Below, in pieces: positions 1 through 33,499 of a DNA stretch of 33,499 nucleotides. Each line of letters opens with the position of its first letter. The first letter of the stretch is position 1. The stretch comes from a virus. The stretch covers positions 1 through 33,499 of the IMG/VR virus record IMGVR_UViG_3300034117_000671. One strand, written 5' to 3'. A program made the translations under genes and the position numbers. The notes under the pieces are model-generated. The model saw only the letters and a list, made by a program, of their open reading frames with translations. It made no database searches and was not told the origin of the DNA.

Positions 1-127
1 TTGAATTGAAAATGGTGTATTTGCTTGCGTTAAAATTTCAATCCATTCAGATTGCAAAAATCCGCTTTGCCCCTCAATTTCTGCAACCACTTGACCGAAA
101 TTCTTAACCACAATAGTATAAGGATTT
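1..127. repeat. Direct terminal repeat, left copy
   Basis: These bases are identical to 33373-33499. A 127-base overlap inside an open reading frame is what a de Bruijn assembler with k = 127 leaves on a circular or circularly permuted molecule. It is probably not a biological end. Removing one copy gives a 33,372-bp circle. Confidence 0.95.
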
Positions 128-996
128 GTCGAGGGTGTTAACACCGCCACTCGATAACGAAATCTTCTAAAATCTGTTGTGCTATTAAAATAACTGCTAT
201 TAATCCACGTTTTAGTAGTTATATTAAATCCTAAGTCAAAGCCTATGCTATTAGTTAAATTTAATAATTGCTCACTTGGTCTACCCTCTAAAGTAGCGGA
301 ATTGTTTAACCATAAATATAACTGGTCAAATTCAGTTCTGCCAAAAAAATCATTACTAAAATTAAAATCATACTTCGATTCAATAGCTTTTATAATTTCA
401 ATTAATTTTATTGATGGTCTTAAATTTAAAGGATTTGCTCCAACGTTTCTGATGTTAAATATCGTTTCGTCGTTGGTGTTATCACTCGGATCTGAATTAT
501 AATAAACTCTTTTTTTAGTTATTAAATTAGCAATTATTTTTCCATCTGATAAATCATTTTTCAATGCTTCAATCATATTGGCATAAGTCCAATCAAAATT
601 TAAATCCGATAAATCTAAAGAAGTAAGTTCATCGTCTTTTAATTTATCTTTTAAATTTAAAAGTTTACCGAAAAAATTAAGCGAATAACTAGAAGGTTTA
701 TCGTTTTTGATATTAACTTTGTCTAGTCGCATTTTCCCTGATTTAAACGGAAGTCCATCTATTTCAATACGAGCGTTTTTCTTTACCCTAGCATCAAAAG
801 TGTTATCTATATTGGCATTGTAATAGTGTTTGAATATAGCGTTGTTTTTATCACTTGCGGGAACGGTAAAGCCTTTTGAGTAATCAGTTGTATTACTTGA
901 AACATCCGAACTATCTGTTATTGAAGAAACAATTTCTATATTTTCATCGTTAAATAATTCTATTCTTTCGTTCTCTATAAATATCGCTACTCTCAT
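1..996 (-). CDS. Large tail protein, N-terminal part (gene continues at 33372)
   Basis: This is the first 332 codons of a gene split by the window ends. The ATG is at 996, directly next to the stop of the preceding gene at 997. The frame runs off at base 1 and continues from 33372 down to 32098, giving 756 residues in total. It lies between small tail genes and the tape measure gene, so a tail-tip or baseplate role is likely, but I recognise no domain in this half. Function is inferred from position. Confidence 0.85.
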   Translation of the reverse strand, partial: MRVAIFIENERIELFNDENIEIVSSITDSSDVSSNTTDYSKGFTVPASDKNNAIFKHYYNANIDNTFDARVKKNARIEIDGLPFKSGKMRLDKVNIKNDKPSSYSLNFFGKLLNLKDKLKDDELTSLDLSDLNFDWTYANMIEALKNDLSDGKIIANLITKKRVYYNSDPSDNTNDETIFNIRNVGANPLNLRPSIKLIEIIKAIESKYDFNFSNDFFGRTEFDQLYLWLNNSATLEGRPSEQLLNLTNSIGFDLGFNITTKTWINSSYFNSTTDFRRFRYRVAVLTPSTNPYTIVVKNFGQVVAEIEGQSGFLQSEWIEILTQANTPFSIQ

Positions 997-1572
997 TTAG
1001 GTATTATTAATTTCGTTAAATGCGTATTCAAAATCTATTTCGTAATTAATTAATCTATCCTTTTGTCTAGTCTTATATTCCAAACTTGAACTTTTAATTT
1101 TCAAAGGAATATAATTTTCGTCAACAAACTGCCATACCCTTTCTGATAAAAGCATTTGTTTAAATATTTCGTTTGCACTTTCGTCAACAAAGCCCGAGTT
1201 AATTTTATACGATGTTTTGCCTTGTACGTTAAAGTCAATAAATTGGTGGTTGCCTTCAATCGGTTGCCCTCTAAAACTTTGAAACGTTTCACGATTCGTG
1301 TTAATACTTTCACTTTTTGCTTTAAAGAAAGTCATAAAAGCAATCGCACCCTCTTTATTTTGGTACGCAATATCTACCGGCGTGTATCTACATTCGTCTG
1401 TAATTAATAACGTAATGGTTTGTTCGTTATAGGTAACTTCTATAAATTCATCATCCCCTGCTTCGGCTACATTAATCCAAATATTTTTCAAAGTTTCATT
1501 ACTTAAATACGTAGTAGGCACTTCGATTGATTCATCTAAATTATTGTTTGGATAGCTTATAATAGTAATCAT
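997..1572 (-). CDS. Tail-region structural protein, unknown
   Basis: A 191-residue protein, acidic and rich in beta-type sequence, with no signal peptide or membrane segment. Its start overlaps the end of the preceding gene by four bases (ATGA) and its stop abuts the ATG of the 756-residue tail protein, so it is translationally coupled within the tail operon. I do not recognise the family. The position between tail-completion-like genes and the large tail protein suggests a virion component of the distal tail. Confidence 0.75.
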   Translation of the reverse strand: MITIISYPNNNLDESIEVPTTYLSNETLKNIWINVAEAGDDEFIEVTYNEQTITLLITDECRYTPVDIAYQNKEGAIAFMTFFKAKSESINTNRETFQSFRGQPIEGNHQFIDFNVQGKTSYKINSGFVDESANEIFKQMLLSERVWQFVDENYIPLKIKSSSLEYKTRQKDRLINYEIDFEYAFNEINNT

Positions 1573-2324
1573 ACTGTAAAGATATTAGAGTAAACAATAT
1601 TCCCTGTTAATTCGTTAAATGCAAAAATTCTAGTTTCAAATGATGAACCTAAAGATACTACTCTAGTTTGAGGCGAAGTAACGCCTGCAAAAGTTGTAGG
1701 CACTGACCAACTACTACTACCTATCGCTCTAACTTGCGCTTGTAAAGTTGTAAAAGTAAAATTTGATGTGAAACTATATTGATAAGTTGACCCTGTTGTA
1801 TTTACAACATTTGTAATAACAATTTCGCTTTCGTCTGTTGGTTCGTCAATTAAAATAGGCACGTTGAAAAATCCATTACGATTGACTTTGTAATCTTGAA
1901 TAGGTATCAATATTTTATTTGCAGGAGGTTGCGGATTCTCACCGCTTAATCCGTAACCATATCCTTTGAGTGCTAAAAATGTTTCCGCAAGTTGTAATAC
2001 ATCATCATCATCACTATCATTAGTTTTGTAGATTATTTCTTTACGAACCCAAACTTGATTATCACCGTTTATTAATTCAGTCGTTGTGCTTTTCTTCGGT
2101 GTAAATTCGATAAAGTCATTTAGTAAATTAGCAATATTAATTTTGTCAAAACCTGTTAATGATTCTGGATTCGATTTTGTAATGCTATATTGAGGTGTAA
2201 ACGGTGGCGTGTTTTTGTTTCCGTTCCAAATATATAAATTAATAGTATAGTCAATTGCAGTCGCACCAGTTAAAGGACTTACAAAAGGAATGCTTATATA
2301 ATATGGTGTTAATGTTTTTATCAT
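1569..2324 (-). CDS. Tail-region protein with a possible FN3-like C-terminus
   Basis: A 251-residue protein. The C-terminal 90 residues alternate hydrophobic and polar positions as in fibronectin-III or Ig-like sandwiches ('YQYSFTSNFTFTTLQ', later 'ETRIFAFNELTG'). This is a visual impression, not a profile match. The N-terminal half is unknown. Four-base overlaps at both ends place it in the same translationally coupled tail block. FN3/Ig domains are frequent in phage tail proteins and often face the cell surface. Confidence 0.75.
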   Translation of the reverse strand: MIKTLTPYYISIPFVSPLTGATAIDYTINLYIWNGNKNTPPFTPQYSITKSNPESLTGFDKINIANLLNDFIEFTPKKSTTTELINGDNQVWVRKEIIYKTNDSDDDDVLQLAETFLALKGYGYGLSGENPQPPANKILIPIQDYKVNRNGFFNVPILIDEPTDESEIVITNVVNTTGSTYQYSFTSNFTFTTLQAQVRAIGSSSWSVPTTFAGVTSPQTRVVSLGSSFETRIFAFNELTGNIVYSNIFTV

Positions 2325-2833
2325 TTCAAACTTGTTTTTAATAAATTATCAATCGTTAATCCGTATGCTTTTACTAATTCATCGGGCAACTTCTTAAATG
2401 CTAATTCAAACGGTCGCTCAAAGAAGTTAGTAGTTTTCAAACCTGTAAACCATATCGAACGCCTTACTATAAAAGCGGTTGACTCGTAACTTAAAAACTT
2501 CCCCTTTTTATCTTTAAATTGAAAACGTTTTCTTTTTACCCAACTATTAATGCTCTCTGTTAAACCTCCCTTTTTACCCGAACCAGTTCCAAACTTATAA
2601 GGACTATTCGGTGCTTTTGAAGAACTCTTAATACCTTTTACTCCTTTATCTACAAAAGTGCCGTATGGTTCCATTGATATTGAAAACTCAAAACTATTCT
2701 TATTTTCTTTAGCCTCGTAACTTATAGACTTATATAGATTGCCTTTGTCTTTTTTACCTGCTTTAGTTAAATTAGAACGGGACTGTTGTACTATGAATTT
2801 ACCGAATTTATCTAGTTCCTGCTTTACTGACAT
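2321..2833 (-). CDS. HK97 gp10-like head-tail/tail completion protein (putative)
   Basis: A 170-residue basic protein. An N-terminal helix with 'SRSNLTKAGKKDKGNLYKS' is followed by a strand pair ending in 'YGTFVDKGVKG', the 'YxxFVDKG' pattern typical of HK97 gp10-like neck proteins. A long basic insertion sits in the middle. Family members of about 110-170 residues join head and tail or complete the tail. It overlaps both neighbours by a few bases. Assignment rests on motif and position. Confidence 0.6.
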   Translation of the reverse strand: MSVKQELDKFGKFIVQQSRSNLTKAGKKDKGNLYKSISYEAKENKNSFEFSISMEPYGTFVDKGVKGIKSSSKAPNSPYKFGTGSGKKGGLTESINSWVKRKRFQFKDKKGKFLSYESTAFIVRRSIWFTGLKTTNFFERPFELAFKKLPDELVKAYGLTIDNLLKTSLK

Positions 2834-3285
2834 AGGTTAATAGTTGTATTTGGCAATTCGACATCAAAAGTAAGTACTGCCCCATCTAGTAACTTATGCC
2901 CCTCAAAACTTCCCATTTCAAACGATGGGTTTTCACTAGCCGTAATATTAAAATTTTCAAAATCATTATACATTTTACTCCAAATTCTATTGAGGACCGC
3001 AAGTGCCATATTATGATTATCTACTTCATTGTCTTGCCCCCAAAATTGGTCCGTTATAAGTTCGTTATTTTTATCTCGAGTATCCCAAACCGATAACGCT
3101 ACGTTAAAAATAACAGTACTGCCGTTTGTAAAGCTTCCTGCATCAATCCAAACATTAGCCAATGGGAAAATTAATTCTTTATCTTGTGCCATTGCATCAG
3201 GATTCAATTTCCTGCAAGAATTAATTAATTGATCAGTATCAAACAACTCTTTAAAGTATCTGTATAGTTCGCTTAGTTGATTCAT
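2824..3285 (-). CDS. Minor tail protein, possible tail terminator
   Basis: A 153-residue protein with a mixed alpha/beta pattern; the C-terminal strand is 'AVLTFDVELPNTT'. Small proteins next to gp10-like genes in siphovirus tail blocks are often tail terminators, but no diagnostic motif is visible. The ATG at 3285 overlaps the stop of the frameshifted chaperone extension (TAATG), coupling the two. Its end overlaps the gp10-like gene by ten bases. Confidence 0.65.
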   Translation of the reverse strand: MNQLSELYRYFKELFDTDQLINSCRKLNPDAMAQDKELIFPLANVWIDAGSFTNGSTVIFNVALSVWDTRDKNNELITDQFWGQDNEVDNHNMALAVLNRIWSKMYNDFENFNITASENPSFEMGSFEGHKLLDGAVLTFDVELPNTTINLCQ

Positions 3286-4042
3286 TATAATTGTATTTGA
3301 TTAGTTGCGTTTGGGTTTTTCATTAAGTTAATTTTTAATTTAGTCTTATCGGATTTGTGGCATAAGAATAACATAAATTCGTGAATGTTTGTTTTTAAAA
3401 TTGTATCGTACTTCCAAATCTTACCTTTTGCTAAATCGTCAATGGTTGCATACCAACCCCACTTTAAAAAGTAGTCACTAGCTTGTTGCCCCTCACTTGT
3501 TCCTGATTCGTAAATTTCTGAATATAAATCAGTAATTCGTTGCTTAAACTCGAAAAAAAAACCAGCGCACCATTTACCGCACTTAATGGCATTAACTTCA
3601 TTATTTCTGAAAATTGTTCAGTTCCTTTGTAAGTTTGAATTGCATAATTGTTAAAAGCATCTTTTTTATTTATCGGTCTGAATAATACTGCCATTAACTT
3701 ATGTAAATCTTCGATGTTACTTTGATATTTTTCAATGTCTATAAACTCCCCTGCTGTAATTTTATCTAAATTTGGTATGAATCCAAACTCCACATCTTTT
3801 ATAAAAAATGTTTGTTGAAATTCGTGTTCAGTTTCTAAAGCCTTATCAATTAAACTTACTATTTCGTCATAGTCGCTAATTGATATATTCCTAACCTCGT
3901 CAGGTTTCAGTCCTGTAAAAATCTGTATCTTACGGGTGTTCAATTCGTGAAGTGCTAAGTCTTCACGTTTCATTAAATCAGTGTACTTTTGATACTGACT
4001 TAAAGTTATATCGTTTATGTTTTCTGGAATAGTAATCTTCAT
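3285..4042 (-). CDS. Tail assembly chaperone, -1 frameshift fusion (G-T-like)
   Basis: The 192-residue frame from 4042 ends at 3464. A second frame without its own start fills 3553-3285. At 3553-3561 the sense strand has nine T's, giving a perfect slippery heptamer (T TTT TTT) in the zero frame. A -1 slip joins the frames into about 252 residues. The extension contains 'KWGWYATIDDLAKGKIWKYD' and 'IHEFMLFLCHK', like the T part of other phage tail chaperones. Lambda G/GT is the model: the short and long products load tail tube subunits onto the tape measure. The fusion stop overlaps the next ATG. Alternative: a sequencing indel in the homopolymer. Confidence 0.7.
3464..4042 (-). CDS. Tail assembly chaperone, short (unshifted) product
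   Basis: A 192-residue protein produced without frameshifting. The acidic helical N-terminus ('NINDITLSQYQKYTDLM') and the position upstream of tail genes fit the lambda gpG-like chaperone class. It starts at the ATG at 4042, 38 bases after the terminase stop. The last 26 or so residues overlap the extension in another frame. Confidence 0.7.
   Translation of the reverse strand: MKITIPENINDITLSQYQKYTDLMKREDLALHELNTRKIQIFTGLKPDEVRNISISDYDEIVSLIDKALETEHEFQQTFFIKDVEFGFIPNLDKITAGEFIDIEKYQSNIEDLHKLMAVLFRPINKKDAFNNYAIQTYKGTEQFSEIMKLMPLSAVNGALVFFSSLSNELLIYIQKFTNQEQVRGNKLVTTF
3554..3560 (-). promoter_or_regulatory. Programmed -1 ribosomal slippery site
   Basis: Heptamer T TTT TTT read in the zero frame (Val-Phe-Phe), inside a run of nine T's on the sense strand. 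It leads into the only open frame covering the otherwise empty 178 bases before the next gene. I could not identify a convincing downstream stimulatory stem. Confidence 0.6.
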
Positions 4043-4080
4043 ACTTATAAAAGTAAAATTTGTTGTTATTGTTACATAGT

Positions 4081-5280
4081 TTATCTTATTTCAATACCAA
4101 ATGACCTGCCTAAATGATACACAATATTGTATCGAATACCATCTATTGCGTGGTTGTAAGCATCGATATACAACTTACTGCCTTTGTCTAAGTACACATA
4201 GTTGTTTAACTCTTTAGCGATGTTGTGGCTGTTTGGTTCTACAATTATTTCATAATCCTGCATAAGTGAAACTCCAAACTCAATAGGTGGCTTATCACAT
4301 CGTACTACATTATTTTTAAAAGTTCGTAATTCATCTATTAGCCTGCCTTCTGAATTATCACCAATTATTAAACTTTTGTTTGCGTATTGAGTATTTAAAC
4401 TTGCAATTTCGGACGTTGTTAATTTGGTTTTATAAAAACATTCTTTAACGTATATTATTTTTTTCTTTTTATCTATTGCAACTTCGGTTAAAGTTGTAGG
4501 GTCTATTGAGTAACCGTAATCCTGTCCAAATGATGTCTGTAAATTATCAGGATTAAATGCGCCAAACTTCCAATTTGTAAAAACAACGCCTTCCGCTTTA
4601 TCTAACCAACCACCTAAAATTTGATGTTTATATTTATTTGGATTTGATTCTTTAATACGCTCGATTTCGTTTATAAAGCTAATATCTAAATTATCAATGT
4701 TATCTAAATACGTTGTGTGAATATAAGTTACATCGTCTTTAATCCCGTTAAATCCCTCTTGCACTCCTGCGTCTTGAAAAAAACGTTTATAAATCCAATG
4801 TTCTTTAGTTGCCGGATTAAGAATCAATATAACTCGGTTTTGTTTTCCTTTTTTTCTAATAGATAAATTAATTTTATCAAATGTATTTTCGTTAATTAAT
4901 TCTTCCGCTTCATCAAGTATCCATGTTGTAACACCTTTTAATGATTTTAAATTAGCGGTCTGGTCACCACTACTTGTTTTAATACCTCTAAATATAATTT
5001 CAGAATTACTTTGTTTGTTTTTAATTTCCGATTTGTTAATTTCAAAAAAATGATTAATATTCATTAACTCAATTTTTTCTTGAAATTCTGGAATAATTGA
5101 AAGATGCGCACTTGTCATTGTTTGACGTGTGAACAAAATTCTATGTCCTTGTTCAAACGACAAGAGGTTAGCAAATGTGCCAACCCCGAATGATTTACTT
5201 GAACCTCTGCCACCTGTTACTATAAAATAACGTGTATCGTTTTCAAATAATGGTGCGTATTTTTTTTTAAGTGTTATCAA
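4081..5280 (-). CDS. terL: Terminase large subunit
   Basis: A 399-residue packaging motor and nuclease. Walker A is 'GGRGSSKS' (residues 23-30), Walker B 'ILDEAEE' (121-127) and the ATPase coupling region 'LILNPATKEHW' (152-162). The nuclease acidic residues are likely D254 ('FGQDYGYSIDP'), D308 ('LIIGDNSEG') and D380 ('HAIDGIRY'). The layout is that of the PBSX/Terminase_3 family. The start is a TTG at 5280, overlapping the TGA of the small upstream gene; the next Met would remove Walker A, so TTG is preferred. It converts packaged DNA concatemers into filled heads with the portal protein. Confidence 0.95.
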   Translation of the reverse strand: MITLKKKYAPLFENDTRYFIVTGGRGSSKSFGVGTFANLLSFEQGHRILFTRQTMTSAHLSIIPEFQEKIELMNINHFFEINKSEIKNKQSNSEIIFRGIKTSSGDQTANLKSLKGVTTWILDEAEELINENTFDKINLSIRKKGKQNRVILILNPATKEHWIYKRFFQDAGVQEGFNGIKDDVTYIHTTYLDNIDNLDISFINEIERIKESNPNKYKHQILGGWLDKAEGVVFTNWKFGAFNPDNLQTSFGQDYGYSIDPTTLTEVAIDKKKKIIYVKECFYKTKLTTSEIASLNTQYANKSLIIGDNSEGRLIDELRTFKNNVVRCDKPPIEFGVSLMQDYEIIVEPNSHNIAKELNNYVYLDKGSKLYIDAYNHAIDGIRYNIVYHLGRSFGIEIR

Positions 5281-5405
5281 TTATCCTCAATAGCTTTACA
5301 AACCTCCTCTGCAATATTTTCAAAATCATCTTCAAAAACTGCATTGTTAAAATTATCTACTTCTGCTTTGTATTTATCTAATATTTGTAATACTTTTTCG
5401 TACAT
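5277..5405 (-). CDS. Small acidic protein between the terminase genes
   Basis: A 42-residue frame filling the gap between the terminase genes. Its ATG overlaps the preceding stop (TAATG) and its TGA overlaps the TTG start of terL, as expected of a coupled real gene. The peptide is acidic and helical ('FEDDFENIAEEVCKAIEDN'). Function unknown. Confidence 0.65.
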   Translation of the reverse strand: MYEKVLQILDKYKAEVDNFNNAVFEDDFENIAEEVCKAIEDN

Positions 5406-5701
5406 TATTCTTTAAATTTAATTACATCTTTTAACTCAAAGTTACTAATGTTTACGTTTTGGTCAATCGTTTCTTTTGGTTTGCCAAATAAATGTTCCGC
5501 AATAAATATCTGTCCTCTTTGAGTTTTTGATAAATCCTTTGCAAATTCTATTTTTGCTTCATCATCGGTTTCAACTGATTTAAGGCTTTTTAAAGCACTC
5601 AAAAATATTTCGTTTACCTTTTTTTCTTGCGCCACAGATTTACGCCCTGCACCTTCCCTTTTACCTCCATTTTGCTTTTTAACCTCTTGTTGCTGTTCCA
5701 T
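5405..5701 (-). CDS. terS: Terminase small subunit-like DNA-binding protein
   Basis: A 98-residue protein starting with a Gln/Lys-rich tail and the motif 'GGKREGAGRK' (residues 12-21), common at the N-terminus of phage small terminases and related DNA-binding proteins. The rest is helical. Position two genes upstream of terL supports a packaging-initiation role. No complete helix-turn-helix is obvious, so the name is provisional. Confidence 0.6.
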   Translation of the reverse strand: MEQQQEVKKQNGGKREGAGRKSVAQEKKVNEIFLSALKSLKSVETDDEAKIEFAKDLSKTQRGQIFIAEHLFGKPKETIDQNVNISNFELKDVIKFKE

Positions 5702-5716
5702 CTGAAAAAAATCTGT

Positions 5717-5965
5717 TTAATCACAATCCAATTTGTAACGATTATAGTCTGACCCATATTCAGGCTCGTAAAAAGTTGTAGTTTCACCGCATTGATTCGG
5801 AATACTTCTCACATAGGTATATCGTGCAGGAATTGATATTGTGCCTCCGCTTCCCATTGGTGGACTATACATATAAAGTTTTTTTTCGCAGTTGCAATCT
5901 TCATCTGCTTCACATTGCACCGCCATTAACGGAAATGCTAATAATAGTAATAATAGTTTTTTCAT
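5717..5965 (-). CDS. Small exported, possibly lipid-anchored protein
   Basis: An 82-residue protein with a classic signal peptide: 'MKK', a run of leucines, then 'PLMAVQC'. Cys18 could be a lipoprotein cysteine, although the box is not canonical. The mature part is Cys-rich (six further Cys, including 'DCNCEKK'), suggesting disulfides. Small exported phage proteins often act in superinfection exclusion, but nothing here proves that. Confidence 0.6.
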   Translation of the reverse strand: MKKLLLLLLAFPLMAVQCEADEDCNCEKKLYMYSPPMGSGGTISIPARYTYVRSIPNQCGETTTFYEPEYGSDYNRYKLDCD

Positions 5966-5970
5966 TTTAT

Positions 5971-6336
5971 TTAGTTTTTATAAGTTTCATATACTTTATC
6001 TAATCTGTCAATAATCGCAATCATTTCTTTTACGCAACCAGGGCAAGGATACCACACTTGTCTGTTAAAAACACTAGCGTACAAATCACAAACAAATTTA
6101 ACTTGATCAGTATTTAAAGTAAGTGTTCTTACTTCTTGAAATTCTGTCCACTTTGTATATTCCGCTTCTGTAAAACATCTAGCTTTAAATCTGTATGGAA
6201 ACATTTCGTTTAACTTTTGCTTTCGCTCCTCGCACCCACAATCTTCACCATTTACAAAATGTTGCAATCCTGTGAAGTGAATTATCTTTTCAACGGTATC
6301 ACCTAATCCTTTACTTTGTTTTTTGTTTCTGCTCAT
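5971..6336 (-). CDS. Conserved phage protein with Cys pairs
   Basis: A 121-residue protein. The N-terminal 'GLGDTVEKIIHFTGL' and 'DCGCEERKQKLNEMFPY' resemble a family seen near terminase genes of Bacteroidota phages. The 'CGC' and a later 'CPGC' could hold a metal. It overlaps the end of the sigma-like gene by 26 bases. Function unknown; the recurrent neighbourhood suggests packaging or head assembly. Confidence 0.65.
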   Translation of the reverse strand: MSRNKKQSKGLGDTVEKIIHFTGLQHFVNGEDCGCEERKQKLNEMFPYRFKARCFTEAEYTKWTEFQEVRTLTLNTDQVKFVCDLYASVFNRQVWYPCPGCVKEMIAIIDRLDKVYETYKN

Positions 6337-6733
6337 TTCTTATTCGTTTTATAGTTCTATGAATGAATGCGTAATTAATATTGTATTTTTTTTCTAGTTC
6401 CCTAAGTGAGTAATCAAAAGATAACTCTAGTAATTCCTTTTCCCACCATTTTAGATTTGTTAAAGTTTCTAATTGCTCATCATTAATTTCAAAGTTGTTA
6501 ATTGATTCTGTAATTACAATATCTTCAATGTTGACTTCTTTTTTTGTTTTGGTGTGATGTAAAAATAAATTTCTAATTACAATTATAACATAAAAATCAT
6601 TCGATGCCTTTTCGTTGTTTGCTAATGCTAGATACATATCGTTAACTAAGTCGTCTGCAAGGTATTTGTCTTTGCAAATATTAAAAGCTATCTTACGCCA
6701 TTGTGTATCTTTTTTAGCAAGTATATCTAACAC
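6311..6733 (-). CDS. Sigma-70-like regulator (putative)
   Basis: A 140-residue protein with the layout of a small sigma factor. Region-2-like helices are near residues 10-60 ('WRKIAFNICKDKYLADDLVN'), followed by a linker. A region-4-like helix-turn-helix is near 92-133 ('ELLELSFDYSLRELEKKY', 'NINYAFIHRTIKRIR'). It is the first gene after the candidate promoter at 6751-6779, at the head of the packaging and structural genes. This placement suggests it helps turn on late transcription with host RNA polymerase. It is shorter than typical ECF sigma factors, so it may be a diverged relative. Confidence 0.6.
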   Translation of the reverse strand: MLDILAKKDTQWRKIAFNICKDKYLADDLVNDMYLALANNEKASNDFYVIIVIRNLFLHHTKTKKEVNIEDIVITESINNFEINDEQLETLTNLKWWEKELLELSFDYSLRELEKKYNINYAFIHRTIKRIRNEQKQKTK

Positions 6734-6750
6734 ATTTTCATTTATTTAAA

Positions 6751-6779
6751 CAAATTTACAAATCATTTTTTAATATCAA
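6751..6779 (-). promoter_or_regulatory. Bacteroidota-type promoter for the late unit
   Basis: Sense strand TTG (6779-6777), 18-base spacer, TAAATTTG (6758-6751), matching the Bacteroidota consensus TTTG-N17-20-TAnnTTTG. The expected start site lies about ten bases before the ATG at 6733. Confidence 0.55.
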
Positions 6780-6795
6780 TGTTTTTTGTGAAAAT

Positions 6796-6860
6796 ATTTA
6801 AAAATAGGTAACCATTGTTGTTTAAACTAGTGTGTATATGGCTTAGATCAACTACCTATT
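6796..6860 (-). terminator. Probable terminator after the cassette region
   Basis: Inverted repeat AATAGGTA (sense 6860-6853) with TACCTATT (6810-6803), and a GTTG/CAAC pair inside, followed by a T-rich stretch. It lies between the last early gene (ending 6876) and the late promoter. Confidence 0.5.
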
Positions 6861-6875
6861 TTTTTTGTTTTTTTA

Positions 6876-7082
6876 TTACCTTAAAATTATACTTCCGTTA
6901 CTAAACGGGCAGTATTTTATTTTTGATTTATCGATTAATTCAGATGCATCACGTTCTAGTTTTTCTTTTATAGCTTGACGCACAAAATGACTTACTTTTA
7001 TTTTTCTACTTCTTAATTTATCTAAAGTTTGCTTTTGAACTTTGCTAATTTTTAAAGTAATAACTTCGGTGTATAATTCCAT
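6876..7082 (-). CDS. Ribbon-helix-helix (CopG/Arc-like) DNA-binding protein
   Basis: A 68-residue protein. A basic strand 'EVITLKISKVQKQTLDKL' is followed by 'RKIKVSHFVRQAIKEKLERD', a good ribbon-helix-helix: one DNA-contacting strand, two helices, and a Ser-His-Phe-Val turn. Such proteins bind operators as dimers. It sits outside the cassette array, directly after its low-coordinate half-site, and could repress the early unit or the nearby late promoter. Target unknown. Confidence 0.65.
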   Translation of the reverse strand: MELYTEVITLKISKVQKQTLDKLRSRKIKVSHFVRQAIKEKLERDASELIDKSKIKYCPFSNGSIILR

Positions 7083-7120
7083 ATTTTAGTGCTTTTAAGA
7101 TATAATTGTAATACTTTTCA

Positions 7121-7142
7121 TGCGTCAAGCGAGGAGTTACCA
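7121..7142. repeat. attC-like half-site, low-coordinate end of array
   Basis: Arm 'GCGTCAAGC', spacer, then core GTTACCA (7136-7142). No matching left arm lies at the expected 130-base distance. The core flank pairs with 7804-7818, the far end of the adjacent cassette. Confidence 0.6.
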
Positions 7143-7163
7143 GCAATGCCAGAACCGACACCG

Positions 7164-7883
7164 CTAAAACAACCGTAATTGTGATTTAAAGTCATTAAAA
7201 CGCTTTTCTTGTTTCTCATAATATTCTTGGTCTATTTCAAATCCTACAAAGTTAAACCCGCCTTTATATGCTGCAATTCTACTGCTCCCACTTCCTAAGT
7301 GGGTATCTAAAATCAAATCGTTTGGATTTGCGTAATTGTGAAGCAACCAATCATATAAGGCAATAGGCTTTTGTGTGGGATGAAATCGAACTTCTTTATT
7401 TTTCATGTCCTGTTGTCTAAAACCATTCCAAGTGTATTTAAACTTTCTTACTGCTGTTTTAAATGATGTCCACGCTATTTCACAATCAGCTTGGTCTCCA
7501 AATCCGTCCTTATCCCACACAATCCAACAACTGCTATTTTTATTTATCCTTTCAATAAAATGATTTGCTCCCCAAACGATTTGATTTTTAGATACTCTTT
7601 TCAGTTCGCTAAAATACTCTTCACTTGGTGGTTCATTATCCCAATCTTTAATAGTGTATTTCTTTTGCGAATGATGCCTTGTATGTATTTTAGCACTTGC
7701 CTCTCCAATCCCATAAGGCGGGTCAACTATTGCCAAATCAAAATGGTTATCGTTAAAGCGTTTTAATGCCGTTACACAATCTTCTAAATACACCTCCGAA
7801 GAAGGCACTGCTGGTAACACGTGCTTTGCAAAAGCGGGGGTTTCCGTTTTCAAAGAAACATTATCGTTAAATATATCATTCAT
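7164..7883 (-). CDS. Cassette 1: beta-class DNA methyltransferase
   Basis: A 239-residue protein. The order is motif IV 'DPPYGIG' (54-60), 'HPTQKP' (168-173), then SAM-binding motif I 'DTHLGSGSS' (from 193). This is the beta-class order of adenine-N6/cytosine-N4 methyltransferases. The first 22 or so residues come from attC-like site 1: the ATG lies in the site's loop and translation crosses the core at Val22-Leu23. The enzymatic body starts near 'VYLEDCVTAL'. No restriction partner is nearby, so it probably protects phage DNA from host restriction. The target sequence is unknown. Confidence 0.85.
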   Translation of the reverse strand: MNDIFNDNVSLKTETPAFAKHVLPAVPSSEVYLEDCVTALKRFNDNHFDLAIVDPPYGIGEASAKIHTRHHSQKKYTIKDWDNEPPSEEYFSELKRVSKNQIVWGANHFIERINKNSSCWIVWDKDGFGDQADCEIAWTSFKTAVRKFKYTWNGFRQQDMKNKEVRFHPTQKPIALYDWLLHNYANPNDLILDTHLGSGSSRIAAYKGGFNFVGFEIDQEYYEKQEKRFNDFKSQLRLF

Positions 7884-7942
7884 CTTTCTAATTAAATTTA
7901 GTGGTTAAAAGCCCCGCCTTCGCAAAGCACCATACGTTAGCA
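7812..7942. repeat. attC-like site 1
   Basis: Left box TGGTAAC (7812-7818), arm GTGCTTTGC; right arm GCAAAGCAC (a perfect 9-bp match), then box GTTAGCA (7936-7942). GCGGGG and CCCCGC pair further in. The loop holds the start codon of the cassette 1 methyltransferase. Confidence 0.85.
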
Positions 7943-7948
7943 AACAGC

Positions 7949-8398
7949 TTATGACGTAGTTTGTAATAATTCAGGGTTTTCAAAAATATTGCCTATTACT
8001 TCATATTCGTAATTCCAATGTTTTCTCAATTTAATGTAACTACTTCCGTATTCCATTACGAAAGCATTTACTTCTTCTGTGAAAATTATTTTATGAGTAG
8101 TTGTCATTGTTTGTCCTGTCCAATTTCCAACGCTTCTTTTATAAGTTGCAATGTCGCCTTCAAAAATTTTATTTCCGTTTTTATCTAGCAATCCTGTAAA
8201 CTGCATTATATTTTTACAATCTGAATAATGATGCATAAAACTTCCCAACGTTTCTAAATCAGGTTCGCCTTGTATAGCCATATAATTTCCTAAAGTTGAT
8301 TCTATCCACGCTCTAAAACAAAGCCGATTTGCTAACACAGGTTTAACAAGATTGCCACTTTCGGTTTGATTTTCAGGTGATTTTGTATTTGTTGACAT
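7949..8398 (-). CDS. Cassette 2: YopX-family protein
   Basis: A 149-residue protein. From residue 27 it matches the YopX layout: 'LCFRAWIES', 'MQFTGLLDKNGNKIFEGDIA' near the centre, and 'YEVIGNIFENPELL' at the end. YopX proteins are common in phages and prophages; their biochemical role is unknown. The family normally starts at the 'FRAW' strand, so the first 25 residues are extra. They are encoded by the loop and left arm of attC-like site 2, with the core crossed at Val-Leu-Ala (residues 21-23). The stop is seven bases from the core box of site 1. Confidence 0.85.
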   Translation of the reverse strand: MSTNTKSPENQTESGNLVKPVLANRLCFRAWIESTLGNYMAIQGEPDLETLGSFMHHYSDCKNIMQFTGLLDKNGNKIFEGDIATYKRSVGNWTGQTMTTTHKIIFTEEVNAFVMEYGSSYIKLRKHWNYEYEVIGNIFENPELLQTTS

Positions 8399-8463
8399 AA
8401 GTTATTAATTTAAAGTTTTGCGAGTTTTTAAAGGCAACCTCGTTAAGCCTGATAACGTTAGCT
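8330..8463. repeat. attC-like site 2
   Basis: Left box TGCTAAC (8330-8336) with an 18-base arm through 8356. The right arm starts 'GGCAACCTCGTTAAGCCT', then box GTTAGCT (8457-8463). About 15 of the 18 arm positions pair. Spacers are 2 and 6 bases. The loop has 'gttattaatttaaagttttg' at 8401-8420. Confidence 0.88.
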
Positions 8464-8469
8464 GATATG

Positions 8470-8832
8470 CTACGAACCGAGTGCCAACTTAATAGCTTCA
8501 TTCAATTCATTTTCCATTAGGACATATCCGTGCTTGCCTTCTTCAATTAATTGCTTGTTTAGTTTTTGAACATCTTTTAAAGCGTTTTGACAAGCCTTTA
8601 ATAATTCAGGTGCAGAAGCTATTAGTCTTGCATTTCCTTCACGATAAGTTCCAGTTACTAATTTAGGTTCGCCATCAATAATTTCTTTTCGCTGTGGCAT
8701 TGGATACCAAGCCAAAGTTGCTATTGTTTCGCCATCTTCTGTATAAACTTGCGTTGCATACATACCATCAGGGTCATTAGGTATTTCTCTGTGTGAAAAG
8801 TGCCATTTATTAGGCGTGAATTTTTGTTCCAT
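8470..8832 (-). CDS. Cassette 3: phage protein with an 'ASAPELL' motif
   Basis: A 120-residue protein. An N-terminal beta-type part ('WHFSHREIPNDPDGMYATQV', 'ETIATLAWYP') is followed by 'NARLIASAPELLKACQNAL', a signature of small accessory proteins found in many unrelated phages. Function unknown. Unlike cassettes 1 and 2 it starts outside the site, at its own ATG 37 bases before the left box of site 3, so its leader is not site-encoded. The stop is seven bases from the box of site 2. Confidence 0.8.
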   Translation of the reverse strand: MEQKFTPNKWHFSHREIPNDPDGMYATQVYTEDGETIATLAWYPMPQRKEIIDGEPKLVTGTYREGNARLIASAPELLKACQNALKDVQKLNKQLIEEGKHGYVLMENELNEAIKLALGS

Positions 8833-8868
8833 TTTTTAAAATTATTTACGTTTGACAATAAGCACATC

Positions 8869-8999
8869 AGCTAACATAGTGTTGCCAAAATGGGGGCAGA
8901 CGTGCATTAAATGAACATTTGTACTGTGTTCAGCAGTAGTGCTTTTAATGGGCTTTTGTGCTAATAATCCCCCACTTCGGCAACACTCGACCGTTATGC
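8869..8999. repeat. attC-like site 3
   Basis: Left box AGCTAAC (8869-8875), arm 'GTGTTGCCAAAATGGGGG'; right arm 'CCCCCACTTCGGCAACAC', then box GTTATGC (8993-8999). GTGTTGCC/GGCAACAC and GGGGG/CCCCC pair perfectly. Spacers are 3 and 6 bases. The loop differs from site 2, as expected of a variable terminal structure. Confidence 0.9.
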
Positions 9000-9005
9000 G
9001 ATAGC

Positions 9006-9272
9006 TTATGTAGTGCTATCAACAGAATCCTCGTATAAAGGTTTTCCAGTAAAAGGACAGAATTTAGCGTAAACCATCATTTCTTTGTACGATTTGGAAA
9101 AGTTTTCTCCTTTTTTAGTTCTATACATACAAGGAATCATTAAATGTCTGCCAGTTCCACCTAACCAAAAAGATGAAGCATTAAAACCAGCTTCAGGGTC
9201 ATTTGTTTTTTCTTTTACTTGTTTTTCAATTTCTTCAATTTGTTTCCAGTTTTCTAAAATTTTATTTTCCAT
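9006..9272 (-). CDS. Cassette 4: small accessory protein, unknown
   Basis: An 88-residue protein. The helical N-terminus ('ENWKQIEEIEKQVKEKTND') is followed by a compact part ending in 'AKFCPFTGKPLYED'. A 'CPFTGKPL' ending occurs in small phage proteins. Its single cysteine cannot by itself form a zinc knuckle; Cys49 and His43 are the only other obvious ligands. It starts at its own ATG 24 bases before site 4. The stop lies seven bases from the box of site 3. Confidence 0.7.
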   Translation of the reverse strand: MENKILENWKQIEEIEKQVKEKTNDPEAGFNASSFWLGGTGRHLMIPCMYRTKKGENFSKSYKEMMVYAKFCPFTGKPLYEDSVDSTT

Positions 9273-9295
9273 TTGTCGTTGAATTTAAAGCCATC

Positions 9296-9432
9296 GCATA
9301 ACAGCAATTTGCATCAATGCCTTTGGCTTGGTTATTAATTTAAAGTTTTGTTTTTATTTGTTGTGTTCGGTCATAAACCGAAAGATTAGTCTTTATTTGC
9401 AAAGGCACTAATGCAAGCCGTAGCCGTTATGT
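9296..9432. repeat. attC-like site 4
   Basis: Left box GCATAAC (9296-9302) and arm 'TTTGCATCAATGCCTTTG'; right arm 'GCAAAGGCACTAATGCAA', box GTTATGT (9426-9432). The loop contains 'gttattaatttaaagttttg' (9331-9350), identical to site 2. In this site no cassette start uses it. Confidence 0.88.
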
Positions 9433-9439
9433 GAGATTG

Positions 9440-9793
9440 TTACGAAAACTCTTCGCCACAAACTCCGCATCTCAAAAGATTATTGCCTATAAAAGCTCTT
9501 TGTTCTTTCGGATGTTTGCAATCATTTTCTGCATAATCGTAATAATTTGTAAAATAATCGCTACTTGAAACTTGTTTTAAAATATCTTCATCTTTTTCAG
9601 GAAAAAATAACCAACTTGCCGACAAATCAGAAGAATATCTTTGCCATATATTAGCACATTCAAAAATATTAGCAATTAAATTTTCTTCAATCAATAATTG
9701 TTTTTGAAGTCTGTATAAGTTAAAAATATCTTCTTTGGTATAATATGCATCTTCTTGTAAAAATACGCCTGTATTTTGATTTAGTGTTTTCAT
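9440..9793 (-). CDS. Cassette 5, gene 1: zinc-ribbon-like accessory protein
   Basis: A 117-residue protein. Residues 1-85 are helical and aromatic-rich ('YYTKEDIFNLYRLQKQLL'). The C-terminus has 'DCKHPKEQRAFIGNN' followed by 'RCGVCGEEF', a likely Cys/His zinc ribbon of the type seen in many short phage proteins. Function unknown. It is the last of three genes in this cassette; the start is preceded by GATTAAATTAAAAATAA, a typical leader for this genome. The stop is eight bases from the box of site 4. Confidence 0.7.
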   Translation of the reverse strand: MKTLNQNTGVFLQEDAYYTKEDIFNLYRLQKQLLIEENLIANIFECANIWQRYSSDLSASWLFFPEKDEDILKQVSSSDYFTNYYDYAENDCKHPKEQRAFIGNNLLRCGVCGEEFS

Positions 9794-9808
9794 CTGTTTA
9801 TTTTTAAT

Positions 9809-9892
9809 TTAATCTTTATTCCAATACCAAGTAATCAATAACATAAAAAGTATGATACCAATAACAATTCCAATAATAATTCCTAAAATCAT
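9809..9892 (-). CDS. Cassette 5, gene 2: 27-residue membrane peptide
   Basis: A single-pass membrane peptide: 'MILGIIIGIVIGIILFML' then 'LITWYWNKD'. Isoleucine/glycine steps fill one transmembrane helix, with a short charged tail. It starts two bases after the stop of the 37-residue gene and ends 15 bases before the start of the zinc-ribbon gene. Such tiny membrane proteins in phages may affect membrane enzymes, exclusion or lysis timing; no function can be assigned. Confidence 0.6.
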   Translation of the reverse strand: MILGIIIGIVIGIILFMLLITWYWNKD

Positions 9893-9894
9893 AA

Positions 9895-10008
9895 CTATTC
9901 TTTTTCTTTAATAAACATTAATACTTTGTTTGTTTTTACATCGTAAATATAAGTTCCTAAACCACATTGACCAAAACCATAATCAAAATAAACTCTAATT
10001 CCTTTCAT
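9895..10008 (-). CDS. Cassette 5, gene 3: 37-residue peptide
   Basis: A frame of 37 codons beginning 'MKGIRVYFDYGFGQCGLGTY', with a beta-like composition and a charged end ('FIKEKE'). It has a plausible A/T-rich leader and tight spacing to the next gene. It is the first gene after site 5 and starts 32 bases outside the site. Not recognised. Confidence 0.55.
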   Translation of the reverse strand: MKGIRVYFDYGFGQCGLGTYIYDVKTNKVLMFIKEKE

Positions 10009-10039
10009 AATAATTTTTGTTTTAAAAACCCACAACCTC

Positions 10040-10172
10040 ACATAACAAGTGTTTGGCAAAAAAGCGGGTTCGGTTATTAATTTAATGTTTGTTTTGTGTC
10101 TTTAAATTTTAGGCTTAATCGAAGTTTTAGGTTTGTTTATCCGCTTCTTCGCCAAGCACTCGAACGTTATAG
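10040..10172. repeat. attC-like site 5
   Basis: Left box ACATAAC (10040-10046), arm 'GTGTTTGGC' and GCGG; right arm CCGC and 'GCCAAGCAC', box GTTATAG (10166-10172). The arms pair with one mismatch in nine; spacers are 2 and 6 bases. The loop motif gttattaatttaatgtttg is at 10073-10091. Confidence 0.9.
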
Positions 10173-10186
10173 GTAAGGCTAATAAC

Positions 10187-10330
10187 CTACTCGGAAGTAA
10201 ATCTTGTCCATTGACCTTGACCATATTTTTCGTTTATTTCTTTTACAACTTCTTCTCGTTTTGATTTGTCGGTGTAAAAACTTCCTATAAATTTTTCGTG
10301 ATTAAATACGTTTATCCAATTCCAATACAT
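10187..10330 (-). CDS. Cassette 6: small protein, unknown
   Basis: With the ATG at 10330 this is a 47-residue protein ('MYWNWINVFNHEKFIGSFYT' then a helix 'KREEVVKEINEKYGQGQW'). A longer frame to a TTG at 10402 would run through the right arm of site 6 and is less likely. The first 14 or so residues come from the degenerate left half of site 6. Compact alpha/beta composition; family not recognised. Its stop is 15 bases from the box of site 5, further than in most cassettes. Confidence 0.55.
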   Translation of the reverse strand: MYWNWINVFNHEKFIGSFYTDKSKREEVVKEINEKYGQGQWTRFTSE

Positions 10331-10419
10331 ATATCTTAGTTTTGTGTTTTTATAATTAGTGATTAATCCGAAGTTTTGGAATACTTTTCCCAACCTCGCC
10401 AAGCCGAGAACCGTTAGAT
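10285..10419. repeat. attC-like site 6, left half degenerate
   Basis: Right arm 'CTCGCCAAGCC' and box GTTAGAT (10413-10419) are intact. A left box CCTATAA (10285-10291) sits at the expected distance and matches the start of its cassette, but the final C is changed to A and the left arm no longer pairs. The loop resembles that of site 5 ('GTTTTGTGT', 'GAAGTTTT'). Confidence 0.65.
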
Positions 10420-10425
10420 GAAATT

Positions 10426-10671
10426 TCAGTAAGACCCGCCAATAGTTCTCGGAAGAGATTTTACTAATTCTTGAATTTCATCACTATTTAATTTAATTGT
10501 AATACCGTTTTTACTAATTACCATTTTTAATCCTTCGCTCCAATGGCAATATTTAGGAGTATTCTCATTTATAATTGAGTAAGTTCCAACGCTAAAAGAA
10601 ACTTCATCTAACAGCGGTTTTGTGATATTTCCGTCTTGGTCTTGAACTGTAATATTTGTTTTTGCTTTCAT
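10426..10671 (-). CDS. Cassette 7: small protein with site-encoded leader
   Basis: An 81-residue protein. Residues 1-21 ('MKAKTNITVQDQDGNITKPL' and Leu) are encoded by the loop and left arm of site 7; the core is crossed at Leu20-Leu21. The body contains 'GLKMVISKNGITIKLNSDEI', which looks like a beta-hairpin followed by a helix. Function unknown. The stop is seven bases from the box of site 6. Confidence 0.7.
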   Translation of the reverse strand: MKAKTNITVQDQDGNITKPLLDEVSFSVGTYSIINENTPKYCHWSEGLKMVISKNGITIKLNSDEIQELVKSLPRTIGGSY

Positions 10672-10743
10672 AATTTGTCTTAAATTTATAGATTTAGGTG
10701 TGTTTTTTCGGCAACATCACAAAGCCTCAGAACGCCATTAGTG
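10606..10743. repeat. attC-like site 7, altered core
   Basis: Left box ATCTAAC (10606-10612), arm 'GCGGTTTTGTGATATTTCCG'; right arm 'CGGCAACATCACAAAGCCTC' pairs at about 16 of 20 positions. The right box reads ATTAGTG (10737-10743) instead of GTTAGTG, so the base before the exchange point is changed. The stop codon of the cassette 8 methyltransferase lies inside this box. Confidence 0.82.
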
Positions 10744-11532
10744 GCAATACTCCGAAGCCCTACGAACAGCGACATCGTAATATTGTTTTTCCTTTTCTAT
10801 TCCAATTGATTTGCGATTTAATTTAATACAAGCCAAGATTGTTGTTCCTGAACCCATTGTGTTGTCCAATACCATATCTCCTTCGATTGTGTATGATTTT
10901 ACAAGCATTTCAAGTAAAGCAAGTGGTTTCTGTGTTGGGTGTATCGTTCCATTAATCTTTGTTTTCTGTTTATCTGAAGCAAAAACTTGTACACTTCTTG
11001 GGTATCGGTCAGTTTCTCCACCTCCACTTACATCTTGTTTTACTTTGCCATATACTTCTGTTTTGTTACAAACTTCGGCTTTCTTGGTGTAGGTATTTAC
11101 AGGTTTATGCCCTTCTGTTTTCTGTGGATTAAACTTTGGAGTTTTATTGTAAAATACTAAAATGTTTTCGTGTGCTTTCATAGGCATTTTCTTTGCATTA
11201 AAATATCCAGTTGCTTGTGTTTTTTCCCAAATCCATTCGTATTTTAACCATTCCAAATTTGAGCAACCAAGCACCTTATCAAATGGTGTTTGTGCAAATA
11301 AAATCACTACTCCATTTTCTTTTAGTATTCGTTTGTATTGCTCCCAAAGCTTATTCAAGTCTAAAACAGAATCCCATTTGCAGTTAGTAGTTCCATAAGG
11401 TAAATCGCAAATAATAGCATCAATTGATTTGTCCTCAATAAAAGGAAAAACATCGAAGCAGTCTGCGTTCACAAAAATACTGCCACTAACACGGGTTTGG
11501 CAAAATGGCTGTTCAGTAATTCTATTTGACAT
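10738..11532 (-). CDS. Cassette 8: beta-class DNA methyltransferase
   Basis: A 264-residue protein. Motif IV is 'DLPYGT' (43-48), then a target-recognition region of about 150 residues, 'HPTQKP' (198-203) and SAM motif I 'DNTMGSGTT' (223-231). This is the beta-class order of an adenine-N6 or cytosine-N4 methyltransferase. The first 14 residues are encoded by site 8, with the core crossed at Val15-Ser16; the enzyme fold probably starts at 'IFVNADCFDVF'. The TAA stop is made by the core box of site 7. It is clearly different from the cassette 1 enzyme, so the two probably mark different sites to block host restriction. Confidence 0.87.
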   Translation of the reverse strand: MSNRITEQPFCQTRVSGSIFVNADCFDVFPFIEDKSIDAIICDLPYGTTNCKWDSVLDLNKLWEQYKRILKENGVVILFAQTPFDKVLGCSNLEWLKYEWIWEKTQATGYFNAKKMPMKAHENILVFYNKTPKFNPQKTEGHKPVNTYTKKAEVCNKTEVYGKVKQDVSGGGETDRYPRSVQVFASDKQKTKINGTIHPTQKPLALLEMLVKSYTIEGDMVLDNTMGSGTTILACIKLNRKSIGIEKEKQYYDVAVRRASEYCH

Positions 11533-11618
11533 TTGTTCTTAATTTTTAAGTTTAGTAATTCTATTCAAGTTTTGTGGTTCAAAGCCCCGCCCTGACGGCA
11601 AACCGAGAACCGTTACCT
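11484..11618. repeat. attC-like site 8
   Basis: Left box CACTAAC (11484-11490), arm 'GGGTTTGGCAAAATGGC'; right arm 'GCCCTGACGGCAAACC', box GTTACCT (11612-11618). The 'GAGAACC' spacer is also found in site 6. The loop carries the start codon of the cassette 8 methyltransferase. Confidence 0.82.
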
Positions 11619-11624
11619 GCCATA

Positions 11625-11888
11625 TTAAGCGACAGGAGTGCCCACATAATTTTCGACAACAAACGCCTTGAAATCCTTAAAGTTTTCTTGAACTGTTTCA
11701 GCATTACAAATACCTGCATTAAATAGTCCTTTGTATCTTGGGTTAAATTTTGTGTATGGTAGACCTTTTGATTTTAGAAAAGACGCTGTAATTTCTGAAA
11801 CAGTTTTTGTCGTTACTTTTAATCCTTGACTTCTCAGCCAACATTCTATGCCGTAGCAGGCGTTTGTTTTTCTCTGTAAATTACTCAT
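11625..11888 (-). CDS. Cassette 9: 87-residue protein, unknown
   Basis: From the ATG at 11888 the protein starts 'MSNLQRKTNACYGIECWLRS' and continues with 'TASFLKSKGLPYTKFNPRY', a mixed helical protein with four cysteines. A longer frame to a GTG at 11915 would add nine residues from site 9, but that frame is closed by a TAA in the site's loop and no ATG lies there, so the internal ATG is preferred. Family not recognised. The stop is seven bases from the box of site 8. Confidence 0.65.
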   Translation of the reverse strand: MSNLQRKTNACYGIECWLRSQGLKVTTKTVSEITASFLKSKGLPYTKFNPRYKGLFNAGICNAETVQENFKDFKAFVVENYVGTPVA

Positions 11889-11906
11889 TTGATTAAGAAA
11901 TACGGC

Positions 11907-12037
11907 AGGTAACACGTGTTTTGCAATATGACGGGTTTAGTGCAAAATTCAGCGTTAGTGCCTTGATTAAACATTTGTATTAAATTGAAATTGTAGTGCT
12001 TTGAAACCGCCACCTGCGTAAAGCAAAAACGTTAGTG
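11907..12037. repeat. attC-like site 9
   Basis: Left box AGGTAAC (11907-11913), arm 'GTGTTTTGC'; right arm with GCAAAA directly before box GTTAGTG (12031-12037). CGGGTTT pairs with AAACCG further in. A second GTTAGTG in the loop (near 11953) is preceded by GCAAAATTC and could be an older or alternative right end. Confidence 0.78.
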
Positions 12038-12043
12038 ATAATT

Positions 12044-12346
12044 CTACCAATCGATGTCACTATCACTTAATTTTGATTTTTTGAAATGTTTTTTATTAAA
12101 CATTACAGTTTTTAAATGAATATTGTTAAATGCTTTCGTCATGCAATAACTAATATCCATCATTGCTTTTTTTGCTTTTAAAGTGCGTTCAACATTTATT
12201 GAAGCAACTACATCTTCGCTTTTATAATTTACCCAATCATAAACTATTGGAAGTTTAGAAATAAATTTATTTAAAGAACTATCAATAACACTCGTTTGGC
12301 AAGATTGGGTTTCAGGCTTAATTTTATATTGGTCTTGTACTTTCAT
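12044..12346 (-). CDS. Cassette 10: 100-residue protein with site-encoded leader
   Basis: The ATG at 12346 lies outside the core, and residues 1-19 ('MKVQDQYKIKPETQSCQTS') run through the half-site at 12283-12315; the core is crossed at Val20. The body is helical, then basic ('FNKKHFKKSKLSDSDIDW'). Not recognised. It is the first gene of the array in the direction of transcription and follows the 124-residue gene by 11 bases, so it is probably co-transcribed with the replication genes. The stop is seven bases from the box of site 9. Confidence 0.65.
   Translation of the reverse strand: MKVQDQYKIKPETQSCQTSVIDSSLNKFISKLPIVYDWVNYKSEDVVASINVERTLKAKKAMMDISYCMTKAFNNIHLKTVMFNKKHFKKSKLSDSDIDW
12283..12315. 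repeat. attC-like half-site, high-coordinate end of array
   Basis: Left box CAATAAC (12283-12289) and arm 'CTCGTTTGGCAAGATTGGG'. No right arm or box follows before the 124-residue gene. The flank of the box matches the start of cassette 10 (12031-12044 reversed). The arm would pair well with the right arm of site 6. Confidence 0.68.
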
Positions 12347-12357
12347 TTGTTTAGTTT

Positions 12358-12732
12358 TTAAGTTAGAAGTGATTGTAATTTTTTAAAATCTTTAAAATTC
12401 CATTTACTTATTTTTTTATTCCACATAGTTAATCGTGGTGCTTTTCTAATTGCTAAAGTTAAATTTAATTCTTTGATAAATTTTATTTCGCTTTCGGTAA
12501 TTAAACATTCATACTTTTGAAGTTTTTTTTTAATAACTTCTTTGTTTTCTAAATTTTTAATTCGTGTTTTATAAACTCTTAACTTACAAAGTTCTTTGTT
12601 TCTTTCGTAAAATATTTTTTGTCTAACTTTAGCTTGTTCACGTCTTTTTTCTTTAACCTCTTCTGAAAGATTATCTTTTGTTTTTAGATAATATTCTCTA
12701 CACTTGATTTTATTTTTTTCTTTAGCGTCCAT
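12358..12732 (-). CDS. Small highly basic protein
   Basis: A 124-residue protein with about one-third Lys/Arg. A long helical, nearly coiled-coil N-terminal half ('EEVKEKRREQAKVRQKIFYE') leads into a C-terminal part with 'RKAPRLTMWNKKISKW'. The composition suggests nucleic acid binding. It sits two bases after the preceding gene's stop and is the last gene before the cassette array. Function unknown. Confidence 0.65.
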   Translation of the reverse strand: MDAKEKNKIKCREYYLKTKDNLSEEVKEKRREQAKVRQKIFYERNKELCKLRVYKTRIKNLENKEVIKKKLQKYECLITESEIKFIKELNLTLAIRKAPRLTMWNKKISKWNFKDFKKLQSLLT

Positions 12733-12734
12733 AA

Positions 12735-13574
12735 CTATAAAATTTTAGTCAAACTTTCATTTTTGCATTTATTGAAATAATCAATTAAAACTAATTTCTT
12801 TGCTCTTATTTCAATCTTTGCTTTTGCATCTTGATTTTCTGTATTGTTGATTAAAGCATTAATTATAGCTTTGTTTTTATTTCGTTCTATTGCATCAACT
12901 GACTTTTTTAAACCATACTCTCGCAATATTTTAGCGTGTGCATCGGTTAACTTCTTTTGATAGTATTCAGCTATTTTTGGCGTTTCTGTTGTTGGCATCT
13001 TTATTTTGCCTATTTCAACAAGTTCTTTAAATACGTGGTTAAATGGTTCTTCAACTTCATTTGTGTTTAAGTATTCAGAATATTTTTTATTAACTGCATC
13101 AATCATAATTTGGTTTTTCTCTTGTTCCGAAATTTCCATTGATTTATTTTGTATTAATGCTTGCTTATCTTGATTGTATTTTCTTAAATTATCTGCTCTA
13201 AAAGTCATAAATTTATTTAAAACATCAGAAACTACTATCGTATCTAATTGTCTAAAAATATCTTTGTGTCCAAAATCTTTAGCCGCATACATTTTAAACG
13301 CTTCTCTAATTTCCGGAATAGTTAGAAATCCAAATTTACTTTTTATAAAATCCAATATAACTAACATTTGAACTTGTAAATCTTGCTTTTCTAATTCGTT
13401 TGAAACTTTAATATTCAATAGAGTTATTAAATAATTAATCAATCCATCTTGTTCTGAATTATCGGTTACAAGTCTTATTTTTGGATAATCTTCGTTAATT
13501 ACTGCCAGTAATGGTCTTGACTGCTTCTGAACTATCAAATCTGAATTGTTGCTTTGTTGTAATTTGTTCTCCAT
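12735..13574 (-). CDS. Replication-associated protein (possible helicase loader partner)
   Basis: A 279-residue, mostly helical protein without a Walker motif. The central part ('FGFLTIPEIREAFKMYAAKD', 'HKDIFRQLDTIVVSDVLNKF') looks like a conserved block. It follows the replication initiator and overlaps it by 80 bases in another frame; the ATG at 13574 has the usual AAAAACAAAACATAACA leader, so the overlap seems real. Position suggests a helicase-loading or replisome role. Not proven by any motif. Confidence 0.6.
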   Translation of the reverse strand: MENKLQQSNNSDLIVQKQSRPLLAVINEDYPKIRLVTDNSEQDGLINYLITLLNIKVSNELEKQDLQVQMLVILDFIKSKFGFLTIPEIREAFKMYAAKDFGHKDIFRQLDTIVVSDVLNKFMTFRADNLRKYNQDKQALIQNKSMEISEQEKNQIMIDAVNKKYSEYLNTNEVEEPFNHVFKELVEIGKIKMPTTETPKIAEYYQKKLTDAHAKILREYGLKKSVDAIERNKNKAIINALINNTENQDAKAKIEIRAKKLVLIDYFNKCKNESLTKIL

Positions 13575-14301
13575 TGTTATGTTTTGTTTTTAACTCAAAG
13601 AACCCAGTCCAAGAGTTTGTTATTGATTCTTCAATTATTTGTTTTGCAATTACTGGATTATTATTTGAAAACTTTATAAGTTTGTCAACTGCCATTTGTT
13701 CAAATTTATCATTTGCATAATTCTTTATTTTTTTTGCGGTTCTGTATTCAATCCATAAATCCCAAATTTCTATAAATTCATTCGGCAAATTTATTTCTTT
13801 TTTTGGCGCAACTTTTTTTCTTTTTTGTTCTTGGTTGTTTATTGGTAAAATTTCAATTTCACTAAAACCCTCTTTTGTATTTTGTATATTGTTAATTGGT
13901 ATATTGGTATATTGTGTATTTATACTATCAATGCTTCGCATAGTGCTTTCACTTTGCTTTATATCGTGCTTTATAAATGCTTTATCAAGTGCTTTATCAA
14001 GTGCTTTATCAAAATATGATATAGCAATTATATTGCTTGAGTATTGATTTTTTGATTTTTCAATCAATTCTATAAAACCAAAACCTATCAAATCATTTAA
14101 AGTTATAATATAAGTATTATAACTTCTTATACCAATAGCATCTTTTGCCATAGTTGTAGGTAAACCAAATTTAGTTTTCCAACCTAAACGATTGCAATGT
14201 TCTAAAATAAACAAATATAAAGCGGAATGATTTGATTTTACCTTTTCAGGGTTCTCAAACGCAAAGTCCCACCAATCTCGTATTAATTTAAAGTAATCCA
14301 T
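13495..14301 (-). CDS. Replication initiator / replisome organiser (DnaD-like)
   Basis: A 268-residue protein. The N-terminus 'MDYFKLIRDWWDFAFENPEK' followed by 'SALYLFILEHCNRLGWK' and 'GIRSYNTYIITLNDLIGFGF' is a winged-helix pattern found at the start of Gram-positive and Bacteroidota phage replisome organisers. A low-complexity linker follows, with 'DKAL' repeats encoded by iteron-like DNA (13944-14013), then a C-terminal helical region ('EFIEIWDLWIEYRTAKKIKN') like DnaD-type C-domains. It probably binds the iterons within its own gene and recruits helicase, as lambda O does. Confidence 0.68.
   Translation of the reverse strand: MDYFKLIRDWWDFAFENPEKVKSNHSALYLFILEHCNRLGWKTKFGLPTTMAKDAIGIRSYNTYIITLNDLIGFGFIELIEKSKNQYSSNIIAISYFDKALDKALDKAFIKHDIKQSESTMRSIDSINTQYTNIPINNIQNTKEGFSEIEILPINNQEQKRKKVAPKKEINLPNEFIEIWDLWIEYRTAKKIKNYANDKFEQMAVDKLIKFSNNNPVIAKQIIEESITNSWTGFFELKTKHNNGEQITTKQQFRFDSSEAVKTITGSN
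13944..14013. repeat. Iteron-like repeats, candidate replication origin
   Basis: TGCTTT occurs six times starting at 13944, 13955, 13967, 13978, 13990 and 14002, spacings of 11 or 12 bases (about one helical turn). The last three copies extend to TGCTTTATCAA. It lies in the linker region of the initiator gene, the place where lambdoid and some lactococcal phages have their origin. The surroundings are very A/T-rich. Confidence 0.55.
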
Positions 14302-14327
14302 AATTTTAAATGCAAAAGTCCCACAAT

Positions 14328-14398
14328 TCCACCGCTCATCACTTCGGTTTCATTGTAGGACAATGTATAATTCTGACGTTGCTATAATGTGATGAGGC
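14328..14398. other. Nested inverted repeats upstream of the initiator gene
   Basis: CTCATCAC (near 14334) pairs with GTGATGAG (near 14389). Inside is a small hairpin CATTGT-AGG-ACAATG. A further pair, GTTGC/GCAAC, overlaps the right arm. No U-run follows, so it is not a simple terminator. Could be an RNA control element, a primosome site or an operator for the initiator. Confidence 0.5.
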
Positions 14399-14441
14399 AA
14401 CTACACGACAAATATAATCATTATTTCGATATAAAAAACAT

Positions 14442-15254
14442 TTATACTAAAATTTCTGCAATTTCTAAAGATAAATTATTTAAGTATTCACGTGCTTTAA
14501 AAATTCGTGAGTATAATTTTTCTATTAGTTCAGTATCTTTTTTAATTTTAAATACTTTTACTCTTAATTTTTCGGGTACTTCTCTAAAATCAATAAACCA
14601 ATCAATTTTTACTGCTGGGTTTGTTTCGCAATATTCAAGTAAACCATCGTGAGTGTAAATCATATTTGAAACTATTTCAACTACTAATGGTATTGTTTCA
14701 TCGTTTACGTTACCATTTCCGTCAATAATATTATACTTCCAATCTGCACGTCTTAATTCATCGTTGATTATTTTATGAGGTGTATCAACTAAGCAATAAA
14801 TCAATTCTGCTTCATTAATTCCGCTTAATTCCATATATCCGTTAAGTTGTGCGATATAATCATTATTAGTAATTTTAGTATCGTAAAAAGGAAACGTTGA
14901 ATAATCCCAGCTACTTTTTATATCTCGAATTTTACCTTTTGCGTTGTCAGGAGTTCCGCAAATAAACTCATTTTTAAAAAAGTCTTTGTTTTTATAAAAT
15001 GGTGTTTTAGTATAGTTTGAATACAAAGTTAAGGATTGCTCCTCAACTTGTATTCCTTTGTCTAAATATTTAGAAACCAAATCTTTTTTACGTTTAAATA
15101 AAACTTCTTTATGAATTTCTTTTAAATAGTTTTCAGTTGTTTTACTTAAATTCCCAGCGTCTTTATCTGCTTTGCTTTGTGGCTCGGTTAATAGTTTACC
15201 TAAACTACTGCAACGAAATAAGTAATTATCAAATTTTAACGTTGTATTTTCCAC
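14442..15254 (-). CDS. YqaJ/lambda-Exo-type recombination exonuclease
   Basis: A 270-residue protein. The PD-(D/E)XK core is visible: 'FICGTPDNAKGKIRDIKSSW' (about residues 97-116), with Asp in 'TPD' and 'DIK' as metal and catalytic residues, then 'QLNGYMELSG' as the conserved Gln motif. An earlier Glu in 'KGIQVEEQSL' fits the family's upstream acidic residue. It is expected to resect DNA ends 5'-3' for annealing by the RecT encoded two genes upstream. Its start overlaps the DUF3127 gene by 19 bases. Confidence 0.8.
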   Translation of the reverse strand: MENTTLKFDNYLFRCSSLGKLLTEPQSKADKDAGNLSKTTENYLKEIHKEVLFKRKKDLVSKYLDKGIQVEEQSLTLYSNYTKTPFYKNKDFFKNEFICGTPDNAKGKIRDIKSSWDYSTFPFYDTKITNNDYIAQLNGYMELSGINEAELIYCLVDTPHKIINDELRRADWKYNIIDGNGNVNDETIPLVVEIVSNMIYTHDGLLEYCETNPAVKIDWFIDFREVPEKLRVKVFKIKKDTELIEKLYSRIFKAREYLNNLSLEIAEILV

Positions 15255-15505
15255 GCTTGTAAAGTATTAGAATATTGTGTTTCGCCTTGTTTATCTGTAT
15301 AACTACGTCCTCTTAAATTAAAAGATACGTTTATAATTTCTTCCAACTCATAAACATCAATTAAATCTGTTCTATCTTGATGTAATTCAAATTTTATTTG
15401 TTGTGGATATTGCTCGTTTGTTTCAATAACAAAATCTCTTTTACTGAATTTTTCAGTTACTTGTTGAACTTCACTTTTAAATATTAATTTACCTTGTAAT
15501 TCCAT
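15236..15505 (-). CDS. DUF3127 family protein, OB-fold/ssDNA-binding-like
   Basis: An 89-residue protein with the DUF3127 pattern: 'MELQGKLIFKSEVQQVTEKF', 'KRDFVIETNEQYPQQIKFEL', then 'VSFNLRGRSY' and a final 'LQAWKIQR'. The family is nearly restricted to Bacteroidota and looks like an OB-fold. Placement between recT and the exonuclease suggests it acts as the phage's single-stranded DNA-binding protein. Function inferred. Confidence 0.8.
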   Translation of the reverse strand: MELQGKLIFKSEVQQVTEKFSKRDFVIETNEQYPQQIKFELHQDRTDLIDVYELEEIINVSFNLRGRSYTDKQGETQYSNTLQAWKIQR

Positions 15506-15509
15506 TTTT

Positions 15510-16400
15510 TTACTTTGTTTTTTCTTTTATTAATAATTGATTTTCTATTTCTGTAAATTCTGCAGTTAATCTTAAAACAACATCATCTGGGACGCTATTT
15601 TTTAACTCGTTAAATTGCTCTAATGCTTCACAATTATTTAAAAAATCAATAGTTCTTTTATCTTCTTCATTTTGGTTTAATTCGTCCAAATCCATAGGTT
15701 CATTATCTGTATATTTATAGCCCTTATCTGTAATAATAGCTTGGTCAACTTCTTGTGCTTTTTGCATTTCAATTGACAAAGGAGCAAAACCACTATTCAA
15801 ATGTAATTTAACAACCGTCTTTTTTGCCATTTTATCAAATTCATCTTTCCAATTTCCAAAACCTTTTTTATAAGTTTGCGAATATTTTTTAGCGTGTTTT
15901 TCGACTTCTGCAACGCTTAAATAATAAATACTATCAAATCCATTTAGTAACTTAAAATATGATGCGTAACCTATTATTTTATCGCTTGTTTTAGCTTTCC
16001 AGTCAAAGTGATAACCTAAAAAACTTTCATCTTCTATAAATTGTCCTTCAAATACTTCTTTAACCTCAAGTGCTTTGTATTGATTTGAGTTAATTGCTAA
16101 TTGTCTAAAACCTTTGTAACCTATTTGAAATTGTGCCTCTTTACCATAAGGAATAATATAAGCAAACCCTAAATTATTATTTATCGGTAAACCTAAACTT
16201 GTTGCAGTCAAACACGCATTAAATATAGATGCTGGTTCGCAATTTTGTAGTTGATTATTTGAATTAAATAAACTTAATGCACTTGTTATAAATTGAGTTT
16301 TACGCTCTCCTAAAACCTCCTCAATTCTTTGTTTTATAGCTGGACTTTCTAATAATTGAGAAAATCCCTTTTTTTGCGTGGTAACTTGTGTATTACTCAT
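15510..16400 (-). CDS. recT: RecT-family single-strand annealing protein
   Basis: A 296-residue protein. The RecT core includes 'FNACLTATSLGLPINNNLGF' (about 62-81), 'YIIPYGKEAQFQIGYKGFRQ' (82-101) and 'DEFDKMAKKTVVKLHL', all in the family's order. The C-terminal 80 residues are acidic and variable. RecT anneals complementary strands exposed by the partner exonuclease, supporting phage recombination and replication. It opens the recT, DUF3127, exonuclease, initiator block. Confidence 0.92.
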   Translation of the reverse strand: MSNTQVTTQKKGFSQLLESPAIKQRIEEVLGERKTQFITSALSLFNSNNQLQNCEPASIFNACLTATSLGLPINNNLGFAYIIPYGKEAQFQIGYKGFRQLAINSNQYKALEVKEVFEGQFIEDESFLGYHFDWKAKTSDKIIGYASYFKLLNGFDSIYYLSVAEVEKHAKKYSQTYKKGFGNWKDEFDKMAKKTVVKLHLNSGFAPLSIEMQKAQEVDQAIITDKGYKYTDNEPMDLDELNQNEEDKRTIDFLNNCEALEQFNELKNSVPDDVVLRLTAEFTEIENQLLIKEKTK

Positions 16401-16438
16401 AATTTCTATTTGTTTAAATCCGTTATTATTAAGCCAAT

Positions 16439-16618
16439 TTAAAGTTGACTAACCAAATTAGCTTTATGATTTAATTTAGCAATTTTTCTGTCTAACTTTG
16501 TGAAGTGAGAATGTGCTAAAGTTAAATAATTTGTTTTGTCTGTATTGATAAAAAAGTTTCTAACAATTTTTGCTCCGTTTCTTTTTTGTTCAATTTCGTG
16601 TGTGATTAATTTTTCCAT
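16439..16618 (-). CDS. Small basic protein, unknown
   Basis: A 59-residue frame from the ATG at 16618 ('MEKLITHEIEQKRNGAKIVR') to TAA at 16439-16441. It is helical and basic, with 'HSHFTKLDRKIAKLNHKANL' near the end. It fills the gap between the endonuclease remnant and recT and follows a terminator-like hairpin by about ten bases. No family recognised. Confidence 0.6.
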   Translation of the reverse strand: MEKLITHEIEQKRNGAKIVRNFFINTDKTNYLTLAHSHFTKLDRKIAKLNHKANLVSQL

Positions 16619-16626
16619 AATTATAA

Positions 16627-16680
16627 AATAAAAACCTCCTTTAAAAATCTTAATCGGTCAGAATTAAGCATTAAAAGAGG
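16627..16680 (-). terminator. Hairpin with T-run after the HNH gene
   Basis: Sense strand CCTCTTTTAA (16680-16671) pairs with TTAAAGGAGG (16644-16635), with an inner CTTAAT/ATTAAG stem, followed by TTTTTATTTT. It may end part of the endonuclease transcript before recT, or mark the edge of an inserted endonuclease unit. Confidence 0.55.
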
Positions 16681-16704
16681 CGTTATTAATTTTGTTTTTA
16701 AAAG

Positions 16705-17181
16705 TTACTGACCTAACTTATTTAATTCTTTTAATTTATTTTCATAAGCATTACTTGCTTCAATTTCTGATACAAACGAGCCAAGTTGTACTTGTTTTCC
16801 ATTAAAATATATATATGATATCCATTTATTACGAGACTTTTTAAAAGAAACTCCTGTATATTTACTTGAAGATTTAATATGTTTATGGTTGCAATTTTCT
16901 CTTGAAGTAACTATCTCTAAATTTTCTAATTTATTATTTAATTTATTAAAATCTTTATGATTAATTACTAATTTATAACCACAAGGTTTATGATTTAAAA
17001 AAGCTATTGCAACTAATTAATGTACTAATTTTGTTTTGTAACATATATTTACGTGAAAATAACCAGTTTTAGATAAGCCAGGCTTCAATATTTTCTGTTT
17101 ACCATATTTTAAACTTTTAACATTCCCTAAATTAGAAACTTCATAATCTTCAAAATCTTTAATTTTCTTCCAAACTTCCAT
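16705..17181 (-). pseudogene. HNH homing-type endonuclease (NUMOD4-HNH-AP2), in-frame stop
   Basis: The frame from the ATG at 17181 has a NUMOD4-like start ('VWKKIKDFEDYEVSNLGNVK'), an HNH centre ('LVAIAFLNHKP', 'VINHKDFNKLNNKLENLEIV') and an AP2-like C-terminus ('YTGVSFKKSRNKWISYI', 'LGSFVSEIEASNAY'). Codon 55 is TAA (17017-17019), exactly where relatives have 'VHRLVA' or 'VHQLVA'; the same frame stays open on both sides. One C-to-T change from CAA would explain it. The gene would otherwise be 158 residues, a normal length. Such enzymes are free-standing invaders of phage genomes. Readthrough is possible but unproven. Confidence 0.82.
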
Positions 17182-17191
17182 AAAGCAAAAA

Positions 17192-17260
17192 CCACTACTT
17201 CAAAAGGTCGTCGTCTTTATCGGTAGTGGAATTTTATTATATTGTTAATGTAGCGACGAC
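17192..17260 (-). ncRNA. Pseudoknot-like leader RNA upstream of the HNH gene
   Basis: In sense order: GTCGTCGC (17260-17253), loop, CCACTAC (17229-17223), GACGACGAC (17215-17207), GTAGTGG (17198-17192), then TTTTTGCTTT. The first and third segments pair, and the second and fourth pair, giving an a-b-a'-b' H-type pseudoknot, or two exclusive hairpins, the second being terminator-like. It could be a regulatory leader or a structured RNA linked to the endonuclease. Confidence 0.6.
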
Positions 17261-17270
17261 TCTACTAATA

Positions 17271-17301
17271 CAAATTTAGTAAATAAAATTAACTTAGGCA
17301 A
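17271..17301 (-). promoter_or_regulatory. Possible second promoter next to the pseudoknot
   Basis: Sense TTG (17301-17299), 20-base spacer, TAAATTTG (17278-17271). The expected start would be about 17264, just before the first stem of the pseudoknot. Confidence 0.4.
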
Positions 17302-17364
17302 TAGATTATTGTTATTTATAATAACTATAAATTATCTATTCATTGACCAGATATTTTATTTATG

Positions 17365-17395
17365 CAAATATAAACAAAAATAATTATAATGCAAA
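17365..17395 (-). promoter_or_regulatory. Bacteroidota-type early promoter
   Basis: Sense TTTG (17395-17392), 19-base spacer, TATATTTG (17372-17365), a full consensus match. It would drive the endonuclease, recT, replication genes and, by readthrough, the cassette array. Confidence 0.6.
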
Positions 17396-17413
17396 TTAAT
17401 TTCTAAATATTTT

Positions 17414-17485
17414 TTAAATTAAACTCCCTAACTGCACTCCTTGAAAATTACTTCGTGGTCTGTCTGATGTTGATTTTTGCACCAT
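17414..17485 (-). CDS. Possible 23-residue peptide
   Basis: ATG at 17485, TAA at 17414-17416. The frame is in phase with, and just after, the 60-residue gene ending at 17513, so it may be a decayed extension. The ATG sits at a CTGATG/CATCAG stem. Weak support. Confidence 0.25.
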   Translation of the reverse strand: MVQKSTSDRPRSNFQGVQLGSLI

Positions 17486-17512
17486 CAGGGTTTCAGGTTT
17501 GGAGTTAAGCTA

Positions 17513-17695
17513 CTATAAACCCTTTTTCGCTTTGTTAAAATAACAACTCATTTTGTGGTTTCCATTTTGCAAACCGCAAATTTTGCATTTACTTATGATT
17601 TTACGATAAACCTCGTTGACTCTTTCAGAATTATATCCTTTTTTGTAGTAATAATTCATTACTATTTTAATTCTCTGCAATTTGCTTAGACTCAT
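17513..17695 (-). CDS. Small zinc-knuckle-like protein
   Basis: A 60-residue protein: a basic helix ('LSKLQRIKIVMNYYYKKGY') and a C-terminal 'SKCKICGLQNGNHKMSC', a probable Cys3His zinc site. It overlaps the preceding gene's end by four bases. Last gene of the first early unit before the promoter at 17395. Function unknown. Confidence 0.6.
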   Translation of the reverse strand: MSLSKLQRIKIVMNYYYKKGYNSERVNEVYRKIISKCKICGLQNGNHKMSCYFNKAKKGL

Positions 17696-17913
17696 ATTGT
17701 TTCGTTATCAAATTCAACTTCATACCCTAATTCTTTTAATACTGCGTGTAATGCCGTTTGTACATCTACTCCAATATAACCATTATCAAATATTTCTGGG
17801 TCTGGGTGTTCTAATTCTTTATCATTTAATAATAAAATTGTGCCGTAATTATCACAACACTTATCACCACATTGATAATGCCATTCTTTAAAAGTAATTT
17901 TTATTTTTTTCAT
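17692..17913 (-). CDS. Conserved phage protein with a 'CGDKCCDNYG' motif
   Basis: A 73-residue protein. 'EWHYQCGDKCCDNYGT' near residues 10-25 is a pattern seen in small conserved proteins of Bacteroidota phages. The C-terminal helix 'VQTALHAVLKELGYEVEFD' follows. The cysteines may bind metal. Function unknown. Confidence 0.65.
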   Translation of the reverse strand: MKKIKITFKEWHYQCGDKCCDNYGTILLLNDKELEHPDPEIFDNGYIGVDVQTALHAVLKELGYEVEFDNETI

Positions 17914-17954
17914 AACTACACAATTTTATAATCAATAATGCGAATATTTTTAAC

Positions 17955-18137
17955 CTAGTAATCTCCATTCTTATCAAACTTTACGTGTGCAAATCCGTGA
18001 TTATATTTGTTAAATGGATTGTACTCGGGTTCAAGTCCTGACAAACAACCAGTACTCCAACAAGTTGTAATTTTACCACCTAACGATTTCTCGGTGTGCT
18101 CACTTGTTGTGTGGTGGTTTCCTTTTTTAAATGTCAT
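17955..18137 (-). CDS. C-terminal fragment of a phage phosphoesterase (60 residues)
   Basis: The sequence 'GNHHTTSEHTEKSLGG' then 'WSTGCLSGLEPEYNPFNKYN' and 'HGFAHV' resembles the last part of calcineurin-like metallophosphoesterases encoded by phages, which end with a His-containing loop and a 'GCLC..PEYNP.NKWNHGF' block. The dinuclear metal centre is absent here, so it cannot be a working enzyme alone. It may be a remnant or a small domain with a new use. It overlaps the HTH gene by 11 bases. Confidence 0.5.
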   Translation of the reverse strand: MTFKKGNHHTTSEHTEKSLGGKITTCWSTGCLSGLEPEYNPFNKYNHGFAHVKFDKNGDY

Positions 18138-18333
18138 AATTCATTTTGCTTTCTAAAATTAAAAGTCCTTTGTTTAAATTAACACCATTTTCAAAAGATT
18201 GCCCTATAACTCTACTAATAGTTGGTAAACTAAAACCTACAATATTACTGATTTTCTGCATATTTGTAAACCCGTTGTAAAATAGTGTTAATATTTCAAT
18301 TTCAGTTTCTTTGCTTACTTTTTTTGTATTCAT
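18127..18333 (-). CDS. Small helix-turn-helix protein
   Basis: A 68-residue protein. 'SKETEIEILTLFYNGF' and 'MQKISNIVGFSLPTISRVIG' form a resolvase/sigma-type helix-turn-helix. Its ATG overlaps the preceding stop by one base. Probably an early regulator; target unknown. Confidence 0.6.
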   Translation of the reverse strand: MNTKKVSKETEIEILTLFYNGFTNMQKISNIVGFSLPTISRVIGQSFENGVNLNKGLLILESKMNYDI

Positions 18334-18533
18334 TACGCTGAAAAATGTTTAAAATCATCAACTACTTCGGCAACAACGTCGATGTTATTTGTGTAGTTTT
18401 CCATTGCTGATTTAATTTCTAAAAGCAATATTCTTGCTCTTTCAAGTTCACGTTCCAACGCCTCAATTCTTAACGCTTGGAACTTTTCTAAATCTGTACT
18501 TGGTGTTTTGTCTATTGTGTATAATTCGCTCAT
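18333..18533 (-). CDS. Small coiled-coil protein
   Basis: With the ATG at 18533 this is 66 residues; a TTG at 18551 would overlap the upstream gene and is less likely. 'FQALRIEALERELERARILL' is a strong heptad helix, followed by an acidic helix. Function unknown. Confidence 0.6.
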   Translation of the reverse strand: MSELYTIDKTPSTDLEKFQALRIEALERELERARILLLEIKSAMENYTNNIDVVAEVVDDFKHFSA

Positions 18534-18537
18534 AACC

Positions 18538-19104
18538 TTACATTTTTTCAATTAAACTAATCACTTTATCTTTTCCGTATTTCTCAACTATTGTTATTAT
18601 GTCGGTGGGGGTTTCGATTATGGTTGCCCAAGTTCCGTTTTGAAAAATAACATTATAATAATATTCATTTGCTATTCTTAATTCATTCATTTCTAAATTA
18701 TAATAAAAACGCTTACGATTTTGTTTTGTTTCGCCTCTTAAACATTTATAATTACCATCAACATACCCTCTATTTTTAGCCTCTTTAATTAAAGCAGTTT
18801 CAACTTCTTGTGGTGTGGCTTTTTTAATAATATCTTTTTTGTATTTTGTATGTAACAGATTATTTCTATAAATTTCTGTCCATTCAAAATAATGATTAAA
18901 TCCGTAAGTATACTCAACTTCTTTACCTTGAATAAAAACTAAAGAATTTTGTAAATTTTCGTGTTTTACCCAATAATAATTATTGATTTCAATTTCACTC
19001 TCAAACAACTTCGGACATTCTTTTTTTAGAATTTCTTCGCTATAACTATTGTTATTTGCTAATTGAAGTAAAACCTCTCGACTTATTTTAAATTTGTTTT
19101 TCAT
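18538..19104 (-). CDS. Conserved phage protein, unknown
   Basis: A 188-residue protein. The block 'KKATPQEVETALIKEAKNRG' followed by 'YVDGNYKCLRGETKQNRKRF' is a pattern seen in hypothetical phage proteins whose C-terminus ends 'NGTWATII'. No catalytic motif is visible. It is the largest gene but one of this early cluster. Confidence 0.65.
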   Translation of the reverse strand: MKNKFKISREVLLQLANNNSYSEEILKKECPKLFESEIEINNYYWVKHENLQNSLVFIQGKEVEYTYGFNHYFEWTEIYRNNLLHTKYKKDIIKKATPQEVETALIKEAKNRGYVDGNYKCLRGETKQNRKRFYYNLEMNELRIANEYYYNVIFQNGTWATIIETPTDIITIVEKYGKDKVISLIEKM

Positions 19105-19115
19105 TTTCTTAATTT

Positions 19116-19310
19116 TTAAATTTTTTCTAATACTAATACTCCCAATTTCTCAATAACCCACTCTTTCAAATGGTTAAAGATTGTGTTTCCGTCGATACAA
19201 ACATCGATTGTCGTCCAACCGCCTTTGTAGCCTACTTCGTCGTCGCTTTCTTCATATTCGCCAGTAACTTCGTAGTTAATACCCTCGTAATTAATATTGA
19301 ATGTTTCCAT
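19116..19310 (-). CDS. Small acidic protein
   Basis: A 64-residue protein: 'INYEVTGEYEESDDEVGYKG' then 'IFNHLKEWVIEKLGVLVLEK'. Acidic beta region plus amphipathic helix. Its ATG overlaps the stop of the preceding gene (TAATG). Function unknown. Confidence 0.6.
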   Translation of the reverse strand: METFNINYEGINYEVTGEYEESDDEVGYKGGWTTIDVCIDGNTIFNHLKEWVIEKLGVLVLEKI

Positions 19311-19492
19311 TATTTTGTAGTTTTTAAATTTTCATTTACGCATTTATCTAATGCTTGATTCTGTGCTTTATTAATTAATTCGTTAATTTCTTTGCTTAAC
19401 GGCTCGAATTGTGCCGATGGAACTACTCTGGAAATTCGTAACATTTTCTTTTCGCCTTTAATCTTTGGTGGCGCACCTACTTGTTTTTTCAT
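19310..19492 (-). CDS. Small DNA-binding-like protein
   Basis: With the ATG at 19492, one base past the end of the preceding gene, it is 60 residues: 'MKKQVGAPPKIKGEKKMLRI' then 'FEPLSKEINELINKA'. The basic 'GAPPKIKGEKK' stretch is like N-termini of ribbon-helix-helix proteins. An upstream ATG inside the previous gene is unlikely. Function unknown. Confidence 0.55.
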   Translation of the reverse strand: MKKQVGAPPKIKGEKKMLRISRVVPSAQFEPLSKEINELINKAQNQALDKCVNENLKTTK

Positions 19493-19493
19493 T

Positions 19494-20117
19494 TTATTTT
19501 TTTTTAAATTGTTCAAACCATTTTTTTTCATTAAATTCATCACCAAAAGATAAATATTCTTTACAAGAAGTAATAATTCTTAACACTTCTTCGTCATGTG
19601 CATCTAAATCTTTTTTACATTGTTCTTGTTGCCATTTAGCACCTCTTAGCCACAATTTTCTTGGAATTGCACTAAGTGGATATAATCTTTTAGCAACTTC
19701 TTCAAGTGTTTCTTGTGTTCTAATTATGCAACAACAAATTTCATTATTACAGTTATCACAAGATTCTTCTTTCGGGATGATTATTAACCACCTATTACCC
19801 CAAGTGTCAGGATTACCTATTGGAGATTTATCATTATCAAATCTTTCAGAATACTTTTCTTTTCTAACTTCTACAAACTCACAACTTGGATTTTTCACAA
19901 ACCATTCTAAAAAATTGTCATCAATAGCTTGTACCCCGTCTTTGATTAAGTCTTGGTCTGTTGTTAAGATGATTTTTTTAGCAAATTTATTGGCAAATCC
20001 TAAAACTTCCTGTGTAGCTTGTTTAACCCTTGAATTGTGCAAACACCAATCTCCATCTTTAATTTCTTCATTATTAGTGATGTAGATGTTTTCTTTAATA
20101 TTATGTATGTTTTTCAT
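19494..20117 (-). CDS. Conserved phage protein, unknown
   Basis: A 207-residue protein. 'YITNNEEIKDGDWCLHNSRV' opens it, followed by 'KIILTTDQDLIKDGVQAID' and 'DNFLEWFVKNPSCEFVEVRK', a pattern recurring in hypothetical proteins of flavobacterial genomes and phages. A Cys cluster 'CDNCNNEICCC' follows near residue 118. Function unknown; expressed early by position. Confidence 0.7.
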   Translation of the reverse strand: MKNIHNIKENIYITNNEEIKDGDWCLHNSRVKQATQEVLGFANKFAKKIILTTDQDLIKDGVQAIDDNFLEWFVKNPSCEFVEVRKEKYSERFDNDKSPIGNPDTWGNRWLIIIPKEESCDNCNNEICCCIIRTQETLEEVAKRLYPLSAIPRKLWLRGAKWQQEQCKKDLDAHDEEVLRIITSCKEYLSFGDEFNEKKWFEQFKKK

Positions 20118-20205
20118 ATTCTCGAAATTTGAATGATTAGATAAATTAAAATTAAATAAGCACTTGTTAATTGATAACGTTTGCTTTGTAGAAAATTTTT
20201 CATAA

Positions 20206-20406
20206 TTAAGAATAATTTAAAGTTATTGATTTTTTCATTTGTGGCAATCTGCAATCTGCTTTTAATTCTTTTACTTTTTTAGACCCCTCTAAATTATCGA
20301 AATATTGAATTTCAATATTATCTCTTTCTACTACTTCTCTGCTTTTAAAACCATTTACGGTTAAAACTTCCTGAGTGCCATTTGATGTTGTTCTTGTGAT
20401 TGTCAT
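20206..20406 (-). CDS. First gene of the early cluster, unknown
   Basis: A 66-residue protein beginning 'MTITRTTSNGTQEVLTVNGF', beta-rich then basic. It follows a candidate promoter by about 25 bases. The 88 bases after it (20118-20205) hold no gene I can support. Confidence 0.55.
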   Translation of the reverse strand: MTITRTTSNGTQEVLTVNGFKSREVVERDNIEIQYFDNLEGSKKVKELKADCRLPQMKKSITLNYS

Positions 20407-20438
20407 AATATTTTTTTTTATTTGTTGTTATCTGAGTA

Positions 20439-20471
20439 CAAATATATATAATTATATTGTATTGCATACAA
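20439..20471 (-). promoter_or_regulatory. Candidate early promoter
   Basis: Sense TATATTTG (20446-20439) is a good -7 element. A TTG lies at 20471-20469 with a 22-base spacer, slightly too long. It sits between the late terminator and the first early gene. Confidence 0.45.
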
Positions 20472-20490
20472 TTAAATGTTAAAATTTTGC

Positions 20491-20521
20491 AAAAAAAATC
20501 CCTCACTATGAATAGCAAGGG
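20491..20521 (-). terminator. Late-unit terminator
   Basis: Sense CCCTTGCTAT (20521-20512) pairs with ATAGTGAGGG (20509-20500) using two G-T wobbles, followed by eight T's. It closes the structural and lysis transcript after the spanin-like gene. Confidence 0.8.
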
Positions 20522-20540
20522 TTTAAAGCGGTTTTATTTT

Positions 20541-21203
20541 TTACTTTTTAATCGAAAAAATATTAAAATTAATTTCAGCAGTGATAAAATCGTTACTTCC
20601 TATTCTTTGAAACGAGGCAAAATAAACGTTTCCTTTTTTATTTTGAAACCCTAAATTTGCTTTGTAAATAGGTTGTCTTAATTCTGTATCGATTCCAAAA
20701 CCTCCACCAGCCAACAAGCTAAAAACCTTTTCTTTTGGCTTTGGAATTTCAATCGTTTGTGGTTTGATTGTGTAATCTAGTTTTATGCTTTTAACTTCGC
20801 CTTGCACAATTCCGCTAGTAGTTGCTTTTATCGTATCGTTTTCAAACGTATGAGCGAATGATTTTAATTCAACGGCTCTTTCGTACATTAACAACCGAAC
20901 ACTATCAGATGCCTCGTTAAAATACTCGGTTAATCCTTTATTTTCTTTTATCAACTGCTCAATTTGACCTTGCAAAAATTTGTCTTCTTTTGAATTTGTT
21001 AAAGTTCGAGTTATCAAAATAGTATCATGAATCGGTTTCACTTCTTGAAATTTTCCTTTAACTTCTTTAGTTACTATTTTTGTGACTAATTGCGGTTGTT
21101 GGTTGCATTGTTTGTATAATAAGATTATAATGACCACAATTAAAAGATACTTCCAAGTTCTTTTAAATACATCTATTAATATTGCTTTGTCGATTGTGTT
21201 CAT
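20541..21203 (-). CDS. Membrane-anchored spanin-like protein
   Basis: A 220-residue protein. A transmembrane helix spans residues 19-36 ('YLLIVVIIILLYKQC'), followed by a periplasmic coiled-coil stretch ('LQGQIEQLIKENKGLTEYF'). The C-terminal 80 residues are beta-rich ('LLAGGGFGIDTELRQPIY'). It lies directly after the endolysin, with overlapping start and stop. Topology and place fit an inner-membrane spanin, but no partner lipoprotein gene is seen. The beta-rich end may let one protein do both jobs. Confidence 0.55.
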   Translation of the reverse strand: MNTIDKAILIDVFKRTWKYLLIVVIIILLYKQCNQQPQLVTKIVTKEVKGKFQEVKPIHDTILITRTLTNSKEDKFLQGQIEQLIKENKGLTEYFNEASDSVRLLMYERAVELKSFAHTFENDTIKATTSGIVQGEVKSIKLDYTIKPQTIEIPKPKEKVFSLLAGGGFGIDTELRQPIYKANLGFQNKKGNVYFASFQRIGSNDFITAEINFNIFSIKK

Positions 21204-21697
21204 AATTTAGGATAATTTACACCATTACTTTTTGTTAATTGACCGCTATCTAATAACGCTTTTAATTCTTGCCATTTGTAGCTTGTCCCATTTTCTTTTT
21301 TATATTGAAAATGTGGTTTGTCTTTGAACCTCCAACGACCGCCCCACTCAAAGCCTAACTTTTCAAGTTCTGAAACTACAAAATTAAAATGTTTACCATT
21401 CCAAACCGCTTTCTCAAAAGTTCCGTTTTTATCTTCATCTAATAAAATTACAATATCAAAGGCTAGTCCGTAATTGTGAATAGATTGCCACCCTCTTGAA
21501 TTTGTTACAATTGAACCGCTACGACTACGACCTTGACTAAACATAAAGTTTTGTTCTTCAAAAGTTCTGTAAGTATGCGTAAAACGTAATCTAACTCCTT
21601 TAGGTAGTTTGTTATTAATGGAAATATAAATTTGCCTTAATGACTCTCTTTTGTCAGGATGCATTAACTTAATTCTGTCTATTGTTATTTGATCCAT
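21200..21697 (-). CDS. Endolysin, M15 (VanY/Ply-type) peptidase
   Basis: A 165-residue zinc peptidase. Motif 'SIHNYGLAFD' gives His74 and Asp81, 'FEWGGRW' gives Glu117 and 'KPHFQ' gives His129, the full M15 set. There is no signal peptide, so it needs the holin to reach the wall. It cleaves peptide stems of peptidoglycan (L-Ala-D-Glu or D-Ala-D-Ala type). It sits between the holin and the spanin-like gene. Confidence 0.9.
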   Translation of the reverse strand: MDQITIDRIKLMHPDKRESLRQIYISINNKLPKGVRLRFTHTYRTFEEQNFMFSQGRSRSGSIVTNSRGWQSIHNYGLAFDIVILLDEDKNGTFEKAVWNGKHFNFVVSELEKLGFEWGGRWRFKDKPHFQYKKENGTSYKWQELKALLDSGQLTKSNGVNYPKL

Positions 21698-21700
21698 AAT

Positions 21701-22144
21701 TTACTCTTTAAATTCGTTAATATCTTTTTTCAAGTCTTTAGCTTTTGAAATTATCGATTTTATCGTAAAATAAAATGACTTATTGCCTAACTTTTGCGAA
21801 GTTTCATCAATGCTTTTAATTTCAATATACAACCAGAATACCGTAATTACTTTACTAATTAATAACGGCACTCCAAAAATATTATTGTTTTCAATAATAT
21901 GTTTATCTACAAAATAAGCTAATATAATTGAACCAAAATAAAAGAAAGTTTTAACTACAATATTGAAAAGTTTAGTACTTTTAAAACTACTCCAGCCTTT
22001 TAATTTTATACTCATATAAATTGCGAATAATGTATCAAACAATACCGCAAGTCCTGTTAATATAATTAATCCTTTTATCGGTGTTATAAAAGTCAATATA
22101 CAAATAATTAAAGATTTTAAAAAAGTAATTAAATATAATTTCAT
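21701..22144 (-). CDS. Holin
   Basis: A 147-residue protein with three to four hydrophobic segments ('IICILTFITPIKGLIILTGL', 'FFYFGSIILAYF', 'LLISKVITVFWLYIEI') and a Lys-rich C-terminal tail. The segment 'AVLFDTLFAIYMSIKLKGW' matches the Phage_holin_4/toxin-secretion holin pattern. It is directly upstream of the endolysin and overlaps the 45-residue gene by ATGA. Confidence 0.8.
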   Translation of the reverse strand: MKLYLITFLKSLIICILTFITPIKGLIILTGLAVLFDTLFAIYMSIKLKGWSSFKSTKLFNIVVKTFFYFGSIILAYFVDKHIIENNNIFGVPLLISKVITVFWLYIEIKSIDETSQKLGNKSFYFTIKSIISKAKDLKKDINEFKE

Positions 22145-22278
22145 AGCTTATTATCTTTTACAAATTTTTCTGTATCTTCAACGGTATATAATATTACTTG
22201 TCCATCAACTTCTACACTAATTTGTTTGTCGTTGTGGATTATGTACCCATTTTCTAGTAATTCTTTAGTTACATTCAT
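22141..22278 (-). CDS. Small protein before the holin
   Basis: A 45-residue frame, ATG at 22278, ending in a TGA that overlaps the holin ATG. It begins 'MNVTKELLENGYIIHNDKQI' and looks like a small beta protein. It sits five bases after the fibre gene. It could modulate holin or be a short structural peptide; unknown. Confidence 0.6.
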   Translation of the reverse strand: MNVTKELLENGYIIHNDKQISVEVDGQVILYTVEDTEKFVKDNKL

Positions 22279-22283
22279 TTTTT

Positions 22284-23645
22284 TTAATTTTTAGTAATTC
22301 TGTAAAAATCTCCAAATGTTGCTGGTTGGTCAGCAGTTGAGTGACTTATTGCAAATATTATAAATTGGTCAACATTCCAATTTATATTTAAACTGCTTAA
22401 ACCAACAACACTACCTATATCTGATGGCAGTGCAGTAGTAGAAGATACAACTCTAGTTGTAGCAGCTTTTACTGCTAAATTTCTTGACATTTGAAAAATT
22501 CTTCCAGTAGTTCCAGAATTTGCTATTCCTACTTGTATAGGACTTCCCGTTGATAAATTGTTTGTTGTATTAATATACATAATAGAACTTGTAACAGTTG
22601 ATTTTGCAGATAAACAAGCCCACCTAAAAAATATATCAACAACATCGCCTTCTGCAAATGTATTCGCTGGTATTAATTGCGTGTATGTAGGTGTAATTGT
22701 AAGTGTATTAGCAACACTTGTACCATCTAATGCACTATACCAAGTTTGAGATGGTGTATATCCTAAATTATTCTGCTTTAGATTTAATGCATTTTGTGTA
22801 GCTGTACTAATTGGTAAATTAGCCATTGCAATATCTTGAGGCGTTCCATTTCCACTTAATCTACCTTTAACTGTATTAGCATTCATATTTGCTAGTTTGT
22901 TGTTGGTAACAGCGTGATTTACAATTTCGTTAGTGCCTACTTCATCTAAATTTGCAAGTTCCCCTGTTGGAATATCATTTAAATGCGCAATAGTACCATC
23001 TGAATCTTGTAAACCGTATTTTCTAGTTTCTGTTAAATCAGCAGTTGATAGTCTTGCCATAATGCCATCTTCTTTGACAAATACAGTTTGTCCATCTTCA
23101 TCGGCTTGTGCGTTTTGACCGAACAGATTAACGTTGTTAAAAGTGTTGTCAAGACCAGATTCTAAACCTAAAGCGTTTACATTTCTACCCGTGTTATTTA
23201 AACCTGAATTTAAACCTAGAGCGTTTAAATTATCGCCCTCGTTATTAAAACCAGCTTCTAAACCTAATACGTTCACATTACTACCTATATTGCCTAGACC
23301 AGCATAAAATCCTAAAGCATTTTGATTGTCACCCGTGTTACCTTTCCCAGCTTGGTCGCCTAAAGCGTTTTGATTATCTCCGGTATTTACCGAGCCAGCA
23401 CCAGTCCCTAAAGAATTCTGATTAATACCATCATTTAAAAATCCAGCGGTAGTTCCAACGTTAAAAACACCATTTAATAAATCGTGATTGTTATCTAATA
23501 CCTCTTGAAGCGTTGGGGTTTCCGAACCGCCAATTTCACTAACTTTAACACGCTTACTAACACCTGCGGAAACATCAACTATTTCTAGCACATCGTTTGG
23601 ATGTGGTGTTCCGATATCGTCTAAATCTGTTATTTTTTTAGCCAT
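22284..23645 (-). CDS. Tail fibre with 16-residue repeats
   Basis: A 453-residue protein. The N-terminus 'ITDLDDIGTPHPNDVLEIVD' is typical of virion-attached fibre ends. About seven 16-residue repeats follow (residues 70-180) with the pattern GxNxNALGxxAGxxNx, e.g. 'GDNQNALGDQAGKGNT', likely a trimeric beta-helical stalk. The C-terminal 130 residues are a beta-rich globular part ('SALDGTSVANTLTITPTYTQ') that probably binds the receptor. No intramolecular chaperone is evident. Confidence 0.72.
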   Translation of the reverse strand: MAKKITDLDDIGTPHPNDVLEIVDVSAGVSKRVKVSEIGGSETPTLQEVLDNNHDLLNGVFNVGTTAGFLNDGINQNSLGTGAGSVNTGDNQNALGDQAGKGNTGDNQNALGFYAGLGNIGSNVNVLGLEAGFNNEGDNLNALGLNSGLNNTGRNVNALGLESGLDNTFNNVNLFGQNAQADEDGQTVFVKEDGIMARLSTADLTETRKYGLQDSDGTIAHLNDIPTGELANLDEVGTNEIVNHAVTNNKLANMNANTVKGRLSGNGTPQDIAMANLPISTATQNALNLKQNNLGYTPSQTWYSALDGTSVANTLTITPTYTQLIPANTFAEGDVVDIFFRWACLSAKSTVTSSIMYINTTNNLSTGSPIQVGIANSGTTGRIFQMSRNLAVKAATTRVVSSTTALPSDIGSVVGLSSLNINWNVDQFIIFAISHSTADQPATFGDFYRITKN

Positions 23646-24213
23646 TATTTATAATTCTAAATTCGTTATTTTCCAAAATTCTAAATTCTCCTGCTTCCGT
23701 AATTCTGTAATCAAAATCAGCATCAAAAAATCCTGCATTTTCTAAGTCGTTTATAAAAAAACTACCCTTTTCTTCTTGACCGTTAAAACTTAAATTAAAG
23801 CCGTTTAATTCAGTTTTAGCGCTTCCTGTATTAAATGTTAAGCTTTCACAAATTAAACCTGTATACAAGCCAAAAATACGAAATAATCCGTTTCTGTCTT
23901 GAAAGATTAAACGATAATCTTTTTTTAATAGCTTTTGTAGATTTTCGGAATCATTACTTCCAATAAAATCTAAAGATATAGCCATATCGTAATATTTTCC
24001 ACCTGCATTTTCCGCTTGCGTTGATGTCGGTGTAGGATTACTATTTACGTTAAATCTGTAAATAGTAGTAGTTGGAAAATTTGTAAGTACGTTACCGTTA
24101 GTAATTATCTGACTACGATTGTATTTTACATAAGGAAATAGCCAAAGATTCTGAATACCGCCTTGACTATTTTTACAAACTCTATCTCTTCCGCTTAATA
24201 TACTTGTCGCCAT
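23638..24213 (-). CDS. Tube-like structural protein B (paralogue of 26764-27276)
   Basis: A 191-residue protein sharing an ordered set of motifs with the 170-residue protein near 27000: 'RVCKNSQGGIQNLWLF', 'YRFNVNS', 'FQDRNGLFRIFGL' and 'GSAKTELNGFNLSF'. It has an extra C-terminal tail with near-repeated 'EFRILENNEFRI'. The pattern suggests a tail tube or tube-like ring protein. It overlaps the fibre gene by eight bases, so it may join fibre or tail tip to the tube. Confidence 0.65.
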   Translation of the reverse strand: MATSILSGRDRVCKNSQGGIQNLWLFPYVKYNRSQIITNGNVLTNFPTTTIYRFNVNSNPTPTSTQAENAGGKYYDMAISLDFIGSNDSENLQKLLKKDYRLIFQDRNGLFRIFGLYTGLICESLTFNTGSAKTELNGFNLSFNGQEEKGSFFINDLENAGFFDADFDYRITEAGEFRILENNEFRIINNG

Positions 24214-24728
24214 GATGTTGTATCTCTAACGTCGCTATCTAACTTCCAACCTGCCGTTAACTTTACATCTTTTCGGGCGTTAACCTCGTCTTGATAAAGT
24301 TTATATTCGGGAAGTCTATTTTTAATAATCCATTTATCAAACCTACCGACAAACATTTGCGCCATAGCATTATACTTATTGGCTAAAAATTGCGCTTCTT
24401 GTTTGTCAACTACTTCTATATTCTCGCCTGTATGTTTATAAAGACCGCCATTGTCTAAAATATACGATGCGATTTCAATATACTGCCCTACTGAATAGTG
24501 TTTAACAATTGGCTTTAAGAATTCATTAAACATTTCTAAGTACAAACCCGATAAAGTATCGTTTTCTAAATCATCAATTAACTTATCGTATAATATTGTG
24601 CCTAGCATTGGTTCAATAACCGTCACTTGAACGTTTGCTATACAAAAAGTATATTTGTCAACATCAACGTTACCGCTTAAAATGGTTGTGTTTGATAGTT
24701 CCTGTGGTGATATAAAAAGTACTTCCAT
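24195..24728 (-). CDS. Head-tail connector/adaptor-like protein
   Basis: A 177-residue helical protein following the portal gene by five bases. It has 'IANVQVTVIEPMLGTILYDK', 'YSVGQYIEIASYILDNGG' and a Lys/Arg-rich end. Position and composition fit an adaptor of Bacteroidota phages (DUF6712-like), but no decisive motif is visible. Confidence 0.6.
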   Translation of the reverse strand: MEVLFISPQELSNTTILSGNVDVDKYTFCIANVQVTVIEPMLGTILYDKLIDDLENDTLSGLYLEMFNEFLKPIVKHYSVGQYIEIASYILDNGGLYKHTGENIEVVDKQEAQFLANKYNAMAQMFVGRFDKWIIKNRLPEYKLYQDEVNARKDVKLTAGWKLDSDVRDTTSWRQVY

Positions 24729-24733
24729 TTGTT

Positions 24734-26392
24734 TTATTTATTTAATGCGCCTCTATTTGGCATATTTATAGGTTCTACTCCTGCCAAACCTTTTGCAGGT
24801 TGTTTGTTGCTTTTATCAATTGCTATTGGCGATTTCACATCTACTTTAGTGTTTTCGTTTTTTCGCTTGTATGTTAATTTTTCCCAAAAATGGTAACAAT
24901 TAACTCCACCTTTGTACTTAAATATATCGTAAGTGTTAGCTCCTTCTGGACCAAAACCTGCGTTTACAGGAACGTTTCTCATTGCTTCAATATCTTCAAT
25001 CCTATAAATCTTTTTTGCTCTTACCATTTTATTACAAAACTCCCTTTGCCCTGAATCTCTACCTGCATATCTGTATCTAGTAATAGTATCAAACAAATCA
25101 AATCTAGATTTATTTAATGGACTTGCCGTTCCTGTACTTGCTAGTTCTACTTCATATTCTGAGTAATCAACTGGTTTAACTTCGATTAAATCCCAATTCT
25201 CTAAATCTTCGTCCTCTCCTAAATCAATAAAAGCATCTAAATCAGTCTTTTTTTTTTCGTCACTACAACAAACGTGGGAACTTAATTGTGTATTTTGAAC
25301 ATCTGTCAATGGTTTAAAATATAAGTCTAAGTTAATTCCGTAATGATTTAAAACTTCCTGTAAACAATCAATTATAAACTGTTGCTTTGGTGCAATTACT
25401 CTTTTCATTAATTGTGCCTCTGCTGTATCTAATTCATCGGCATTGTTACCAAAACCAGTTGAATCTTTAACTCCGAATAACATCGGACTAACAACTCGGT
25501 GCGCTGTCATAATCTGTTGGCGACTTTCAGCCGTTAAATACTCCCACTGCTTATGTGCATCATTAACTTGTAAAGGTGTTACTGTGATTTCAGCATCACG
25601 TCCATTAAATGATAACACAAATCTCCCTGCGTTTGATGACCCTGTTAGTTTTTGTTTTATTTTAGATTCTAAAATATCCTTTTCTTCTGGACTTAAACTA
25701 TTACCGTCTGGAATATTAATAATATATCCAAAAGATAAGCCATTTTTTATATGGTTAATATAGTAGTTTGCAATCTCTTCCTCCATTTGACAATAAGGCA
25801 ACCCTGCCATATAATCAGGACTTGAAAAATACGATTGGCCTGCTGAATAAGGTAACATTTTATAAATCTCGATATTTTCATTTGAGTAACCAAAAGCAGG
25901 AAACTCAATAGGTGGAAATTTTTGTTGTCTTTTCCAATCTCTGCAGTACCAATAGCTTTCAATCTCCTCTTCATCATTCTCAATTGCGGGTGCGGTGCGT
26001 TCAACTGGCAAATGTAGAATCGAACCCAATTCTTTTTTATTTTTCGCTTTTATAACTTGAAAGGTCGCTTCGCCTTGTAAGCAATAATCGTCAATAATTC
26101 TTCTTAAATCTTTAGTTTTAAGAATGGTTTTAAAACGCAACCAATCGCTAGTATTAACACCTGCGTTACTTGCTCTTATGCCTTGCCCATAAACCAAGTC
26201 GGAATAACTTCTAAGAATTGCGCTATTTGTTGGACTGCCATTTTTACAATCAATTACGTCTTGGTAGAATTGGTTGTTAACACCATTCATTACCATTCTT
26301 TTTGATTTATTCTCTTGTATTTTAGGTCTTATGTAATTGTTCAATTGTATTAAACGAATATCACTCGGACTTATAGGTTTTCTGTTATTCAT
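24734..26392 (-). CDS. Portal protein
   Basis: A 552-residue protein with the phage portal layout: an N-terminal helix region, a wing domain with 'LQGEATFQVIKAKNKKELG', 'IHLPVERTAP'-type strand, a stem helix region ('YCQMEEEIANYYINHIKNG') and crown helices near 'SRQQIMTAHRVVSPMLFGV' and 'DELDTAEAQLMKRVIAPKQQ', a signature of this portal type. It forms the dodecameric ring for DNA entry and exit. It overlaps the 101-residue gene by eight bases. Confidence 0.85.
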   Translation of the reverse strand: MNNRKPISPSDIRLIQLNNYIRPKIQENKSKRMVMNGVNNQFYQDVIDCKNGSPTNSAILRSYSDLVYGQGIRASNAGVNTSDWLRFKTILKTKDLRRIIDDYCLQGEATFQVIKAKNKKELGSILHLPVERTAPAIENDEEEIESYWYCRDWKRQQKFPPIEFPAFGYSNENIEIYKMLPYSAGQSYFSSPDYMAGLPYCQMEEEIANYYINHIKNGLSFGYIINIPDGNSLSPEEKDILESKIKQKLTGSSNAGRFVLSFNGRDAEITVTPLQVNDAHKQWEYLTAESRQQIMTAHRVVSPMLFGVKDSTGFGNNADELDTAEAQLMKRVIAPKQQFIIDCLQEVLNHYGINLDLYFKPLTDVQNTQLSSHVCCSDEKKKTDLDAFIDLGEDEDLENWDLIEVKPVDYSEYEVELASTGTASPLNKSRFDLFDTITRYRYAGRDSGQREFCNKMVRAKKIYRIEDIEAMRNVPVNAGFGPEGANTYDIFKYKGGVNCYHFWEKLTYKRKNENTKVDVKSPIAIDKSNKQPAKGLAGVEPINMPNRGALNK

Positions 26393-26690
26393 AAACGTAA
26401 ATATTATTCGTTTGTTTGTAGTTTTGTGGTTCTTGACTTGTCGCTATTAGTTTGCCACGAAAAATAACACCCGTATTATCTTTTAATTTTATTTTAAACT
26501 TTTGTTGTTCCATAAATTCCTTTTCAAACTCAATAGTCATTATGCCATCATTAGAAGTAATATCACAATCAATCGTTTCTGTTTGCTTACTTACTTCGTT
26601 GTAAAGTTCAAAAATAACACCCGTTATAGAATAGTATCTAGGTATTACTTTAAATGAATGTTCCGTTAATTGTGGATTTGCTACTACCAT
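26385..26690 (-). CDS. Small beta-sandwich-like virion protein
   Basis: A 101-residue protein. Alternating strands ('YYSITGVIFELYNEVS', 'TIDCDITSNDGIMTIEFEKE', 'KFKIKLKDNTGVIFRGKLIA') look Ig-like. It is the first gene after a terminator and overlaps the portal start. Possibly a head decoration or stabilising protein. Confidence 0.6.
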   Translation of the reverse strand: MVVANPQLTEHSFKVIPRYYSITGVIFELYNEVSKQTETIDCDITSNDGIMTIEFEKEFMEQQKFKIKLKDNTGVIFRGKLIATSQEPQNYKQTNNIYVYE

Positions 26691-26702
26691 ACTTTTAAAA
26701 GT

Positions 26703-26735
26703 AAAAAAACCCGATTTTGTTACAAATCGGGTTTT
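26703..26735 (-). terminator. Intrinsic terminator inside the late unit
   Basis: Sense AACCCGATTT (26733-26724) pairs perfectly with AAATCGGGTT (26717-26708), followed by seven T's. It lies between the tube-like gene A and the portal block. Partial termination would give more capsid and tube protein than portal. Confidence 0.88.
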
Positions 26736-26763
26736 AAAACTAAAACAAATAAATCAAATTATA

Positions 26764-27276
26764 TTAATCCACTAAAGCTAAAAATGCTGTTACTGTTGCT
26801 GAATCTAATTTAGGTGCTAATGCGCCTGTTGTTGCGTTACCTGTCAAAACGTAACCGTTCATTTCAGTTTTAGCACCACCCGTTTGTTCAGCTACTACAA
26901 AATCAATTCCATCGTCAATTCCTAAAACGTGATAAATTCCAGTTCTATCTTTTACTACCGCCATAGGGTAACTATAAGCTAGTAAATTCATTTGTGCAGA
27001 AGTAGTAGCGTCAATTTTTTTCAAATTAGCAGTTAATACTTGAGCATTTACACTTGTTCCTGAATTTCTATCAGAGGTTAATGTTTGAACTACGTTGTTA
27101 CCGTCTCCCTCAATTTCGTATTCAAATACTTCCGTTAGTAATGGGTTAATTGCAGTTGCAACTCCATTAGTTACCGTAAAAGGATTTTGAACAAAATTAA
27201 AAAGGTACAATGAATTTAAACCCCCTAAACTATTTTTGCAAGGTCTTACTCTACCTGCTGTAATATCGCATGCCAT
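26764..27276 (-). CDS. Tube-like structural protein A (probable major tail tube)
   Basis: A 170-residue protein with 'RVRPCKNSLGGLNSLYLF', 'FEYEIEGDGNN', 'VVKDRTGIYHVLGI' and 'GGAKTEMNGYVLTG', the same motif order as the 191-residue protein at 23638-24213. It lies between two strong terminators right after the major capsid gene, as expected of an abundant virion protein. I favour the major tail tube; a capsid-associated role is also possible. Confidence 0.65.
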   Translation of the reverse strand: MACDITAGRVRPCKNSLGGLNSLYLFNFVQNPFTVTNGVATAINPLLTEVFEYEIEGDGNNVVQTLTSDRNSGTSVNAQVLTANLKKIDATTSAQMNLLAYSYPMAVVKDRTGIYHVLGIDDGIDFVVAEQTGGAKTEMNGYVLTGNATTGALAPKLDSATVTAFLALVD

Positions 27277-27290
27277 ATCTATATATTTTT

Positions 27291-27318
27291 TAAAAAAGGG
27301 TAGTAACTAAACTACCCT
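27291..27318 (-). terminator. Intrinsic terminator after the major capsid gene
   Basis: Sense AGGGTAGT (27318-27311) and ACTACCCT (27304-27297) pair perfectly with a six-base loop, followed by TTTTT. It reduces transcription beyond the capsid gene. Confidence 0.88.
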
Positions 27319-27329
27319 TGTTACTTTAA

Positions 27330-28355
27330 TTAACCTACGTATAAAACGTTAAACTTCTGATTCGCTATGTGTGCAGTTTCAGTAAAGTTATTTTTTAAGA
27401 ACATATCTTCACGGTTGTTTGCAATCTTATCGATTTGCATTGTGTTAATATCTGCTTGTAAATCAGTACACCAAAAGATATGCTCTTTTTTAGCTGCTAT
27501 AATTACATTTTCAGGAATTGGAACGAAAACAATTTCAACACCATTAAAGAAGTATTTTGTTTTATCTTCGCTTACTGAAAAAGCATCTTTGTAGTTAGCA
27601 GGATTATTATTGTAAATATTAATCAATTGCTTATGACTTCTTGGAGCATAAAAGTAAGGTGGTGCAGTGTTACCTGCTAAAACTACTGCTGGAATTGCAG
27701 CATAAACTTTGTCATACTCTTCTTTAATGTTTGTAGCAGTAATTGTAGTTCCTGCAACTTTTACTCTACCTCCTACACCTGCTGTTGCTGATGCGTTTGA
27801 GTTATTGTAAATCATTTTTGTAATTACACCATCAAACAAACCTGCTGTTGTTGCTGCTACTAATGTTTTTTCAGCTGCACCAACTGATGTTTGCGCTGTT
27901 CCTGCTGTTAAAGCCGCTACTGCTGTTTTAGTCGCTGCTGTTGCGTTATTCCAAAATTTATGCTCTGCACTCAAAGATATTTGTTTTGCGTACAAACCAC
28001 CTATAACAACTCTTTCAAATTCTGTACTCATAATTTCCCACGCTCCTGCTGGCATATCACGCTTAAATCTTGAAAATCTTAACGTATTTGGGTCGAACTC
28101 TTGATAAAATTGAACTTTAACAGGTGTTACCACTGTATCAAAAGCGTTCAAATCTCCTGCCGATGTTGGTACACCAGAAGTATAAGCTTGCATTGTTGCC
28201 TCTGCGCTTGCTTCTGTAAATATTGTTTCTGCTTTAACGTCTGTTTCAAAGCTAACTAAACTTTTTGCAATTGTTTCATTTTCGAAAAGTAACTCTTCGA
28301 TAATAGGTTCTGCTGCTACACCTCTAATGTCTACTGAATTGTAAGTAATTGCCAT
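27330..28355 (-). CDS. Major capsid protein
   Basis: A 341-residue protein right after the protease/scaffold gene. 'AITYNSVDIRGVAAEPIIEE' opens it, followed by 'TPVKVQFYQEFDPNTLRFSR' and 'FERVVIGGLYAKQISLSAEH', a pattern of HK97-fold capsids of Bacteroidota phages, and an Ala/Thr-rich middle part. 'PPYFYAPRSHKQLINIY' is a P-domain-like segment near the end. No N-terminal delta domain is present; scaffolding comes from the upstream gene. Confidence 0.8.
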   Translation of the reverse strand: MAITYNSVDIRGVAAEPIIEELLFENETIAKSLVSFETDVKAETIFTEASAEATMQAYTSGVPTSAGDLNAFDTVVTPVKVQFYQEFDPNTLRFSRFKRDMPAGAWEIMSTEFERVVIGGLYAKQISLSAEHKFWNNATAATKTAVAALTAGTAQTSVGAAEKTLVAATTAGLFDGVITKMIYNNSNASATAGVGGRVKVAGTTITATNIKEEYDKVYAAIPAVVLAGNTAPPYFYAPRSHKQLINIYNNNPANYKDAFSVSEDKTKYFFNGVEIVFVPIPENVIIAAKKEHIFWCTDLQADINTMQIDKIANNREDMFLKNNFTETAHIANQKFNVLYVG

Positions 28356-28367
28356 TTCTTTTTTTTG

Positions 28368-29477
28368 TTATTTTGTTAATCTAAATTTTTCTACTGGTCG
28401 TAATTTTGATAAATCAATTTGAGTTTCTGCTTGTTTAATTCCTTTTGAACTTGGTTGTTTACCAATTTCTTCAAGTTGCGCTTTCAATTGAGTTATAGTT
28501 TCTTGTTGCTCTGAATACTTAATCAAAATTGATTTAATTGCACTTTCAATTTCACTTGCAATTTTTTCGTCTTGATTAACTTTACCCTCGCTCGGAGCTT
28601 CTGGTTTTGCCATTTCTGCTTCTTCTTGTTCTGGTGCTTCTTCTGTTGCTACTTCTAAAATTGAATCGATAACTCCATCTTGTTTTACTATTAAAGTCAT
28701 TCCGTTTTCTAGAACGTACTCACCAGCAGGAACTAGAACTTCTGATTCATCTTCTGCAATCACATAAACTTTACCTCCTACTGTCATCATTTCGCCATCG
28801 TACATAATATTCAATTTTCCATCTTCGGTTTTAATCGAACCTAACTGAATTTTTTTGTCTAAACCTAAGGCGGTTTTGATTTGATTCGGAAGCTCTTTTA
28901 ATAGTTGTATTAAACTATTTTCTTCTTCTTTTGCCATATTAATAATTGTTTTTAAATTTACTTCTTCTAGTGATAACATTGCATCAACTGAAAATCCTTG
29001 AACTTTTCCAGTCTTAACATAATTATTCCAAACCTCGTCGCTATCGACTTTCATAGTCGCAATCCAACTTCCTTTTGGATAACTAAAGCCAAAGTTTGTT
29101 GATTTGTCAATTTCAGGATTTTCAACTATCCAACTTTCAACAAAAGTTACTCCTGCAATTTGTTGCTTAGGGTCGTGTTCAATCGTTGAATTTTTTTGAT
29201 ACCCTAGTTTAAAAAATGAGTGTGAAAGTTCTTCAATTGTTTGCTCATCAAACATTATATTAAATTCTTCACCTCCCTGATTTCTGTATATTGGTTTGTT
29301 AGGCTCTAAAACTAAACCCATTAAAATACGTTTCTCGGAATCAACTTCTTTTAGTTGAATAGGCTCATTTTTTGACAAAGCAATAAATAAACCCTCCATC
29401 GCTGGATTTTCAACTAAAGAAATTGCGTAAACACCTCCGTTCTTTTTAGGGTTAAATTTTGCTAAGTAGGTTTTCAT
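28368..29477 (-). CDS. Prohead protease-scaffold fusion (XkdF-like)
   Basis: A 369-residue protein. Residues 1-175 form an XkdF/S78-like protease: 'RILMGLVLEPNKPIYR', 'STIEHD' with catalytic His, and 'GKVQGFSVDAM' with the likely catalytic Ser. The C-terminal half is acidic and Ala/Glu-rich, ending in a coiled-coil ('YSEQQETITQLKAQLEEIG') typical of capsid scaffolds. It cleaves the scaffold and itself during head maturation. Directly upstream of the capsid gene; its ATG overlaps the preceding stop (TAATG). Confidence 0.78.
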   Translation of the reverse strand: MKTYLAKFNPKKNGGVYAISLVENPAMEGLFIALSKNEPIQLKEVDSEKRILMGLVLEPNKPIYRNQGGEEFNIMFDEQTIEELSHSFFKLGYQKNSTIEHDPKQQIAGVTFVESWIVENPEIDKSTNFGFSYPKGSWIATMKVDSDEVWNNYVKTGKVQGFSVDAMLSLEEVNLKTIINMAKEEENSLIQLLKELPNQIKTALGLDKKIQLGSIKTEDGKLNIMYDGEMMTVGGKVYVIAEDESEVLVPAGEYVLENGMTLIVKQDGVIDSILEVATEEAPEQEEAEMAKPEAPSEGKVNQDEKIASEIESAIKSILIKYSEQQETITQLKAQLEEIGKQPSSKGIKQAETQIDLSKLRPVEKFRLTK

Positions 29478-29791
29478 TATAGAATAACTATTTTAGACTT
29501 AGAACTTCTTGAAGCTAAATCTTTTGCCATAGACAATCTACTTTCAAAAATCTTAGTATCAACACCTAATTCTTTTGCTTGTGATAATGCTTTTTGTGAT
29601 AATTCAACTGCTCTTTTTGCTGAATTTTCAGCCATTTTAGCACTTAAATCTGCTCTTTTTTGAAAATCATTATATTCAGTCATTAATTTATTCCCGTTCT
29701 CTATTTGAGAATCTATGTCATTAACTAAATTCAATTCTATTTTCTGCTCATTCAATTTTTGAAAATGTAATTTTATTTCTTCTGCTTTCAT
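29477..29791 (-). CDS. Coiled-coil protein before the protease gene
   Basis: A 104-residue protein, almost entirely helical ('SAKMAENSAKRAVELSQKAL'). The stop overlaps the start of the protease gene. It could be an additional scaffold piece or a tail-tape-associated protein. No family recognised. Confidence 0.6.
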   Translation of the reverse strand: MKAEEIKLHFQKLNEQKIELNLVNDIDSQIENGNKLMTEYNDFQKRADLSAKMAENSAKRAVELSQKALSQAKELGVDTKIFESRLSMAKDLASRSSKSKIVIL

Positions 29792-29834
29792 TTTACTACG
29801 TGTTTTTTATTAAAAGTAAATAATGTTAATTTTG

Positions 29835-31985
29835 TTACAATCTTGCCGTACTCACAACATTCCTATCCAGTTCCTGTTGACTTGTTACTGCACTTCCGAC
29901 TACGAACGCTTGTAATGGTTGTGTTTGACTTGCCAAACCTTGCGCTATTTGATTACTTCCCGTTCCTGCAACGATGTTAAATGATGGCGGCTGTGTTGGT
30001 GTTGAACCCGTTGTGCTTGCGCCTCCTCCACTTGCTGCGCTAGATTCATTACCGCCTTTTAAGATGCTTTTTGCTCTTAAGGCGTTACTAGCAATCATAC
30101 TAGCTAAACCAATATAAGTTGATGCAGTTACTGCTGGTGTTACTACTGGTGCTGCTGGACCTGCAACCTTACCGGCTTCCGCTCCTGCTTTAATAGATGC
30201 AGGGATTGCGTTAGATATTGCTTGTGCGGTATCAACTGCTATTTGTGCTAAAGCTATTCCTTTTTGAAGTTGCTGACTTCTTTTACTTTTGCCATCTAAT
30301 AAATTTGTCAAATTAGATAAGGCATCACCCGTATCCCTTGCTAATTGGAATTGTGCATCTCTTTCTTTTTGCTTTGCTTCTAGTAAACGTTGCGCTCTTT
30401 CTGTTTCGTTTTGTTCTCTAAGATTAGCATAGTAATCCTCAATAGCTTTTATTTCTTCTTGAGTCGCTCCTAACTTTTCAAGTTCTTTTATTTTTTTATC
30501 TTCTTCTTGTTCTAATTTTTGTTGTTCTAGTTCAAATTTTTGCTCTTCAGTAACTGCGTTTAATTCTTTGTTTTTTTCTTCATATTCAAAAACAATTGTA
30601 TTAATATTTTCTTGATTACTTTTTAAATTGTTTTCTCTTTTTTTTGCGTAAAAATCTCTAACCGCTTGTTTCTCTTCTTCGGATGCTTTTAAAATTTCAA
30701 GTTCTTTAATCTTAGCATCCTCTTCTTTTTTCAAACGAGCGTTTTCTAATTCGTTTGTTTCTTCAAAAGTAACTGCGTTTAATTCTTTTAATTTATCTTT
30801 GTAATCAGCAACTATGTTGGCTATTGTTTCGTTGCTTTTTTGTTCAAGTTCTTGTTCTTTTAATTTAAAAAACTCTCTAGCTTTTTTCTTTTGTTCTTCC
30901 GTTGCGTTTAAATTACTTAATTCTTTTTCGGCTCTTTGTTTTTCTAATTTTAATTTTTCTTCTTCAGTTTTAGCGTTAAAATCTTCAATCTGTTTAGTGT
31001 AATTTTCATTTAACTTTTTAATATTGTCTAACCTTGCTTTTTCATCGTTTAACCTTTTTTCATTATCGGCTTTTCTTTTTTCATTTGCTTTATCGTTAGC
31101 TTCTTTTATTTTTTCTTGTTTCTCTGTTTCCGCTTCTATTTCTGCAACTTTAATATCTTCAACTACTTTCTTAATTTCTTTTTGTCGGTCATTCCATTTT
31201 TTAATGTCCTCTTCAGTTGCATCACCACTTTTTACCCTTACTTTTTCAGCTTCATTCAAAGCTAGCATCGTTTGCAATATTGCTCTTCTTTTTGCTTGCT
31301 CTAACTCTTCTGTGCTTTTGCCTGCCGCTTTAGCCATTCTAATTTCGGTATCATATTTTTCAGTTAATTTACCCTTTTGATTGTCTAAAAATTTAATTCT
31401 TTTTTCTGCATTAATCTTAGCTTGTTTTGTTGCATCATCATCTATAACACCCATTTCTTCAAGTCCTGCCGTAATTAATCTAATAACACCAACGATAGGA
31501 AACAAAATCGATATTAAAAGTTTTGCATTTTCGCCCATACCTTTAAATTTAGCAATTGCACCTTGAACTACTTTTTGCACTTTGTCAAAATTCGCAATCA
31601 ATAATCCTAAAGCTATGACAATAGCACCTATTCCAGTTCCGATAAGAGCAAGTCTAAAAAGCTTAAGACCTCCAGTACTTGTACCCACTACGGTAGTGTA
31701 TATTTTTTGCGCTATCGTTTTGGCTTTTGTAGATTTTGTAAATAAATCTGAGGCTTCTACTGCATCCTTAATAGTCATCGCAAGTCCTCCTGTTGCATCA
31801 TTAAGCAGTCCCATTGCACCGCCGTTATCTAAAACGGATTTGCCACTAGATGAAAATGATTTTCTTAAAGATTCGTTTTGCTCTTCAAGATTTTCAATAG
31901 ACTGTTCTAATTTATTAACTTTTGCAGAAACAGAATCAAAACCATTTTCCTGCACTTGTATGTTTACAACCTTTTCAATAGCCAT
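29835..31985 (-). CDS. Tape measure protein
   Basis: A 716-residue protein. Residues 1-60 contain a coiled coil ('VNKLEQSIENLEEQNESLRK'). Residues 100-175 have hydrophobic segments ('LALIGTGIGAIVIALGLLIA', 'LLISILFPIVGVIRLI'). A long Lys/Glu-rich helical region with about three imperfect 65-residue repeats follows (330-530), then a Gly/Ala/Thr-rich end. This is the standard tape measure layout; at about 0.15 nm per residue it predicts a tail near 105 nm, so a siphovirus. It is preceded by a 45-residue gene that overlaps its start. Confidence 0.85.
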   Translation of the reverse strand: MAIEKVVNIQVQENGFDSVSAKVNKLEQSIENLEEQNESLRKSFSSSGKSVLDNGGAMGLLNDATGGLAMTIKDAVEASDLFTKSTKAKTIAQKIYTTVVGTSTGGLKLFRLALIGTGIGAIVIALGLLIANFDKVQKVVQGAIAKFKGMGENAKLLISILFPIVGVIRLITAGLEEMGVIDDDATKQAKINAEKRIKFLDNQKGKLTEKYDTEIRMAKAAGKSTEELEQAKRRAILQTMLALNEAEKVRVKSGDATEEDIKKWNDRQKEIKKVVEDIKVAEIEAETEKQEKIKEANDKANEKRKADNEKRLNDEKARLDNIKKLNENYTKQIEDFNAKTEEEKLKLEKQRAEKELSNLNATEEQKKKAREFFKLKEQELEQKSNETIANIVADYKDKLKELNAVTFEETNELENARLKKEEDAKIKELEILKASEEEKQAVRDFYAKKRENNLKSNQENINTIVFEYEEKNKELNAVTEEQKFELEQQKLEQEEDKKIKELEKLGATQEEIKAIEDYYANLREQNETERAQRLLEAKQKERDAQFQLARDTGDALSNLTNLLDGKSKRSQQLQKGIALAQIAVDTAQAISNAIPASIKAGAEAGKVAGPAAPVVTPAVTASTYIGLASMIASNALRAKSILKGGNESSAASGGGASTTGSTPTQPPSFNIVAGTGSNQIAQGLASQTQPLQAFVVGSAVTSQQELDRNVVSTARL

Positions 31986-32101
31986 CTTTTTATTTTTTTA
32001 ATTTCACAACCTATTTCGTTTTTTCCTTTTGCAATTTCTGTATTAATTCCTGCACCTCTGTAATGATGCTTTTGCAATAATTCTATAATTTCTGTTATCA
32101 T
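31964..32101 (-). CDS. Small basic protein overlapping the tape measure start
   Basis: A 45-residue frame from the ATG at 32101 ('MITEIIELLQKHHYRGAGIN') to TAA at 31964, 22 bases inside the tape measure gene. Its start overlaps the TGA of the 756-residue tail gene (ATGA), which supports coupled translation. Function unknown. Confidence 0.55.
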   Translation of the reverse strand: MITEIIELLQKHHYRGAGINTEIAKGKNEIGCEIKKIKRWLLKRL

Positions 32102-33498
32102 ATTTCTTGTACGAATTGAATTTTTATATTGTCTTTGCCTCTATCTAGTGATAATTCCGCCTCTCTTAATTCACCTGTTGTATTCTCATCAAAAGTTAGT
32201 GTTACTAAGTTTCCATCAATTGTAAAATCTAACCACGTAGGATCATCTTTTAAACTTCCTGTAAACTCCGATGTGCTATTTACATAAACGGTTTGACTGG
32301 CTTGTTTTGCACCGATAAAGTAAATCGTTTGCGTTGTTGTGAACGAATTAATTGTAGTATCAAAAGCATTAATCAAATTTAATTGAACTTCTTTACTTGT
32401 AATATTAGCCGTGTATTTATCAATCCGATAATAGTTTTCTTTTATTTTCAAAACATCGTTTAATCTCAAAGCCAATAAAATATGTAAAGGCAAAATGCTT
32501 TTAAAAGTAAAGTCCCTACGCTTAATATTAAATATCGATTCAATGTAATTTTTATAATAATTAGTGTATAGATTGTTTGATATTAATGCACCATTCCACG
32601 CATTGAACTCCTCTGAAAATATAGTCGCAAATTGTGGCTCAACAAAACCTAACGTGTGCGCTGATGTATTTATCAATCCTGTTATAGTTGTGTTTGCTCC
32701 CGAAGCATTTGTTTGAACTTTAAAAGGCTTTGCAGTTACATCAACTCGATTATTATAAAAAATATGTGCCTTTGGATTTTTAGGTTTTAAATTTTCGTCC
32801 ATCGTCAAACCATACATAATATTTGTAAGTTCACTATCATTTAAATCGGTTAAACGTTCGTACAATATCTGCTCAAATTGTGGTTTAATTTCTAATTTTT
32901 TGCCATCTAATAACTCACCGTTTTCGTCTGATAATTTCAACTCCTCATCCCCATACGCAATTCCTGTATTAAGTTTAAATTGCTTGTTTAAAAAAGTTGA
33001 AGGCTCGACAAAGTTAAAATTAATTTCATTTAAAAGGTCGCCTCGATTAACCTCGTTACTATCAAAATTTACATATTTAGTCACGTCCCAAAGTTTGCCT
33101 TGCGTGTAATAATCTACTAAAGTGTTTACATAAATATCGGTATCATTTTCCTGGATTATAACCAATTTAAACAATTGAAACAAACTCTTTAAGAAGTCAA
33201 TTATTTTCATTTTAGGCATATTGTTTGCCACTTGAAACTGCGTTATTAAATCCTGAAGCGGTGGAGTATTTACCGCTTGCTGAATAGATATAGGAGCAAT
33301 TATTTGATAAGTCGTTTGCTCTAATTGTATAGATGCTTCGTAGGTTATAGATGCAACGGAACGTATAAAGAATTGAATTGAAAATGGTGTATTTGCTTGC
33401 GTTAAAATTTCAATCCATTCAGATTGCAAAAATCCGCTTTGCCCCTCAATTTCTGCAACCACTTGACCGAAATTCTTAACCACAATAGTATAAGGATT
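32098..33498 (-). CDS. Large tail protein, C-terminal part with a BACON-like end
   Basis: Second part of the 756-residue protein starting at 996; the internal GTG at 33483 is not the true start. Bases 33373-33498 duplicate codons already present at 1-126. The last 75 or so residues look like a BACON-type beta-sandwich: a 'PTWL' motif, alternating hydrophobic strands ('GNLVTLTF'), 'ENTTGELREAEL', and a final 'IKIQFVQ'. BACON domains are common in Bacteroidota proteins and occur in some of their phages, where they are thought to bind glycans or mucin. The TGA stop overlaps the ATG of the next small gene (ATGA). A tail-tip, receptor-proximal role is inferred. Confidence 0.8.
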   Translation of the reverse strand, partial: NPYTIVVKNFGQVVAEIEGQSGFLQSEWIEILTQANTPFSIQFFIRSVASITYEASIQLEQTTYQIIAPISIQQAVNTPPLQDLITQFQVANNMPKMKIIDFLKSLFQLFKLVIIQENDTDIYVNTLVDYYTQGKLWDVTKYVNFDSNEVNRGDLLNEINFNFVEPSTFLNKQFKLNTGIAYGDEELKLSDENGELLDGKKLEIKPQFEQILYERLTDLNDSELTNIMYGLTMDENLKPKNPKAHIFYNNRVDVTAKPFKVQTNASGANTTITGLINTSAHTLGFVEPQFATIFSEEFNAWNGALISNNLYTNYYKNYIESIFNIKRRDFTFKSILPLHILLALRLNDVLKIKENYYRIDKYTANITSKEVQLNLINAFDTTINSFTTTQTIYFIGAKQASQTVYVNSTSEFTGSLKDDPTWLDFTIDGNLVTLTFDENTTGELREAELSLDRGKDNIKIQFVQEI

Positions 33499-33499
33499 T
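33373..33499. repeat. Direct terminal repeat, right copy
   Basis: Exact copy of 1-127. The minus-strand frame running through this copy continues in frame into the sequence from 128 upward, which confirms that the ends join. Confidence 0.95.

Follow-up and report, generated by a model that had tools for sequence, protein, structure and literature searches.

An integron-type cassette array without a recombinase in a Bacteroidota tailed phage, most likely served in trans

Whether a virus can carry an integron-like cassette array without the enzyme that would shuffle it, and which enzyme would then do so, are questions raised by a Bacteroidota tailed phage, IMG/VR record IMGVR_UViG_3300034117_000671. 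The window, that is, the whole stretch of DNA analysed here, covers positions 1 to 33,499 of this record (33,499 nucleotides), which is complete and has a 127-bp terminal repeat. A sequence-only reading had described nine attC-like sites of 131-138 bp separating ten short gene units, with no integrase. We delimited ten cassettes, as it had proposed, at 7137-12315, bounded by an attI-like end, eight complete attC-like sites and two half sites (Table 1). Each of the eight two-armed sites measures exactly 131-138 bp; the supposed ninth is not complete, G (10413) being a right arm only and K (12283-12315) a left arm only. We read the element at 7121-7136 as an attI-like end, not as an attC. The absence of an integrase held for the entire record, in which no tyrosine recombinase (PF00589) is encoded, and the window therefore has the make-up of a CALIN, with at least two attC sites of R''/L''/L'/R' layout and no integrase within reach. 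The cargo consists of DNA methyltransferases and small phage proteins. We consider it very probable that the region is a mobile integron-type cassette array that lacks its own recombinase and is served in trans by a XerA-like one.

Table 1. Layout of the cassette array and its attI-like end in the window
Feature	Coordinates	Strand	Content and remarks
68-aa gene, attI end	6876-7082	-	occupies the spot where the integrase sits in relatives
putative attI-like site	7083-7136	+	first exchange point G7136|TT
cassette 1, attC B 7812-7942	7137-7936	+	DNA methyltransferase gene 7164-7883 (-), PF01555; 15-nt complementary ends
cassette 2, attC C 8330-8463	7937-8457	+	YopX-family gene 7949-8398 (-), PF09643; fold z = -2.7 (-)
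cassette 3, attC D 8869-8999	8458-8993	+	gene 8470-8832 (-); fold z = -3.6 (-)
cassette 4, attC E 9296-9432	8994-9426	+	gene 9006-9272 (-); related cassette ends in snusmum6-1
cassette 5, attC F 10040-10172	9427-10166	+	genes 9440-9793 and 9895-10059 (both -); fold z = -3.1 (-)
cassette 6	10167-10413	+	gene 10187-10402 (-); attC G, right arm only
cassette 7, attC H 10606-10743	10414-10737	+	gene 10426-10671 (-); weak fold
cassette 8, attC I 11484-11618	10738-11612	+	DNA methyltransferase gene 10738-11532 (-), PF01555
cassette 9, attC J 11907-12037	11613-12031	+	gene 11625-11915 (-); from cassette-end analysis
cassette 10, half site K (left arm 12283-12315)	12032-12315	+	gene 12044-12346 (-); without right arm

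Most of the sites have the spacers first described, 1-3 nt on the left and about 5-7 nt on the right, and their arms align mostly ungapped; of the extrahelical bases that are conserved in L'' of integrons, inspection of the window showed one candidate, an extra G in site I. An Rfam search returned no match to them. Two features go beyond the sequence-only reading, namely the inversion of the genes relative to ordinary cassettes and the complementarity of cassette ends. Within each cassette, some 15 nt at one end pair with the other end; position 11 is an A/C mismatch on the + strand, an invariant T.G wobble on the - strand, and the complementarity does not hold across a site. Nine window cassettes can be read at both ends, and eight of them show the pattern. 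Cassettes 1, 3, 4, 5, 7 and 9 keep perfect ends, cassette 10 has one mismatch besides the wobble, and cassette 2 pairs over 9 nt only. For cassette 6 we found no left arm or matching end; a cassette of phage hattifnatt9-1 that begins with the same end has both ends, but gave no clear alignment to cassette 6. At site H the exchange base, at 10737, is A (ATT) and not G. The rule is obeyed by 268 of about 302 distinct viral cassettes, with pairing stopping at position 15; scanning for cassettes irrespective of position 11 gave noisy results. The strict end signature occurs seven times in the array; after shuffling the rate is 0.004 per locus-strand, so the signature exceeds chance expectation. 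We take complementary 15-nt ends with a fixed wobble as a signature of exchange at G|TT; the handful of class 1 cassette ends inspected by eye do not share the rule.

Folding as single-stranded DNA, the proposed check of this identity, divided the sites: on the - strand B, C, D, E and F reached z = -1.9 to -3.6, with a background of 0.1 +/- 1.1, and H, I and J folded no better than shuffles. Among related phages the - (bottom) strand is preferred by 137 of 160 sites. The hairpins are intergenic, and an attC contains the start of 143 of the 343 inverted cassette genes in phages, as might be expected if the hairpins were mere RNA signals, recurring between genes as terminators or leaders. We give this explanation a negligible probability, since it leaves unaccounted for the end-to-end complementarity, the precision with which cassettes leave and re-enter at G|TT and the linkage to a recombinase, and is already contradicted by the junctions described below.

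Direct evidence of mobility comes from isolated Flavobacterium 'muumi' phages, in which nearly identical genomes are set apart by the base-exact loss of one cassette. A cassette of 439 bp is precisely excised between sniff9-1 and sniff9-2, and the snork6-1/6-2 and mumin9-1/6-3 pairs likewise differ by one cassette. Between lillamy9-6 and lillamy9-7 the same 439-bp cassette has been cut out and, in lillamy9-7, re-inserted first, at the attI-like end, with the intervening sequence unchanged. The junctions in these four pairs lie exactly at G|TT and retain one whole attC, which places the crossover at G|TT and not within the hairpin arms. Cassette gain and loss at this point, which the sequence-only reading had proposed to look for, is base-exact in isolates with the same sites; in the window, exchange there is suggested by the cassette-end complementarity and the shared boundary of cassette 8. 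The muumi attI-like site stands before many different first cassettes, and new cassettes are received there at the first position, as in an integron. These arrays are active without an integrase in the phage, and one of their cassettes has the same ends as window cassette 1.

Cassettes could instead move by homologous recombination or annealing between similar hairpins, with no site-specific recombinase. The window phage encodes RecT (15510-16400), and attC I looks hybrid, its left half matching the cassette-8 relatives and its right half not, an appearance that suggests that loop exchanges probably occur as well. Yet the junctions in the four muumi pairs contain no hybrid, the complementary ends belong to one cassette, and the excised cassette was re-inserted at an attI-like end that has only a few bases in common with attC, all of which makes such a route very improbable as the main one.

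In the window itself the putative attI is assigned by homology to L406, a relative that shares the window's terminase and its gene-attI flank but has a wholly different array, the outcome that had been proposed as a check on cassette turnover. The attI-like site is identical at 43 of 61 nt between the two, and the distance from the start codon of the 68-aa gene to the first G|TT is 54 nt in the window, the muumi phages and L406 alike. The product of this gene, judged by eye only, looks ribbon-helix-helix-like, and it has no Pfam family above cut-off. Most terminase-sharing relatives have no array at the corresponding place; the backbone gene adjoining the array (12735-13574) returned no relatives in a search, whereas the terminase did. 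Cassette 8 is 93% identical in DNA to cassettes in three otherwise unrelated viral contigs (187, 63.6 and 29.7 kb), with homology beginning exactly at G|TT, position 10738, and none between the loci beyond the cassette. The half sites G and K, the ATT at H and the poor folds of H, I and J indicate that the array may be partly decayed, and together with the lack of an integrase in the record they would suit an inherited relic that no longer recombines. Considering the six cassettes with perfect ends, the 93% identical copies of cassette 8, the different array on the same flank in L406 and the activity of integrase-less muumi arrays, we regard a relic as unlikely.

Which enzyme would carry out the exchange is suggested by relatives that encode one. 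A XerA-like tyrosine recombinase occurs in 80 IMG/VR contigs, and in 64 of the 70 with adequate flank signature cassettes are found at the start of its gene, upstream and in a single orientation; in 46 contigs no more than 107 nt separate it from the first G|TT. The other six of the 70 lack signature cassettes and few recombinase contigs scored with two terminase models, so that misclassified contigs, fragments or prophage may be among them. The recombinase has about 270 aa; the catalytic R, K, H, R, H and Y are invariant across 42 sequences, and box I is separated from box II by 86-91 aa in array-linked recombinases compared with 133 in IntI1. The additional domain of IntI is absent from the relatives' recombinases, and no IntI is encoded in the window. 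The best family score was to NF040815 (XerA), 186-206 bits for three phage recombinases, short of the curated cut-off of 220. Structural comparison against the PDB placed 5hxy among the top matches (Z 21.3), with IntI 2a3v so close (19.9) that fold comparison cannot separate XerA from IntI. In a tree, IntI1 falls among Flavobacteriaceae proteins but on a very long branch, which leaves its placement unsure. On chromosomes, an array follows the recombinase at 13 of the 20 Flavobacteriaceae loci and at 15 of the 20 from Bacteroidota, its start usually lying 61-145 nt beyond the gene. Among isolates, the phage recombinase is matched best by the integrases of two phages, Ingeline of Cellulophaga and Freya of Polaribacter, neither of which has an adjoining array. 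Further PF00589 matches were seen in G006 and G016.

The first suggestion, a recombinase supplied by a host or helper, is probably right as regards supply in trans, with a XerA-like enzyme as the likely helper in place of a canonical IntI. A canonical IntI of a passing host would be consistent with an in vivo result in E. coli, where IntI1 recombined one attC, possibly a signature-cassette site, from the related Polaribacter phage P12002L (PMC9892861); functional recombination data on such sites concern IntI1 only (PMC9892861). Signature cassettes like those of the window are present in both P12002L and P12002S. The proposed search of hosts for IntI (TIGR02249) gave none above cut-off in 149 Flavobacteriaceae, at a strict threshold under which no control genome scored either, so that absence of IntI is unproven. 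As 102 of the same 149 have the XerA-like gene, which adjoins these arrays on their attI side, we find a passing IntI improbable.

Gene polarity sets the phage arrays apart. The canonical arrangement, in which a gene reads towards its own attC, does not hold for phage cassettes, whose genes are inverted in 343 cases and canonical in six, in contrast to 38 canonical and no inverted genes in Bacteroidota chromosomal cassettes. Facing attI, they could not be driven by a Pc promoter at the integrase side, and each cassette must bring its own expression signals.

We therefore propose units of the form TT-gene-attC-G, whose attC-like site would fold as a single strand (here the - strand), allowing a tyrosine recombinase to exchange at G|TT. 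Units would be excised, presumably as a circular intermediate, and re-inserted preferentially at the attI-like end, 7136. The candidate enzyme is a XerA-like recombinase from the host chromosome or a co-infecting phage, acting in trans on the window array. The inverted genes would read towards attI, often starting inside their own attC loop, and the cargo probably aids escape from host restriction. The array is best read as a non-autonomous phage member of an unrecognised Bacteroidota and phage integron lineage, mobilised in trans and trading methyltransferases. It seems likely that this lineage, without the IntI-specific domain, is widespread on Bacteroidota chromosomes (canonical polarity) and was adopted from there by their phages (inverted), and that recombinase-less phages use a helper and share an anti-restriction pool; lacking the defining domain, its recombinase would have led to its being overlooked. 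Such a lineage would take in viral contigs of 170-280 kb. In its pool, unrelated lytic phages would share anti-restriction cassettes, the recombinase-less ones keeping attI and an array.

Recombinase-less cassette arrays in phages, including P12002L, were published by Qi et al. 2023 (PMC9892861). Those CALINs resemble the window in that their attC-like arrays lack intI, belong to a virulent phage and carry DNA methyltransferase cargo; the window differs in its ten cassettes, attI-like end, invariant 15-nt cassette ends and uniformly inverted genes, and its relatives in live excision and re-insertion in isolates and a dedicated non-IntI recombinase. With integrons (class 1; chromosomal, in Vibrio and Treponema) the system has in common the order recombinase-attI-cassettes, G|TT exchange, first-position insertion and a folded attC with a more stable bottom strand, but not the additional domain or, in phages, gene polarity. 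The recombinases match XerA-type, or simple, tyrosine recombinases (NF040815; PDB 4a8e, 5hxy) in length, catalytic residues, family score and structure, but are genetically tied to cassette arrays and score below the 220-bit family cut-off. The Baltic Sea muumi phages (Nilsson et al. 2020, PMC7077304) have the same cassette ends, some cassette types in common and a related 65-aa attI-end gene, on another backbone; the portion of that report available to us describes varying methyltransferases and plating efficiency, and no cassette system. The literature available to this analysis held no description of the XerA-like recombinase, the inverted polarity or live shuffling.

Lytic phages would thereby gain a site-specific, reversible route to acquire, drop and reorder counter-defence genes, a shuffling observed directly among isolates of a single sampling site, which would explain the clean-edged methyltransferase genes common to unrelated Bacteroidota phages. 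The working rule that an integron needs an IntI with the additional domain is broken, so the lineage would escape detectors built around it. With polarities opposed in phage and chromosome, the question of cassette expression becomes directly testable.

The array phage has a complete genome with a terminal repeat of 127 bp and encodes a terminase, a portal and RecT; as the sequence-only reading had held, it carries no integrase, a tyrosine recombinase being absent from the whole window record. Where that reading claimed nine attC-like sites, we count eight complete ones of 131-138 bp; the ten units are further bounded by an attI-like end and a pair of half sites. The spacer geometry stands: on the + strand, a complete site opens with TAAC, 1-3 nt and the left arm, and after the loop come the right arm, about 5-7 nt and G|TTA. 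We found that window cassettes start with GTTANNNNNNANNNN, complementary to their own end NNNNCNNNNNNTAAC, with position 11 invariably A against C on the + strand (T.G on the - strand). Both ends can be read in nine units. Of these, cassettes 1, 3, 4, 5, 7 and 9 follow the rule fully and 8 and 10 nearly so, eight in all; the ends of cassette 2 pair over nine bases only. Among viral relatives, the end pair is present in 268 of about 302 distinct cassettes, counted without selection on position 11, and pairing, still 73% at position 15, is down to 11% at the next base, position 16, while the signature arises in shuffled sequence at 0.004 per locus-strand. Arms pair with each other inside one site and outer boxes pair across the unit, the pattern that repeated exchange at the G|TT exchange point must leave.

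Coordinates of array features in the window and in compared records
Feature	Record	Position	Remark
Small gene	window	6876-7082	starts 54 nt from attI exchange point
Small gene	L001	1397-1594	starts 54 nt from attI exchange point
Putative attI-like end	window	7083-7136	first exchange point G7136|TT
Cassette array	window	7137-12315	ten short units, genes on - strand
Gene starting in attC B	window	7164-7883	
Gene starting in attC C	window	7949-8398	
Gene starting in attC H	window	10426-10671	
Gene starting in attC I	window	10738-11532	
Exchange base preceding cassette 8	window	10737	A (ATT); G at all others
attC I	window	11484-11618	
Array of ~32 signature cassettes	IMGVR_UViG_3300043411_001575 (L123-L125)	77.4-115.7 kb	
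Short attC subclass	IMGVR_UViG_3300044638_006592 (L126)	about 34.4-38.8 kb	

The proposal that cassettes are lost and gained at G|TT is borne out in the muumi phages, Flavobacterium isolates carrying 8-16 cassettes of the window's type. All those examined open with a common sequence that runs as far as ...ATTGTAG|TTA; beyond this the first cassette varies, and distal cassettes are largely common. A single unit is exactly removed between the near-identical pairs sniff9-1/9-2, snork6-1/6-2 and mumin9-1/6-3, and between lillamy9-6 and 9-7 a 439-bp unit is gone from position 5637 and now stands first at 2037, with the intervening 3.6 kb identical. The attC is kept whole at every muumi junction, which places the + strand crossover at R' (G|TT); these junctions also fix array polarity without recourse to folding. 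Folded as single-stranded DNA, sites B-F are better than shuffled controls, as anticipated, and H, I and J are no better; in related phages, 137 of 160 sites are more stable as the bottom strand (- in the window) and 15 as the top. The poorly folding attC I matches cassette-8 relatives in its left half and not in its right arm, and looks like a hybrid. Alongside G|TT exchange, loop interiors apparently undergo homologous exchange as well.

Otherwise unrelated phages share cassettes as well. Three contigs (187, 63.6 and 29.7 kb) hold units with 93% identity to cassette 8; the homology starts at 10738, immediately past the exchange base, and no match was found outside the cassette in those loci. 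One of the three encodes a XerA-like recombinase. The A preceding cassette 8 may stop exchange there. The expected related phage with the same flanks and different cassettes is L406, a relative with the window's terminase, which has the window's small gene and attI flank (43/61 nt) and an array with no DNA similarity to that of the window. By this comparison, the window site is a putative attI. In L406 too, the small gene starts 54 nt from the exchange point; no integrase lies there in any of the three, and the gene product is possibly a repressor or recombination accessory factor.

When the whole records behind arrays were searched, three proved to encode a tyrosine recombinase at the attI end; each gene is oriented away from the array, with its start 20-52 nt from the first G|TT. 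A scan using these three recombinases recovered 80 viral contigs; few of the IMG/VR ones scored with the two terminase models applied, and misclassified sequence may be included. Signature cassettes (complementary ~15-nt ends, position-11 wobble) lie upstream of the gene in a single orientation in 64 of the 80, with the first boundary <=107 nt away in 46; in 10 of the other 16 the upstream flank is shorter than 600 nt. The catalytic residues do not vary across 42 sequences. By score, the nearest family is XerA (186-206 bits, under the cut-off of 220), and the integron-integrase model matches in two separate pieces (146-161 bits; cut-off 265); a structural model is about equally similar to XerA and IntI4. 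Box I and box II lie 86-91 residues apart in the phage recombinases and 91-92 apart in those of Flavobacteriaceae, compared with 97-102 for Xer proteins and 133 for IntI1. The array-linked recombinases, unlike IntI, lack the insertion that integron recombination reportedly requires (PMC9668308). The XerA-like protein is a candidate enzyme for these arrays, and could act in trans on integrase-less ones. In one 170-kb viral contig, signature cassettes extend over 38 kb, more than one fifth of its length, several having the end GTTAGTGGCAATACT; in a different record (IMGVR_UViG_3300044638_006592), an attC subclass of ~41 nt from AAC to GTT, versus ~120, adjoins a recombinase gene.

A recombinase homologue is present in 102/149 Flavobacteriaceae and 93/296 Bacteroidota genomes, with the same cassette type downstream in 13 of 20 and 15 of 20 loci read, respectively; chromosomal arrays mostly begin 61-145 nt after the gene. 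Hosts could therefore provide a recombinase in trans to phage arrays, and their chromosomes form a reservoir of related arrays. Cassette genes have canonical sense in 38/38 chromosomal cases and are inverted in 343/349 phage cases, 143 of the 343 starting inside attC; we therefore infer that phage cassettes are expressed locally.

Integrase-less phage arrays, and IntI1 recombination of one such site, are already published (PMC9892861). In the open-access literature, preprints aside, our search brought up no account of this recombinase-array family, of inverted polarity or of isolated phages shuffling their cassettes; the window therefore adds a new member to the integron kind, and its family represents a new form of it. 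The array is integron-like in its working but not an integron by the IntI criterion.

DNA methyltransferases occupy 2 of the 10 window cassettes, and muumi arrays hold several; Nilsson et al. (PMC7077304) reported that the muumi phages plating poorly on host LMO6 were missing a specific methyltransferase, and that lillamy9-1 and morran9-1 plated as well on LMO6 as on LMO9 only once they had been grown on LMO6. Cassette cargo is likely anti-restriction. A 9.2-kb contig of the cultured bacterium Flavobacterium croceum (L019), which could be prophage or chromosomal, has a pair of signature cassettes; in one of them lies a methyltransferase that in parts matches window cassette 1 at 88-93% identity. 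A methyltransferase cassette with ends GTTAGCCGCAATACT is absent from both lillamy9-1 and morran9-1 (L007, L016 versus L002, L010) and present in hemulen, sniff, snork, mumin and tooticki.
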